Origin: Serratia entomophila
GTDB taxonomy: Bacteria; Pseudomonadota; Gammaproteobacteria; Enterobacterales; Enterobacteriaceae
NCBI RefSeq assembly: GCF_021462285.1
Contig: NZ_CP082787.1
Span: forward strand, 186,001-250,000
Reading direction: 5' to 3'
DNA: 64,000 bases
The position numbers and the translations under genes are program-made. This document shows, piece after piece, positions 1 through 64,000 of the stretch. Every line of letters starts with the position of its first letter. Position 1 is the stretch's first letter. Below the pieces are notes generated by a model, which saw nothing but the letters and a program-made list of their open reading frames with translations, did not search any database and was not told the DNA's origin.

Positions 1-1229
1 GGCTGTGGCAGTTAGCCATCGAGCAGGGGCGCATCGCCCATATCGTTCCGCAGCCGGAAGGGCTGGAATGGCGCAGCGACGCGCTGGATGCGCAGGGTGG
101 GTTGGCGCTGCCGGCGTTTGTCGAGCCGCATATCCACCTGGACACCACCCAGACCGCCGGTCAGCCGGCCTGGAACCAGTCCGGCACGCTGTTTGAGGGC
201 ATTGAACGCTGGGCCGAGCGCAAGGCGTTGCTGACCCACGAAGACGTCAAGCAGCGCGCCTGGCAGACGCTGAAATGGCAGATCGCCAACGGCGTGCAGT
301 ATGTGCGCACCCATGTTGACGTTTCCGATCCCACCCTGACCGCGCTGCGCGCCATGCTGGAGGTGAAGCAGGAGGTGGCGCCCTGGGTGGCGCTGCAAAT
401 TGTCGCCTTCCCGCAGGAGGGCATCCTGTCTTATCCCAATGGCGAAGCCCTGCTGGAGGAGGCGCTGCGGCTGGGCGCCGACGTGGTGGGCGCCATTCCG
501 CACTTCGAGTTTACCCGTGAATACGGCGTAGAGTCGCTGCATAAGGCGTTTGCGCTGGCGCAGAAATACGATCGGTTGGTGGACGTGCACTGCGACGAAA
601 TTGACGATGAGCAGTCGCGCTTTGTCGAGACGGTGGCGGCGCTGGCGCTGAAGCTGGAGATGGGGGCGAAAGTGACCGCCAGCCACACCACGGCGATGCA
701 CTCCTACAACGGCGCTTATGCCTCGCGGCTGTTCCGCCTGCTGAAGATGTCCGGCATCAACTTTGTCGCCAACCCGCTGGTGAACATTCACCTGCAGGGG
801 CGTTTCGACAGCTATCCGAAGCGGCGCGGCATCACGCGGGTGAAGGAGATGCTGGAGGCGGAGATCAACGTCTGCTTCGGCCACGACGACGTGTTCGATC
901 CCTGGTACCCGCTCGGTACCGCCAACATGCTGCAGGTGTTGCATATGGGGCTGCACGTCTGCCAGCTGATGGGCTATGGCCAAATCGACGACGGGCTGAA
1001 GCTGATCACCAGCCACAGCGCGCGCACCCTGCATCTGAGTGATTACGGCCTGGCGGCGGGCAACAGCGCCAACCTGGTGATCCTGCCGGCGGAAAGCGGT
1101 TTTGATGCGGTGCGGCGGCAAACGCCGGTGCGCTATTCGGTCCGGCAGGGGGCGATCATCGCCGAAACTCAACCGGCAGAAACCACGCTGTATCTGCAGC
1201 AGGATGAGAAGGTGGATTTCCGGCGCTGA
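1..1229 (+). CDS. codA: Cytosine deaminase, 5'-truncated by the window edge
   Basis: The reading frame is open from the first complete codon at position 3, so the start lies outside the window. The product hydrolyses cytosine to uracil and ammonia in the pyrimidine salvage pathway. The protein is nearly collinear with E. coli CodA. Visible amidohydrolase metal and catalytic motifs are EPHIHLD near the start, HCDEIDDEQ in the middle, ASHTTAMHS, and GHDDVFDPW towards the C-terminus. About 409 codons are present, against roughly 427 residues in E. coli, so only the N-terminal tip is missing. In E. coli codA follows the permease gene codB; any codB would be just left of this window. The gene converges on tsgA with a shared terminator between them. 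An internal TTG at 102 is not a credible start, because homology continues upstream of it. Confidence 0.95.
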
Positions 1230-1241
1230 CCGCCGCAGCAT

Positions 1242-1270
1242 AAAAAAGGGCGCCTCAGGGGCGCCCTTGT
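1242..1270. terminator. Bidirectional terminator between codA and tsgA
   Basis: A 9-bp inverted repeat, AAGGGCGCC (1246-1254) and GGCGCCCTT (1260-1268), encloses a 5-nt loop. A-rich sequence on the left gives a U-run on the minus strand; the U-run on the plus strand is short. It lies between the convergent codA and tsgA genes, so it can serve both, and more strongly tsgA. Confidence 0.75.
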
Positions 1271-1288
1271 TGCATTACAGTTGGCCGA

Positions 1289-2473
1289 TCAATGCGTGAC
1301 GTGGCCGTGGCTGCGGTGCTTGGTCACGAAGCCCAGCAGCAAGCACATCACGAACACCGCCAGGTACAGGCCGTTGGCGGTGGTCAGCGCGGCGTGCGCG
1401 CCGCCCTTCGCCACGATCGGGCCGGTGACCACGAAGGTCAGCATGGTGCCGATGGTGCCGCAGGTCAGGATGAAGTTGACCAGCTTCGGTGAAGACACCT
1501 TGGTCTGCAGCGAGCCCAGGGTGATCAGCGTGGTGTAGATAGCGCTCGAGACGAAGCCCAGGGCCATGATGTAGTAGCTCAGGTGCTCCGGGTTATCGGT
1601 GCTGACGAACAGGTACATCGCGCCGGTGGCCAGCGCGGCCAGCACGGTGACGATACGCTGCAGGTCGAAGAAGCGCAGGATAAAGCTGAACACCCACATG
1701 CCGACCATGTACGAGGTCCAGAAGTCGCTCACCAGCTTGCCGGCCTGGCCGATATCCATGCCGAACGACTTGGTGGCGTATTCCGGCACCCACTGAATGA
1801 AGCCCAACTGGCCGAGGATGTAGCACAGCGCGGCGATAGCCAGGAACAGTACGCCGATGCCCCATTTCTCTTTGGCGACGGGCTGGCCGGCGTCGGCGCC
1901 TTTTTTACCCAGCACCGGGAACTCGGAGCACAGGGTCAGCACGAAAATGCCGACATACAGCAGGCCGATGCAGGCGTAAACCCAGTACCAGCCGATGTGG
2001 CGCGCCAGCAGCATAGCGGCGACGATCGGGAAGATCATGCCGGCCATGCTGAAGAAGGAGTCGGTGAACAGCAGGCGCGAACCGCGCTGGCGGCCGGCAT
2101 ACATATGGGTGATCAGGAAGGTACCGATCGACATGGTGATACCGCTGACCACGCCGAGGATAAACATGCACAGCGAGAACATGGTCAGGCTTTTGCCGAG
2201 CATCAGCCCAGCCACCGCCAATACCATCAGCACGAAGCCGAAGATCAGCTGGCGCTTCAGCGGGATGATTTCCATCAGCCAGGCATTGAGGAAGATCGAA
2301 ATCAAAATGCCGGCGTTGAGGAAGGTAAAGGTATTACTCATGCTGGAAACCGGCAGGTTAAAGTATTCTGCAATGTTTCCCATCACCATCCCTGTGACGA
2401 TCACTAAAGCACCGGTCAGCGCGTACGAAAAGAAGCTGATCCAGGTAAGCCGTATGCGGTTACTGTCATTCAT
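1289..2473 (-). CDS. tsgA: MFS transporter TsgA
   Basis: The 394-residue protein is a major facilitator superfamily membrane protein with about 12 hydrophobic segments, almost superimposable on E. coli TsgA (393 aa). The N-terminus reads [21 protein letters not shown] and the gene ends in a short His-rich tail. TsgA is grouped with sugar-type MFS transporters in the inner membrane; its substrate is not established. In E. coli it lies beside ppiA and the nir genes. Here about 3 kb of beta-glucoside genes separate tsgA from ppiA. The start is an ATG at 2471-2473 and matches the family start. Confidence 0.93.
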
Positions 2474-2664
2474 TGTATAGGCCTGATTATGTCTGTTAGA
2501 GGTTTTAAAACTGGCATAAGGCCGCTGGCTTTTCCTGGCAAAAGCAGAAAAAAGTCCCGATCAGGCCACCAGGAGGCGGATCCTAGCACAGACCACGGGA
2601 GTTTTTGTGATGGCAGTCGGTTTTTTGATGCAATCAATGAAAGGTGATGAAATATTTTTGTGAT

Positions 2665-3648
2665 CTATTTGCGCACCGTCACGATCGAATCGCGGCTGAT
2701 AATCTGCGGCGTGAAATCAAGCGCCGGCGTGGTTGGGTCGATCAACAGCCGCGTCGCATGCTGTGCCATCTCGCTGATGGGGAAGTGCACGCTGGTCAAC
2801 GCCGGGCGAACAAAGGGCGCGCGCTCACCGCTGTCGTAACAGATCAGCGAAATATCCTGCGGCACCCGCAGCCGGTGTTCGTTGATCGCCAGCAGCGCGC
2901 CGATGGCCATTTCTTCGTTACAGCAGTAAATGGCGGTCGGGGCGGTTTCCTGTTGCAGCAGCTGGTCGGTGCAGCGGTAGCCGCTTTCCAGATCGTAAAC
3001 GCCTTCCAGGCAGGCCAGCGGCTTGATGTGCGCCGCCTGCATCGCCTGTTCGAAACCCTGCAGCCGCAGCAGGCTGGAAGGGCGTTCGCGCGGGCCGCTA
3101 ATGCAGGCGATGCGCCGATGGCCGGCATCGATCAGCCGCTGTGTCGCCATGCGGCTGGCGCGCGGATGATCGAAAGTGACGCAACGCTCCTCCAGGCCCG
3201 GCACCAGGCGATCGAGCAGCACAAAGTGGCGCTGCTCGGCTGCCAGCTGGCGCAATTGGCCGTCGCTGAGAAAGCGCACGTGCAGGATCACCCCGTCGCA
3301 GCGCAGGTTGAACAGGCGCTGAATCGCCTGCCATTCGTTTTCGGCGCTGCTGCGCCCCTGTGTGACCAGCAGCTGTTTGCCGTGGGACTCGGCTTCGGTC
3401 TGCACAAAATCCATTAAGGCGCCGAAGAAGCCACCGCGGTAAGAGGTGGTGACCAGGCCCAGCGTGTTGCTGTGGCTGGAGGCCAGCGCGCGTGCTGCGG
3501 GGTTGGGGGTATAACCGAGCTGGGCGACCGCGCGTTCAACCTTCTCGCGAGTCGGCGCCTTGACGTTGCTGTCGCCGTTCACCACGCGAGACACGGTGGC
3601 GCGGGATACGCCCGCCAGTGCCGCGACATCTTCCAGTGTCACCATCAT
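2665..3648 (-). CDS. LacI-family transcriptional repressor of the adjacent beta-glucoside operon
   Basis: This 327-residue protein has the LacI/GalR layout. An N-terminal helix-turn-helix with the signature VTLEDVAALAGVSRATVSRVVN and a hinge helix ending in AARALA are followed by a periplasmic-binding-protein-like sensor domain to the C-terminus. It lies directly downstream of the GH4 6-phospho-beta-glucosidase gene in the same orientation, with a terminator-like hairpin in the 78-bp gap, which would lower its expression relative to the enzyme. It probably binds the 18-bp palindrome at 5447-5464 and responds to a phosphorylated beta-glucoside; both points are inference. Two ATG codons are adjacent (3648 and 3645); the second has better spacing from the AGGAG ribosome binding site. 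AscG-like repressors are the nearest functional comparison. Confidence 0.88.
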   Translation of the reverse strand: MMVTLEDVAALAGVSRATVSRVVNGDSNVKAPTREKVERAVAQLGYTPNPAARALASSHSNTLGLVTTSYRGGFFGALMDFVQTEAESHGKQLLVTQGRSSAENEWQAIQRLFNLRCDGVILHVRFLSDGQLRQLAAEQRHFVLLDRLVPGLEERCVTFDHPRASRMATQRLIDAGHRRIACISGPRERPSSLLRLQGFEQAMQAAHIKPLACLEGVYDLESGYRCTDQLLQQETAPTAIYCCNEEMAIGALLAINEHRLRVPQDISLICYDSGERAPFVRPALTSVHFPISEMAQHATRLLIDPTTPALDFTPQIISRDSIVTVRK

Positions 3649-3665
3649 CCGACTCCTGTTTACGA

Positions 3666-3691
3666 CAAAACGGGCTCGGCGAACCGAACCC
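3666..3691 (-). terminator. Intra-operon terminator-like hairpin between GH4 gene and lacI-type gene
   Basis: Read on the minus strand, GGGTTCGG and CCGAGCCC pair over 8 bp (one G-U) around a TTCG tetraloop, followed by GTTTTG. It lies in the gap between the GH4 enzyme and the repressor gene, where partial termination would reduce repressor expression. Confidence 0.6.
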
Positions 3692-3726
3692 CTGCATGTT
3701 GCCTGAAACTCCGCGCCGAGCGACGG

Positions 3727-5034
3727 TCAGTTAAACTGCGGCAGGTAAGGCTGATTCACCGCCAGCACCTCTTCCAACAGCGGTTGCGCCACGTTGGCGT
3801 TGGCGACCAGCGGGTTGGTGATCAACGCCAGCAGGCCGCTGCGGCGATCGCCGTGCACCGCCGCCTCGATGGTCAGGCGCTCGTAGGCTTTCACCTGCTG
3901 GGTCAAGGCATGCATCGAATCCGGCAATGTGCCGAAGGTCAGCGGATGCGCGCCCTGAGCGTCGACGATACAGTTGATTTCTATCACAGCATCGTCCGGC
4001 AAGCCACGGATCGCGCCGCGGTTTGCGGTATTGACCACTAATTGCGTACCAAGATTATTATGGATGGCGCGAATCAGCTCCAGCGCCACTTGCGAATAAT
4101 ATGAACCGCCGCGGAAGCTGAGCTGTTCCGGCTTGCTGTCCAGATGCGGATCGGCATACAGCTCGAACAGCTCCTTCTCCACCTTCATCACCTGCTCGGC
4201 GCGGGTGCCGCGCTCGGCGGCGGCGGCCACTTCTTCGGCCAGCATCTCTTTCGTCTGGTAGAAATAGCGGTGATACGGGCAAGGGATGGCGCCGACCGCG
4301 CGCAGGAAGTCCGGTTGCCACGGCTCTTCCTTGATATTGTTCATGGTCAGGGCCGCGCCGTCGCACAGCATGTCGATCACCTTGCCGGTCACGTCGCGGC
4401 CGTTTTGCGTCACCCGGTGCACCCACACCATGTGGTTCAGGCCGGCGAACTGCAGCTGCACCTCCTCATAAGGCGTTTTCAGCATGTTGGCGATCATGTG
4501 GTGCATGCTGATCGGTACATTGCACAGGCCGATGATCTTGGCCTGGGTGTAGCGCGATACCGCTTCGGTCACGATGCCGGCCGGGTTGGTGAAGTTGATG
4601 ATCCAGGCGTCCGGCGCCAGCTTTTCCACCCGGCGGGCGATGTCCAGCATCACCGGAATGGTGCGCAGCGCCTTGGCGAAGCCGCCGACGCCGGTGGTTT
4701 CCTGGCCGATCAGATGATACTTCAGGCCCAGCCGCTCGTCGGCGGCGCGCGCCGGCAACTGGCCAACGCGGAACTGCGTCAGCACGAAGCTGGCGCCGCG
4801 GATGGCTTCGTCCAGAGCAAAGTGCACGCTGACCTTTACCTGCTCCAGGCCGTGGCGCGCCAGCATGCGGCGGGTCAGGGCTGCGATGATCTCCACCTTG
4901 CTGCGCCCCGGCTCGACGTCCACCAGTGCCAGTTCGGTGACCGGCAGCTCTTCGATACGTTCGATCAGTCCGTCGACCAGTTCGGGGGTGTAGCTGCTGC
5001 CGCCGCCGATCACGGCGATTTTCAATGAGCTCAT
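3727..5034 (-). CDS. 6-phospho-beta-glucosidase, glycoside hydrolase family 4
   Basis: The 435-residue protein has the GH4 layout: an N-terminal NAD-binding Rossmann motif [10 protein letters not shown] (residues 9-18), the NFTNPAG motif around 147-153, Cys171 in GLCNVP and His201 in GLNHMVW. Cys and His at these places coordinate the catalytic Mn2+ in the family. GH4 enzymes hydrolyse 6-phospho-glycosides by an NAD-dependent oxidation, elimination and reduction route; LicH and ChbF (CelF) are close functional relatives. The likely substrate is a cytoplasmic 6-phospho-beta-glucoside delivered by a PTS. The gene overlaps the upstream IIA gene by 4 bp (ATGA), so the two are translated together. 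I leave the symbol blank because substrate (cellobiose-, arbutin- or chitobiose-type) cannot be decided from sequence. Confidence 0.92.
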
Positions 5035-5381
5035 GGGCGGGCCTCCATCTGTGCCTGGCGGCGATACAGTTCGATCATGTCGCCCGCCAGATCCTGAATC
5101 ACCATGGCGTTCATCAGGTGGTCCTGCGCGTGTACGGTGATCAGATTGATCGCCAGCTTGCCGCAGCCTTCATCCATGCCGATCAGCTCGGTCTGGATCA
5201 GGTGAGCCTTTTTCACCCAGGTTTTGGACTCGGCCATGTGTTGGGCGGCGGCGGGGAAATCCCCGGCGCGCGCCTGCTGCAGCGCCATCAACGCGCTGCT
5301 GCGCGCGCTGCCGGAGAACACCAGCAGTTCCATGATGGTGCTTTCAAAATCGGCGCTGATTTCAGTCATCAATTCACTCAC
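5031..5381 (-). CDS. PTS lactose/cellobiose-type EIIA component
   Basis: This 116-residue protein matches the small helical IIA domain of the lactose/cellobiose PTS family (ChbA, CelC, LacF). The conserved HAQDHLM motif is at residues 84-90, and the first histidine is the expected phosphorylation site. IIA receives phosphate from HPr and passes it to IIB. The start is GTG at 5379-5381, preceded by GGGAG at good spacing; a later in-frame ATG has no ribosome binding site. It is the first gene of an operon with the GH4 enzyme and LacI repressor. No IIB or IIC gene is present: the next gene upstream is ppiA, which is divergent. It must therefore work with components encoded elsewhere. Confidence 0.9.
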   Translation of the reverse strand: MSELMTEISADFESTIMELLVFSGSARSSALMALQQARAGDFPAAAQHMAESKTWVKKAHLIQTELIGMDEGCGKLAINLITVHAQDHLMNAMVIQDLAGDMIELYRRQAQMEARP

Positions 5382-5446
5382 GCTTTTTCTCCCGTCATTG
5401 TGCGGCGATGGCGCCGGCGGATATCGGCATTATGGCGCTCCGACAA

Positions 5447-5464
5447 AATGAGAGCGCTCTCATT
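5447..5464. promoter_or_regulatory. LacI-family operator upstream of the beta-glucoside operon
   Basis: AATGAGAGCGCTCTCATT is a perfect 18-bp palindrome with a central GC step, the usual form of a LacI/GalR operator. It lies 66 bp before the IIA start. A CATAAT hexamer on the minus strand at 5429-5434 is a possible -10 element, which would put the palindrome over the -35 region and allow steric repression. Binding by the repressor encoded at 2665-3648 is inferred from proximity. Confidence 0.7.
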
Positions 5465-5723
5465 AATGTAGAGTAACCCGAATGACGAAGCAAACCGGGA
5501 GTTGTGTCGCAAAACGCAACGAAGGCGGGAAAAGAGCAAAAAATGCGTGACGCAGTTGGCAAAAGGGGCGGTGGCGATCATACTTTCGGCAGTAAAAATC
5601 GGGGCCGGCTAAGATATGTCCCACAATTGCGTAAATATAGGTAAATGGCTGGTACTTGCCGATACAGCTCTTTAGAATCAAAGCGCTTTTCCGTTGTTTG
5701 TCTCTCAGAGAAAGGACCCGTTA

Positions 5724-6293
5724 ATGTTCAAACGTACTTTAGTGACCTTCGTTGCGCTGTGTTCCCTGACAGCAATGGCGCCCGCTGCATTAGCCGCCGG
5801 CGAAACCCATGTCATGCTGACCACCTCGGCAGGGAATATCGAATTGGCGCTCGACAGTCAGAAGGCTCCGGTTTCCACCAAGAACTTCGTCGACTACGTG
5901 AACAACGGCTACTACAACAACACCGTTTTCCACCGCGTGATCCCGGGCTTTATGGTTCAGGGCGGCGGGTTTACTGCGGATATGCAGCAAAAATCCACCA
6001 ACGCGCCAATCAAGAACGAAGCCGATAACGGCCTGCGCAACCTGCGCGGCACCATTTCTATGGCGCGCACCGCCGACAAAGACAGCGCCACCAGCCAGTT
6101 CTTCCTGAACGTGGCGGACAACGCCTTCCTGGATCACGGCCAGCGCGACTTCGGCTATGCGGTGTTCGGCAAGGTGGTGAAGGGCATGGACGTCGTGGAC
6201 AAGATTTCCCAGGTGCCGACCGGCAACGTCGGCCCGTATCAGAACGTACCGACCAAACCGGTGGTGATTCTGTCAGCCAAAGTGCTGCCGTAA
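5724..6293 (+). CDS. ppiA: Periplasmic peptidyl-prolyl cis-trans isomerase A (cyclophilin)
   Basis: The 189-residue precursor has a Sec signal peptide of about 24 residues ending ALA, then a cyclophilin domain. It catalyses cis-trans isomerisation of prolyl bonds in periplasmic protein folding. Recognisable cyclophilin motifs are [14 protein letters not shown] and TSQFFLN, and the sequence follows E. coli PpiA to its AKVLP end. I chose the ATG at 5724, preceded by GAGAAAGGA, because it begins the signal peptide; an upstream in-frame start at 5694 would add ten unrelated residues. The 341-bp gap before it is shared with the divergent PTS/GH4 operon. Confidence 0.95.
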
Positions 6294-6300
6294 GTTATGC

Positions 6301-6335
6301 GGCCGATCCCGTCGGGGTCGGCCGGTTGTTCCTTC
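6301..6335 (+). terminator. Terminator of ppiA
   Basis: GGCCGATCCC (6301-6310) pairs with GGGGTCGGCC (6314-6323), giving 10 bp including one G-U pair around a 3-nt loop, and is followed by the T-rich stretch GGTTGTTCCTT. Confidence 0.6.
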
Positions 6336-6440
6336 TGAAGCCTTGCCTGCATCACTGTTTTTCCCCCCTTCGCATGTTCTAATCAGCAGACTATAACCAG
6401 ACCGGAAATCCGGCGTCTTTTCTCTGGATGAGTTGCTGCC

Positions 6441-8126
6441 ATGTATGAATTTAACCAGGTGCTGCTGCTGTTGCAGCAGATGTGCGTGTATCTCGTTATT
6501 GCTTATCTGTTGAGCAAAACCCCGCTGTTCATTCCGCTGATGCAGGTGACTATCCGCCTGCCGCACAAGCTGCTGTGCTACGTGATTTTCTCGGTGTTCT
6601 GCATCATGGGCACCTATTTCGGGCTGCACATTCAGGATTCCATCGCCAACACCCGCGCCATAGGCGCGGTGCTCGGCGGCCTGCTGGGCGGGCCGTCGGT
6701 GGGCTTCCTGGTGGGGCTGACCGGCGGCTTGCACCGTTACACCCTGGGGGGCATGACCGACGTCGCCTGTGCGATTTCGACGGTGTCGGAAGGCTTGGTC
6801 GGCGGCATCGTGCACAGCATCGCCATGCGCCGCGGCCGCATCGAACTGCTGTTCAACCCGCTGTTCGTCGCCGGAGTGGCGCTGGTGGCGGAGGTGCTGC
6901 AGATGGCGATTATCCTGGCGGTGGCGCGCCCTTATGGCGAGGCGCTGCGCCTGGTGGAGCACATCGCGCTGCCGATGATGATCGCCAACACCGTCGGCGC
7001 CGCCATGTTTATGCAGATCCTGCTGGACCGGCGCGCGATGTTCGAGAAATACACCAGCGCCTTCTCCTCCAAGGCGTTGAAGATAGCCGAGGGCACCGAG
7101 GGCATTTTGCGCCAGGGCTTCGATCAGGAAAACAGCATGAAGGTCGCCCGGGTGATTTATCAGGAGCTGGGCATCGGCGCGGTGGCGATCACCGACCGCG
7201 ACAAGCTGCTGGCGTTTATCGGCATTGGCGACGATCACCACCTGCCGGGCACGCCGATCGCCTCGGTGCACTCGCACCGCGCCATCGACAACAACGAAGT
7301 GGTGTACGCCGACGGCAATCAGCTTTCCTACTGCTGTTCGATCAATCCGGGCTGCAAGCTGGGCTCGACGCTGGTGATCCCGCTGCGCGGCGAAAACCAA
7401 CGGGTGATCGGTACCATCAAACTGTATGAACCCAAGAGCCAGCTGTTCAGCACCATCAACCGCACGCTGGGTGAGGGCATCGCCAGCCTGCTGTCGGCGC
7501 AGATCATGGCCGGGCAGTATGAACGCCACAAACAGCTGCTGGCGCAGTCGGAAATCAAGCTGTTGCATGCGCAGGTCAACCCGCACTTCCTGTTCAACGC
7601 GCTGAATACGCTGGTGGCGGTGATCCGCCGCGACGGCGAGCGTGCCTGCGAACTGGTGCAGTACCTGTCCACCTTTTTCCGCAAGAACCTGAAACGCTCG
7701 GACGATGAGGTCAGCCTGGCGGATGAGATCGAGCATGTGAACGCCTACCTGCAAATTGAGAAAGCCCGCTTCGCCGATCGGCTGGAGATTGCGGTATCGC
7801 TGCCGGAAGAGCTGTTGCGGGTGCGCCTGCCGGCGTTTTCGCTCCAGCCGATCGTTGAGAACGCCATCAAGCACGGCACCTCCCACCTGCTGGGCGTGGG
7901 GCGGATCGACATCGGCGCGCGGCGCGAAGGGGACCGTCTGCTGCTGCAGGTGACCGACAACGCCGGGCTGTTCCGGCCGGAGCCTGACCGCAGCGGGCTG
8001 GGCATGAACCTGGTGGATAAACGCATTCGCGTGCGTTATGGCGAGGGTTATGGCGTGCAGGTAGATTGCCAGCCCGATAGCTTTACCCGCATTACGCTCA
8101 ATGTTCCCATGGCGAGGGCCGCCTGA
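6441..8126 (+). CDS. btsS: Sensor histidine kinase BtsS (pyruvate sensing)
   Basis: This 561-residue protein is a LytS-type kinase and closely follows E. coli BtsS (YehU). Residues 1 to about 190 form the multi-spanning 5TM-5TMR_LYT sensor, a GAF-like domain follows at about 220-350, and the kinase core contains the phospho-acceptor motif [11 protein letters not shown] with His382 and the ATP-binding motif ENAIKHG. In E. coli BtsS is a high-affinity receptor for extracellular pyruvate and phosphorylates BtsR, which activates the pyruvate transporter gene btsT (yhjX). The stop codon overlaps the btsR start by one base (TGATG), so the pair is co-translated. No btsT gene is present in the window. 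Confidence 0.95.
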
Positions 8127-8851
8127 TGTTAAACGTACTTATCGTCGACGATGAACCCTCCGCGCGCGACAACCTGCGCCACCTGCTGGAGGCCGAGGCT
8201 GGGGTCAACATTATCGGCGAGTGCGCCAATGCCATAGAGGCCATCAGCCAGATCCATCGCCTGCAGCCGGACGTGGTATTTCTCGATATTCAGATGCCGC
8301 GCGTCAGCGGGCTGGAAATGGTCGGCATGCTGGATCCCAACCGCATGCCGCATATCGTGTTCCTGACCGCCTATGACGAATACGCGGTGCAGGCGTTCGA
8401 AGAGCACGCGTTCGATTATCTGCTGAAGCCGGCGGAGCCCAAACGGCTGAGCAAGACGCTGCAACGCCTGCGGCAGCGCAGCGCGCCGCAGGATGTCGCG
8501 ACGCTGGAAGAGAGCGCCGGCTATTTGAAATACATCCCCTGCACCGGCCACAGCCGCATCTATCTGCTGCGTTTCGACGAAGTGGTGGCGATCCGCTCGC
8601 GGCTGAGCGGGGTGTTCGTGGTGCGTAACGACGGCATGGAGTGCTTTACCGAGCTGACGCTGCGTACGCTGGAAAGCCGCACGCCGCTGGTGCGTTGCCA
8701 TCGGCAGTACCTGGTCAATCTGGAACAGGTGCGCGAGATCCGCTTCGAAGAAGGCGGCGCGGCGGAGATGATCATGCCGGCCGGCGAGCCGGTGCCGGTC
8801 AGCCGGCGCTATCTGAAGGCGCTGAAGGAAGAGCTGGGGCTGCGCGGGTGA
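8126..8851 (+). CDS. btsR: LytTR response regulator BtsR
   Basis: The 241-residue protein has an N-terminal receiver domain with the acidic pair DDE near residues 8-10 and phospho-acceptor Asp54 in FLDIQMP, then a C-terminal LytTR DNA-binding domain from about residue 135. It is the cognate regulator of BtsS and matches E. coli BtsR (YehT). In E. coli it binds direct repeats upstream of btsT in response to pyruvate. It starts within the last codon of btsS. A terminator follows at 8890. Confidence 0.95.
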
Positions 8852-8889
8852 GCGTGATCTTAGGGCGATTCTGAAAATATTGGCTTAAC

Positions 8890-8915
8890 GGGCGTCCTGA
8901 TGGCGCCCTTTTTGT
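8890..8915 (+). terminator. Terminator after btsSR
   Basis: GGGCGTC (8890-8896) pairs with GGCGCCC (8902-8908), 7 bp with one G-U pair and a 5-nt loop, followed by a run of T. Confidence 0.7.
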
Positions 8916-9002
8916 TTGTCCTTGACGGGGTTACGCCGCGCTTATAGCTTTATTGCATCAACAGGCGCTTTTCGCGCCGCGTCAGCGTCAAAGGAAAAGA
9001 AA

Positions 9003-10529
9003 ATGAGTGAAGCACGGATTATCGCTAAAGCGATGAAGGACGGGAAACCGGTGCAGGATCTGGCGATCCTGCCGGCATTGGCGAACCGCCATGGCCTGAT
9101 CACCGGGGCGACCGGTACCGGTAAGACAGTGACGCTGCAGAAAATGGCCGAACAATTCTCGCGCATCGGCGTGCCGGTGTTTTTGTCGGACGTGAAGGGC
9201 GACCTGTCCGGCATCGGCGCCGAGGGCGTGCCTTCCGAGAAGCTGCAGGCGCGGCTGGCGGCGATCGGCGTTACCGACTGGCAGCCGCAGGCCTGCACCA
9301 TCATCCCGTGGGATATCTACGGTGAGAAGGGCCACCCGATCCGCGCCACCGTGTCGGACCTCGGCCCGCTGCTGCTGGGCCGCCTGCTGGATCTGAACGA
9401 AGTGCAAAGCGGCGTGCTGCAGCTGGTGTTCAAAATCGCCGACGACAACGCGCTGCTGCTGCTGGACATGAAAGATCTGCGCGCCATGGTGCAGTACGTC
9501 GGCGACAACGCCAAACAGTTCCAGACCCAGTACGGCAACATCTCTTCGGCCTCGGTCGGCGCTATCCAGCGCGGGCTGCTGACGCTGGAAGAGCAGGGCG
9601 CCAACCAGTTCTTCGGCGAGCCGATGCTGGACATCAACGATCTGATGAAAACCGACGCCAACGGCCACGGCATCATCAACCTGCTGGCGGCGGACAAGCT
9701 GATTAACCAACCGAAGCTGTATTCGGTGTTCCTGCTGTGGCTGCTGGCCGAACTGTTCGAACATCTGCCGGAAGTGGGCGATCCGGAGCAGCCGAAGCTG
9801 GTGTTCTTCTTCGATGAGGCCCACCTGCTGTTCAACGACGCGCCGCCGGCGCTGCTGACCAAAATCGAGCAGGTGGTGCGCCTGATCCGCTCCAAGGGCG
9901 TGGGCATCTACTTTGTCACCCAGAACCCGCTGGATATCCCGGACAGCGTGCTGGGCCAGCTGGGCAACCGCGTGCAGCACGCGCTGCGCGCCTTTACCCC
10001 GCGTGACCAGAAGGCGGTGAAGGCGGCGGCGCAGACCATGCGCGCCAACCCGGCTTTCGACGCCGAAACGGCGATCACCGAGTTGGGGGTTGGCGAGGCG
10101 CTGGTCTCCTTCCTGGATGAAAAGGGCCGGCCGAACGTGGTGGAGCGGGCGATGGTGATCGCGCCGGAGTCCAAGATGGGCATGCTGGGCGCCGACGGCC
10201 TGAACAGCGCGATCAACAGGTCGCCGCTGTATGGCCGCTATGAGGATATGGTCGACCGCGAATCGGCCTACGAGAAGCTGTCGTCGGAAGGCTTCGCCAC
10301 CGTCGGCGCGCCGCAGCCGGGCCAGCCGGCTCAGCAACCGCAGGCGCAGCAGCAGGCGGGCGGCGGCCTGATGGGCGGCCTGAACGAAATCCTGTTCGGC
10401 TCTACCGGCCCGCGCGGCGGCAAGCGCGACGGCATCGTCCAGACCGCCGCCAAGAGCATGGCGCGCGATCTAGGCCGCCAGATCCTGCGCGGCGTGCTGG
10501 GTTCCATTATGGGTGGCCGGAAAAAGTAA
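9003..10529 (+). CDS. YjgR-type HerA-like ATPase (DUF853)
   Basis: The 508-residue protein is an orthologue of E. coli YjgR (500 aa). It has a P-loop GATGTGKT at residues 35-42, a Walker B-like segment [11 protein letters not shown] in the middle, and the conserved STGPRGGK segment near the C-terminus. The fold is that of HerA/FtsK-like DNA-translocating ATPases, but no cellular role has been firmly shown. A Gln/Pro-rich linker near residues 437-455 precedes the C-terminal region. I chose the ATG at 9003, with AAAGGAAAAG before it, because homology begins MSEARI; an in-frame codon at 8916 would add 29 residues overlapping the btsR terminator region. It occupies the ppiA-pabA interval together with btsSR. 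Confidence 0.9.
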
Positions 10530-10601
10530 GCGGAAATTATCGTCGGCAGCAGCAGGCTAAACCAGTAAACTGTCGCAGCGCTTTTTTCTGCTGGACCTAA
10601 C

Positions 10602-11177
10602 ATGCTGCTGTTGATCGATAACTACGACTCCTTTACCTATAACCTTTACCAATACTTCTGCGAATTGGGCGCCGAGGTGTTGGTAAAGCGCAACGATGAG
10701 CTGCAGCTGGCCGATATCGAACGGCTGGCGCCGCAGCGCTTAGTGATCTCCCCCGGTCCCTGCACCCCGAACGAAGCCGGCATCTCGCTGGACGCCATCC
10801 GGCATTTCGCCGGCAAATTACCTATTCTGGGGGTTTGTCTCGGCCATCAGGCGCTGGGCCAGGCGTTTGGCGCCGAGGTGGTGCGCGCCCGCGAGGTGAT
10901 GCACGGCAAGACCTCGGCGATCCGCCATCTCGATCGCGGAGTGTTTCGCGGGCTGAACAATCCGCTGACCGTCACCCGCTACCATTCGCTGGTGCTGAAG
11001 GCCGATACGCTGCCGGACTGCTTCGAGGTGACCGCCTGGAGCGAACGCGACGGCAAGCGCGATGAGATCATGGGCATCCGCCATCGCCGGCTGGCGCTGG
11101 AGGGAGTGCAATTCCATCCAGAGAGCATCCTCAGCGAGCAGGGCCATCAGCTGCTGGATAATTTCCTTAAAAGTTAA
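10602..11177 (+). CDS. pabA: Aminodeoxychorismate synthase component II (glutamine amidotransferase)
   Basis: This 191-residue class I glutamine amidotransferase supplies ammonia to PabB, which converts chorismate to 4-amino-4-deoxychorismate for folate synthesis. The nucleophile elbow GVCLGHQ carries Cys79; the His-Glu pair is in FHPES near residue 170. The N-terminus [15 protein letters not shown] and the length match PabA rather than the related TrpG domains. In E. coli pabA is preceded by fic; here a YjgR-type gene lies 72 bp upstream. argD follows. Confidence 0.96.
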
Positions 11178-11245
11178 TCCATTAGCTTTTTTTTCGCCCT
11201 GCAGGCGATTTGCGTTTGCCCTTTATTGGTTTTTTATGCATATTT

Positions 11246-11263
11246 TGTGATTATATTTTCACT
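11246..11263. promoter_or_regulatory. Candidate ARG box (ArgR operator) upstream of argD
   Basis: TGTGATTATATTTTCACT matches 8 of 10 half-site positions of the ArgR consensus TGAAT-N4-ATTCA. A weaker second match overlaps it at 11235-11252. It lies 45-60 bp before the argD start in an AT-rich gap, as expected for arginine repression of argD. Assignment is by eye against the consensus. Confidence 0.4.
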
Positions 11264-11284
11264 CAATCATCAAGATAACGCTGA

Positions 11285-12526
<1,242 letters not shown>

Positions 12527-12556
12527 TGCGACGCCGGGGCGTAGCAGGCTGCGCCC

Positions 12557-14632
12557 TTATCGATCGCGCAGTTTGCGCTTCAGCCAGATGCCGTGATGCG
12601 GGCGTTGGCTCCAGGCCAGCGACGAAATGGTATGCATTACGCTCAGGTGCGAAAGGATGCGCCGCAGGTGGCGCTCCATCTCGGTGATCGGCATATCCGG
12701 GTGCAGATCCGGCGGCTGCATGATGCCGCTGTTGCCGCTCGGCCCGTCATACTCCAGCCGCTGCTGGCAGCTTTGCAGCGCGATCTCGCAGGTTTGCAAA
12801 TACGTCTCCGCCAGCTTCGGCGTCAGCATATAGTGTTCGCGCGCCAAAATGGTCATGGCGTTAAGATGTTCGACGATAAACTGGCTGTGCGTCACCCACA
12901 GCCGCATATCCGCCAGATAGTCCGAGGCGAAGCCCGGCTCCTGCATCGCCTGATTGAGCGAGGTATACAGCGCGTTATGCGCCTGATTCACCTGCATGCG
13001 CGCATAGGCCAACCCGGCGGGGTCCGGTTCCTGTTCTTCCAGCATCAGCCGCAGCGCGTGTTGATCGTTCTCCAGCGCCTGATGGGCGTTCTTGCGCAGC
13101 AGGCCGCTTTGCCACTGTGGCCACAGCCAAATGGTGCCGCCAAACACCAGCACGCAGCCAATCAGCGTATCGACCAGGCGCGGCACCAGGAAATGGGTGC
13201 CGTTTAGCGCCAGCAGCTGCAGGGTGTACACCGCAGTGATGGTGAAGCCGATCACCGCCAGCCCGTAGTTTTTACGCGAAACCAGGTACGCCAGCAGGGT
13301 GATCACCAGCATGATGCCCAGGGTTTCCGCCTCCGGCAGCTGCAGCTGCAGCAGAGCGGCGGCGACCACCAGCCCGGCCAGGGTGCCGAGCGCACGGTGC
13401 TGAATGCGCACCCGGGTGGCGTTATAGCCGTTCTGACTCACCAGCATGATGGTCAACAGGATCCAGTAAGGCTTGGGCAGGTTGAAGATCGTGCCCAGGC
13501 TGCTGCCGAGCGCCAGCATCACCCCCAGCCGCGCGGCGTTGCGCAGGGCGTTGGATTTGAACGACAGGTAACTGGTCAGCGCCGGCCAGAAAGGCAGGCG
13601 GGCCTGGCTGGCCATCAGATCGCGGCGGTACAGCGGATGCTGGGTGCGCAGCAGGCGGGCGATGCGGCTGAAGTGGTAATAGCAGAATTGGCCGACCGGA
13701 TTGTCGGCATGCTGCGCCGCCACCTTCTCCAGCGCCGCCAGCTCGTGCGCCATATTGAAGCGTTGCGAATGCTGGTGATAGAGGATGTCGCGCGCCACCA
13801 CGCGCAGCCGCCCGGCAATCACCTGCGCGTTGCGGCGGATAATCGCTTCGGCCTGGCTTTGCTCCACCAGCTTTTGCACTTCTTCCGGCTGATGCAGGCT
13901 GACGGTGATATGTTCCTGCAGGTCGAGCGCCACCTGAAAGGCGCGCTGCAGGCGCTTCTGCTCAAGGTTGTCGGCGTGCGGCAGGAAGTTGAGTTGCTGA
14001 TACAGCAGGCCGATCAGATCCATCACTTTCTGTTGGCGCGCCAGCAGCGGCGGCAGCGCGGTCTGCGGGTCGGTGTGCTGGGTTAGCAGCGAATACTTGG
14101 CCTCAAAGTAGTCCGCCAATTCCAGGTACAGCTGATTCAGCGATTCGCGCATCGGCTGTTCCTTCCACAGTGTGAACCAGAACCAGGTGAACAGGCCGTA
14201 CCAGGCGGTGCCGACGGCGTACAGCAACGGCGCCTGCCAGATAGGCAGGGTGCCGGCCATGCTGAGGGAGAAGATAGCGGCGATCAGCGCCGCAGGCAGC
14301 AGCCGGGCGTGCAGCGGGCTGATTTCGCCACTGACGCCGAGCAACAGCGCCAGGCCGAGCATCAGCGCCGGCAGCGGCACCTGCCACAGCAGCGCCTGTT
14401 GCAGCAGCAGGCTGCTGAAGGCGAACAGCGAGCCGCCGACGATCAGCCGTTTAAAAAAGCGTTTGTGAGGCGTGTCCAGCCCGGCGATGTTGCAGCAGGC
14501 GGGAACCAGTGAAAACAGCAGGCCAAGCTGCAGCTGGCCGATCGCCAGACCAAACAGTACCGGCAGGCACAACACCAGCGTTTGCCGCAGTGCGTAATTG
14601 ACTTCCGGGTGGTAGATCAGGCGGCGCCACAT
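12557..14632 (-). CDS. yhfK: YhfK, YccS/YhfK-family inner-membrane protein (FUSC fold)
   Basis: The 691-residue protein has two clusters of hydrophobic helices, residues about 15-160 and 365-510, separated by a long hydrophilic helical region. This is the layout of the fusaric acid resistance / aromatic acid exporter-like (FUSC) superfamily, YccS/YhfK branch. Its substrate is unknown. Position immediately after crp on the same strand is conserved with E. coli, where yhfK is likewise next to crp and opposite argD. A strong terminator separates it from crp, so it probably has its own promoter or depends on readthrough. Confidence 0.9.
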   Translation of the reverse strand: MWRRLIYHPEVNYALRQTLVLCLPVLFGLAIGQLQLGLLFSLVPACCNIAGLDTPHKRFFKRLIVGGSLFAFSSLLLQQALLWQVPLPALMLGLALLLGVSGEISPLHARLLPAALIAAIFSLSMAGTLPIWQAPLLYAVGTAWYGLFTWFWFTLWKEQPMRESLNQLYLELADYFEAKYSLLTQHTDPQTALPPLLARQQKVMDLIGLLYQQLNFLPHADNLEQKRLQRAFQVALDLQEHITVSLHQPEEVQKLVEQSQAEAIIRRNAQVIAGRLRVVARDILYHQHSQRFNMAHELAALEKVAAQHADNPVGQFCYYHFSRIARLLRTQHPLYRRDLMASQARLPFWPALTSYLSFKSNALRNAARLGVMLALGSSLGTIFNLPKPYWILLTIMLVSQNGYNATRVRIQHRALGTLAGLVVAAALLQLQLPEAETLGIMLVITLLAYLVSRKNYGLAVIGFTITAVYTLQLLALNGTHFLVPRLVDTLIGCVLVFGGTIWLWPQWQSGLLRKNAHQALENDQHALRLMLEEQEPDPAGLAYARMQVNQAHNALYTSLNQAMQEPGFASDYLADMRLWVTHSQFIVEHLNAMTILAREHYMLTPKLAETYLQTCEIALQSCQQRLEYDGPSGNSGIMQPPDLHPDMPITEMERHLRRILSHLSVMHTISSLAWSQRPHHGIWLKRKLRDR

Positions 14633-14644
14633 GGCAGGCAGAGG

Positions 14645-14673
14645 ATAAAAAAACGGCGCATTGCTGCGCCGTT
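14645..14673 (-). terminator. Terminator of crp
   Basis: AACGGCGCA (14652-14660) and TGCGCCGTT (14665-14673) form a perfect 9-bp stem with a 4-nt loop. The minus-strand transcript has a U-run encoded by the A-run at 14647-14653; the plus strand also has a T-run, so the element may work in both directions. Confidence 0.85.
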
Positions 14674-14683
14674 TTTTTAGTGA

Positions 14684-15316
14684 TTAGCGGGTGCCGTAGA
14701 CGACAATGGTTTTGCCGTGGGCGGAAATCAGGTTTTGATCTTCCAGCATTTTTAGAATACGGCCAACGGTTTCACGCGAGCAGCCGACGATCTGGCCGAT
14801 TTCCTGGCGGGTGATCTTGATCTGCATGCCGTCCGGGTGGGTCATGGCATCAGGCTGTTTCGCCAGGTTCAGCAGGGTTTGCGCAATGCGGCCGGTAACG
14901 TCCAGGAAGGCGAGGTTGCCCACTTTCTCGGAGGTGACCTGCAGGCGGTTCGCCATCTGGGCGGACAGGCGCATCAGGATGTCCGGGTTGACCTGGATCA
15001 GCTGACGGAATTTCTTATAGGAAATTTCAGCCACTTCGCAGGCGGTTTTCGCCCGAACCCAGGCGCTGCGCTCCTGGCCTTCTTCAAACAATCCGAGCTC
15101 GCCGATGAAGTCCCCCTGGTTCAGGTAGGACAGGATCATCTCTTTACCTTCTTCATCCTTGATCAGCACCGCGACGGAGCCTTTCACGATGTAGTAAAGC
15201 GTTTCGGCCTTTTCACCTTGGTGAATCAGCGTACTCTTCGATGGATATTTGTGGATATGGCAATGAGACAGGAACCATTCGAGAGTAGGGTCTGTTTGCG
15301 GTTTGCCGAGAACCAT
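14684..15316 (-). CDS. crp: cAMP receptor protein (CRP), global transcription regulator
   Basis: The 210-residue protein is essentially E. coli CRP. It has an N-terminal cyclic-nucleotide-binding beta barrel (GELGLFEEG and the RSAWVRAKT phosphate-binding segment), the long dimerisation helix, and a C-terminal winged helix with recognition helix [13 protein letters not shown] with cAMP activates catabolic promoters and represses others. Several operons in this window, including the PTS/GH4 operon, are plausible targets, but I could not find a convincing TGTGA-N6-TCACA site near them. A long 5' leader is expected, as in E. coli. Confidence 0.98.
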
Positions 15317-15453
15317 TCGCTGTTATCCTCTGTTGTTATCGCTGCCTTGTGTCACAGGGGTCAGAGTTCCCTGTAAAACGTGCCTGTAGCCGCTGTTTGA
15401 GCGAGGGCTATCGGCAGGTTTTGAGGCGTGTCATAAATATACGCTGTCGCTCT

Positions 15454-15482
15454 AGCATATTAACTTGCCGGGAGAGCTGCAA
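15454..15482 (-). promoter_or_regulatory. Candidate crp promoter in the crp-yhfA intergenic region
   Basis: On the minus strand TTGCAG (15482-15477) and TATGCT (15459-15454) are separated by 17 bp, giving a leader of roughly 130 nt before crp. The 380-bp gap 15317-15696 holds this element and presumably the divergent yhfA promoter. I saw no clear CRP half-site pair and no credible small gene in it. Confidence 0.4.
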
Positions 15483-15696
15483 GCTACATTCTGTTAACAT
15501 ACCGGTAAAGGAGCCTTTCCCTGGGCGTTTCCCTGAAATCAATGTCCCGGAAAGATTTATTGCGGCTCTGTTTGTAGCACAGAGTAAGGCGGGTGTCTTG
15601 TGTTGTCTCGCTTCAGCATGATTAGCATCAGGTTCCGTTGCCTGTTTCTATGCGAAAGCGTACTCTGATTTTAAGAAATCAACCGGAGTGAGCAGA

Positions 15697-16104
15697 ATGC
15701 AGGCAAGAGTTAAATGGGTGGAAGGGTTAACGTTTCTGGGTGAATCGGCTTCCGGCCATCAGGTGCTGATGGATGGCAACGCCGGCGATAAGGCGCCGAG
15801 CCCGATGGAAATGGTGCTGATGTCGGTGGGCAGCTGCAGCGCTATCGACGTAGTGTCGATCCTGCAAAAAGGCCGCAACGACGTGCGCGATTGCGAGGTC
15901 AAACTCACCTCCGAACGCCGCGAAGAAGCGCCGCGCCTGTTCACCCATATCAACCTGCATTTCATCGTTACCGGCCAGGATCTGACCGACAAGATCGTTG
16001 AGCGAGCGGTTAACCTCTCCGCCGAGAAGTACTGCTCGGTAGCGCTGATGCTGAACAAGGCCGCCAGCGTGACCCACAGCTTCGAAATTCGCCAGCCGGC
16101 CTGA
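15697..16104 (+). CDS. yhfA: YhfA, OsmC/Ohr-family protein
   Basis: The 135-residue protein belongs to the OsmC/Ohr superfamily and follows E. coli YhfA almost residue for residue. OsmC/Ohr proteins reduce organic hydroperoxides with two cysteines; here Cys in SVGSCSAIDVV and Cys in AEKYCSVALML occupy the usual places, but the physiological role of YhfA is unproven. The ATG at 15697 is used because it gives the family start MQARVKW; the GTG at 15688 is part of the GGAGTGA ribosome binding region. It is divergent from crp, as in E. coli. Confidence 0.9.
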   Translation: MQARVKWVEGLTFLGESASGHQVLMDGNAGDKAPSPMEMVLMSVGSCSAIDVVSILQKGRNDVRDCEVKLTSERREEAPRLFTHINLHFIVTGQDLTDKIVERAVNLSAEKYCSVALMLNKAASVTHSFEIRQPA

Positions 16105-16113
16105 GTGCTGAAA

Positions 16114-16140
16114 GGGCGCGGCCCCCCCAGGCCGCGCTCA
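16114..16140. terminator. GC-rich hairpin between convergent yhfA and prkB
   Basis: GCGCGGCC (16116-16123) and GGCCGCGC (16130-16137) form an 8-bp stem with a 6-nt C-rich loop. There is no good U-run on either strand, so termination strength is uncertain. Confidence 0.4.
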
Positions 16141-16147
16141 TGTCCGG

Positions 16148-17017
16148 CTATTCGATCTTCTTGCCTTCCAGCAGCCGTTGCACCAGCGGCGCCATAATCA
16201 GCTCCATCGCCAGCCCCATTTTGCCGCCCGGCACCACCAGCGTATTGATATGCGAGATGAAAGAGCCCTGCAGCATCGCCAGCAGGTAGGGGAAGTCAAT
16301 CTGATCCAGCCCGCGGAAGTGGATCACCACGAAGCTTTCATCCAGCGAAGGAATGGCCTTGGCGGCGAACGGGTTGGAGGTATCGACCGTCGGCACGCGC
16401 TGGAAGTTGATATGCGTGCGTGAGAACTGCGGCGTGATGTAGTTGATGTAGTCCTCCATCGAGCGCACCACCGAGTCCATCACCGCCTCGCGCGAATGGC
16501 CGCGTTCGCCGGTATCGCGGATCAGCTTTTGGATCCACTCCAGGTTGACGATGGGCACCACGCCGACCAGCAGGTCGACGTGTTTGGCCACGTCGTTGTG
16601 TTCGGTGACTACCCCGCCGTGCAGGCCCTCGTAGAACAGCACGTCGGTCGGCGCCGGCAGCGGCTCCCAGGGCGTGAAGGTGCCGGGCACCTGATTGTAG
16701 GGCACCGCCTCGTCATAGGTGTGCAGATATTTGCGCGAGCGGCCGGTGCCGTTCTGGCCGTAATCGATAAAGCTTTGCTGCAGCAGGCCGAAGTCGTTGG
16801 CCTCGGGGCCGAAATAGCTGATATGCCTGCCCAGATCGCGCGCCTTGCGGATCGCCGCGTCCATTTCCGGCCGGGTGTAGCGGTGGAAGCTGTCGCCTTC
16901 CAGCTCCGCTGCGCGGATGTTGAGCTGCTGGAATATTTTGCGGAACGCCACGCTGGTGGTGGTGGTGCCGGCGCCGCTGGAGCCGGTTACCGCGATAACG
17001 GGATGTTTGGCAGACAT
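16148..17017 (-). CDS. prkB: Phosphoribulokinase-like protein PrkB
   Basis: The 289-residue protein has a P-loop GSSGAGTTT near residue 12 and matches E. coli PrkB (YhfF-region kinase, 289 aa) along its length. It belongs to the phosphoribulokinase/uridine kinase superfamily. Enterobacteria lack a Calvin cycle, so the physiological substrate is unclear and the phosphoribulokinase label rests on family similarity. The start at 17017 (MSAKHPVIA) gives the E. coli length; an ATG four codons upstream is possible. The order yheU-prkB-yhfA-crp is that of E. coli. Confidence 0.9.
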   Translation of the reverse strand: MSAKHPVIAVTGSSGAGTTTTSVAFRKIFQQLNIRAAELEGDSFHRYTRPEMDAAIRKARDLGRHISYFGPEANDFGLLQQSFIDYGQNGTGRSRKYLHTYDEAVPYNQVPGTFTPWEPLPAPTDVLFYEGLHGGVVTEHNDVAKHVDLLVGVVPIVNLEWIQKLIRDTGERGHSREAVMDSVVRSMEDYINYITPQFSRTHINFQRVPTVDTSNPFAAKAIPSLDESFVVIHFRGLDQIDFPYLLAMLQGSFISHINTLVVPGGKMGLAMELIMAPLVQRLLEGKKIE

Positions 17018-17062
17018 GGTGGTTTTCACTCCGTGTTAAATGCGCCGGCGTCAGAGAAGGGT

Positions 17063-17189
17063 TATACCCGTCATGCTTCAAGCCGCATCTTTGTTGGCTG
17101 CCTTCGTTCACCCCAGTCAGTTACTGGAGTAAGCGCCTGGGAACTCGCTCAGTTGCCGCCTCGATGCAACCCGAATTATTTTGGCTATG
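17063..17189. repeat. ERIC (enterobacterial repetitive intergenic consensus) element
   Basis: The roughly 127-bp segment begins GTTATACCCGTCATGCTTCA and ends near GAATTATTTTGGCTATG. It contains CACCCCAGTCAGTTACT and GCGCCTGGGAACTCGCTCAG, which are variants of the classical ERIC core. The outer parts are complementary, so a transcript would fold into a long imperfect hairpin. It lies between prkB and yheU. No ORF crosses it. Confidence 0.9.
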
Positions 17190-17293
17190 CAAATCTGTGT
17201 GACACCTTTTCGCCGGGGGCAAAATTTCGCGTGCGGGTTTGCAATAAGCCATTGTTACCTGATTTTTTCCGTCAGTAATAGAACCGGTAACCA

Positions 17294-17527
17294 CTAAATT
17301 TCTTCCTGCCCGGCGCGGATCTGTCCGCGCGGCATGATATTGACGGTCTCATGCAGCTCCGACCATACCAGCACCACCTCGCCGGTTTGCAGCTGGCGGC
17401 GCACGTCATCCACCTTCTGCGCCAGCGAGCGCTCATGTTCGCCGTAGTCGGTGCCTTCGCGCAGCACAAAGGATTCGATCAGGCCGTTGAGGGTGTCGGT
17501 TTCAAGCTCTTTCCAGGGGATAATCAC
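17294..17527 (-). CDS. yheU: YheU family protein (UPF0270)
   Basis: This 77-residue protein matches E. coli YheU (72 aa), with the conserved core [17 protein letters not shown] and the segment [16 protein letters not shown]. Function is unknown. The start is a GTG at 17525-17527 that overlaps the yheT stop codon (GTGA), so the two genes are translationally coupled; family homology begins at exactly this residue (IIPW). A longer open frame to 17581 lies inside yheT and is not part of the protein. The C-terminus ([10 protein letters not shown]) is slightly extended compared with E. coli. Confidence 0.88.
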
Positions 17528-18504
17528 GTCTCGGTGTCCAGATAAGGGGATAGCCAGGATGGAATGCGGTATTCCAGCCACATTTGCGGTTTTTTCAGCG
17601 TGCCGCCGACGAAGCCGACGTGGCCGCCGAACTCGGTCAGCTGATATTGGATGTTACGCGGCAGGCTGGCGACTTCGGGGATCACTTCATCGGTCATGAA
17701 GGGATCGTCCTTCGCATGGATGATCAGCAGCGGCGTTTGGATCGCCGGCAGCAGCGGCAGCGCGCTGCAGCGCCGGTAATAATCGGTGGCGTCGCTGAAG
17801 CCATGGATGCGCGAGGTGATGGCGTCGTCGAACTCGCGGATGCGCCGCAGGCGGTTGAGCTGCGGCAGCTTGAGCGGCAGGGTGTCCGGGTAGTGCAGCA
17901 GTTTGCGGGTGGCGTTCTGTTTTAGCTGCCCCAGCAGGTAGTATTGATAAACGCGGGAAAATCCCTGATCCATACGCAACGAGCAGGGCTCCAGCATCAG
18001 CGGCGCCGAAACCACCACCGCCGCCTGCAGCAGGCTGTCGGCGCCCTGCTGGGCCAGGTAACAGGCCAGCATGTTGCCGCCGAGCGAAACGCCCACCGCC
18101 GCGGTCGGCGCCGTACCGTAAGTGGCGCGCAGCCACTGCAGGAAGAAGCGGGCGTCTTCGGTTTCACCGGAGTGGTAGATGCGTTGCTTGCGGTTGGGCA
18201 CGCCGCTGCAGCCGCGAAAATGCATCACCACGCCGAGCCAGCCTTTTTCGCGCCAGGCGTTGAGCAGGCCGTGAGCGTAGGGGCTGTAGAAGTTGCCTTC
18301 CAGGCCGTGGAACAGCACCACGCGCGGTTTGTCGGCGGCCTGCGCGGGGTCTTCGCTCCAGGCGAGATCGACAAAATCGCCGTCGGGCAATTCCAGCCGC
18401 TGCCAGTGCGGTTTTAACAACACGCGGCGGCGTACCAGACGCGGCAACAGCGTTTGCAGGTGCGGATTACTGGCCCCGGTCAGGGGGCGAAAAGATTCAT
18501 GCAT
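17524..18504 (-). CDS. yheT: YheT, alpha/beta hydrolase (AB hydrolase 4 family)
   Basis: The 326-residue protein has the alpha/beta hydrolase fold with [12 protein letters not shown] (oxyanion region), nucleophile elbow GVSLGGN with Ser140, and late catalytic residues in HAKDDPF and GGHVGF. It belongs to the YheT/AB-hydrolase-4 family of esterase-like proteins; no physiological substrate is established. It is cotranscribed with yheU by a 4-bp overlap. In E. coli the next gene on this side is yheS; here the accessory block 18.6-30.3 kb lies between them. Confidence 0.9.
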
Positions 18505-18623
18505 AACCTGAGTAAAAATCTTGTTGGCGGCTATTGTGAGATCAATAGCGCACTGTTAGCTTCAATACCATGAATTAACAATAATACTGCAAAAATGCGC
18601 CCTGGGTGAGGAGCACCCGCTTC

Positions 18624-19226
18624 ATGGAACTGAGTTTATTTCTCCCGATGTTAGGCTTCCTGTGGGTGGCCGCCATCACTCCCGGCCCCAATAATATGTT
18701 ACTGACCACCTCCGGCGCCAACTTCGGCTTTATGCGATCGCTGTGGCTGATGATTGGCATCATGCTCGGCATGCAAAGCATCTTGCTGCTGGTGGCGTTT
18801 GGCGTCGGCAGCCTGATCCTGGTTTACCCGTCGCTGCACCTGATCCTGAAAATTCTCGGCAGCCTGTACTTGCTGTGGCTGGCGTGGAAGGTCGCCACCG
18901 CCGCCTATGAAAAGCTGGATACCGACGTGGCGCCGCCCAAACCGGTGCGTTTGTACCAGGGTTGGCTGTTGCAGTTCCTCAACCCCAAGGCCTGGCTGAT
19001 GGCGCTGGGGGCGGTGGCGAGCTTCAGCCTGGCGGGGGATAAGTACAATCAATCCATTTGGGCCATCGCGCTGGGCATTTTCGTGGTAAATATTATCGCC
19101 GGTATTGTCTGGCTGGGGTTAGGCACGATGATCGGCCGCCTGCTGCGCAGTAAAAAGGCCTGGGTGATTTTTAACGTTTCCATGGGCTTGCTGACCGCGG
19201 CCTGCGTGTTGCTGATCTGGCACTGA
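18624..19226 (+). CDS. LysE/RhtB-family amino-acid exporter
   Basis: The 200-residue protein has about six hydrophobic helices and the LysE family signature PGPNNMLL near residue 20, followed by a conserved FLNPKAWLMALG segment in the second half. Members export amino acids or related metabolites by proton exchange; the substrate here cannot be told. The ATG at 18624 is preceded by GAGGAG; an in-frame codon at 18606 lies upstream of that site. A PhzF-type gene starts 9 bp after its stop, so the two probably form a small operon. Confidence 0.87.
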   Translation: MELSLFLPMLGFLWVAAITPGPNNMLLTTSGANFGFMRSLWLMIGIMLGMQSILLLVAFGVGSLILVYPSLHLILKILGSLYLLWLAWKVATAAYEKLDTDVAPPKPVRLYQGWLLQFLNPKAWLMALGAVASFSLAGDKYNQSIWAIALGIFVVNIIAGIVWLGLGTMIGRLLRSKKAWVIFNVSMGLLTAACVLLIWH

Positions 19227-19235
19227 GGACATGTT

Positions 19236-20018
19236 ATGACGGAAAACTATTTCCACGTCGTCGCCTTTACCGGTGAAGGCCTGCGCGGCAACCCGGCCGG
19301 CGTCTGCCTGTTGCCGCAGCCGCTGCCGGCGGAGCGGATGCAGGCGATCGCCAACGAAATCGGCCTGCCGGAAACCAGTTTTGTCTGGGATGACGGCGAC
19401 ATGACGGCGATCCGCTGGTTCACCCCCGAGCGCGAAGTCGACCTGTGCGGGCACGGCACGCTGGCGGCCGCACAGGTGATGTTCAGCCGGGTCAATCCGG
19501 CGCTGCAGGATATACGTTTCCGCGCGGCCGGCGGCGAACTGTACGTTAAGCGCGACGCGCAAGATGGCGAGCGCCTGGTGCTTGATTTCCCGTCGCGGCC
19601 GCCGCAGAAGGTCGCGGAGCCCGCCGGGCTGGCGGCGCTGCTGGGCGCCAGGCCGCAGGAAGTCTGGCAGGCCAACGCGCTGCTGGTGCTGCTGGAGAAT
19701 GAGGCGCAGCTGCGGGCGTTGCGCCCGGCGATCCCGGCCTTGATCGCTTTGGCCGGCCGCGCGGTGATAGTCAGCGCGCCGGGCGAGGAAGTAGACTTCG
19801 TCTCGCGCTATTTCACCCTGGACGGCGGCGAAGATCCGGTAACCGGTTCCGCGCACTGCACGCTGATGCCCTATTGGACGGCGCGTCTTGGCCGCCACCG
19901 GCTGCACGCGCGGCAGATTTCGGCGCGCGGCGGTGAGCTGTTCTGCGAACAGAAGGGCGATCGCACGCTGCTCGGCGGCTACGCCCATGTCTTCTTGTGC
20001 GGTGAAATCAGCCTGTAA
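19236..20018 (+). CDS. PhzF-family isomerase
   Basis: The 260-residue protein is a two-domain diaminopimelate-epimerase-like PhzF homologue. Visible family features are the N-terminal FTGEGLRGNPAGV loop, the catalytic Glu46 in GLPETSFV, the DLCGHGTLAA motif, and EDPVTGSAHC in the second half. PhzF itself isomerises trans-2,3-dihydro-3-hydroxyanthranilate in phenazine synthesis, but most bacterial homologues of this kind lie outside phenazine clusters and have no known substrate. No other phz genes are nearby. It directly follows the LysE-type exporter and ends tail-to-tail, with no gap, against the LacI-type gene. Confidence 0.88.
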   Translation: MTENYFHVVAFTGEGLRGNPAGVCLLPQPLPAERMQAIANEIGLPETSFVWDDGDMTAIRWFTPEREVDLCGHGTLAAAQVMFSRVNPALQDIRFRAAGGELYVKRDAQDGERLVLDFPSRPPQKVAEPAGLAALLGARPQEVWQANALLVLLENEAQLRALRPAIPALIALAGRAVIVSAPGEEVDFVSRYFTLDGGEDPVTGSAHCTLMPYWTARLGRHRLHARQISARGGELFCEQKGDRTLLGGYAHVFLCGEISL

Positions 20019-20999
20019 TCAGGCGGAACCGCGTTCTACCAGCCGCCAGCCCAACACTTCATTGCTTGGCGGCTGCTGCGGATTTTTGATTTTATCCAGC
20101 AGCAACTGCACGCTGCGCACGCCAAACTGATGCATCGGCTGTTCGACGGTGGTCAGCGGCGGAGTGGTGACGGCGCCGAACGGCACGCCGTCGAAGCCCA
20201 TTACCGCCACCTCTGCCGGGATCGCCACCCCCTGCTGATGCAGGGCGCTCATCGCGCCGCCGGCGATCACGTCGGAGATGGCGAACACCGCATCCGGGCG
20301 CGGTTGCTCGTCCAGCAGCCGGCTCATCGCCAGCGCCCCGGCGGCATACTCCAGCCCCTCGACGTACTCCACCCGGCAATAGTCCAGCCCCAGTTCGGCC
20401 AGCGCCTGCCGGTAACCCTGTTCCCGCTGCTGTGAATAGAGGTAACGCATATCGCTGTTGATCAGCGCAATGCGTTGCCGGCCCTGCGCCGCCAGATAGC
20501 GCACCCCGGCCAGCGCCGCCTGGTGGTTGTCGATGGTGACCGACGACGCGCGGAAATTGGGATCGCCTTCGCCGCACTGCACCCAGGGGAAGTCGCCAAT
20601 CATGGCGGTCAGGCCGGGCAGGCAGCTGACGGCGTCCATGGTGATCACGCCGTCCACCACTTTGCCGCTCAGCAGGCTGAGGTAGGCGGATTCGCGCGTC
20701 GGGTTGGATTCGGAGTTGCACAGCAGAATGTGGTAGCCATGGCGTTCGGCTTCTTCTTCGATACCGCGCACCACCAGCGAACAAAAGGGGTTGGTGATGC
20801 TGGAAACCAGCACCAGCAGCATGCGGCTGCGTGAGGTGCGCAGCTGGCGCGCCAGCAGGTTGGGCTGATAGTCGCATGCGCGGATCGCCGCCAGCACCCG
20901 GTCGCGGGTGGCCGGTTTGACGATCTGCTGGCCATTCAACACCCGCGAGACGGTTGCGGCGGAGACGCCGGCGAGTTTCGCCACCTTTTCTATCGACAT
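20019..20999 (-). CDS. LacI-family repressor, divergent from the oxidoreductase/isomerase operon
   Basis: The 326-residue protein has a LacI helix-turn-helix (MSIEKVAKLAGVSAATVSRVLN), hinge helix ending LARQLRTS, and a type I periplasmic-binding-like effector domain. The start at 20999 is chosen because it begins the HTH; upstream in-frame codons to 21035 precede any homology. It is divergent from the operon beginning at 21242. The 242-bp intergenic region carries two identical 17-bp sites with the palindromic core AATCGATT, the expected kind of target. The effector is probably the operon substrate or an intermediate; this is inference. Confidence 0.88.
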   Translation of the reverse strand: MSIEKVAKLAGVSAATVSRVLNGQQIVKPATRDRVLAAIRACDYQPNLLARQLRTSRSRMLLVLVSSITNPFCSLVVRGIEEEAERHGYHILLCNSESNPTRESAYLSLLSGKVVDGVITMDAVSCLPGLTAMIGDFPWVQCGEGDPNFRASSVTIDNHQAALAGVRYLAAQGRQRIALINSDMRYLYSQQREQGYRQALAELGLDYCRVEYVEGLEYAAGALAMSRLLDEQPRPDAVFAISDVIAGGAMSALHQQGVAIPAEVAVMGFDGVPFGAVTTPPLTTVEQPMHQFGVRSVQLLLDKIKNPQQPPSNEVLGWRLVERGSA

Positions 21000-21144
21000 G
21001 GTTTGCTGTTCCTTCTGCCCATTTGGCCCGCACAATATGCCGAAGTGCGGGCGCCTGTCCGCGCCCGGCCGCAGGATTGTGATGGCGGTTACAAATTCAT
21101 CTTATCAATGCCACTCTCTACATTAATCAGGTTGCCGAAAAAAA

Positions 21145-21161
21145 GAAATCGATTACATTTT
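21145..21161. promoter_or_regulatory. Operator-like site 1 in the lacI-divergent operon promoter region
   Basis: GAAATCGATTACATTTT contains the palindromic core AATCGATT with a central CG, typical of LacI/GalR operators. An identical copy starts 32 bp downstream. The regulator encoded at 20019-20999 is the obvious candidate ligand. Confidence 0.65.
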
Positions 21162-21176
21162 GCTCATGGTGAAAAT

Positions 21177-21193
21177 GAAATCGATTACATTTT
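21177..21193. promoter_or_regulatory. Operator-like site 2, identical copy of site 1
   Basis: The same 17 bases as at 21145-21161, in the same orientation. The 32-bp spacing is close to three helical turns, so two repressor dimers could bind the same DNA face. Site 2 ends 48 bp before the first gene of the operon. Confidence 0.65.
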
Positions 21194-21241
21194 ACAATTT
21201 CGTCGTATTTCGCCGGTTTCTAAACGCAGAAGAGGTGGCGG

Positions 21242-22153
21242 ATGCAACTTTCATTAGCGGAACAGGGTGATGGTCAGGAGATTGCGCGGCTGATCCACCT
21301 ATCGACCAACGCCTGGTATCGGCGTCACGGCATGGGGGCCATTTTCCCCGCCGGGCCGGACAGCTGCGGGCTGTTCGTCGACCTGTATCGCCAGTTGGAT
21401 CCCGGCCGGCACTGGATAGTGCGCGATGAACAGGGGGTGCTGTGCGGCTCCTGCTTCTTCCACCCGCGGGATACGCACCTCGGGTTGGGCATCATGAATG
21501 TGCATCCCGATTACTTCGGCCGCGGCATCGCTGCCCGGCTGATGATCAAGGCCGACGAGCTGGCGGGCGATTTGCCGATACGGCTGCTGTCCAGCGCGCT
21601 GAACCTTGACTCCTATGCGCTGTATCACCGCGCCGGTTTCACCCCTTATGCACTGTATCAGGATATGGCGATCCCGGTGCCGGCCGCGGGATTTCCTCCC
21701 CTCCGGTTGACGCGCGGCCGGGTGCGCGCCGCCCGGCCGGACGATCTGGCCGGCATCCTGCAATTGGAACGAGAGCTGCTGGGCATCGAACGGCGGCGAG
21801 ACATCGGCTACTTCCTCAATGACGCCAGCGGATTATGGCGCACTGCGGTGTGGGAGCTGGACGGCGGTATCGGCGGTTATCTGGCCTCGGTGGCGCATCC
21901 GGCTTCGCGCATGCTGGGGCCGGGGTGCGGCCACAGCGAAGAGATCGCGCTGGAGCTGATCGGCTGGATGCTGGACCGGCATCACCGCGGCGAGACGCCG
22001 GTGGTGCTGGTGCCGGCCCGGCGCTCTGCCCTCAGCCAGGTGCTGTTGCAATGGGGCGGGCGGATTTGCGAATTGCATGTGGCGCAGGTGAAAGGCCATG
22101 CGCAGCAACCCGGCGGTGTGGTTATGCCGTCCTTCCTGCCGGAAAGCGGTTAG
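21242..22153 (+). CDS. Tandem GNAT-like acetyltransferase, first gene of the catabolic operon
   Basis: The 303-residue protein has an N-terminal GNAT domain. Its acetyl-CoA motif is at residues about 84-100 (MNVHPDYFGRGIAARL), followed by the YALYHRAGF element usual for GNAT motif B. Residues from about 155 resemble a second, degenerate GNAT half (VRAARPDDLAGILQLERELLG) without a clear acyl-CoA loop. The two-domain layout is seen in some GNAT enzymes. The substrate is unknown; possibilities are an intermediate of the downstream pathway or a detoxified by-product. It starts with ATG directly after an AGAGGTGGCGG ribosome binding site and is followed after 31 bp by the permease gene. Confidence 0.75.
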   Translation: MQLSLAEQGDGQEIARLIHLSTNAWYRRHGMGAIFPAGPDSCGLFVDLYRQLDPGRHWIVRDEQGVLCGSCFFHPRDTHLGLGIMNVHPDYFGRGIAARLMIKADELAGDLPIRLLSSALNLDSYALYHRAGFTPYALYQDMAIPVPAAGFPPLRLTRGRVRAARPDDLAGILQLERELLGIERRRDIGYFLNDASGLWRTAVWELDGGIGGYLASVAHPASRMLGPGCGHSEEIALELIGWMLDRHHRGETPVVLVPARRSALSQVLLQWGGRICELHVAQVKGHAQQPGGVVMPSFLPESG

Positions 22154-22184
22154 ACAACATGACAACAATACCGATGGGGGAATT

Positions 22185-23444
22185 ATGCAAACTGACAGCG
22201 CGGCCCTGGGGGCCAAAAGCGTCGTATTCAAATGGGTAGTGCCGCGGTTGGCGCTGATGATGTTCCTGCAGTTCTTTGTCTGGGGCGCCTGGTACGTCAC
22301 GCTCGGCGTGGTGATGGGCAAGTACGGGCTGGCGGCAATCATCGGCGACGCCTATTCCACCGGCCCGATCGCCTCGATTCTGTCGCCGTTCGTGTTGGGG
22401 ATGGTAGTGGACCGCTTCTTTGCCTCGCAAAAGGTGCTGGGCGTTCTGCATCTGATTGGCGCCGGGCTGCTGTGGCTGATGCCGGGTTTCTTCAGCAGCG
22501 GGCAGAGCGGCCTGCTGTGGGTAATCTTCGGCTACATGCTGTGCTATATGCCGACCATCGCCCTGAGCAACAACGTGGCGTTTTACAGCCTGAGCGACAG
22601 CGAAAAAGCCTTCCCGGTGGTGCGGGCGTTCGGCACCTTCGGCTGGATTGTCGCCGGCCTGATCGTCGGCGCCAGCGGGCTGTCCGACAGCACCGGCATT
22701 TTCACGCTTGCGGCGGTGGCCTCGCTGGCGTTGGCCATTTACAGCTTTACCCTGCCGCATACCCCGGCGCCGGAGCGCGGCAAGCCGGTAAAAATGCGCG
22801 ACCTGCTGTGCGCCGATGCGTTCGCCATGCTGAAACAGCGGCATTTTCTGGTGTTTATTATCTGCGCCACGCTGATTTCCATCCCGCTGGCGGCCTATTA
22901 CGCCTATGCCGCGCCCTTCGTAGCGGCCACCGGCTTCAGCAACGTCGGCGGCGTGATGTCACTGGGGCAGATGTCCGAGCTGTTCTTTATGCTGCTGATC
23001 CCCTTCCTGTTCGCCCGGCTGGGCATCAAGGCGATGCTGCTGGTCGGCATGCTGTCCTGGTTCCTGCGCTACGTGATGTTCGCGCTGGGCATCACCGAGG
23101 AGCTGCGCTGGATGATCTACCTCGGCATCATCCTGCACGGCATGTGCTACGACTTTTTCTTCGTGATCGGTTTTATCTACACCGACAAGGTGGCCGGCGA
23201 TAAGGTCAAGGGACAGGCGCAGAGCCTGCTGGTGCTGTTCACCTACGGACTGGGCATGCTGATCGGCTCGCAGATCAGCGGCGCGTTGTTCAACCGCCTG
23301 GTAACGGCGGAAGGGGCGGCGGCGTTGCCGCAGTGGCAGAGCTTCTGGTGGTATCCGGCCATCGGCGCGCTGGTTATCGCCGCGCTGTTCTTCTTTACCT
23401 TCAACTACCGGGAAATCCCGCAGGAGGAGAAGCGAGATGGCTGA
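22185..23444 (+). CDS. MFS permease of the nucleoside:H+ symporter type
   Basis: The 419-residue protein has about 12 transmembrane helices and resembles the nucleoside:H+ symporter (NHS) branch of the MFS that includes NupG, XapB and YegT. Recognisable features are FLQFFVWGAWYVTLG in helix 1, SILSPFVLGMVVDRFF after helix 2, and PTIALSNNVAFYSL. NHS members carry nucleosides, but some have other or unknown substrates. In this operon it is likely the uptake system for a glycoside, nucleoside or cyclitol processed by the next three genes. The ATG at 22185 follows a GGGGG ribosome binding region. The last 8 bp overlap the next gene. Confidence 0.83.
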   Translation: MQTDSAALGAKSVVFKWVVPRLALMMFLQFFVWGAWYVTLGVVMGKYGLAAIIGDAYSTGPIASILSPFVLGMVVDRFFASQKVLGVLHLIGAGLLWLMPGFFSSGQSGLLWVIFGYMLCYMPTIALSNNVAFYSLSDSEKAFPVVRAFGTFGWIVAGLIVGASGLSDSTGIFTLAAVASLALAIYSFTLPHTPAPERGKPVKMRDLLCADAFAMLKQRHFLVFIICATLISIPLAAYYAYAAPFVAATGFSNVGGVMSLGQMSELFFMLLIPFLFARLGIKAMLLVGMLSWFLRYVMFALGITEELRWMIYLGIILHGMCYDFFFVIGFIYTDKVAGDKVKGQAQSLLVLFTYGLGMLIGSQISGALFNRLVTAEGAAALPQWQSFWWYPAIGALVIAALFFFTFNYREIPQEEKRDG

Positions 23445-24510
23445 TTTACGCGTGCTGGTGGTGGGCTGCGGCAATATGGGGGCTTCGCACGCCGAAGCCT
23501 ATCACGGTATGACAGGCGTCGAGATTTGCGGGCTGGTGGCGCGCGGCGATTCCCGGCGCCGGCTCAATGCCCGGCTGGGCGGCGGCTACCCGGAGTTCAG
23601 CGACTTCGCGCAGGCGCTGGCGGTTACGCGCCCGGATGCGGTCTGTCTGACCACCTGGCCTGACACCCACGAGCCCTATGCGCTGGCGGCGCTGGCCGCC
23701 GGTTGTCACCTGTTTATTGAAAAGCCGCTCGCCACCACCGTGGCCGGGGCGGAGCGGGTGATCGCCGCCGCGCGCGCCGCCGGCCGGCAGGTGGTGGTCG
23801 GATATATTCTGCGGCATCACCCGTCGTGGCGGCAGTTTGTCGCGTTGGCGCGCGGCCTGGGCAAGCCGCTGGTGATGCGCATGAACCTCAATCAGCAGAG
23901 CCATGGCGCGATGTGGGACGTGCATCGCAACCTGATGCAGTCGCTGTCGCCGATCGTCGACTGCGGCGTGCATTACCTCGACGTCATGTGCCAGATGACC
24001 GAGTCGGAGCCGCTCAGCGTCAGCGCCATCGGCGCGCGGCTGAGCGATGCGCTGCCGCCGGAGATGTACAACTACGGCCAGCTGCAGGTGCGCTTCGCCG
24101 ACGGTTCGGTCGGTTGGTACGAGGCCGGCTGGGGGCCGATGATCAGCGAAACCGCTTTTTTTGTGAAAGACGTCATCGGCCCGCTGGGCGCGGTCTCCAT
24201 CGTGGCGCGACAGGCGGCGGCGGGAGAATCGGATAACGTCGATGCCCACACCCGCACCGAGTCGCTGCGCATCCATCACGCCGCGCTGGACGACGCCAAC
24301 CAGTTTATCCGGCCGGACCGCTGGATAGACTGCCGGGATGAACCGGATCATCTGGCGCTGTGCCTGAGTGAGCAACGCTATTTTCTGCAGGCGATACGTG
24401 AAGGGCTGGATCTCGGCCGGCACTGGCTGGATGCGTTGAACAGCCTGCGTGTCGTGCTGGCGGCGGACGAGGCGGTGCGCAGCCAGAGAACGGTAATGAT
24501 AGAGAGGTAA
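23437..24510 (+). CDS. Gfo/Idh/MocA-family oxidoreductase 1
   Basis: The 357-residue protein begins with a Rossmann NAD(P) motif VGCGNMGASH. The family EKP motif has Lys96, and the C-terminal domain begins after an active-site helix with DCGVHYLDVM (Asp175, His179). These are the general catalytic positions of Gfo/Idh/MocA dehydrogenases, which oxidise or reduce a sugar or inositol hydroxyl with NAD(H). The start overlaps the permease gene by 8 bp and the next gene begins 4 bp after its stop. It is clearly different in sequence from the second oxidoreductase of the operon, which suggests two different steps rather than a recent duplication. Confidence 0.87.
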   Translation: MADLRVLVVGCGNMGASHAEAYHGMTGVEICGLVARGDSRRRLNARLGGGYPEFSDFAQALAVTRPDAVCLTTWPDTHEPYALAALAAGCHLFIEKPLATTVAGAERVIAAARAAGRQVVVGYILRHHPSWRQFVALARGLGKPLVMRMNLNQQSHGAMWDVHRNLMQSLSPIVDCGVHYLDVMCQMTESEPLSVSAIGARLSDALPPEMYNYGQLQVRFADGSVGWYEAGWGPMISETAFFVKDVIGPLGAVSIVARQAAAGESDNVDAHTRTESLRIHHAALDDANQFIRPDRWIDCRDEPDHLALCLSEQRYFLQAIREGLDLGRHWLDALNSLRVVLAADEAVRSQRTVMIER

Positions 24511-24514
24511 ACAG

Positions 24515-25579
24515 ATGAAAACCATTCAGGGGCCGGGGTTGTTTTTGGCGCAGTTTATCGGTGCGCAAGCGCCATTTGACACATTGGACGGCTTGGCCGG
24601 CTGGGCCGCGGGATTGGGCTTTAAAAGTTTGCAGATCCCGACCGGTTCCCCGCATATTTTCGATTTGGCGCGGGCGGCGCATTGCCAGGCGTATTGCGAC
24701 GAGGTGCGTGAACGGCTGGCGCGGCATGGCGTGACGATTTCCGAGCTGTCCACCCATTTGCAGGGGCAACTGCTGGCGGTGCATCCGGCCTACGATCTGG
24801 CGTTCGATGGCTTCGCCCCGGCACAGGTGCGCGGCAACCCGCAGACGCGGCAGGCGTGGGCGCACGAGCAGCTGTTGATGGCGGCGCAGGCGTCACAGCG
24901 GCTTGGCCTGACCGCGCACGTGACCTTTTCCGGCGCGCTGGCCTGGCCCTATTTTTATCCCTGGCCGCCCCACAACGCCCGGTTGTTCGAGGAGGCCTTC
25001 AGCCAACTGGCGCAGCGCTGGCGGCCGATCCTCGACGCCTTCGACGATGTCGGCGTCGATCTTTGCTATGAGCTGCACCCGGGAGAAGACCTGCACGACG
25101 GCGTGACCTTCGAGCGCTTCCTGCGCCAGGTCGACAACCACCCGCGTTGCCACATTCTGTACGATCCCAGCCATCTGCATTTGCAACAGATGGACTATCT
25201 CGGGTTTATCGATCTGTATCATTCGCGCATCCGGGCGTTTCACGTTAAAGACGCCGAGTACCGGCCCAGCGCCCGCAGCGGCGTTTATGGCGGCTATCAG
25301 CCCTGGCTGGAAAGGCCGGGACGTTTTCGTTCGCTCGGCGACGGGCAGATCGACTTCCCGGCGATTTTCAGCAAGCTGGCGCAATACGATTTCCCCGGCT
25401 GGGCCACGCTGGAATGGGAGTGCTGCCTGAAGTCACCGGAAGCCGGGGCGCGGGAAGGGGCCGAGTTTATCGCGCGCCATATCATCCTGGTTGCCGGCCG
25501 GGCGTTTGATGATTTCGCCGCCGGCGGCGGCGAGTCTATGCAGATCAAAAAGATGCTGGGCATTGGAGAGCAGCCATGA
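24515..25579 (+). CDS. Sugar isomerase/epimerase or lyase, AP-endonuclease-2-type TIM barrel
   Basis: The 354-residue protein is a xylose-isomerase-like TIM barrel. Likely divalent-metal ligands are Glu186 (CYELHPGED), Asp217 (YDPSHL), His243 (FHVKDAE) and Glu300 (TLEWE). This fold is used by IolE, hydroxypyruvate isomerases, YcjR-type 3-keto-glycoside epimerases and the alpha subunits of C-glycoside deglycosidases. The position between two Gfo/Idh/MocA genes suggests it acts on a keto-sugar made by one of them. No small DUF6379-like partner gene, needed by known C-glycoside deglycosidases, is next to it. Its stop overlaps the next start by 4 bp (ATGA). Confidence 0.85.
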   Translation: MKTIQGPGLFLAQFIGAQAPFDTLDGLAGWAAGLGFKSLQIPTGSPHIFDLARAAHCQAYCDEVRERLARHGVTISELSTHLQGQLLAVHPAYDLAFDGFAPAQVRGNPQTRQAWAHEQLLMAAQASQRLGLTAHVTFSGALAWPYFYPWPPHNARLFEEAFSQLAQRWRPILDAFDDVGVDLCYELHPGEDLHDGVTFERFLRQVDNHPRCHILYDPSHLHLQQMDYLGFIDLYHSRIRAFHVKDAEYRPSARSGVYGGYQPWLERPGRFRSLGDGQIDFPAIFSKLAQYDFPGWATLEWECCLKSPEAGAREGAEFIARHIILVAGRAFDDFAAGGGESMQIKKMLGIGEQP

Positions 25580-26712
25580 GATTACGCTTGGGTATGGTCG
25601 GGGGCGGTGAAGGCGCGTTTATTGGCGCGGTGCATCGGCTGGCGGCGAGGATGGACGATGAGTTCGCACTGGTGGCCGGGGCTTTCTCCTCCGACTGGGA
25701 AAACTGCCGCCGCACCGGTGAATTGCTGCATGTCGATCCGCAGCGCTGTTATCGCGACTTCGCCCAGATGGCGCTGGCGGAGGCAGCCAGGGAAGACGGC
25801 ATCGATGCGGTGGCGATAGTGACGCCCAATTATCTGCACGCGCCGGTGGCGACGGCCTTCCTCGACGCCGGTATCGACGTCATTTGCGATAAGCCGCTGT
25901 GCAACAGCTATCCCGAAGCGCTGCAGCTGGCGGAGAAGGTGCGGCGCAGCGGGCGGCAGTTGATACTGACCCACAACTACAGCGCTTACCCGCTGGTGCG
26001 CGAGGCGCGCAGCCGGGTGCTGGCCGGTGAGCTGGGAGAAGTGCGGTTTATCGAGGTGGAGTATCTGCAGGAATGGCTGGCGCAGCCGCTGGAGCTGACC
26101 GACAACAAGCAGGCCGGTTGGCGCGCCGAGCCGGAAAAAGCCGGCGCGGGGTGCATCGGTGATGTGGGCACCCACGCCTGGCAGCTGGCGCAGTTTGTCT
26201 GCGGTATGCTGCCGCAGGCGATCAGCGCCGAACTCAGCACCTTTATTGCGGGCCGCCGGCTGGATGATGACGTGCGGGTGCAGATGCGTTACGCCAACGG
26301 CGCCAAAGGCCGGCTATGGGCCAGTCAGGTCGCCTGCGGGCATGAGAACGGGCTGCGGCTGCGGGTTTACGGCAGCGAAGGCAGCCTGGCGTTTAACCAG
26401 GAACAGCCGAATCAGTTATGGATACGCCCGCGGGATGCGCCGGCCTATTGCATTACGCGCGCCTCTTCATTCCAGCATGCGGAGAACCTCCGGCTGACGC
26501 GGGTGCCGGCGGGGCATCCTGAAGGATACCTGGAAGGGTTTGGCCAAATTTATCGCGAAGCGGCGCGCCGGCTGCGAGAGGGGCCCGAGGCAGCGCCGTT
26601 GCTGCCGGGCATCGAGACCGGCGTGCAGGGCATGGCATTTATCGACGCCGCGCAGCGCAGCAGCGCCGCCGGCGGAGAATGGATCGACGTAGAAGAATTC
26701 ATATTTCATTAA
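25576..26712 (+). CDS. Gfo/Idh/MocA-family oxidoreductase 2
   Basis: The 378-residue protein has the Rossmann start LGMVGGGEGAFIGAVHR, a DKP variant of the EKP motif (Lys106), and the catalytic-helix segment GDVGTHAWQL (Asp196, His200). The GGGEGAFIG start is shared with Gfo/Idh/MocA members linked to glycoside 3-oxidation and xylose-isomerase-like partners, from my recollection of family sequences. It is the last gene of the operon. The stop is followed by 93 AT-rich bases and then tauA. It probably carries out the opposite or complementary redox step to oxidoreductase 1. Confidence 0.86.
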   Translation: MRLRLGMVGGGEGAFIGAVHRLAARMDDEFALVAGAFSSDWENCRRTGELLHVDPQRCYRDFAQMALAEAAREDGIDAVAIVTPNYLHAPVATAFLDAGIDVICDKPLCNSYPEALQLAEKVRRSGRQLILTHNYSAYPLVREARSRVLAGELGEVRFIEVEYLQEWLAQPLELTDNKQAGWRAEPEKAGAGCIGDVGTHAWQLAQFVCGMLPQAISAELSTFIAGRRLDDDVRVQMRYANGAKGRLWASQVACGHENGLRLRVYGSEGSLAFNQEQPNQLWIRPRDAPAYCITRASSFQHAENLRLTRVPAGHPEGYLEGFGQIYREAARRLREGPEAAPLLPGIETGVQGMAFIDAAQRSSAAGGEWIDVEEFIFH

Positions 26713-26805
26713 GTAATAAAGAAGATTTTTTTATTCCTTTATCGCCTGCCATCGCTCGGATAAAACTGTCTGCAACTGAACAGACTTTTATCAACGGAGC
26801 GGAAC

Positions 26806-27801
26806 ATGGCGGGCAAATTCTTTTCCTTACGCGGCGCGGCGCTGCTGGTGTTATCGCTCAGCGCGGCCAGCGCCTACGCGGTGGACGTCACCGTGGCGTA
26901 CCAGACTTCGGCGGAGCCCGCCAAAGTGGCGCAGGCGGAAAACAGCTTCGCCAAACAGTCCGGCGCCAGCGTCGACTGGCGTAAATTCGACAGCGGCTCC
27001 AGCGTGCTGCGCGCGCTGGCCTCCGGTGACGTGCAGATCGGCAATATCGGTTCCAGCCCGTTGGCGGTGGCCGCCAGCCAGAAGCTTCCTATCGAAGTGT
27101 TCCTCATCGCCTCACAGCTCGGCAGCTCCGAAGCCTTGGTGGTGAAGAACGACATCAAGAGCCCGAAAGATCTGATCGGCAAGCGTATCGCGGTGCCGTT
27201 CATTTCCACGACGCATTACAGCCTGCTGGCCTCGCTCAAGCACTGGGGCATCAAACCCGAACAGGTGAAAATCCTTAACCTGCAGCCGCCGGCCATCGCC
27301 GCCGCCTGGCAGCGTGGCGACATCGACGGCGCCTATGTCTGGGCGCCGGTGGTCAACGAGCTGGCCAAGCAGGGCAAGGTGCTGACCGATTCCGAACAGG
27401 TGGGGCAGTGGGGGGCGCCGACGCTGGACGTCTGGGTGGTGCGCAAGGACTTCGCCGATAAGCACCCCGAGGTGGTGACCGCCTTCGCCGCCAGCGCGCT
27501 GCAGGCGCAAAAAGCTTATCTGGCCGAGCCGGAGAAGTGGCTGAAAGATAAAAACAATCTCAACATTCTGGCGCGCCTGAGCGGAGTGCCGGAAGCGCAG
27601 GTGCCTGAACTGGTGAAGGGTAACCGCTATCTGCCGGTGGCGGATCAAATAACCCAGCTTGGCCAGCCGGTGGACAAGGCTATCCGCGATACCGCCGAAT
27701 TCCTCAAGCAGCAGGGCAAGATCCCGCAGGTTGACGGCGATTACAGCGCCTACGTGACCGACCGTTTTGTAAAACAGGTGCAGGCTGCGCCGCAGTCGTA
27801 A
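26806..27801 (+). CDS. tauA: Taurine ABC transporter, periplasmic binding protein
   Basis: The 331-residue precursor has a signal peptide of about 25 residues ending SAYA. It then shows the NitT/TauT-type binding-protein fold with TVAYQTSAEP at the start, GNIGSSPLAVAAS and YVWAPVVNEL. It delivers taurine to TauBC for use as a sulfur source during sulfate limitation. In E. coli the operon is activated by Cbl; I could not define a Cbl site in the short upstream gap. Order and spacing tauA-tauB-tauC-tauD are those of the standard operon. Confidence 0.94.
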   Translation: MAGKFFSLRGAALLVLSLSAASAYAVDVTVAYQTSAEPAKVAQAENSFAKQSGASVDWRKFDSGSSVLRALASGDVQIGNIGSSPLAVAASQKLPIEVFLIASQLGSSEALVVKNDIKSPKDLIGKRIAVPFISTTHYSLLASLKHWGIKPEQVKILNLQPPAIAAAWQRGDIDGAYVWAPVVNELAKQGKVLTDSEQVGQWGAPTLDVWVVRKDFADKHPEVVTAFAASALQAQKAYLAEPEKWLKDKNNLNILARLSGVPEAQVPELVKGNRYLPVADQITQLGQPVDKAIRDTAEFLKQQGKIPQVDGDYSAYVTDRFVKQVQAAPQS

Positions 27802-27810
27802 GGAAGCCGG

Positions 27811-28578
27811 ATGCTAAACGTTAACCATCTTTCAGCAGACTATCAGGGGCGCCCCGCACTGCGCGACGTCTCGTTCCAGATTGCCTCCGGGCAACTGGTG
27901 GTGGTGCTTGGCCCGTCGGGCTGCGGCAAAACCACGCTGCTGAATTTGATCGCCGGGTTTATTGAGCCTTCAGCTGGCAGCATCACGCTTGATGGAACGC
28001 CCGTTAACGGCCCGGGGGCCGAACGGGGCGTGGTGTTCCAGCATGAGGGTTTACTGCCGTGGCGCAACGTGGTGGATAACGTCGAGTTTGGCTTGCAGCT
28101 GGCGGGGGTGGGCAAACAGCAGCGCCGCCAGGTAGCGCAGCAGATGCTGCAACGCGTGGGCCTGGCCGGTTACGAACGGCACTTCATCTGGCAGCTCTCC
28201 GGCGGCATGCGCCAACGGGTGGGCATTGCGCGCGCGCTGGCGGCCGATCCTCGGTTGCTGTTGCTGGACGAACCCTTCGGCGCATTGGACGCCTTCACCC
28301 GCGAGCAGATGCAGGAACTGTTGCTGACCATCTGGCGCGATACCGGCAAACAGGTGCTGCTGATTACCCACGATATCGAAGAGGCGGTGTTTCTCGCCAG
28401 CGAGCTGCTGTTGCTTTCGCCGGGGCCAGGGCAGGTGGTGGAACGGCTGTCGCTGAACTTCGGCCAGCGCTATGCCGCCGGCGAGGCCTGCCGGTCGATC
28501 AAGTCCGATCCCGAATTTATTGCGCAGCGCGAATACGTACTGGGCAAAGTCTTCCAACAGCGCGAGGCATTGTTATGA
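27811..28578 (+). CDS. tauB: Taurine ABC transporter, ATPase
   Basis: The 255-residue ABC ATPase has Walker [10 protein letters not shown], signature LSGGMRQR, Walker [13 protein letters not shown] and the switch histidine in [10 protein letters not shown]. It powers taurine import with TauA and TauC. The gene starts 9 bp after tauA and its stop overlaps tauC by 4 bp. Confidence 0.95.
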
Positions 28579-29411
28579 GCCTGCATTCCACTCTAAAGAC
28601 GGCGGCGCAGCCGCAGGCCGGGACCGCGCGCCGTTTCAGCGTGCCGCGCAATGTCTGGCTGAGCGCCTCCACTCTGTTGGTGGCGGTAGTCATCTGGTGG
28701 GGCGTGACCGCGCTGAACCTGATCAGCCCGCTGTTTTTGCCTGCGCCGCAGCAGGTGCTGCATCAATTAATCACTATCGCCAGCCCGCAGGGCTTTATGG
28801 ACGCCACGCTATGGCAGCACCTGGCGGCCAGCCTGGGGCGCATTCTGGTGGCGCTGCTGGCGGCGGTGATCGTCGGCGTTCCGGTGGGGATCGCCATGGG
28901 GCTGAACGATACGGTGCGCGGCATTCTCGACCCGCTGATTGAAATTTACCGCCCGGTGCCGCCGCTGGCCTACCTGCCGTTGATGGTGATCTGGTTCGGC
29001 ATCGGCGAAACCTCAAAAATTTTACTGATCTATCTGGCGATCTTCGCGCCGGTGACGCTTTCCGCCGTGGCCGGCGTGCGCAGCGTGGCTCAGGTGCGAG
29101 TGCGCGCGGCGCGCGCGCTGGGCGCCAATCGCTGGCAGCTGCTGCGTTTCGTGATATTGCCGAACGCGCTGCCGGAGATCCTGACCGGCATCCGAATTGG
29201 GCTGGGCGTCGGCTGGTCGACGCTGGTGGCCGCCGAATTGATCGCCGCCACGCGCGGCCTGGGATTTATGGTGCAATCCGCCGGCGAGTTTCTGGCCACC
29301 GACGTGGTGCTGGCCGGCATCGGCGTGATTGCGATTATTGCATTTGGGCTGGAGCTGGGGCTGCGCGCCCTGCAGCGCCGATTGACCCCCTGGCATGGAG
29401 TACAGCAATGA
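28575..29411 (+). CDS. tauC: Taurine ABC transporter, permease
   Basis: The 278-residue integral membrane protein of the binding-protein-dependent permease family shows about six transmembrane segments. Its cytoplasmic coupling motif (EAA loop) lies in the segment [20 protein letters not shown]. It forms the taurine channel with TauB. The stop overlaps the tauD start (ATGA), consistent with co-translation. Confidence 0.95.
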
Positions 29412-30256
29412 ACGAACGTCTGAATATCACCCCGCTGGGGCCTTACATCGGTGCGCTGGTGGAAAATGTGGCGCTGGCGCGGCCGCTGGGCGACGGTCAG
29501 TTTGAGCAGCTTTATCATGCGCTGCTCAAGCACCAGGTGCTGTTCTTCCGCAATCAGCCGATTACGCCGCTGCAGCAGCGCGATCTGGCCGGCCGCTTCG
29601 GCGATTTGCACATCCATCCGGTCTACCCGCACGCCACCGACGTGGAAGAAATCATCGTGCTGGACACCCACGACAACAACCCGCCGGATAACGATAACTG
29701 GCACACCGACGTGACCTTTATCGAGAATCCGCCGCAGGGGGCGATCCTGGCGGCCAAGACGCTGCCTTCCGCCGGGGGCGACACGCTGTGGGCCAGCGGC
29801 ATCGCCGCCTACGAGGCGCTGTCTGCCCCCTTCAGAGCGCTATTGGCCGGGCTGCGGGCCGAGCATGACTTCACCAAATCGTTCCCGGAACACAAGCATC
29901 GCGGCAGTGAGGAGGAGCACCAGCGCTGGCAGCTGGCGGTGCAGAAAAACCCGCCGCTGCTGCACCCGGTGGTGCGCACCCATCCGGTCAGCGCGCGGCA
30001 GGCGCTGTTCGTCAACGAGGGCTTCACCACGCGAATTGTCGATTTGGCGCCAAAGGAGAGCGACGCGTTGTTGGATTTCCTGTTTGCCCACATCACCAAA
30101 CCGGAGTTTCAGGTGCGCTGGCGCTGGCAGGAAAATGACGTGGCGATCTGGGATAACCGCGTGACGCAGCACTACGCCAACGCGGACTATCTGCCGCAGC
30201 GGCGCATCATGCACCGCGCGACTATCTTGGGGGACAAGCCTTTTTACAAGGCGTAA
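29408..30256 (+). CDS. tauD: Taurine dioxygenase
   Basis: This 282-residue Fe(II)/2-oxoglutarate-dependent dioxygenase oxidises taurine to 1-hydroxy-2-aminoethanesulfonate, which breaks down to sulfite and aminoacetaldehyde. Iron ligands are in the segment NWHTDVTF (His-X-Asp) and the distal His in MHRATI; a nearby Arg binds 2-oxoglutarate. Length matches E. coli TauD (283 aa). It ends 3 bp from the convergent yheS stop with no visible terminator between them. Confidence 0.95.
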
Positions 30257-30259
30257 CGC

Positions 30260-32173
30260 TTAGGACTCAAACGCCTGAGTTAGTTGTTCCAGCTGTTCCT
30301 GCGCATCCAGCCAGGTCATCTCCGTCTCTTCCAGCGCGGATTTGGCCTGGCTTTGTTTTTGCAGGCATTCGGTCAGCTCGGCTTTACGGCTGATGTCGTA
30401 CAGCGCCGAATCCGCCAGCCTGTCTTCTACCGCCGCCAGTTCGGCGCCCAGTTTTTCCATCTGCTGTTCCAGCTTGGCTATCTGCTTGCGCAGCGGCTGA
30501 GTCTGGGTGCGGAATTCGGCTTCGCGGCGTTTTTGATCCTTACGCGCCTGGGCGCTGTTGCCGTTGTTCTCTTTTTCCGGCGTATCCTGTTGGCTTTCCT
30601 GGCGCTGCAGGTCGATCAGCCATTGCTGGTAGTCGTCCAGATCGCCCTCGAAGGCTTCCACCTGGCCGTCGTGCACCAGGTACAGATCGTCGGTAGTGGA
30701 GCGCAACAGGTGGCGGTCGTGCGAAACCACCACCAGCGCGCCTTCGAAGTCGATCAACGCTTCGGTCAGCGCCTGGCGCATATCGAGATCCAGGTGGTTG
30801 GTCGGTTCGTCGAGCAGCAGCAGGTTGGGGCGCTGCCAGACGATCAGCGCCAGCACCAGACGCGCCTTTTCACCGCCGGAGAAGCGTTCGGTTTGCTCGG
30901 TGACCTTATCGCCCTGGAAGCCGAAACCGCCGAGATAATCGCGCAGCTGCTGCTCCAGCACCCGCGGCGCGATGCGGCTCAGGTGCTGCAGCGGCGATTC
31001 GTCGGCGCGCAGGAACTCCAGCTGATGCTGGGCGAAGTAGCCCAGCTTGATGCCCTTCGCCAGGCCAATCTCGCCGCTCAGCGGTTCCAGCGTGCCGGCC
31101 AACAGTTTGATCAGCGTCGATTTACCGGCGCCGTTGCGGCCGAGCAGGCCGATGCGCGAGCCGGGCACCAGGTTCAGCTTGATCGATTTCAGGATCACCT
31201 TGTCGCCATAGCCGGCGCTGACCTTTTCCATGCGCAGCAGCGGATTCGGCAGGCTCTCCGGGGCGCGGAAGCTGAAGGTGAACGGGTTGTCGACGTGCGC
31301 CGGGGCGATAAGCTCCATGCGTTCCAGCATCTTGATGCGGCTTTGCGCCTGCTTGGCCTTGGTGGCCTGCGCGCGGAAGCGGTCGATGTAGCTTTGCAGA
31401 TGCGCCACTTTCTCCTGCTGGTGCTGATACAGCGACTGCTGCTGCGCCAGCTTGGTCGCACGCTGGCGCTCGAACGAGGAGTAGTTGCCGGTGTATTCGT
31501 TCATGGTCTGCTGTTCGATATGCAGGATCTTGTCGACGATCGGATCGAGGAAGTCGCGGTCGTGCGAGATAAGCACCAGCGTGCCCGGGTAGTTTTTCAG
31601 CCAGCGCTCCAGCCAGATCACCGCATCGAGATCCAGGTGGTTGGTCGGTTCGTCGAGCAGCAGCAGATCTGAACGGCACACCAGCGCCTGCGCCAGGTTG
31701 AGGCGCATGCGCCAGCCGCCCGAGAAGGCGCGCACCGGGCTTTGCAGCTGTTCGTTGGAGAAGCCGAGGCCGTGCAGCAGGCTGGCGGCGCGGGAACGAA
31801 TGGTCCAGGCGTCGATGGCGTCCAGCTTGCCGTGCAGCGTGGCGATGGCGTGGCCGTCATTTTTTTCGTTCGCCAGCTGCAATTCGGATTCAAGCTGGCG
31901 AAATTCGCGGTCGCCATCGATAACATACTCAATCGCCGGCACGTCCAGCGCCGGCGTTTCCTGGTTGACCCAGGCCAGCGCCCAGTTGCCGGGAAAGGTA
32001 TAGCTGCCGCCGTCCGCGGCGATTTCGCCCTTCAGCAGCGCCAGCAGCGTGGATTTGCCGCAGCCGTTCTTGCCCACCAGGCCGACCTTCTGACCTGGAT
32101 TAACCGTCGCCGTGGCGTTGTCCAGCAGGACGCGGGTGCCGCGTCGGATTTGTAGCGAGGAGAATACAATCAT
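30260..32173 (-). CDS. yheS: ABC-F family ATPase YheS
   Basis: The 637-residue protein contains two ABC ATPase domains in one chain. The first has Walker A GKNGCGKST and signature FSGGWRMR, the second GRNGAGKST and FSGGEKAR, and both have LLLDEPTNHLDLD. A charged linker of about 80 residues joins the domains and a coiled-coil-like tail follows residue 550. There is no membrane domain, as expected for ABC-F proteins, which act on the ribosome. The length equals that of E. coli YheS (637 aa). In E. coli yheS is adjacent to yheT and divergent from kefG; the kefG side is conserved here. Confidence 0.95.
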   Translation of the reverse strand: MIVFSSLQIRRGTRVLLDNATATVNPGQKVGLVGKNGCGKSTLLALLKGEIAADGGSYTFPGNWALAWVNQETPALDVPAIEYVIDGDREFRQLESELQLANEKNDGHAIATLHGKLDAIDAWTIRSRAASLLHGLGFSNEQLQSPVRAFSGGWRMRLNLAQALVCRSDLLLLDEPTNHLDLDAVIWLERWLKNYPGTLVLISHDRDFLDPIVDKILHIEQQTMNEYTGNYSSFERQRATKLAQQQSLYQHQQEKVAHLQSYIDRFRAQATKAKQAQSRIKMLERMELIAPAHVDNPFTFSFRAPESLPNPLLRMEKVSAGYGDKVILKSIKLNLVPGSRIGLLGRNGAGKSTLIKLLAGTLEPLSGEIGLAKGIKLGYFAQHQLEFLRADESPLQHLSRIAPRVLEQQLRDYLGGFGFQGDKVTEQTERFSGGEKARLVLALIVWQRPNLLLLDEPTNHLDLDMRQALTEALIDFEGALVVVSHDRHLLRSTTDDLYLVHDGQVEAFEGDLDDYQQWLIDLQRQESQQDTPEKENNGNSAQARKDQKRREAEFRTQTQPLRKQIAKLEQQMEKLGAELAAVEDRLADSALYDISRKAELTECLQKQSQAKSALEETEMTWLDAQEQLEQLTQAFES

Positions 32174-32302
32174 AAAGCGCCGTATGTTCAGAGTATGTTA
32201 AATTGGGTTGATTCTAAGTTAACAGGACGCAGACTGTCCTATATTAGTCTTTGCGGAGCATGGTAACGGAAAACCGCTACCCTGACGACGCTTTGGAGGG
32301 GA

Positions 32303-32851
32303 ATGATGTCGCAGCCGCCCAAGGTCTTGCTGCTGTATGCCCATCCGGAATCTCATGACTCGGTGGCGAATCGGGTTTTGCTTCGACCGGCGCAGCAGTT
32401 GGAACATGTCACCGTGCACGATTTATACGCGCACTATCCCGACTTTTTTATTGATATTCACCACGAACAACAGCTGCTGCGTGAACATCAGGTCATTGTT
32501 TTTCAACATCCTCTTTATACCTACAGCTGCCCGGCTCTGCTGAAAGAATGGTTGGATCGCGTGCTGGCGCGCGGCTTCGCCAGCGGCGTGGGCGGCAATG
32601 CGCTGGCGGGCAAGTACTGGCGTTCGGTGGTCACCACCGGCGAACCCGAGGGTGCCTATCGCACCGGCGGCTATAACCGTTATCCGATGGAAGACATCCT
32701 GCGGCCATTTGAGCTGACCGCCGCCATGTGCCATATGCACTGGCTGACGCCGATCCTGGTGTACTGGGCGCGCCGGCAGAAGCCGGAGGTATTGAGAAGC
32801 CACGCGGAAGCCTATGGCGACTGGTTGCGTAATCCGCTGGGAGGGCATTAA
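32303..32851 (+). CDS. kefG: KefG, ancillary subunit of the KefB potassium/proton antiporter
   Basis: The 182-residue flavodoxin-like quinone-reductase-fold protein follows E. coli KefG (YheR), with [15 protein letters not shown] at the N-terminus and [15 protein letters not shown] in the middle. It binds KefB and is needed for full glutathione-gated activity. GGAGG precedes two adjacent ATG codons (32303 and 32306); either could start. kefB begins 2 bp after the stop. Confidence 0.94.
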
Positions 32852-32853
32852 TT

Positions 32854-34662
32854 ATGGAAGGATCGGCTTTATTGGCGGCCGTTCTGCTGTTTTTGTTCGC
32901 CGCGGTGGTGACGGTGCCCATCGCCCGCCGGTTGGGCATCGGCGCGGTGTTGGGGTATTTGATCGCCGGCATCGCCATCGGTCCCTGGGGGCTGGGGTTC
33001 ATCCGCGACGTTGATGAGATCCTGCACTTCTCCGAGCTGGGCGTCGTGTTTCTGATGTTCATCATCGGGTTGGAGCTTAACCCCAGCAAGCTGTGGGAAC
33101 TGCGGCGATCGATCTTCGGCGTGGGCGCAGGGCAGGTGTTGATCACCGCCGCGATACTGGGCGCGCTGCTGTACCTGACGCAGTTCGCCTGGCAGGCCGC
33201 GGTGATCGGCGGCATCGGTCTGGCGATGTCTTCCACCGCCATGGCGCTGCAGCTGATGCGCGAGAAGGGCATGAACCGCAATGAAGGCGGTCAGTTGGGC
33301 TTCTCGGTGCTGTTGTTCCAGGATATGGCGGTTATCCCGGCGCTGGCGCTGATCCCCATTTTGGCCGGCGCCGGCGGCACCAGCGACGACTGGGCGCAAA
33401 TCGGGCTGAAGGTGGCGGCGTTCGGCGGCATGTTGATCGGTGGGCGTTTCCTGCTGCGGCCGCTGTTCCGTTATATCGCCGCCTCCGGCGTGCGCGAGAT
33501 ATTCACCGCCGCCGCGCTGCTGGTGGTGCTGGGCGCGGCGCTGTTTATGGATGCGCTTGGCCTGTCGATGGCGCTCGGCACCTTCATCGCCGGCGTGCTG
33601 CTGGCGGAGAGCGAATATCGCCACGAGCTGGAAATCTCCATTGAGCCGTTCAAGGGGCTACTGCTGGGGCTGTTCTTTATCTCGGTGGGTATGGCGCTGA
33701 ATATCGGCGTACTCTACACCCATCTGGCCGAAGTGCTGATCGGCGTGCTGCTGCTGGTGGCCATCAAGTCCGGCGTGCTTTATTCGCTGTCGCGCATCTT
33801 CGGATTGCGCAGTTCGGTGCGGCTGCAGTTCGCCGGCGTGCTCAGCCAGGGCGGCGAGTTCGCTTTCGTGCTGTTCTCGGCGGCGGGCGCGCAGAAGGTG
33901 CTGCAACCCGATCAGCTTTCACTGCTGTTGGTGGTGGTTACGCTGTCGATGATGACCACGCCGTTGCTGATGCAGATTATCGACCGCATTCTGGTGCGCC
34001 GCTACAACGCCAAAGATGAGGACGAAGAAACGCCGTACGTTGAGGATGACGATCCGCAGGTGATCATCGTCGGCTTCGGGCGTTTTGGCCAGGTGATCGG
34101 CCGCTTGCTGATGGCCAACAAAATGCGCATTACCGTGCTGGAGCGTGACGTCAGCGCCGTCGGCGTGCTGCGGCGCTATGGCTATAAGGTGTATTACGGC
34201 GACGCCACCGAGCTGGAACTGCTGCGCGCGGCGGGGGCGGAAAAAGCCAAGTCGATCGTCATTACCTGCAACGAGCCGGAAGACACCATGGAGATCGTGC
34301 GGCTGTGCCAGCAGCATTTTCCTGCGCTGAGCATTCTGGCGCGCGCGCGCGGCCGCGTCGAAGCGCATGAGCTGCTGCAGGCGGGGGTGAAGCAGTTTAG
34401 CCGCGAAACCTTTTCCAGCGCGCTGGAGCTGGGGCGCAAGGCGCTGATGGAGCTGGGTATGCATCCGCACCAGGCTTATCGCGCCCAGCAACACTTCCGC
34501 CGGCTGGATATGCGCATGCTGCGTGAACTGATGCCGCCGCATCAGGGCGACGTGACGCAAATTTCCCGCGTGAAAGAGGCGCGGCGCGAGTTGGAAGAAC
34601 TTTTCCACCGCGAGATGCAAAAAGAGAGTCGCCAGTTTGACGGCTGGGATGAATATGAATAA
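32854..34662 (+). CDS. kefB: Glutathione-regulated potassium-efflux antiporter
   Basis: The 602-residue protein has an N-terminal cation:proton antiporter (CPA2) domain of about 12 helices, a short charged linker, and a C-terminal RCK/TrkA-N domain with Rossmann motif [11 protein letters not shown]. It exports K+ and acidifies the cytoplasm to protect against electrophiles; glutathione keeps it closed and glutathione adducts open it. Length matches E. coli KefB (601 aa). It is followed by yheV 14 bp downstream. Confidence 0.95.
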
Positions 34663-34676
34663 GCGGGAGCTCTGAG

Positions 34677-34880
34677 ATGTCTGTAACACGTAAAAGGTTT
34701 ATCGCCGGGGCGGTCTGCCCTGGCTGTAACGCCATGGATACATTGGCTGTTTGGCGTGAAGATCAGGTGGAGGTGGTGGAATGCGTCAAGTGTGGCCACC
34801 ATCAGCGGCAGACCGAAAAGCAGGTGGAAAAACACGTTCGGCCGCAGGAACAGGTGATCGGCATTTTCCACCCGGAGTAG
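34677..34880 (+). CDS. yheV: YheV family putative zinc-ribbon protein
   Basis: This 67-residue protein has two CxxC pairs (CPGC near residue 14 and CVKC near residue 36), which fit a zinc ribbon, and matches E. coli YheV. Function is unknown. It is the last gene of the kefG-kefB-yheV cluster, as in E. coli. Confidence 0.88.
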   Translation: MSVTRKRFIAGAVCPGCNAMDTLAVWREDQVEVVECVKCGHHQRQTEKQVEKHVRPQEQVIGIFHPE

Positions 34881-35006
34881 CGTTACCCGGCGCGTTTTTT
34901 TATCCTGAAGGGTACAGCGGGGCAGATTTCCGATACAATCTGTCCGGAAAAGGCGCGGCTCTGTCTATACAGACTCGCGTCCCAGTATCCAACGGTAGGA
35001 GATATC

Positions 35007-35603
35007 ATGAAAGTAGCAAAAGACTTGGTGGTCAGCCTGGCTTACCAAGTACGTACAGAAGACGGTGTTTTGGTTGATGAGTCTCCGGTGAGTGCACCGC
35101 TGGACTATCTGCACGGGCATGGTTCTCTGATCGCAGGTCTGGAAAAAGCGCTCGAAGGCCACGAAGCCGGCGACCGTTTTGACGTTAACGTCGGCGCTAA
35201 CGATGCGTACGGCAACTACGATGAAAACCTGGTGCAGCGCGTGCCGAAAGACGTCTTTATGGGCGTTGACGAACTGCAGGTTGGCATGCGTTTCCTGGCT
35301 GATACCGATCAGGGCCCGGTTCCGGTTGAAATCACCGAAGTTGACGGCGACCACGTGGTGGTTGACGGCAACCACATGCTGGCAGGCCAGAACCTGAACT
35401 TCAACGTGGAAGTTGTCGCGATCCGCGAAGCGACCGCTGAAGAACTGGCGCACGGCCACGTACACGGCGAGCACGACCATCACCACGAACACGGTGACGG
35501 CTGCTGTGGCGGCCACGGCCATGATCACGATCATGACCACGCGCATGACCACGACCACGGCAAGAAAGGCGGTTGCGGTAACGGCGGTTGCGGCTGCCAC
35601 TAA
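35007..35603 (+). CDS. slyD: FKBP-type peptidyl-prolyl isomerase and metallochaperone SlyD
   Basis: The 198-residue protein has an FKBP domain (residues 1-68 and about 130-150) interrupted by the insert-in-flap chaperone domain, as in E. coli SlyD. From about residue 148 the tail is very rich in His, Asp, Gly and Cys (HGHVHGEHDHHH, GDGCCGGHGH and a GGCGNGGCGCH end). This tail binds Ni2+ and supplies it for hydrogenase maturation in E. coli. GGAGATATC precedes the ATG. Confidence 0.97.
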   Translation: MKVAKDLVVSLAYQVRTEDGVLVDESPVSAPLDYLHGHGSLIAGLEKALEGHEAGDRFDVNVGANDAYGNYDENLVQRVPKDVFMGVDELQVGMRFLADTDQGPVPVEITEVDGDHVVVDGNHMLAGQNLNFNVEVVAIREATAEELAHGHVHGEHDHHHEHGDGCCGGHGHDHDHDHAHDHDHGKKGGCGNGGCGCH

Positions 35604-35621
35604 TCGCGGCGCAGTAACGGC

Positions 35622-35652
35622 AAAAAAGGGCGGCCATCGGCTGCCCTTTTTT
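35622..35652. terminator. Bidirectional terminator between slyD and slyX
   Basis: AAAAAAGGGC (35622-35631) pairs with GCCCTTTTTT (35643-35652), with further partial pairing inside. It has a U-run in both directions and lies between convergent genes. Confidence 0.85.
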
Positions 35653-35660
35653 ATTGGCCG

Positions 35661-35888
35661 TCAGTAGTGCGGCGGCGGCGTCTCTTCTGACTGCGAGGCG
35701 ATCATCGAGCTTTGGGTGGAACGCAGCTTGTCGGTCAGCATGCGCAGGTGTTCGCGCATTTTCAGCATCTCCATTTGATGCTGCACTAGGGTCTGGTTGA
35801 GCTCTTCGATGGTGAGCTCCTGAAAGGCTTGGCGGCTTTCCAGCTCTTCCAGCCGCCGTAGCAGGCTTTGGGTGTCGGCGTTGTGCAT
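35661..35888 (-). CDS. slyX: SlyX family coiled-coil protein
   Basis: This 75-residue protein is heptad-rich and probably forms a coiled coil through residues 5-60 ([20 protein letters not shown]); the C-terminus ends TPPPHY, typical of SlyX. Function is unknown. It converges on slyD, as in E. coli. Confidence 0.92.
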
Positions 35889-36098
35889 GGGGACCTCTGA
35901 CGCGGTTTAATCTTGATTTCGCGCTATGTTAACAGCTGGCGGCGGGTTTGCCTGCGCTATTTAACCGGGCAGGGCACAAGGCAAGGGGAAAACCCGTAAC
36001 CTGCGGAAAAAACGCGCGGCCGGCGCGGCGGCTTTTGCCAGCGCGGCCGGATTAACTTCAAGAAAACTCTGATTTATCATCATGGTAGCACATTGAAG

Positions 36099-36126
36099 GA
36101 AACTTCTCCGTAAAGACGGAGTCACA
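36099..36126 (+). promoter_or_regulatory. Candidate sigma-E promoter of fkpA
   Basis: GAAACTT (36099-36105) is followed after exactly 16 bp by TCACA (36122-36126), close to the sigma-E consensus GGAACTT-N16-TCAAA. It lies about 115 bp upstream of fkpA, which belongs to the sigma-E envelope-stress regulon in E. coli. The rest of the 354-bp gap from slyX contains a GC-rich imperfect hairpin near 36016-36050 and nothing else that I could recognise. Confidence 0.5.
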
Positions 36127-36242
36127 CTTTGACTCGATTGGTTACCTGTGCGACTGTTTTGTTTTCTTTCAGGCAGCTATAGTAGCCCGGTTATCTAACT
36201 TAATGATTGTTTGGGGCACCGCTTCAGACACTGGAGAAATGG

Positions 36243-37082
36243 ATGAAATCTTTGTTTAAAGTCACGCTTCTGGCAACCACCATGGCTTTTGCTCTGAATG
36301 CGACCCAGGTCATGGCCGCCGATGCCGCTAAACCAGCCGACGCCGCCAAACCGGCAGATGCCGCAGCCGCGCCAAGCACCGGCAAATTTAAGAACGATGA
36401 CGAGCAGGCCGCTTACGCGCTGGGCGCATCTCTGGGCCGCTATATGGACAACTCTCTGAAAGAGCAAGAGAAGTTGGGCATCAAGCTGGACAAGGATCAG
36501 CTGATTTCCGGCGTTCAGGACGCCTTTGCCAACAAGAGCAAGCTGAACGACGCCGACATCGAGAAAACCCTGCAGGGCTTCGAAGCGCGCGTGAAGGCTT
36601 CCGCTCAGGCGAAGATGGAACAGGACGCTAAAGACAACGAAACCAAAGGCGCCAAATACCGCGACACCTTCGCCAAAGAAAAAGGCGTGAAGAAAACCGA
36701 ATCCGGCCTGCTGTATCAGGTAGAGAAGCCGGGCGCCGGCGAAGCGCCGAAAGACAGCGATACCGTGGTGGTTAACTACAAAGGCACCCTGACCGACGGC
36801 ACCGAGTTCGATAACTCCTATACCCGCGGCGAGCCGTTGTCATTCCGTCTGGACGGCGTGATCCCTGGCTGGACCGAAGGCCTGAAGCACATCAAGAAAG
36901 GCGGCAAGATCAAGCTGGTTATTCCACCGGCGCTGGCCTACGGTAAAACCGGCGTTCCGGGCATCCCGGCTAACTCTACCCTGGTATTCGACGTTGAGCT
37001 GCTGGACGTGAAAGCGGCGCCGAAAGCGGACGCCAAGGCGGAGAAACCGGCTGACGCAGCGGCAGGCGCCAAAGCGAAATAA
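36243..37082 (+). CDS. fkpA: Periplasmic FKBP-type peptidyl-prolyl isomerase and chaperone
   Basis: The 279-residue precursor has a signal peptide of about 25 residues ending QVMA, an Ala/Pro-rich segment with AAKPADAAKPADAA repeats, a helical dimerisation domain, and a C-terminal FKBP domain (GTEFDNSYTRGEPLSF, IPGWTEGL, YGKTGVPGIPANS). It assists folding of outer-membrane and periplasmic proteins. The ATG at 36243 begins the signal peptide; a longer frame to 36207 has no homology. A second Ala/Lys/Pro repeat tail ends the protein. A candidate sigma-E promoter lies upstream. Confidence 0.95.
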   Translation: MKSLFKVTLLATTMAFALNATQVMAADAAKPADAAKPADAAAAPSTGKFKNDDEQAAYALGASLGRYMDNSLKEQEKLGIKLDKDQLISGVQDAFANKSKLNDADIEKTLQGFEARVKASAQAKMEQDAKDNETKGAKYRDTFAKEKGVKKTESGLLYQVEKPGAGEAPKDSDTVVVNYKGTLTDGTEFDNSYTRGEPLSFRLDGVIPGWTEGLKHIKKGGKIKLVIPPALAYGKTGVPGIPANSTLVFDVELLDVKAAPKADAKAEKPADAAAGAKAK

Positions 37083-37101
37083 GCCAACGCCCGAGTTTGC
37101 C

Positions 37102-37132
37102 ACCGCCGCGGATGCCCTCCGCGGCGGTTTTC
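37102..37132 (+). terminator. Terminator of fkpA
   Basis: ACCGCCGCGGA (37102-37112) and TCCGCGGCGGT (37118-37128) form a perfect 11-bp stem with a 5-nt loop, followed by TTTCATTT. The remaining gap to yheO (37133-37457) holds no gene I could support; it probably carries the yheO promoter. Confidence 0.85.
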
Positions 37133-37457
37133 ATTTCCACCCTCCGCGCCTCCCCTCCATTGATCGCTTGACGCCTGCCGGGCATCGGGCTTAACGTCAA
37201 TACCACGCGCAAACGCAAGGACTTTACTCTGGCAGTTTTGCTAGACTAATTATCCGGACTTATGAGTCATGCGCCTGCCCCTTAGGGCGTGTACCTAAAA
37301 TTGTTCCCGGCCGTCTTGGCCCGCGGACGCTCGTCGTGCTGTTTCAAGCTGATATCCGCCGGGATGCCTGACGGCTTGCCGCCTGCGGAAGAGCGCCTTC
37401 ACGAGCAGTTTTAGCTGCGCCCCCTGGCACAGGCGATCTATGAGGGTGGTATTTTCG

Positions 37458-38180
37458 ATGTCTAATTCGCTTTTATCCAGCGAAGCCAGCGAACTTGATT
37501 TGCTGAATGAACGTCCGTTTAGCCAGACGGATCATGAAATCCTGAAGTCGTATGAAGCGGTGGTCGACGGCCTGGCGATGCTGATCGGCGGCCACTGCGA
37601 GATAGTGCTGCACGCGCTGGAAGACCTGAATTGCTCGGCGGTGCGCATCGCCAACGGCGAACATACCGGGCGCAAAATAGGCTCTCCGATCACCGACCTG
37701 GCGCTGCGCATGCTGCACGACATGGCCGGCGACGACAGCAGCGTGTCGAAGGCCTATTTTACCCGCGCCAAAAGCGGCGTGCTGATGAAGTCGGTGACTA
37801 TCGCCATCCGCAACCGCGAGCAGCGGGTGATCGGCTTGCTGTGCATCAACATGAACCTCGACGTGCCGTTCTCCCAGATTATGCAGACCTTTATGCCGCC
37901 GGAAACCCAGGAAGTGCCTTCTTCGGTGAACTTCGCCTCTTCGGTCGACGACCTGGTGGCGCAAACGCTGGAGTTCACCATTGAGGAAGTGAATGCCGAT
38001 CGCAGCGTCTCCAATAACGCCAAAAATCGGCAGGTGGTGCTCAATCTGTATGAGAAAGGCATTTTCGACATCAAGGATGCGATCAACCAGGTAGCGGATC
38101 GCCTGAACATCTCCAAACACACCGTTTATCTTTATATCCGCCAGTTCAAGAGTGGCGACCTGTCGGGAAGCGACCGTTGA
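37458..38180 (+). CDS. yheO: YheO-family PAS/HTH transcriptional regulator
   Basis: This 240-residue protein matches E. coli YheO in length and sequence. The N-terminal half is a PAS-like YheO domain ([31 protein letters not shown]), and the C-terminus is a helix-turn-helix ([22 protein letters not shown]). DauR, which regulates D-arginine use in Pseudomonas, is a related protein; the ligand of YheO is unknown. The start at 37458 gives the family length; upstream in-frame GTG/ATG codons at 37440 add six residues. The stop overlaps tusD by one base, so it is the first gene of the yheO-tusDCB operon. Confidence 0.92.
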
Positions 38181-38569
38181 TGCTCGATTACTGTTTGCTG
38201 GTGACCGGCCCGGCCTACGGCACCCAGCAGGCCAGCAGCGCCTATCAGTTCGCCCAGGCTCTGCTGGCGAAAGGGCATCGCCTTTCCAGCGTGTTTTTCT
38301 ACCGCGAAGGGGTGATGAACGCCAACCAATTGACCGCGCCTGCCAGCGATGAGTTCGACCTGGTTCGCGGTTGGGCGCAGCTGGCGCAACAACATGGGGT
38401 GGCGCTCAACGTCTGCGTGGCCGCCGCATTGCGCCGCGGCGTGGCCGATGAGCAGGAGGCCGCGCAGCAGGGGCTGGCCGGCGCCAACCTGCAGCCGGGT
38501 TTTACCCTGAGCGGCCTGGGTTCCCTGGCCGAGGCCTCGCTGAGCTGCGATCGCCTGGTGCAGTTCTGA
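38180..38569 (+). CDS. tusD: Sulfurtransferase TusD
   Basis: The 129-residue protein is the DsrE-like subunit of the TusBCD complex, which relays persulfide sulfur from TusA to TusE and MnmA for 2-thiouridine at the wobble position of tRNA. The sulfur-carrying cysteine is Cys79 in [12 protein letters not shown]. The ATG overlaps the yheO stop (TGATG). Order tusD-tusC-tusB is conserved. Confidence 0.95.
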
Positions 38570-38577
38570 GGACACCG

Positions 38578-38937
38578 ATGAAACGAGTCGCTTTTGTTTT
38601 TACCCACGGGCCGCATGGCAGCGCAAGCGGCAGGGAAGGCCTGGACGCCTTGCTCGCCACCTCGGCGTTGAGCGAAGCTCTGGGCGTGTTTTTTATCGGT
38701 GATGGCGTATTGCAGCTGTTGCCGGGCCAGCAGCCGGAAAAAATTCTGGCGCGCAATTACATCGCCACGTTCGGCGTATTGCCGCTGTACGACGTCGAAC
38801 AATGTTATCTGTGCCAGGCCTCTTTGCAGGAACGCGGGCTGAGCCAGGTGACCGGCTGGGTATTGGACGCCGAAGTGCTGGCGCCGGATGAGCTGCGCAA
38901 CATGCTGGCCAGTTATGATGCGGTGATGACCTTTTAG
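38578..38937 (+). CDS. tusC: Sulfurtransferase complex subunit TusC
   Basis: The 119-residue DsrF-like subunit of the TusBCD heterohexamer has the conserved [20 protein letters not shown]-terminus. It begins 8 bp after tusD, with GAGG as ribosome binding site. It supports tRNA 2-thiolation with TusD and TusB. Confidence 0.94.
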
Positions 38938-38946
38938 GAATTTTTG

Positions 38947-39234
38947 ATGCTGTATACCCTGAGCCATTCTCCCACTCAATGCGATTTACCTGCGCTGCTG
39001 CGCCTGACGGCGGCGGGCGATGACCTGCTGTTGTTGCAGGACGGCGTGCTGGCCGGGCTGGCCGGCAGCGCGCATCTTGAATTGCTGCTCGGCGCCCCCA
39101 TATCCCTGTATGCGCTGCAGGACGACCTGGAAGCCAGAGGGTTGTCTGGTCATTTTTCGCACAGAATCACCGTCATCGGCTATAATCACTTCGTTGAATT
39201 AACCGAAAAACACCGCAGCCAAATGGCCTGGTGA
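38947..39234 (+). CDS. tusB: Sulfurtransferase complex subunit TusB
   Basis: The 95-residue DsrH-like subunit of TusBCD ends in the conserved HRSQMAW, as in E. coli (HPSQMAW). The ATG at 38947 gives the E. coli length; an in-frame TTG sits one codon before it. It is the last gene of the tus operon and is followed by the str operon promoter. Confidence 0.93.
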   Translation: MLYTLSHSPTQCDLPALLRLTAAGDDLLLLQDGVLAGLAGSAHLELLLGAPISLYALQDDLEARGLSGHFSHRITVIGYNHFVELTEKHRSQMAW

Positions 39235-39256
39235 TGAGAGTGATGTTGTATATTTC

Positions 39257-39285
39257 TTGACACCTCTACTGGTCAGCCATAAAAT
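39257..39285 (+). promoter_or_regulatory. str operon promoter (sigma-70)
   Basis: TTGACA (39257-39262) and TAAAAT (39280-39285) are separated by 17 bp, close to the ideal sigma-70 promoter. It lies about 90 bp before rpsL and should drive rpsL-rpsG-fusA-tuf. Confidence 0.8.
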
Positions 39286-39311
39286 TCTGCGTCCTCGTAC
39301 TTTGCCAGTAG

Positions 39312-40319
<1,008 letters not shown>

Positions 40320-40403
40320 TTGCCACGCAGTAGTTATGCTAACCAAGCGGGCGCGTCAAGCCAACCCGCTTGGGTTAACCGAACTTGAACGCCCTAGGAA
40401 TAG

Positions 40404-42527
<2,124 letters not shown>

Positions 42528-42567
42528 GCTTTCGGGTTTAACACATTGATCAGTGCTCTCTCCATGA

Positions 42568-43782
<1,215 letters not shown>

Positions 43783-43802
43783 TCGCGTATAATTTTTCGA
43801 CA

Positions 43803-43835
43803 CAAAAAAGAGGGCACTTCGGTGCCCTTTTTTTA
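43803..43835 (+). terminator. Terminator of the str operon
   Basis: AGGGCAC (43811-43817), loop TTCG, GTGCCCT (43822-43828), then a run of seven T. The C(UUCG)G tetraloop is especially stable. The A-run before the stem gives a U-run on the opposite strand too. Confidence 0.9.
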
Positions 43836-43915
43836 TGCAATTTGCGCAAATCTTAATTGAAATAAAAAGCATTCCTATTTAGACTCAGGGTATTGGTTAA
43901 GAAGTGAGTCTTTCT

Positions 43916-44110
43916 ATGTATGTATGTCTGTGTAATGCGGTGACTGACAAAGCGATCCGTAAGGCCGTGCGTCAGCACAACCCCCATACCATGAAGCAGC
44001 TGCGTGAATTAGTGCCGATTGGTACCGACTGCGGGAAGTGTATTCGTCAGGCAAGGCAGATTATGGTGGAGGAACGCGGAACCATTATTCCGATGCACGA
44101 AGTCGCCTAA
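43916..44110 (+). CDS. bfd: Bacterioferritin-associated ferredoxin
   Basis: The 64-residue [2Fe-2S] protein has ligands Cys4, Cys6, Cys39 and Cys42 (CLCN and CGKC). It delivers electrons to the bacterioferritin haem so stored iron can be released. The start at 43916 gives the family length; an upstream in-frame codon at 43904 adds four residues. bfr follows 74 bp later. Iron regulation by Fur is expected, but I saw no strong Fur box. Confidence 0.93.
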
Positions 44111-44184
44111 CAAAAGGTAAGGTTGTTTTTTGACTCTTGGCCCACAGGTTCTACACTTTTAGAATCGGTCAGGAGGAGTTACCT

Positions 44185-44664
44185 ATGAAAGGCGATAAAA
44201 AAATCATTGCTCATCTCAACAAGCTGCTTGGTAACGAGCTGGTTGCCATCAATCAATATTTCCTGCACGCACGCATGTTCAAAAACTGGGGCCTGATGCG
44301 CCTCAACGACAAGGAATACCACGAGTCGATCGATGAAATGAAGCATGCCGACCGCTACATCGAACGCATCCTGTTTTTGGAAGGCCTGCCTAATCTGCAG
44401 GATCTCGGCAAGTTGAACATCGGCGAGGACATCGAAGAGATGCTGCGTTCCGACCTGGCGTTGGAGCTGGCTGGCGCCAAGAACCTGCGCGAAGGCATCG
44501 CCTATGCTGATTCCATCCACGATTACGTCAGCCGCGACCTGATGATCGACATTTTGGCCGATGAAGAAGAGCATATTGATTGGCTGGAAACCGAGCTGGA
44601 TCTGATTGCTCGCCTGGGCATTCAGAATTACGCCCAGGCGCAGATACTGGAACGCAAAGACTGA
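44185..44664 (+). CDS. bfr: Bacterioferritin
   Basis: The 159-residue four-helix ferritin stores iron as a 24-mer with haem at dimer interfaces. Ferroxidase ligands Glu18, Glu51 and His54 and the haem ligand Met52 are in place in NELVAINQ and DEMKHAD; the later ligands are in EEEHID. GGAGG precedes the ATG at 44185; an in-frame frame to 44137 is not part of the protein. In E. coli gspO lies between bfr and rpsJ; it is absent here. Confidence 0.96.
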
Positions 44665-44832
44665 GTTTACCGCTGCTCCTCCGCCGGCAGCCGCCTCTGC
44701 GGTGGGGCAGGGGAGCCGTTTCCGAGCGGCATTTCCCTCCCGATTAAAACCCCCCGTTTGCAGCACATCGCCCCTCGGCGTTTAGCCATTCGTTAAAAGT
44801 GGCGATATCCTGCGCATATTTTCAACTGTGGC

Positions 44833-44860
44833 TTGCTTCCCCGCCCATTTTGCGTATAAT
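44833..44860 (+). promoter_or_regulatory. S10 operon promoter
   Basis: TTGCTT (44833-44838) and TATAAT (44855-44860) are separated by 16 bp, with the GC-rich start region GCGCGGGC after them. It lies about 185 bp before rpsJ, as in E. coli. Confidence 0.8.
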
Positions 44861-44868
44861 GCGCGGGC

Positions 44869-45356
<488 letters not shown>

Positions 45357-45376
45357 TCAGGTCATTGAGCGATTGA

Positions 45377-47776
<2,400 letters not shown>

Positions 47777-47787
47777 TTAGAGGATAA

Positions 47788-48069
<282 letters not shown>

Positions 48070-48074
48070 GGTAG

Positions 48075-50001
<1,927 letters not shown>

Positions 50002-50022
50002 TAGAGTAGCTGGCTCTCACTT

Positions 50023-50057
50023 AATAAACGGCTCAGAAAATGAGCCGTTTATTTTTT
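50023..50057 (+). terminator. Terminator at the end of the S10 operon
   Basis: AATAAACGGCTCA (50023-50035) and TGAGCCGTTTATT (50041-50053) form a perfect 13-bp stem with loop GAAAA, followed by a T-run. It lies just before the spc promoter. Confidence 0.88.
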
Positions 50058-50058
50058 C

Positions 50059-50087
50059 TACCCATACTTTGGAAGCGGTGTTATAAT
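50059..50087 (+). promoter_or_regulatory. spc operon promoter
   Basis: A perfect TATAAT (50082-50087) sits 84 bp before rplN, in sequence closely like the E. coli spc promoter (GGAAGCGGTGTTATAATGC). The -35 region at 50059-50064 is weak, as in E. coli. Confidence 0.7.
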
Positions 50088-50159
50088 GCTGCGCCCTCGG
50101 TTATGGGGCTTTTCAACGGCCTAAATTTTCTTAGGTCTTAAAGTAGTAGTTGACATTAG

Positions 50160-51741
<1,582 letters not shown>

Positions 51742-51765
51742 TTACCAATTGAATCACGGGAGTAA

Positions 51766-52164
<399 letters not shown>

Positions 52165-52178
52165 TTCGGGAGGAAAGA

Positions 52179-52712
52179 ATGTCTCGTGTTGCAAAAGCAC
52201 CCGTCGTCATTCCTGCCGGCGTAGAGGTAAAACTCAACGGTCAGGTTATTTCGATTAAGGGTAAGAACGGCGAGCTGACTCGTACTGTCCATGACGCCGT
52301 TGAAGTGAAGCAAGAAGCTAACGCACTGACTTTCGCCCCGCGCGAAGGTTTTGCTAACGCCTGGGCCCAAGCGGGTACTACGCGCGCTCTGCTGAACGCA
52401 ATGGTAATTGGTGTTACCGAAGGCTTCACTAAGAAGCTTCAACTGGTAGGTGTTGGTTATCGTGCTGCCGTAAAAGGCAACGTGGTGAATTTAGCCCTGG
52501 GCTTCTCTCACCCTGTCGATCACCAGCTGCCAGCAGGTATTACTGCTGAATGCCCAAGCCAAACTGAAATCGTGCTGAAAGGCGCTGATAAGCAAGTTAT
52601 TGGCCAGGTTGCTGCAGATCTGCGTGCCTACCGCCGTCCTGAGCCTTACAAAGGCAAAGGTGTCCGTTACGCCGACGAAGTCGTGCGTACCAAAGAGGCT
52701 AAGAAGAAGTAA
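52179..52712 (+). CDS. rplF: 50S ribosomal protein L6
   Basis: The 177-residue two-domain protein lies near the factor-binding site. Begins [27 protein letters not shown] is the ribosome binding site. Confidence 0.98.
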
Positions 52713-53590
<878 letters not shown>

Positions 53591-53596
53591 TTGACC

Positions 53597-53776
53597 ATGG
53601 CTAAGACTATCAAAGTAACACAAGTTCGCAGCTCCATTGGCCGTCTGCCGAAGCATAAAGCTACACTGCTCGGTCTGGGTCTGCGTCGTATTGGTCACAC
53701 CGTAGAGCGCGAGGATACTCCTGCTGTTCGCGGTATGGTCAACCTGGTTTCCTACATGGTTAAAGTTGAGGAGTAA
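53597..53776 (+). CDS. rpmD: 50S ribosomal protein L30
   Basis: The 59-residue protein begins [13 protein letters not shown]. The ATG at 53597 is chosen over an in-frame TTG at 53591 because it gives the family start. It lies 6 bp after rpsE. Confidence 0.97.
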
Positions 53777-53779
53777 CAG

Positions 53780-54214
53780 ATGCGTTTAAATACTCTGTCT
53801 CCGGCTGAAGGTGCCAAGCATGCGCCGAAGCGTGTAGGTCGTGGTATCGGTTCTGGCCTGGGTAAAACTGGCGGCCGTGGTCACAAAGGTCAGAACTCTC
53901 GTTCTGGCGGTGGCGTACGTCGCGGGTTTGAAGGTGGTCAGATGCCTTTATATCGTCGTTTGCCGAAATTCGGCTTCACCTCTCGCAAAGCTATGATCAC
54001 GGCAGAAGTTCGTCTGTCTGAGCTGGCTCTGATTGAAGGCGACGTAATCGACCTGAACGCGCTGAAAGCCGCTAACGTAGTTGGTATCCAGATCGAATTC
54101 GTGAAAGTTATGCTTTCTGGCGAAATCGCTCGTCCGGTTACCCTGCGTGGTCTGCGTGTCACCAAAGGCGCTCGTGCTGCTATCGAAGCTGCTGGCGGTA
54201 AAATTGAGGAATAA
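53780..54214 (+). CDS. rplO: 50S ribosomal protein L15
   Basis: This 144-residue protein has a Gly/Arg-rich N-terminal extension ([18 protein letters not shown]) that penetrates 23S rRNA. Three bp separate it from rpmD, and secY follows 7 bp later. Confidence 0.98.
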
Positions 54215-54221
54215 GTAGCAG

Positions 54222-55553
54222 ATGGCTAAGCAACCAGGATTAGATTTTCAAAGTGCTAAAGGCGGGCTCGGCGAGCTGAAGCGCAGACTTTTGTTTGTCA
54301 TCGGCGCGCTGATTGTCTTCCGTATCGGCTCTTTTATTCCGATTCCTGGTATCGATGCCACTGTGCTTGCCAAATTGCTTGAGCAGCAGAGAGGCACTAT
54401 CATTGAAATGTTTAACATGTTCTCTGGTGGTGCCCTCAGCCGTGCTTCTATCTTTGCGCTGGGTATCATGCCGTATATTTCGGCATCGATTATTATCCAG
54501 CTGTTAACGGTGGTTCATCCAGCGTTGGCAGAAATCAAGAAAGAAGGGGAGGCTGGCCGTCGCAAGATTAGCCAGTACACCCGTTACGGTACGCTGGTAT
54601 TGGCCATATTCCAGTCGATCGGTATTGCTACCGGTCTGCCGAATATGCCTGGTATGCAGGGCCTGGTGTTAAACCCAGGCTTTGCATTCTACTTTACTGC
54701 GGTTGTGAGCCTGGTGACCGGGACAATGTTCCTGATGTGGCTGGGTGAGCAGATTACTGAACGTGGTATCGGCAACGGTATCTCGATCATTATCTTCGCG
54801 GGTATCGTAGCGGGACTTCCGCCGGCAGTGGCCCATACTATCGAGCAAGCCCGGCAAGGCGACCTGCACTTCCTCCTGTTGCTGTTGGTTGCAGTATTGG
54901 TGTTTGCAGTAACCTTCTTCGTTGTTTTCATCGAACGTGGTCAACGTCGTATCGTCGTTAACTATGCGAAACGTCAACAAGGTCGTCGTGTTTACGCTGC
55001 ACAGAGCACACACTTACCGTTGAAAGTGAATATGGCAGGGGTTATCCCGGCAATCTTCGCTTCCAGCATTATTCTGTTCCCTGCCACGATTGCATCATGG
55101 TTTGGGGGCGGTACCGGTTGGAACTGGCTGACAACGATTTCGCTGTATTTGCAGCCAGGGCAACCGCTTTATGTGTTACTCTATGCGTCTGCAATCATCT
55201 TCTTCTGTTTCTTCTACACGGCGTTGGTTTTCAACCCGCGTGAGACAGCAGATAACCTGAAGAAGTCCGGTGCCTTCGTACCAGGAATTCGTCCGGGAGA
55301 GCAAACGGCGAAGTACATCGATAAAGTAATGACGCGTTTAACCCTGGTGGGCGCGATGTACATTACTTTCATCTGCCTGATCCCGGAGTTCATGCGTGAT
55401 GCAATGAAAGTACCATTCTACTTTGGTGGTACCTCGCTACTGATCGTGGTTGTCGTCATCATGGACTTTATGGCTCAAGTGCAAACTCTGATGATGTCAA
55501 GTCAGTACGAGTCTGCATTGAAGAAAGCAAATCTGAAAGGCTATAACCGCTAG
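54222..55553 (+). CDS. secY: Protein translocase subunit SecY
   Basis: This 443-residue protein has ten transmembrane helices and is the channel of the SecYEG translocon for export and membrane insertion. The plug and pore region follow helix 1 ([11 protein letters not shown]), and the conserved basic cytoplasmic loops [15 protein letters not shown] and [13 protein letters not shown] bind SecA and the ribosome. Length equals that of E. coli SecY. Confidence 0.98.
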
Positions 55554-55703
<150 letters not shown>

Positions 55704-55721
55704 TTATCTCGCATATTTTTC

Positions 55722-55750
55722 TTGCAAAGTTGGGTTGAGCTGGCTAGATT
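55722..55750 (+). promoter_or_regulatory. alpha operon promoter
   Basis: TTGCAA (55722-55727) and TAGATT (55745-55750) are separated by 17 bp. The same elements drive the alpha operon in E. coli. An inverted repeat GCTGGCT/AGCCAGC (55739-55757) overlaps the -10. Confidence 0.75.
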
Positions 55751-55756
55751 AGCCAG

Positions 55757-55852
55757 CCAATCTTTTGTATGTAGCTGCAACATTATTTGAGTATCCTGAA
55801 AACGGGCTTTTCAGAATGGTGTTGCTGTATAAAATAGTAGGAGTGCATAGTG
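55757..55852 (+). promoter_or_regulatory. alpha operon leader, S4-binding pseudoknot region
   Basis: The leader contains CTGAAAACGGGCTTTTCAG, a hairpin at about 55797-55815, flanked by complementary segments, and ends AGTAGGAGTGCATAGTGGC around the GTG start of rpsM. This is nearly the E. coli leader, in which a nested pseudoknot spanning the start codon is bound by S4 to repress translation. Confidence 0.75.
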
Positions 55853-56206
55853 GCCCGTATAGCAGGCATTAACATTCCTGATCATAAACATACCGTTATC
55901 GCCTTAACCGCGATCTTCGGCATCGGTAAAACTCGTTCACAGTCTATCTGTGCATCTACGGGTATTGCTGAAAATGTTAAGATCAGTGAGCTGTCTGAAG
56001 AGCAAATTGAACAGCTGCGTGAAGCAGTCGCCAAATTCACCGTAGAAGGTGATTTGCGTCGTGAAGTTACCCTGAGCATCAAGCGTCTGATGGATCTTGG
56101 TACATATCGTGGTTTGCGCCATCGTCGTGGTCTGCCGGTTCGCGGTCAGCGTACTAAGACCAACGCACGTACCCGTAAGGGTCCGCGTAAACCGATCAAG
56201 AAATAA
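55850..56206 (+). CDS. rpsM: 30S ribosomal protein S13
   Basis: This 118-residue head protein contacts P-site tRNA and L5. The start is GTG at 55850, as in E. coli, inside the S4-regulated leader. First gene of the alpha operon rpsM-rpsK-rpsD-rpoA-rplQ. Confidence 0.98.
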
Positions 56207-56219
56207 TCGGGGTGATTGA

Positions 56220-57266
<1,047 letters not shown>

Positions 57267-57291
57267 AGCTTAGTACCAAAGAGAGGACACA

Positions 57292-58281
57292 ATGCAGGGT
57301 TCTGTGACAGAGTTTCTAAAACCGCGCCTGGTAGATATCGAGCAAGTCAGTTCGACGCACGCCAAGGTGACCCTTGAGCCTTTAGAGCGTGGCTTTGGCC
57401 ATACTCTTGGCAACGCACTGCGCCGTATTCTGCTTTCATCTATGCCGGGTTGCGCGGTGACCGAGGTTGAGATTGATGGTGTACTGCATGAGTACAGCAC
57501 CAAAGAAGGCGTACAGGAAGATATCCTGGAGATCCTGCTCAACCTGAAAGGGCTGGCGGTGAGAGTTCAAGGCAAAGACGAAGTTATTCTTACCCTGAAT
57601 AAATCTGGCATTGGCCCTGTGACCGCTGCCGACATCACCCATGATGGTGATGTCGAAATCGTCAAGCCTCAGCACGTGATCTGCCACCTGACCGATGAAA
57701 ACGCTGCTATCAGCATGCGTATCAAAGTTCAGCGCGGTCGTGGTTATGTGCCGGCTTCTGCCCGAATTCATTCGGAAGAAGATGAGCGCCCGATCGGTCG
57801 TCTGTTGGTTGACGCCTGCTATAGCCCTGTAGAGCGTATTGCCTACAATGTTGAAGCAGCGCGTGTAGAACAGCGTACTGACCTGGACAAGCTGGTAATC
57901 GAGATGGAAACCAATGGCACGATCGATCCTGAAGAGGCGATCCGCCGTGCGGCTACCATTCTGGCCGAACAACTTGAAGCATTCGTTGACCTGCGTGATG
58001 TGCGTCAACCGGAAGTTAAAGAAGAGAAACCAGAATTCGATCCGATCCTGCTGCGCCCTGTTGACGATCTGGAATTGACTGTCCGCTCTGCTAACTGCCT
58101 CAAGGCAGAAGCTATCCACTACATCGGTGATCTGGTACAGCGTACCGAGGTTGAGTTGCTGAAAACGCCGAACCTGGGTAAAAAATCTCTTACCGAGATT
58201 AAAGACGTGCTGGCCTCACGTGGTCTGTCTCTGGGCATGCGCCTGGAAAACTGGCCGCCGGCAAGCATTGCTGACGAGTAA
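57292..58281 (+). CDS. rpoA: RNA polymerase alpha subunit
   Basis: The 329-residue protein has an N-terminal dimerisation and assembly domain (residues 1-235), a flexible linker, and a C-terminal domain that binds UP elements and activators such as CRP. The CTD DNA-contacting residues (RSANCLKAE, near 265-272, and [11 protein letters not shown]) are conserved with E. coli. Length equals that of E. coli. Confidence 0.99.
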
Positions 58282-58297
58282 CCGGATCACAGGTTAA

Positions 58298-58711
<414 letters not shown>

Positions 58712-58729
58712 TCTGTAGACGCGTAAAGA

Positions 58730-58752
58730 AACCGGGCTTGCCCGGTTTTTTT
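58730..58752 (+). terminator. Terminator of the alpha operon
   Basis: AACCGGG (58730-58736), loop CTTG, CCCGGTT (58741-58747), then a T-run. Confidence 0.88.
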
Positions 58753-58858
58753 ACGTCCAAAGCCGGCCAAATGTGCTCTCTTTCCCCGCTGGTCTTAAGT
58801 TCCCCCTCCCTATCCGCTATGCTATCCCTGTTAATCAGGCTAACTGAGGCTTTATGCC

Positions 58859-59233
58859 ATGTGGTTACTCGATCAGTGGGCGGAACGCCATATTCTCGAT
58901 GCCCAGGAAAAAGGCGAGTTTGACGATCTGCCGGGCCAGGGGCAGCCGCTGGCGCTGGATGACGACAGCGCGGTGCCGGCAGAATTGCGCAGCGGGTTTC
59001 GCCTGCTGAAGAATGCCGGCTATTTGCCGCCGGAGCTGGAAGCGCGCAAAGAGGCGTTAACCCTGGCGAGACTGCTGCAGGAGATTGGCAGCCAGCATGC
59101 GGACTATGCCGAGCTCAGCAAACGCATGGCGCTGTTGGAGCACCGCTTGCGTCAGGCGGGAATGAGTACCGATTTCCTGTATGGCGACTATCAGCATGCG
59201 TTGGGCGGTAAATTTACCCGGGAGGAAAAGTGA
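58859..59233 (+). CDS. YhdN family protein (DUF1992, DnaJ-C28-like)
   Basis: This 124-residue protein matches E. coli YhdN (122 aa) with the family segment MWLLDQWAERHI at the N-terminus and LRSGFRLLKNAGYLPPELE in the middle. The domain occurs in DNAJC28-like proteins; function in bacteria is unknown. The stop overlaps the zntR start by one base (TGATG), so the two genes form an operon, as in E. coli. Confidence 0.88.
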   Translation: MWLLDQWAERHILDAQEKGEFDDLPGQGQPLALDDDSAVPAELRSGFRLLKNAGYLPPELEARKEALTLARLLQEIGSQHADYAELSKRMALLEHRLRQAGMSTDFLYGDYQHALGGKFTREEK

Positions 59234-59664
59234 TGTTCAAAATAGGCCAGTTGGCCAGGCTCGCGGACGTAACGCCGGACACGGTGCGTTACTACGAAAA
59301 GCAGGGCATGATGGATCACAACGTTCGCACCGAGGGGGGGTATCGGCTGTATAGCGATCAGGACCTGCAGCGCCTGCGGTTTATCCGCTATGCGAAACAG
59401 CTGGGCTTCACGCTGGAAACGATCGCCGAGCTGTTGTCGATCCGCGTCGATCCTGAACATCATACCTGCCAGGAGTCGAAGTCGATTGTCGACGCTCGTT
59501 TGAAGGATGTTGAAAATAAGCTGGCTGAGCTGACCCGCATGCGTGAATCCTTGAAACGCCTGAGCGACGCCTGTTGCGGCACCGCCCACACCAGCAACTA
59601 CTGCTCTATTCTGGAAGCGCTGGAACAGGGCGCCAGCGATGAGAAGTGCAAGAAAGGCTGCTGA
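59233..59664 (+). CDS. zntR: Zn(II)-responsive MerR-family regulator ZntR
   Basis: The 143-residue protein has an N-terminal winged helix (FKIGQLARLADVTPDTVRYYE), a dimerisation helix, and metal-binding cysteines: Cys in HHTCQES, the pair DACCGTAH, and Cys in YCSILEALEQG. In E. coli it activates the Zn/Cd/Pb export ATPase gene zntA by distorting its promoter. A GTG one codon upstream is possible, but ATG at 59233 is preferred. The C-terminus ends CKKGC. zntA is not in this window. Confidence 0.94.
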   Translation: MFKIGQLARLADVTPDTVRYYEKQGMMDHNVRTEGGYRLYSDQDLQRLRFIRYAKQLGFTLETIAELLSIRVDPEHHTCQESKSIVDARLKDVENKLAELTRMRESLKRLSDACCGTAHTSNYCSILEALEQGASDEKCKKGC

Positions 59665-59739
59665 TGGAGCTTTAATTTTTATCCCGCCGGCAGTATTATC
59701 GGTTCGTTTTATAACCTCAATTTTAATCGGAGATTTATC

Positions 59740-59946
59740 ATGACAAAATACCGTCATACCAAAGGCCAGATCCAGGATAACGCCATCGAGGCGCTGCTGC
59801 ATGATCCGTTATTCCGTCAGCGGGTGGAAAAAAACGTTAAAGGCAAGGGCAGCTACCGGCGTAAAGACAAACACGCAAAAGGCGGTAACTGGGAGGCCAG
59901 TGGTAAAGTATCAGGCGATGATTTACCACTGGCCTTCTGGTTTTAA
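59740..59946 (+). CDS. arfA: Alternative ribosome-rescue factor A
   Basis: The 68-residue protein follows E. coli ArfA (72 aa): [35 protein letters not shown] and GNWEASGK. ArfA rescues stalled ribosomes by recruiting RF2 when tmRNA is absent. A long hairpin lies within codons 52-66; in E. coli such a hairpin causes cleavage or termination inside the ORF, so the mRNA lacks a stop codon and the full product is removed by tmRNA tagging. The hydrophobic C-terminal end (PLAFWF) also fits the unstable full-length form. Confidence 0.94.
59894..59935 (+). promoter_or_regulatory. Intragenic hairpin in arfA generating non-stop mRNA
   Basis: AGGCCAGTGGTAAA (59894-59907) and TTTACCACTGGCCT (59922-59935) are exact complements, a 14-bp stem with a 14-nt loop, ending 9 bp before the stop codon. 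It is followed by TCTGGTTTT. In E. coli the equivalent structure is processed by RNase III or terminates transcription. Confidence 0.85.
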
Positions 59947-59953
59947 AGCATTA

Positions 59954-59984
59954 AAAAAGCCATCTTTATAAGATGGCTTTTTAT
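59954..59984. terminator. Bidirectional terminator between arfA and mscL
   Basis: AAAAGCCATCTT (59955-59966) and AAGATGGCTTTT (59970-59981) form a perfect 12-bp stem with a 3-nt loop and have U-runs in both directions. Confidence 0.9.
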
Positions 59985-60003
59985 TTGGCTGGCCTAATCT
60001 GTT

Positions 60004-60420
60004 TTACAGTTTTGGCTGTTGCTGTTGGCTCAGCAAATCACGAATTTCGGTCAGCAGCTTCTCTTCTGCAGTTGGCGCCGGCGGGGCTGCGGGTTCTTCT
60101 TCCTGCTTGCGACGCACCTTGTTCATTAATTTAATTGCCAGGAAAATCGCGAAGGCAACAATTACGAAATCAAAAATGGTCTGAATGAATGAACCGTAGT
60201 TCATTACTACTGCAGGAACCGCGCCCTGAGCTTCGCGTAATACCAGGTGGAATTGTTTGAAGTCAACGCCGCCGATCAATAACCCCAGCGGTGGCATGAT
60301 GATGTCCGCAACGAAAGAAGATACGATCTTACCGAACGCTGCACCAATAATCACACCCACTGCCAGATCAACCACGTTGCCACGCATGGCAAATTCGCGG
60401 AACTCTTTCATCATACTCAT
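60004..60420 (-). CDS. mscL: Large-conductance mechanosensitive channel
   Basis: This 138-residue protein forms a pentameric channel that opens under strong membrane tension to release solutes during hypoosmotic shock. It has an amphipathic N-terminal helix, TM1 ([20 protein letters not shown]), a periplasmic loop, TM2 ([16 protein letters not shown]) and a C-terminal helical bundle. The ATG at 60420 gives the E. coli start ([10 protein letters not shown]); a longer frame to 60480 has no homology. It converges on arfA, as in E. coli. Confidence 0.96.
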
Positions 60421-60559
60421 AGAACGCACCCCTTGCAGAATTAATAACTCAAGTTTAACAAAGCAATTTCCCTTTGCCACAAAAGGAGAGAAAAGTTTTA
60501 TCTCTTTCTAAGGCCGGGAACAACCTCGCAATTATAGACCATCCACCACTGCATTTGTT

Positions 60560-61936
60560 CTACAAGAAGAATGGGCTTGGCTGGAACAGCCGTTCTACAT
60601 CAGGCACAAATTTCTTGTCAGTGATAAACATGATGACGTGATCGCCCTGTTCAATTTTGCTGTTGCCGTTGGCGATAATAACGTCGTCGCCGCGCACAAT
60701 GGCGCCAATGGTGGTACCCGGCGGCAGTTTGATGTCTTCGACTATGCGGCCCACAACTTTTGAGGTGCTTTCGTCACCGTGAGCGATAGCTTCGATAGCT
60801 TCGGCCACGCCGCGGCGCAGTGAGGAAACGCTGACGATATCCGCCTTGCGCACGTGGCCCAACAGCGCGGAAATCGTTGCCTGTTGTGGCGAAATAGCGA
60901 TATCGATGACGCTGCCCTGTACCAGGTCGACATAGGCGCGGCGCTGGATCAGCACCATCACTTTCTTGGCGCCCATGCGCTTGGCCAGCATCGCCGACAT
61001 AATGTTGGCTTCGTCGTCATTGGTGATGGCGATAAACACGTCCACCTGTTCGACGTGCTCTTCCGCCAGCAGTTCCTGATCGGATGCGTCGCCATAGAAC
61101 ACGATGGTGTCGTGAAGCTGTTCGGCCAGTTCGGCAGCGCGCTGCTGATTACGCTCAATCAGCTTCACGTTGTAAGATTTCTCCAATCGCTGGGCCAGCC
61201 CGGCGCCGACGTTGCCGCCGCCGACGATCATGATGCGCTTATAGGGTTTCTCCAACCGCTGCAGCTCACTCATCACCGCACGGATATGCTGAGAGGCAGC
61301 GACAAAGAACACTTCATCGCCGGCTTCGATAATGGTTGAGCCCTGCGGACGAATAGGCCGATCCTGGCGGAAAATAGCGGCGACGCGGGTATCGATATGC
61401 GGCATATGCTCGCGCATTGAGGACAGTGCGTTGCCGACCAGCGGGCCGCCGTAGTAGGCCTTCACCGCGGCGATGCTGACCTTGCCTTCGGCAAAGTTCA
61501 CCACCTGCAGCGCGCCGGGGTATTCGATTAGCTTGTAGATGTAATCGATAACCAGCTGCTCTGGGGAGATCAGGTGGTCAATCGGCACCGCTTCCGGCTG
61601 GAACAGCTTCTCAGACTCGCGGATATATTCCGGCGCGCGGATACGGGCGATGCGGTTTGGGGTATTGAACAGAGAATAGGCAATCTGACAGGCGACCATA
61701 TTGGTTTCGTCAGAGTTGGTGACGGCGACCAGCATGTCGGCGTCTTCTGCACCGGCTTCGCGCAGCACGCGCGGGTGCGAGCCGTGCCCCTGAACCACCC
61801 GCAGGTCGAATTTGTCCTGCAGCTGCCGCAGGCGGCCGGAGTCGGTATCCACCACGGTGATATCGTTATTTTCGCCCACCAGGTTTTCCGCCAGCGTGCC
61901 GCCAACCTGACCTGCACCAAGAATAATTATTTTCAT
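60560..61936 (-). CDS. trkA: Trk system potassium uptake regulator TrkA
   Basis: The 458-residue peripheral membrane protein has two RCK repeats, each with a Rossmann motif ([13 protein letters not shown] at residue 7 and [13 protein letters not shown] near 240). It binds NAD(H) and gates the TrkH/TrkG potassium channels. Length matches E. coli TrkA (458 aa). It follows rsmB on the minus strand with a 55-bp gap. Confidence 0.97.
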
Positions 61937-61991
61937 TTGGTTCTCTGCTTCACACCGAAAGACCCAGGGCGCGGGAGCACGCCCTGAAGCA

Positions 61992-63263
61992 TTACATTTT
62001 AATCAGCTTAGCGTAAAAGAAGCCATCGCCATCCTCGGGATGAGGGAGGTTCTGCCGGGCCGGCTCAACCAGCCTGGCGTCGGCATGGCTTTGCAGGAAG
62101 GCGGCAATCTGCTCGCTGTTCTCTTCAGGCAGTATTGAACAGGTCGCGTAAACCATCACGCCGCCGGATTTCAGATGCGGCCACACCGCCTGCAGGATTT
62201 CCGCCTGCAGGGCGGCAAGTTCGGCGATGTCGCGATCGCGGCGCAGCCACTTGATGTCGGGGTGGCGGCGGATCACGCCGGTGGCCGAGCAGGGGGCATC
62301 CAGCAGAATGCGGTCGAACTGTTTATCTCCGCACCACTGTTGCGGCGTGCGGCCATCGCCCAGTTTGACTTCGGCATGCAGACGCAGGCGCTGCAGGTTT
62401 TCTTTGACCCGCGCCAATCGCTGTTCGTCGATATCGACGGCCATTACGTGCGCCTTGGGCGCAGCTTCCAGAATATGGGTGGTTTTGCCGCCCGGCGCCG
62501 CACACAAATCGAGGATCTGTTCGCCGTCTTGCGGCTCCAGCAGGGAGACGCAGCCCTGCGCCGAGGCATCTTGCACGGTAACCCAGCCATCGGCAAAGCC
62601 CGGCAGGCTGGTCACGGCGCACGGCGCCAGCAGGCGCAGCGCGTCAGCATACTCGGCGTGCGGTTCTGCGGCGATGCCGGCCTGGGCCATCAGCTGCAGG
62701 TAGGCATCGCGGGTGTGATGCAGACGGTTGACGCGCAGCCACATCGGTGGCTTTTGGTTATTGGCGTCGATAATCTGTTCCCACTGCGCAGGGTAAGCTT
62801 GCTGAATGCGTTTCAACAGCCAGCTTGGGTGCAGGTAGCGGCTGTCATTATTGGCGGCACGCTGCAGCAGCTCTTCCTGTTGGCGCTGGAACTGGCGCAA
62901 TACGCCATTGATCAACCCTTTTAGCTGCGGCCGCTTCAGCGCGACGGCGCCTTCCACGGTTTCAGCCAGCACCGCGTGCGGCGGAATGCGCGTATACAGC
63001 AGCTGATACAGGCCAACCATCAGCAAATAGTGCAGCGGGCGCTGTTTGCCGGTCATCGGCTTGGCCATCAGCTGTTGAATGCACCACTCGAGCTGTGGCA
63101 GCACGCGCAGGGTGCCGAAACACAGCTCCTGCAGCAGCGCGCGATCCTTGTCGCTGATGGTGTTTTGCAGTGCCGGCAGGACAGTGCTGAGCGACTGGCC
63201 CTGATCCAGCACCTGGCCGATGGCTTTGGCAGCGTGGCTTCGGAGATTGTAATTGTTTTTCAT
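61992..63263 (-). CDS. rsmB: 16S rRNA (cytosine-967-C5) methyltransferase RsmB
   Basis: The 423-residue protein has an N-terminal NusB-like RNA-binding domain (about 1-140) and a Rossmann methyltransferase domain. The SAM motif [10 protein letters not shown] is at 251-260, the catalytic Cys375 is in [11 protein letters not shown], and Cys325 in DAPCSATG is the second conserved cysteine of this m5C family. It methylates C967 of 16S rRNA. It lies between fmt and trkA in the conserved fmt-rsmB-trkA order. Confidence 0.96.
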
Positions 63264-63289
63264 AGGCTAAAGCTGATAACTATCGGCAT

Positions 63290-63324
63290 TAAGAAAGAAA
63301 CAGCCCGGCGTTTGACGGCCGGGC
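63290..63324 (-). terminator. Hairpin between fmt and rsmB, possible weak terminator
   Basis: GCCCGGC (63303-63309) and GCCGGGC (63318-63324) form a 7-bp stem with an 8-nt loop. On the minus strand it is followed by TGTTTCTTTCTT. Because fmt and rsmB are normally cotranscribed, it may only attenuate. Confidence 0.4.
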
Positions 63325-63335
63325 GGTGTGGGGGT

Positions 63336-64000
63336 TTACAGCCGATTGCCCGGGGTAAACCATTCTCGACGTGAATTCAGCAAATCCTGCGCCGACATCG
63401 GTTTTTTGCCCGCCGGCTGCAGCTGTGTCAGGTTGAGAACGCCATCGGCGGTCGCCACCTGAATGCCGTGCTTGTCGGCGTGCACTACGGTGCCTGGTTC
63501 GGCGTCGGCGGTTACCGCCAACACCTTGGCCTGCCACACCTTCACCGGCTGATCGTCGATGACGAAGTAGCTGACCGGCCAGGGATTAAAGGCGCGAATG
63601 CAGCGCTCCAGTTGCGCAGCGGACAGGCTCCAGTCCAGGCGTGCCTCTTCCTTGCTCAGTTTCTCGGCGTAGGTCACCAGCGATTCGTCCTGCACTTCAC
63701 GGGTGGCGCTGCCGTCTGCCATTTGCCGCAGCGTGGTCAGCAGCCCCTGCGGGCCGAGCTGCGCCAGCTTGTCGTACAGGCTGGCGCTGGTGTCGTCAGC
63801 AGCAATCGGACAAGCGATCTTGTGCATCATATCGCCGGTATCCAGCCCCACATCCATCTGCATGATGGTGACGCCGGTTTCGCCGTCGCCGGCCCAAAGT
63901 GAGCGCTGGATCGGCGCCGCGCCGCGCCAACGCGGCAGCAGAGAGCCGTGCACGTTAATACAGCCCAGGCGCGGCATGTCCAACACCGCTTTCGGCAGGA
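63336..64000 (-). CDS. fmt: Methionyl-tRNA formyltransferase, 5'-truncated by the window edge
   Basis: The last 221 codons of fmt are present and the frame stays open to the window edge; the full protein is about 315 residues. It formylates initiator methionyl-tRNA using 10-formyltetrahydrofolate. Visible are the catalytic-domain segments [20 protein letters not shown], with the active-site His, and [12 protein letters not shown] with the active-site Asp. The C-terminal tRNA-binding OB-like domain ends [12 protein letters not shown]. The internal GTG at 63986 is not the start. In enterobacteria def lies upstream of fmt. Confidence 0.96.

Follow-up and report, generated by a model that had tools for sequence, protein, structure and literature searches.

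A LacI-linked operon of Serratia entomophila with a predicted 2-hydroxy-3-keto-glucal hydratase and a possible role in keto-sugar uptake and salvage

We analysed a 64,000-nucleotide stretch of the Serratia entomophila genome (contig NZ_CP082787.1, positions 186,001 to 250,000), here called the window, in which a sequence-only reading had proposed a novel keto-sugar operon. Its five genes lie on the + strand at 21242..26712 and are all open reading frames called in the window. A LacI gene and two operators stand outside this range but belong to the operon unit.

20019..21032, - strand: LacI-family regulator, divergent, predicted to be most likely the operon's repressor (Pfam LacI and Peripla_BP_3)
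21146..21161: proposed LacI operator 1, AAATCGATTACATTTT, one of two genome matches, conserved in relatives
21178..21193: proposed LacI operator 2, the same 16-mer (AAATCGATTACATTTT), 32 bp from operator 1, conserved in relatives
21242..22153, + strand: GNAT-type acetyltransferase with one clear (PF00583, 41 bits) and one weak GNAT domain (PF18014, just below cut-off), proposed to acetylate amino sugars
22185..23444, + strand: NHS-family (nucleoside:H+ symporter-like) permease, proposed keto-sugar importer (PF03825, 326 bits)
23437..24510, + strand: GfoA, Gfo/Idh/MocA dehydrogenase of an amino-sugar-operon clade (53–58% identity to six operon Gfo proteins)
24515..25579, + strand: HYD, barrel of the 2-hydroxy-3-keto-glucal hydratase family (predicted), with an intact Glu/Asp/His/Glu site (PDB 8ro4, 553.5 bits)
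25576..26712, + strand: GfoB, Gfo/Idh/MocA enzyme in the 3-keto-glucose reductase position and partner of HYD (51% to a Rhizobium Gfo; PDB 3v5n, 398 bits)

The coordinates and the spacing of +31, -8, +4 and -4 bp in the earlier reading proved exact with the permease start at ATG 22185, and Pfam backs each of its labels, namely GNAT, NHS permease, two Gfo/Idh/MocA enzymes and a xylose-isomerase-like barrel. The HYD and GfoB genes are side by side with the 4-bp overlap. The genome search for co-occurrence that the reading had suggested found the identical five genes in the identical order in seven of the 30 genomes compared from the genus, counting our own, and in one Providencia rettgeri record. 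Hence, their grouping is not chance. A blastn search of E. coli with window 23400-26712 gave no match.

HYD matches the 2-hydroxy-3-keto-glucal hydratase of PDB 8ro4 over residues 1-350, nearly its full length, with 553.5 bits (E 2.1e-165), and scores 144 bits as a PF01261 xylose-isomerase-like barrel in Pfam. Its Glu186, Asp217, His243 and Glu302, which we take to be the metal ligands, do not vary among the 12 family members aligned and are also present in the 8ro4 alignment, so the complete metal site noticed earlier holds. By full-length similarity and these residues HYD belongs to the AtHYD family, and the same activity is predicted for it. A 2024 A. tumefaciens lyase/hydratase paper is reportedly connected with 8ro4. 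The closest paralogue in the own genome, HYD2 (C1:2581401-2582450, 60%), has as neighbours a pair of alpha/beta hydrolase genes and one TetR-like gene; none of the ORFs called nearby encodes a Gfo.

The two dehydrogenases are as dissimilar as had been claimed, with 25% identity over 195 aa. Both keep the Lys and Asp/His motifs, EKPL with VDCGVHYLD and DKPL with GDVGTHAWQ, whose residues we take to be the catalytic positions. GfoB shares 51% identity with the Gfo adjoining HYD in Rhizobium ruizarguesonis. GfoA scores 44 bits against the first-position Gfo of Rhizobium and no more than 63 bits against any Gfo compared outside its amino-sugar-operon clade, in pairwise comparisons for which the GfoB and GfoC groups were sampled. 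A further Gfo paralogue in the own genome (C1:2835116) gives 31 bits to GfoA and 37 bits to GfoB. The structure model of GfoA has a mean pLDDT of 60 and is good mainly in the Rossmann half.

The company of GfoA is twofold. It directly precedes HYD in all three order-wide matches (own genome included) and likewise in 12 mapped operons, comprising seven same-genus ones including our own, that of Providencia and four named loci. Outside HYD-type operons, its close relatives in the plasmid records searched lie in GlcNAc/MurNAc-type ABC operons in all six loci fetched (L144-L149, alphaproteobacterial), with 53–58% identity and 375–399 bits to all six Gfo proteins. All six loci have genes for a sugar ABC transporter as well as a GntR regulator, NagA, SIS and MurQ-like genes occur in 5/6 and a GlcNAc-kinase or BadF-type ATPase gene also in 5/6. 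HYD, GfoB and the NHS permease are absent from the stretches fetched. Our literature search found no description of a Gfo protein in such amino-sugar operons.

Other identities were considered for the dehydrogenases. The LgdA-type model NF052479 of NCBIfam has a cut-off of 650, far above GfoA (39 bits) and GfoB (124 bits), and levoglucosan dehydrogenase was rejected for both. The best NCBIfam match of GfoA is UDP-GlcNAc 3-dehydrogenase with 82 of 450 bits, which is not specific as the own IolG scores 86. GfoA is a candidate for the glycoside 3-dehydrogenase of the first step, but with its 44 bits it is distant from the Rhizobium first-position Gfo.

The permease exceeds the Nuc_H_symport cut-off (326 bits versus 25.9) and thus is an NHS family member, although it reaches only 321 of the 446 bits of the stricter NCBIfam nucleoside permease model. 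Its PDB matches are YegT (265 bits) and NupG (172 bits). These solved relatives are named as nucleoside carriers, and the keto-sugar specificity is a proposal. The Providencia homologue is 89% identical for the permease and 69% for the GNAT protein. The latter has no PDB match and an unusable structure model (pLDDT 33). In the order-wide sample its gene was seen in 1 of 295 genomes, our own, where absences are soft as the scoring covered a part of the first-look candidates of each genome.

In each of the six loci fetched from the same genus the LacI gene adjoins the operon, and the adjoining homologue in Providencia is 84% identical over 277 aligned aa. At 0–1 mismatch the 16-mer AAATCGATTACATTTT has two sites in the 5.15-Mb genome, both before the first operon gene. 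A sigma-70-like match at 21169-21198 overlaps operator 2, with one promoter-like match observed versus 0.3 in shuffles. Searched across the whole locus with at most 2 mismatches, the palindrome TGTAATCGATTACA is found in 55 of 80 HYD loci from other species, whereas its reversed form is found in none and four other palindromes in 1–2 each. The exact operator string is absent from the main text of a LacI-regulon review (PMC4052901). The divergent gene and the paired sites agree with the LacI control proposed earlier, and the regulator probably binds there and represses the operon.

HYD genes are widespread, with at least 593 confirmed stretches in a genome scan, where a gene matched by both patterns could be counted double, and with hits in 312 of 72,556 plasmid records, those listed being annotated mostly as sugar phosphate isomerase/epimerase. 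We surveyed 80 named loci by tblastn with single-sequence queries, covering at most 8 kb to either side and less where a contig ended. A Gfo of the types tested is near HYD in 75 loci, while the transporter is an NHS permease in 31, an ABC set in 31 and neither in 18. Hence, HYD and Gfo are the core and the transporter is exchangeable; the kind of Gfo partner varies between loci as well. Nine loci have LacI, NHS, HYD and GfoC genes without the other oxidases or lyases tested; for an operon starting from a pre-made keto sugar, therefore, no enzyme would be missing.

The 3-keto-disaccharide hydrolase family DUF1080 is found in 13 of the 31 NHS loci and none of the 49 others, an assignment confirmed by Pfam for four proteins from three loci. 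By record titles, 10 of the 13 are from Xanthomonadaceae, with L041 taken to be one of them, so the association does not represent many independent events. By eye, the DUF1080 proteins of the NHS loci start like exported proteins. The Caulobacter one has a putative signal peptide according to PMC9007349. Therefore, the keto product would be formed extracellularly and then be imported. Upstream of lacB, according to the same paper, lie genes for a transporter, a pair of 'epimerases' and a reductase that are important for Caulobacter crescentus on lactose (PMC9007349). Judging from the Caulobacter relative L108, these are probably NHS, barrel, GfoB and HYD genes.

The operon has a single barrel, and a 3-keto-glycoside eliminase (OGE) has no counterpart at the locus. 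A Rhizobium OGE query, which gives 139 bits to AtOGE (PDB 8bvk), found no AtOGE-like protein genome-wide, in a search run without a positive-control genome. Against the eight PF01261 loci of the own genome it gave at most 27 bits, the best being the genuine IolE, a result that covers OGE-type barrels rather than the CGE or LgdB1 kinds. DUF1080 has no match in the genome either. Thus, the elimination step invoked by the sequence-only reading lacks a dedicated enzyme in the operon and a recognised one of these two kinds in the genome. Two PF01261 barrels, C1:101677 and C1:113581, fall below every NCBIfam cut-off, and an eliminase that escaped recognition could be among them. A single Gluconate_2-dh3 subunit is encoded in the genome, so that a periplasmic sugar oxidase of its own is possible.

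From these observations, the reading we prefer, at slightly under an even chance, is the LacI-controlled import of already oxidised sugars followed by hydration and reduction. The NHS permease would import a sugar oxidised at C3, or what elimination makes of it (3-keto-hexose or 2-hydroxy-3-keto-glycal), formed extracellularly. HYD would add water to the hydroxy-keto-glycal to make the 3-keto-sugar, and GfoB would reduce its C3 with NADH to an ordinary hexose for central metabolism. An aldolase or glycosidase of its own would not be needed, since GfoB would yield an ordinary hexose. GfoA and the GNAT protein are probably lineage-specific additions, most likely for a 2-amino or 2-acetamido version of the substrate, and LacI would repress the whole. 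Preliminary evidence, so called in PMC10628242, is that AtHYD hydrates the glycal and the operon Gfo reduces 3-keto-glucose in A. tumefaciens. Against salvage, GfoA is surplus by one dehydrogenase, which suggests internal oxidation. The specificity of the NHS permease, the Xanthomonadaceae bias of the DUF1080 loci, the two unassigned barrels and the possible periplasmic oxidase count against it as well.

Unlikely, yet to be taken seriously, is a complete intracellular route in which the permease imports an intact glycoside and GfoA oxidises its C3 with NAD+. HYD would then release the aglycone by elimination as well as hydrate the glycal, and reduction of 3-keto-glucose by GfoB would regenerate NAD+. 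The three proteins would jointly accomplish what a GH4 glycosidase does in a single active site. Its redox balance closes, GfoA keeps its place directly before HYD and the genome has neither an AtOGE-like nor a DUF1080 protein by our searches. Moreover, Bacillus smithii LgdB2 is described as partly bifunctional, eliminating and hydrating (PMC7676230). However, AtHYD is reported inactive on 3-keto-phlorizin (PMC10628242), and wherever LgdB2 occurs in LgdA neighbourhoods the eliminase LgdB1 is there too (PMC10066097). Also, the relatives of GfoA in amino-sugar operons are without HYD in the fetched stretches, and the related NHS/HYD/GfoC operons are without a second dehydrogenase of the types tested. 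Because GfoA and GfoB differ in clade and gene company, the earlier idea that one dehydrogenase oxidises and the other resets is one of two live models. Quite improbable as the main route is an amino-sugar pathway, in which GfoA would act on C3 of a GlcN/GlcNAc compound (chitobiose-like or a MurNAc/anhydro derivative), the GNAT protein would N-acetylate free amino groups and HYD and GfoB would take the remaining half. The gene company of the six GfoA relatives and the acetyltransferase gene within the operon favour it, but glucose-type substrates go with the relatives of HYD and GfoB, and neither the unspecific UDP-GlcNAc 3-dehydrogenase match, nor the unusable GNAT model, nor the literature on those operons lends it help.

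The remaining two alternatives fall mainly on scores. The sequence-only reading chose the E. coli ycjS-ycjR pair for comparison and allowed an epimerase, and the folds are alike indeed: a dehydrogenase pair, a PF01261 barrel and a regulator of the LacI type (130 bits and 30% between the window LacI and YcjW). But HYD has only 25 bits (E 0.02) to the epimerase YcjR against 553 bits to 8ro4, GfoA and GfoB have 56 and 49 bits to YcjS, YcjQ matches nothing of note, and no phosphorylase or phosphoglucomutase gene is among the operon genes. A YcjR-type identity of the barrel was rejected, and 3-keto-glycoside epimerisation as in ycjQRS is very improbable. An inositol or inosose operon is hardly credible, with IolG and IolE being distant relatives. 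The window proteins reach 59 of 290 bits on the iolE model and 73 of 355 on iolG of NCBIfam, and a genuine iol cluster lies elsewhere at C1 ~97-117 kb, where IolG (571 of 540 bits) and IolE (397 of 290 bits) pass the cut-offs and to whose members the window proteins give at most 63 bits. Myo-inositol enzymes, named beforehand as what would overturn the keto-sugar idea, were thereby rejected.

Extending the salvage reading, many Proteobacteria may have a dedicated cross-feeding device, a LacI regulon with the operator TGTAATCGATTACA whose NHS permeases import, and whose enzymes repair, 3-keto-sugars or 2-hydroxy-3-keto-glycals released by neighbours with the oxidative glycoside route. In this genus and Providencia it would have acquired a dehydrogenase for C3 of amino sugars and also an acetyltransferase, which would widen it to keto-amino-sugars from chitin or peptidoglycan. 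We regard this as rather doubtful. The common operator, the swappable transporters and the majority of loci without a recognised eliminase give a testable idea that oxidised sugars are a traded nutrient carried by NHS permeases. The tie of GfoA to amino-sugar operons points to a specific substrate class.

Among the known systems, the E. coli ycjQRS guloside/glucoside operon, by the product names of its record, likewise combines two dehydrogenases with a single PF01261 barrel close to a regulator of the LacI type, but its barrel is related distantly if at all. The alphaproteobacterial GlcNAc/MurNAc-type operons share the GfoA relative, not the HYD, GfoB and permease genes in the stretches fetched. 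For the Caulobacter lacABC/DUF1080 lactose locus (PMC9007349), the Caulobacter relative L108 has LacI, NHS permease, GfoB-type reductase and HYD as here; a GMC oxidase-like gene, DUF1080 genes and a further barrel come in addition there. The levoglucosan pathway LgdA/LgdB1/LgdB2/LgdC of B. smithii (PMC7676230) also has two Gfo/Idh enzymes and a hydratase barrel converting a glycal to a 3-keto-sugar, but uses an ABC importer and more than the one barrel here, and our dehydrogenases differ from its LgdA by model score, not by direct Lgd sequence comparison. The A. tumefaciens GlycDH/AtOGE/AtHYD/Gfo operon (PMC10628242; PDB 8bvk, 8ro4) shares HYD and the adjoining Gfo, the hydrate and reduce half. 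Ours differs in having no flavin GlycDH in the operon, no OGE-like barrel that was found, an NHS importer, the extra GfoA of an amino-sugar clade and a GNAT gene. Thus, the keto-sugar flavour, own importer, LacI control and non-inositol character of the first proposal stand, but its novelty in kind does not, because the barrel is closely related to a solved 2-hydroxy-3-keto-glucal hydratase and not to YcjR. The route is probably a variant of the published oxidise, eliminate, hydrate and reduce kind for glycosides, with its substrate as a candidate.

The operon (a GNAT gene, an NHS permease, the Gfo/Idh/MocA dehydrogenase GfoA, the barrel HYD and a second dehydrogenase, GfoB) has, in the window, both the five-gene layout and the spacing claimed for it by the sequence-only reading.

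21242–26712, + strand: the five-gene operon
20019–21032, divergent from the operon: LacI-family gene
26768–26785, between the operon end and the next gene set: weak terminator-like hairpin

The operon has a GC content of 63.8% versus 57.7% for the window, and the next gene set on its 3′ side, presumably taurine-transport-like, begins at 26806. LysE-type exporter and PhzF-like genes (18606–20018) adjoin the LacI gene and are retained in 6/6 same-genus operon loci.

Over residues 1–350 the barrel aligns with 553.5 bits to PDB entry 8ro4, a structure deposited under the name 2-hydroxy-3-keto-glucal hydratase, and its second-best solved relative reaches 123 bits. The four presumed metal residues are unchanged in 12/12 aligned relatives. 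The putative metal site is intact, as first noted, and the structural match reassigns the barrel from ‘epimerase or eliminase’ to a probable hydratase of the non-hydrolytic glycoside route. PMC10628242 describes such a route, hydratase included, in A. tumefaciens, and PMC7676230 one for levoglucosan that has other sequences. The same genome holds an HYD paralogue (contig positions 2581401–2582450; 9396–10451 of its locus L029) that adjoins two alpha/beta hydrolase genes, with a divergent TetR-like gene in front. It lacks His135, kept by the other 11 aligned HYD proteins, and recurs at 57–61% in 23/29 same-genus relatives, one of which has it split in two.

The two dehydrogenases are indeed dissimilar, as GfoA shares with GfoB nothing beyond the fold. 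GfoB has 51% identity with the Gfo adjoining HYD in Rhizobium ruizarguesonis, whose locus also carries a homologue (139 bits) of the 3-keto-glycoside eliminase AtOGE (PDB 8bvk). This pRlX3 locus, with Gfo, OGE homologue, sugar ABC transporter, HYD and Gfo, is likely a fuller oxidise/eliminate/hydrate/reduce set.

Beyond the order-wide genomes, GfoA relatives were sought in a plasmid collection, where 32 records (20 of them listed) reach E 1e-30 or better: the Providencia record plus 31 more. In all six loci examined from these 31, the Gfo gene lies within a set of sugar ABC genes that also has a GntR regulator; NagA, SIS and MurQ-like genes occur in 5/6, as does a GlcNAc-kinase or BadF-type ATPase gene. 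GfoA is 53–58% identical to these six (375–399 bits) versus at most 63 bits for all other compared Gfo proteins. This gene company and the GNAT gene suggest an amino-sugar extension of the operon. A weak UDP-GlcNAc 3-dehydrogenase match of GfoA was discarded as support because the genome's own IolG scores as high. In the six loci Gfo sits between permease and ATPase genes, with the MurQ-like gene in front in 5/6, and our literature search found no described role for the Gfo of such operons.

A search for co-occurrence of the five genes bears out the unit. HYD is present at ≥88% in 6/29 sampled same-genus relatives, all six in the order LacI|GNAT-NHS-GfoA-HYD-GfoB (7/30 counting the own genome). 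The same five genes in identical order lie on Providencia rettgeri NZ_CP058959 (GNAT 69%, NHS 89%, GfoA 77%, HYD 73%, GfoB 74%; LacI 84% across 277 aligned residues). This record is labelled plasmid but may be a chromosomal fragment, because none of its 15 listed features is named as a replication gene. A version lacking GNAT, LacI|NHS-GfoA-HYD-GfoB, occurs in one Siccibacter, one Cedecea and two Atlantibacter loci. Among 295 order-wide genomes including the own, with some first-look candidates scored per genome, HYD (E 1e-100 or better) was found in 46 and GfoA (E 1e-60 or better) in three, immediately 5′ of HYD in each; GNAT, at a cut-off of E 1e-30, was found in the own genome alone.

Two copies of AAATCGATTACATTTT, spaced 32 bp, precede the operon; within one mismatch the genome has no other copy and none of the reversed control. 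Both are retained in 7/7 same-genus loci, the second slightly altered in some. Related pairs stand in front of the operon in the Siccibacter, Cedecea and two Atlantibacter loci and in Providencia, where their spacing is 21 bp. In the best 80 HYD loci of one scan, TGTAATCGATTACA (≤2 mismatches, any position) occurs in 55 loci at 88 sites, versus 0 for its reverse and 1–2 for each of four other palindromes. The variant TGCAATCGATTGCA has a second copy near locus position 16.6–16.9 kb in 7/10 xanthomonad loci. In L045 and L054 this copy stands immediately 5′ of a block of barrel, GMC, Gluconate_2-dh3 and DUF1080 (3-keto-disaccharide hydrolase family) genes, an arrangement that links HYD and NHS with sugar oxidation outside the cytoplasm. 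LacI would bind all these candidate operators, with a putative one-operon regulon in the own genome and an operator widely common to HYD loci.

Absences in the 80-locus set are softer than presences because of single-sequence queries and flanks of up to 8 kb per side. A Gfo of the types tested is found in 75/80, with the NHS permease in 31, an ABC set in 31 and neither in 18. DUF1080 occurs in 13, all with the NHS permease, a GMC oxidase-like gene in 14 and an OGE homologue in three; a second barrel of four types tested was not found in 57. Pfam upheld the assignments to DUF1080, GMC, Gluconate_2-dh3, barrel and NHS for ten representatives. On pTi6.2, a tumour-inducing plasmid of Rhizobium rhododendri, HYD and Gfo occur together with LacI and a sugar ABC set.

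Protein families, residues, gene order, repeated sites and conserved company are established here. Mechanistically, the NHS permease would import a pre-oxidised sugar, HYD would hydrate it and GfoB would then reduce the keto sugar. This import of a ready-made keto sugar is preferred because the same families of permease and hydratase recur in minimal operons of LacI, NHS, HYD and GfoC (9/80) as well as in the loci of xanthomonads and Caulobacter, and because neither an AtOGE-like nor a DUF1080 protein was found when looked for in the own genome. Against it count GfoA, a possible internal oxidation step, and two xylose-isomerase-like barrels adjoining the inositol cluster (contig 101677–102435 and 113581–114288; L132:4669–5505 and 16522–17412), which reach no NCBIfam cut-off. 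The rival is import of an intact glycoside, in which GfoA would oxidise C3, HYD would both eliminate and hydrate, and GfoB would reduce. PMC7676230 offers a precedent in LgdB2, a Bacillus smithii hydratase that can also eliminate, whereas in PMC10628242 the A. tumefaciens hydratase did not act on 3-keto-phlorizin, so the intact-glycoside route is a less likely but live alternative.

Of the candidate novel pathway, the operon stands and the novelty narrows to its combination of genes, the hydratase-reductase core being already known; a search of open-licence literature found no description of the operon or its operator. Import of a pre-made keto sugar would use permease and hydratase families shared with the xanthomonad and Caulobacter HYD loci. 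Compared with the known systems, the operon is the known hydratase-reductase core joined by an MFS-type importer, an amino-sugar-operon dehydrogenase, a GNAT gene and a putative one-operon LacI regulon.
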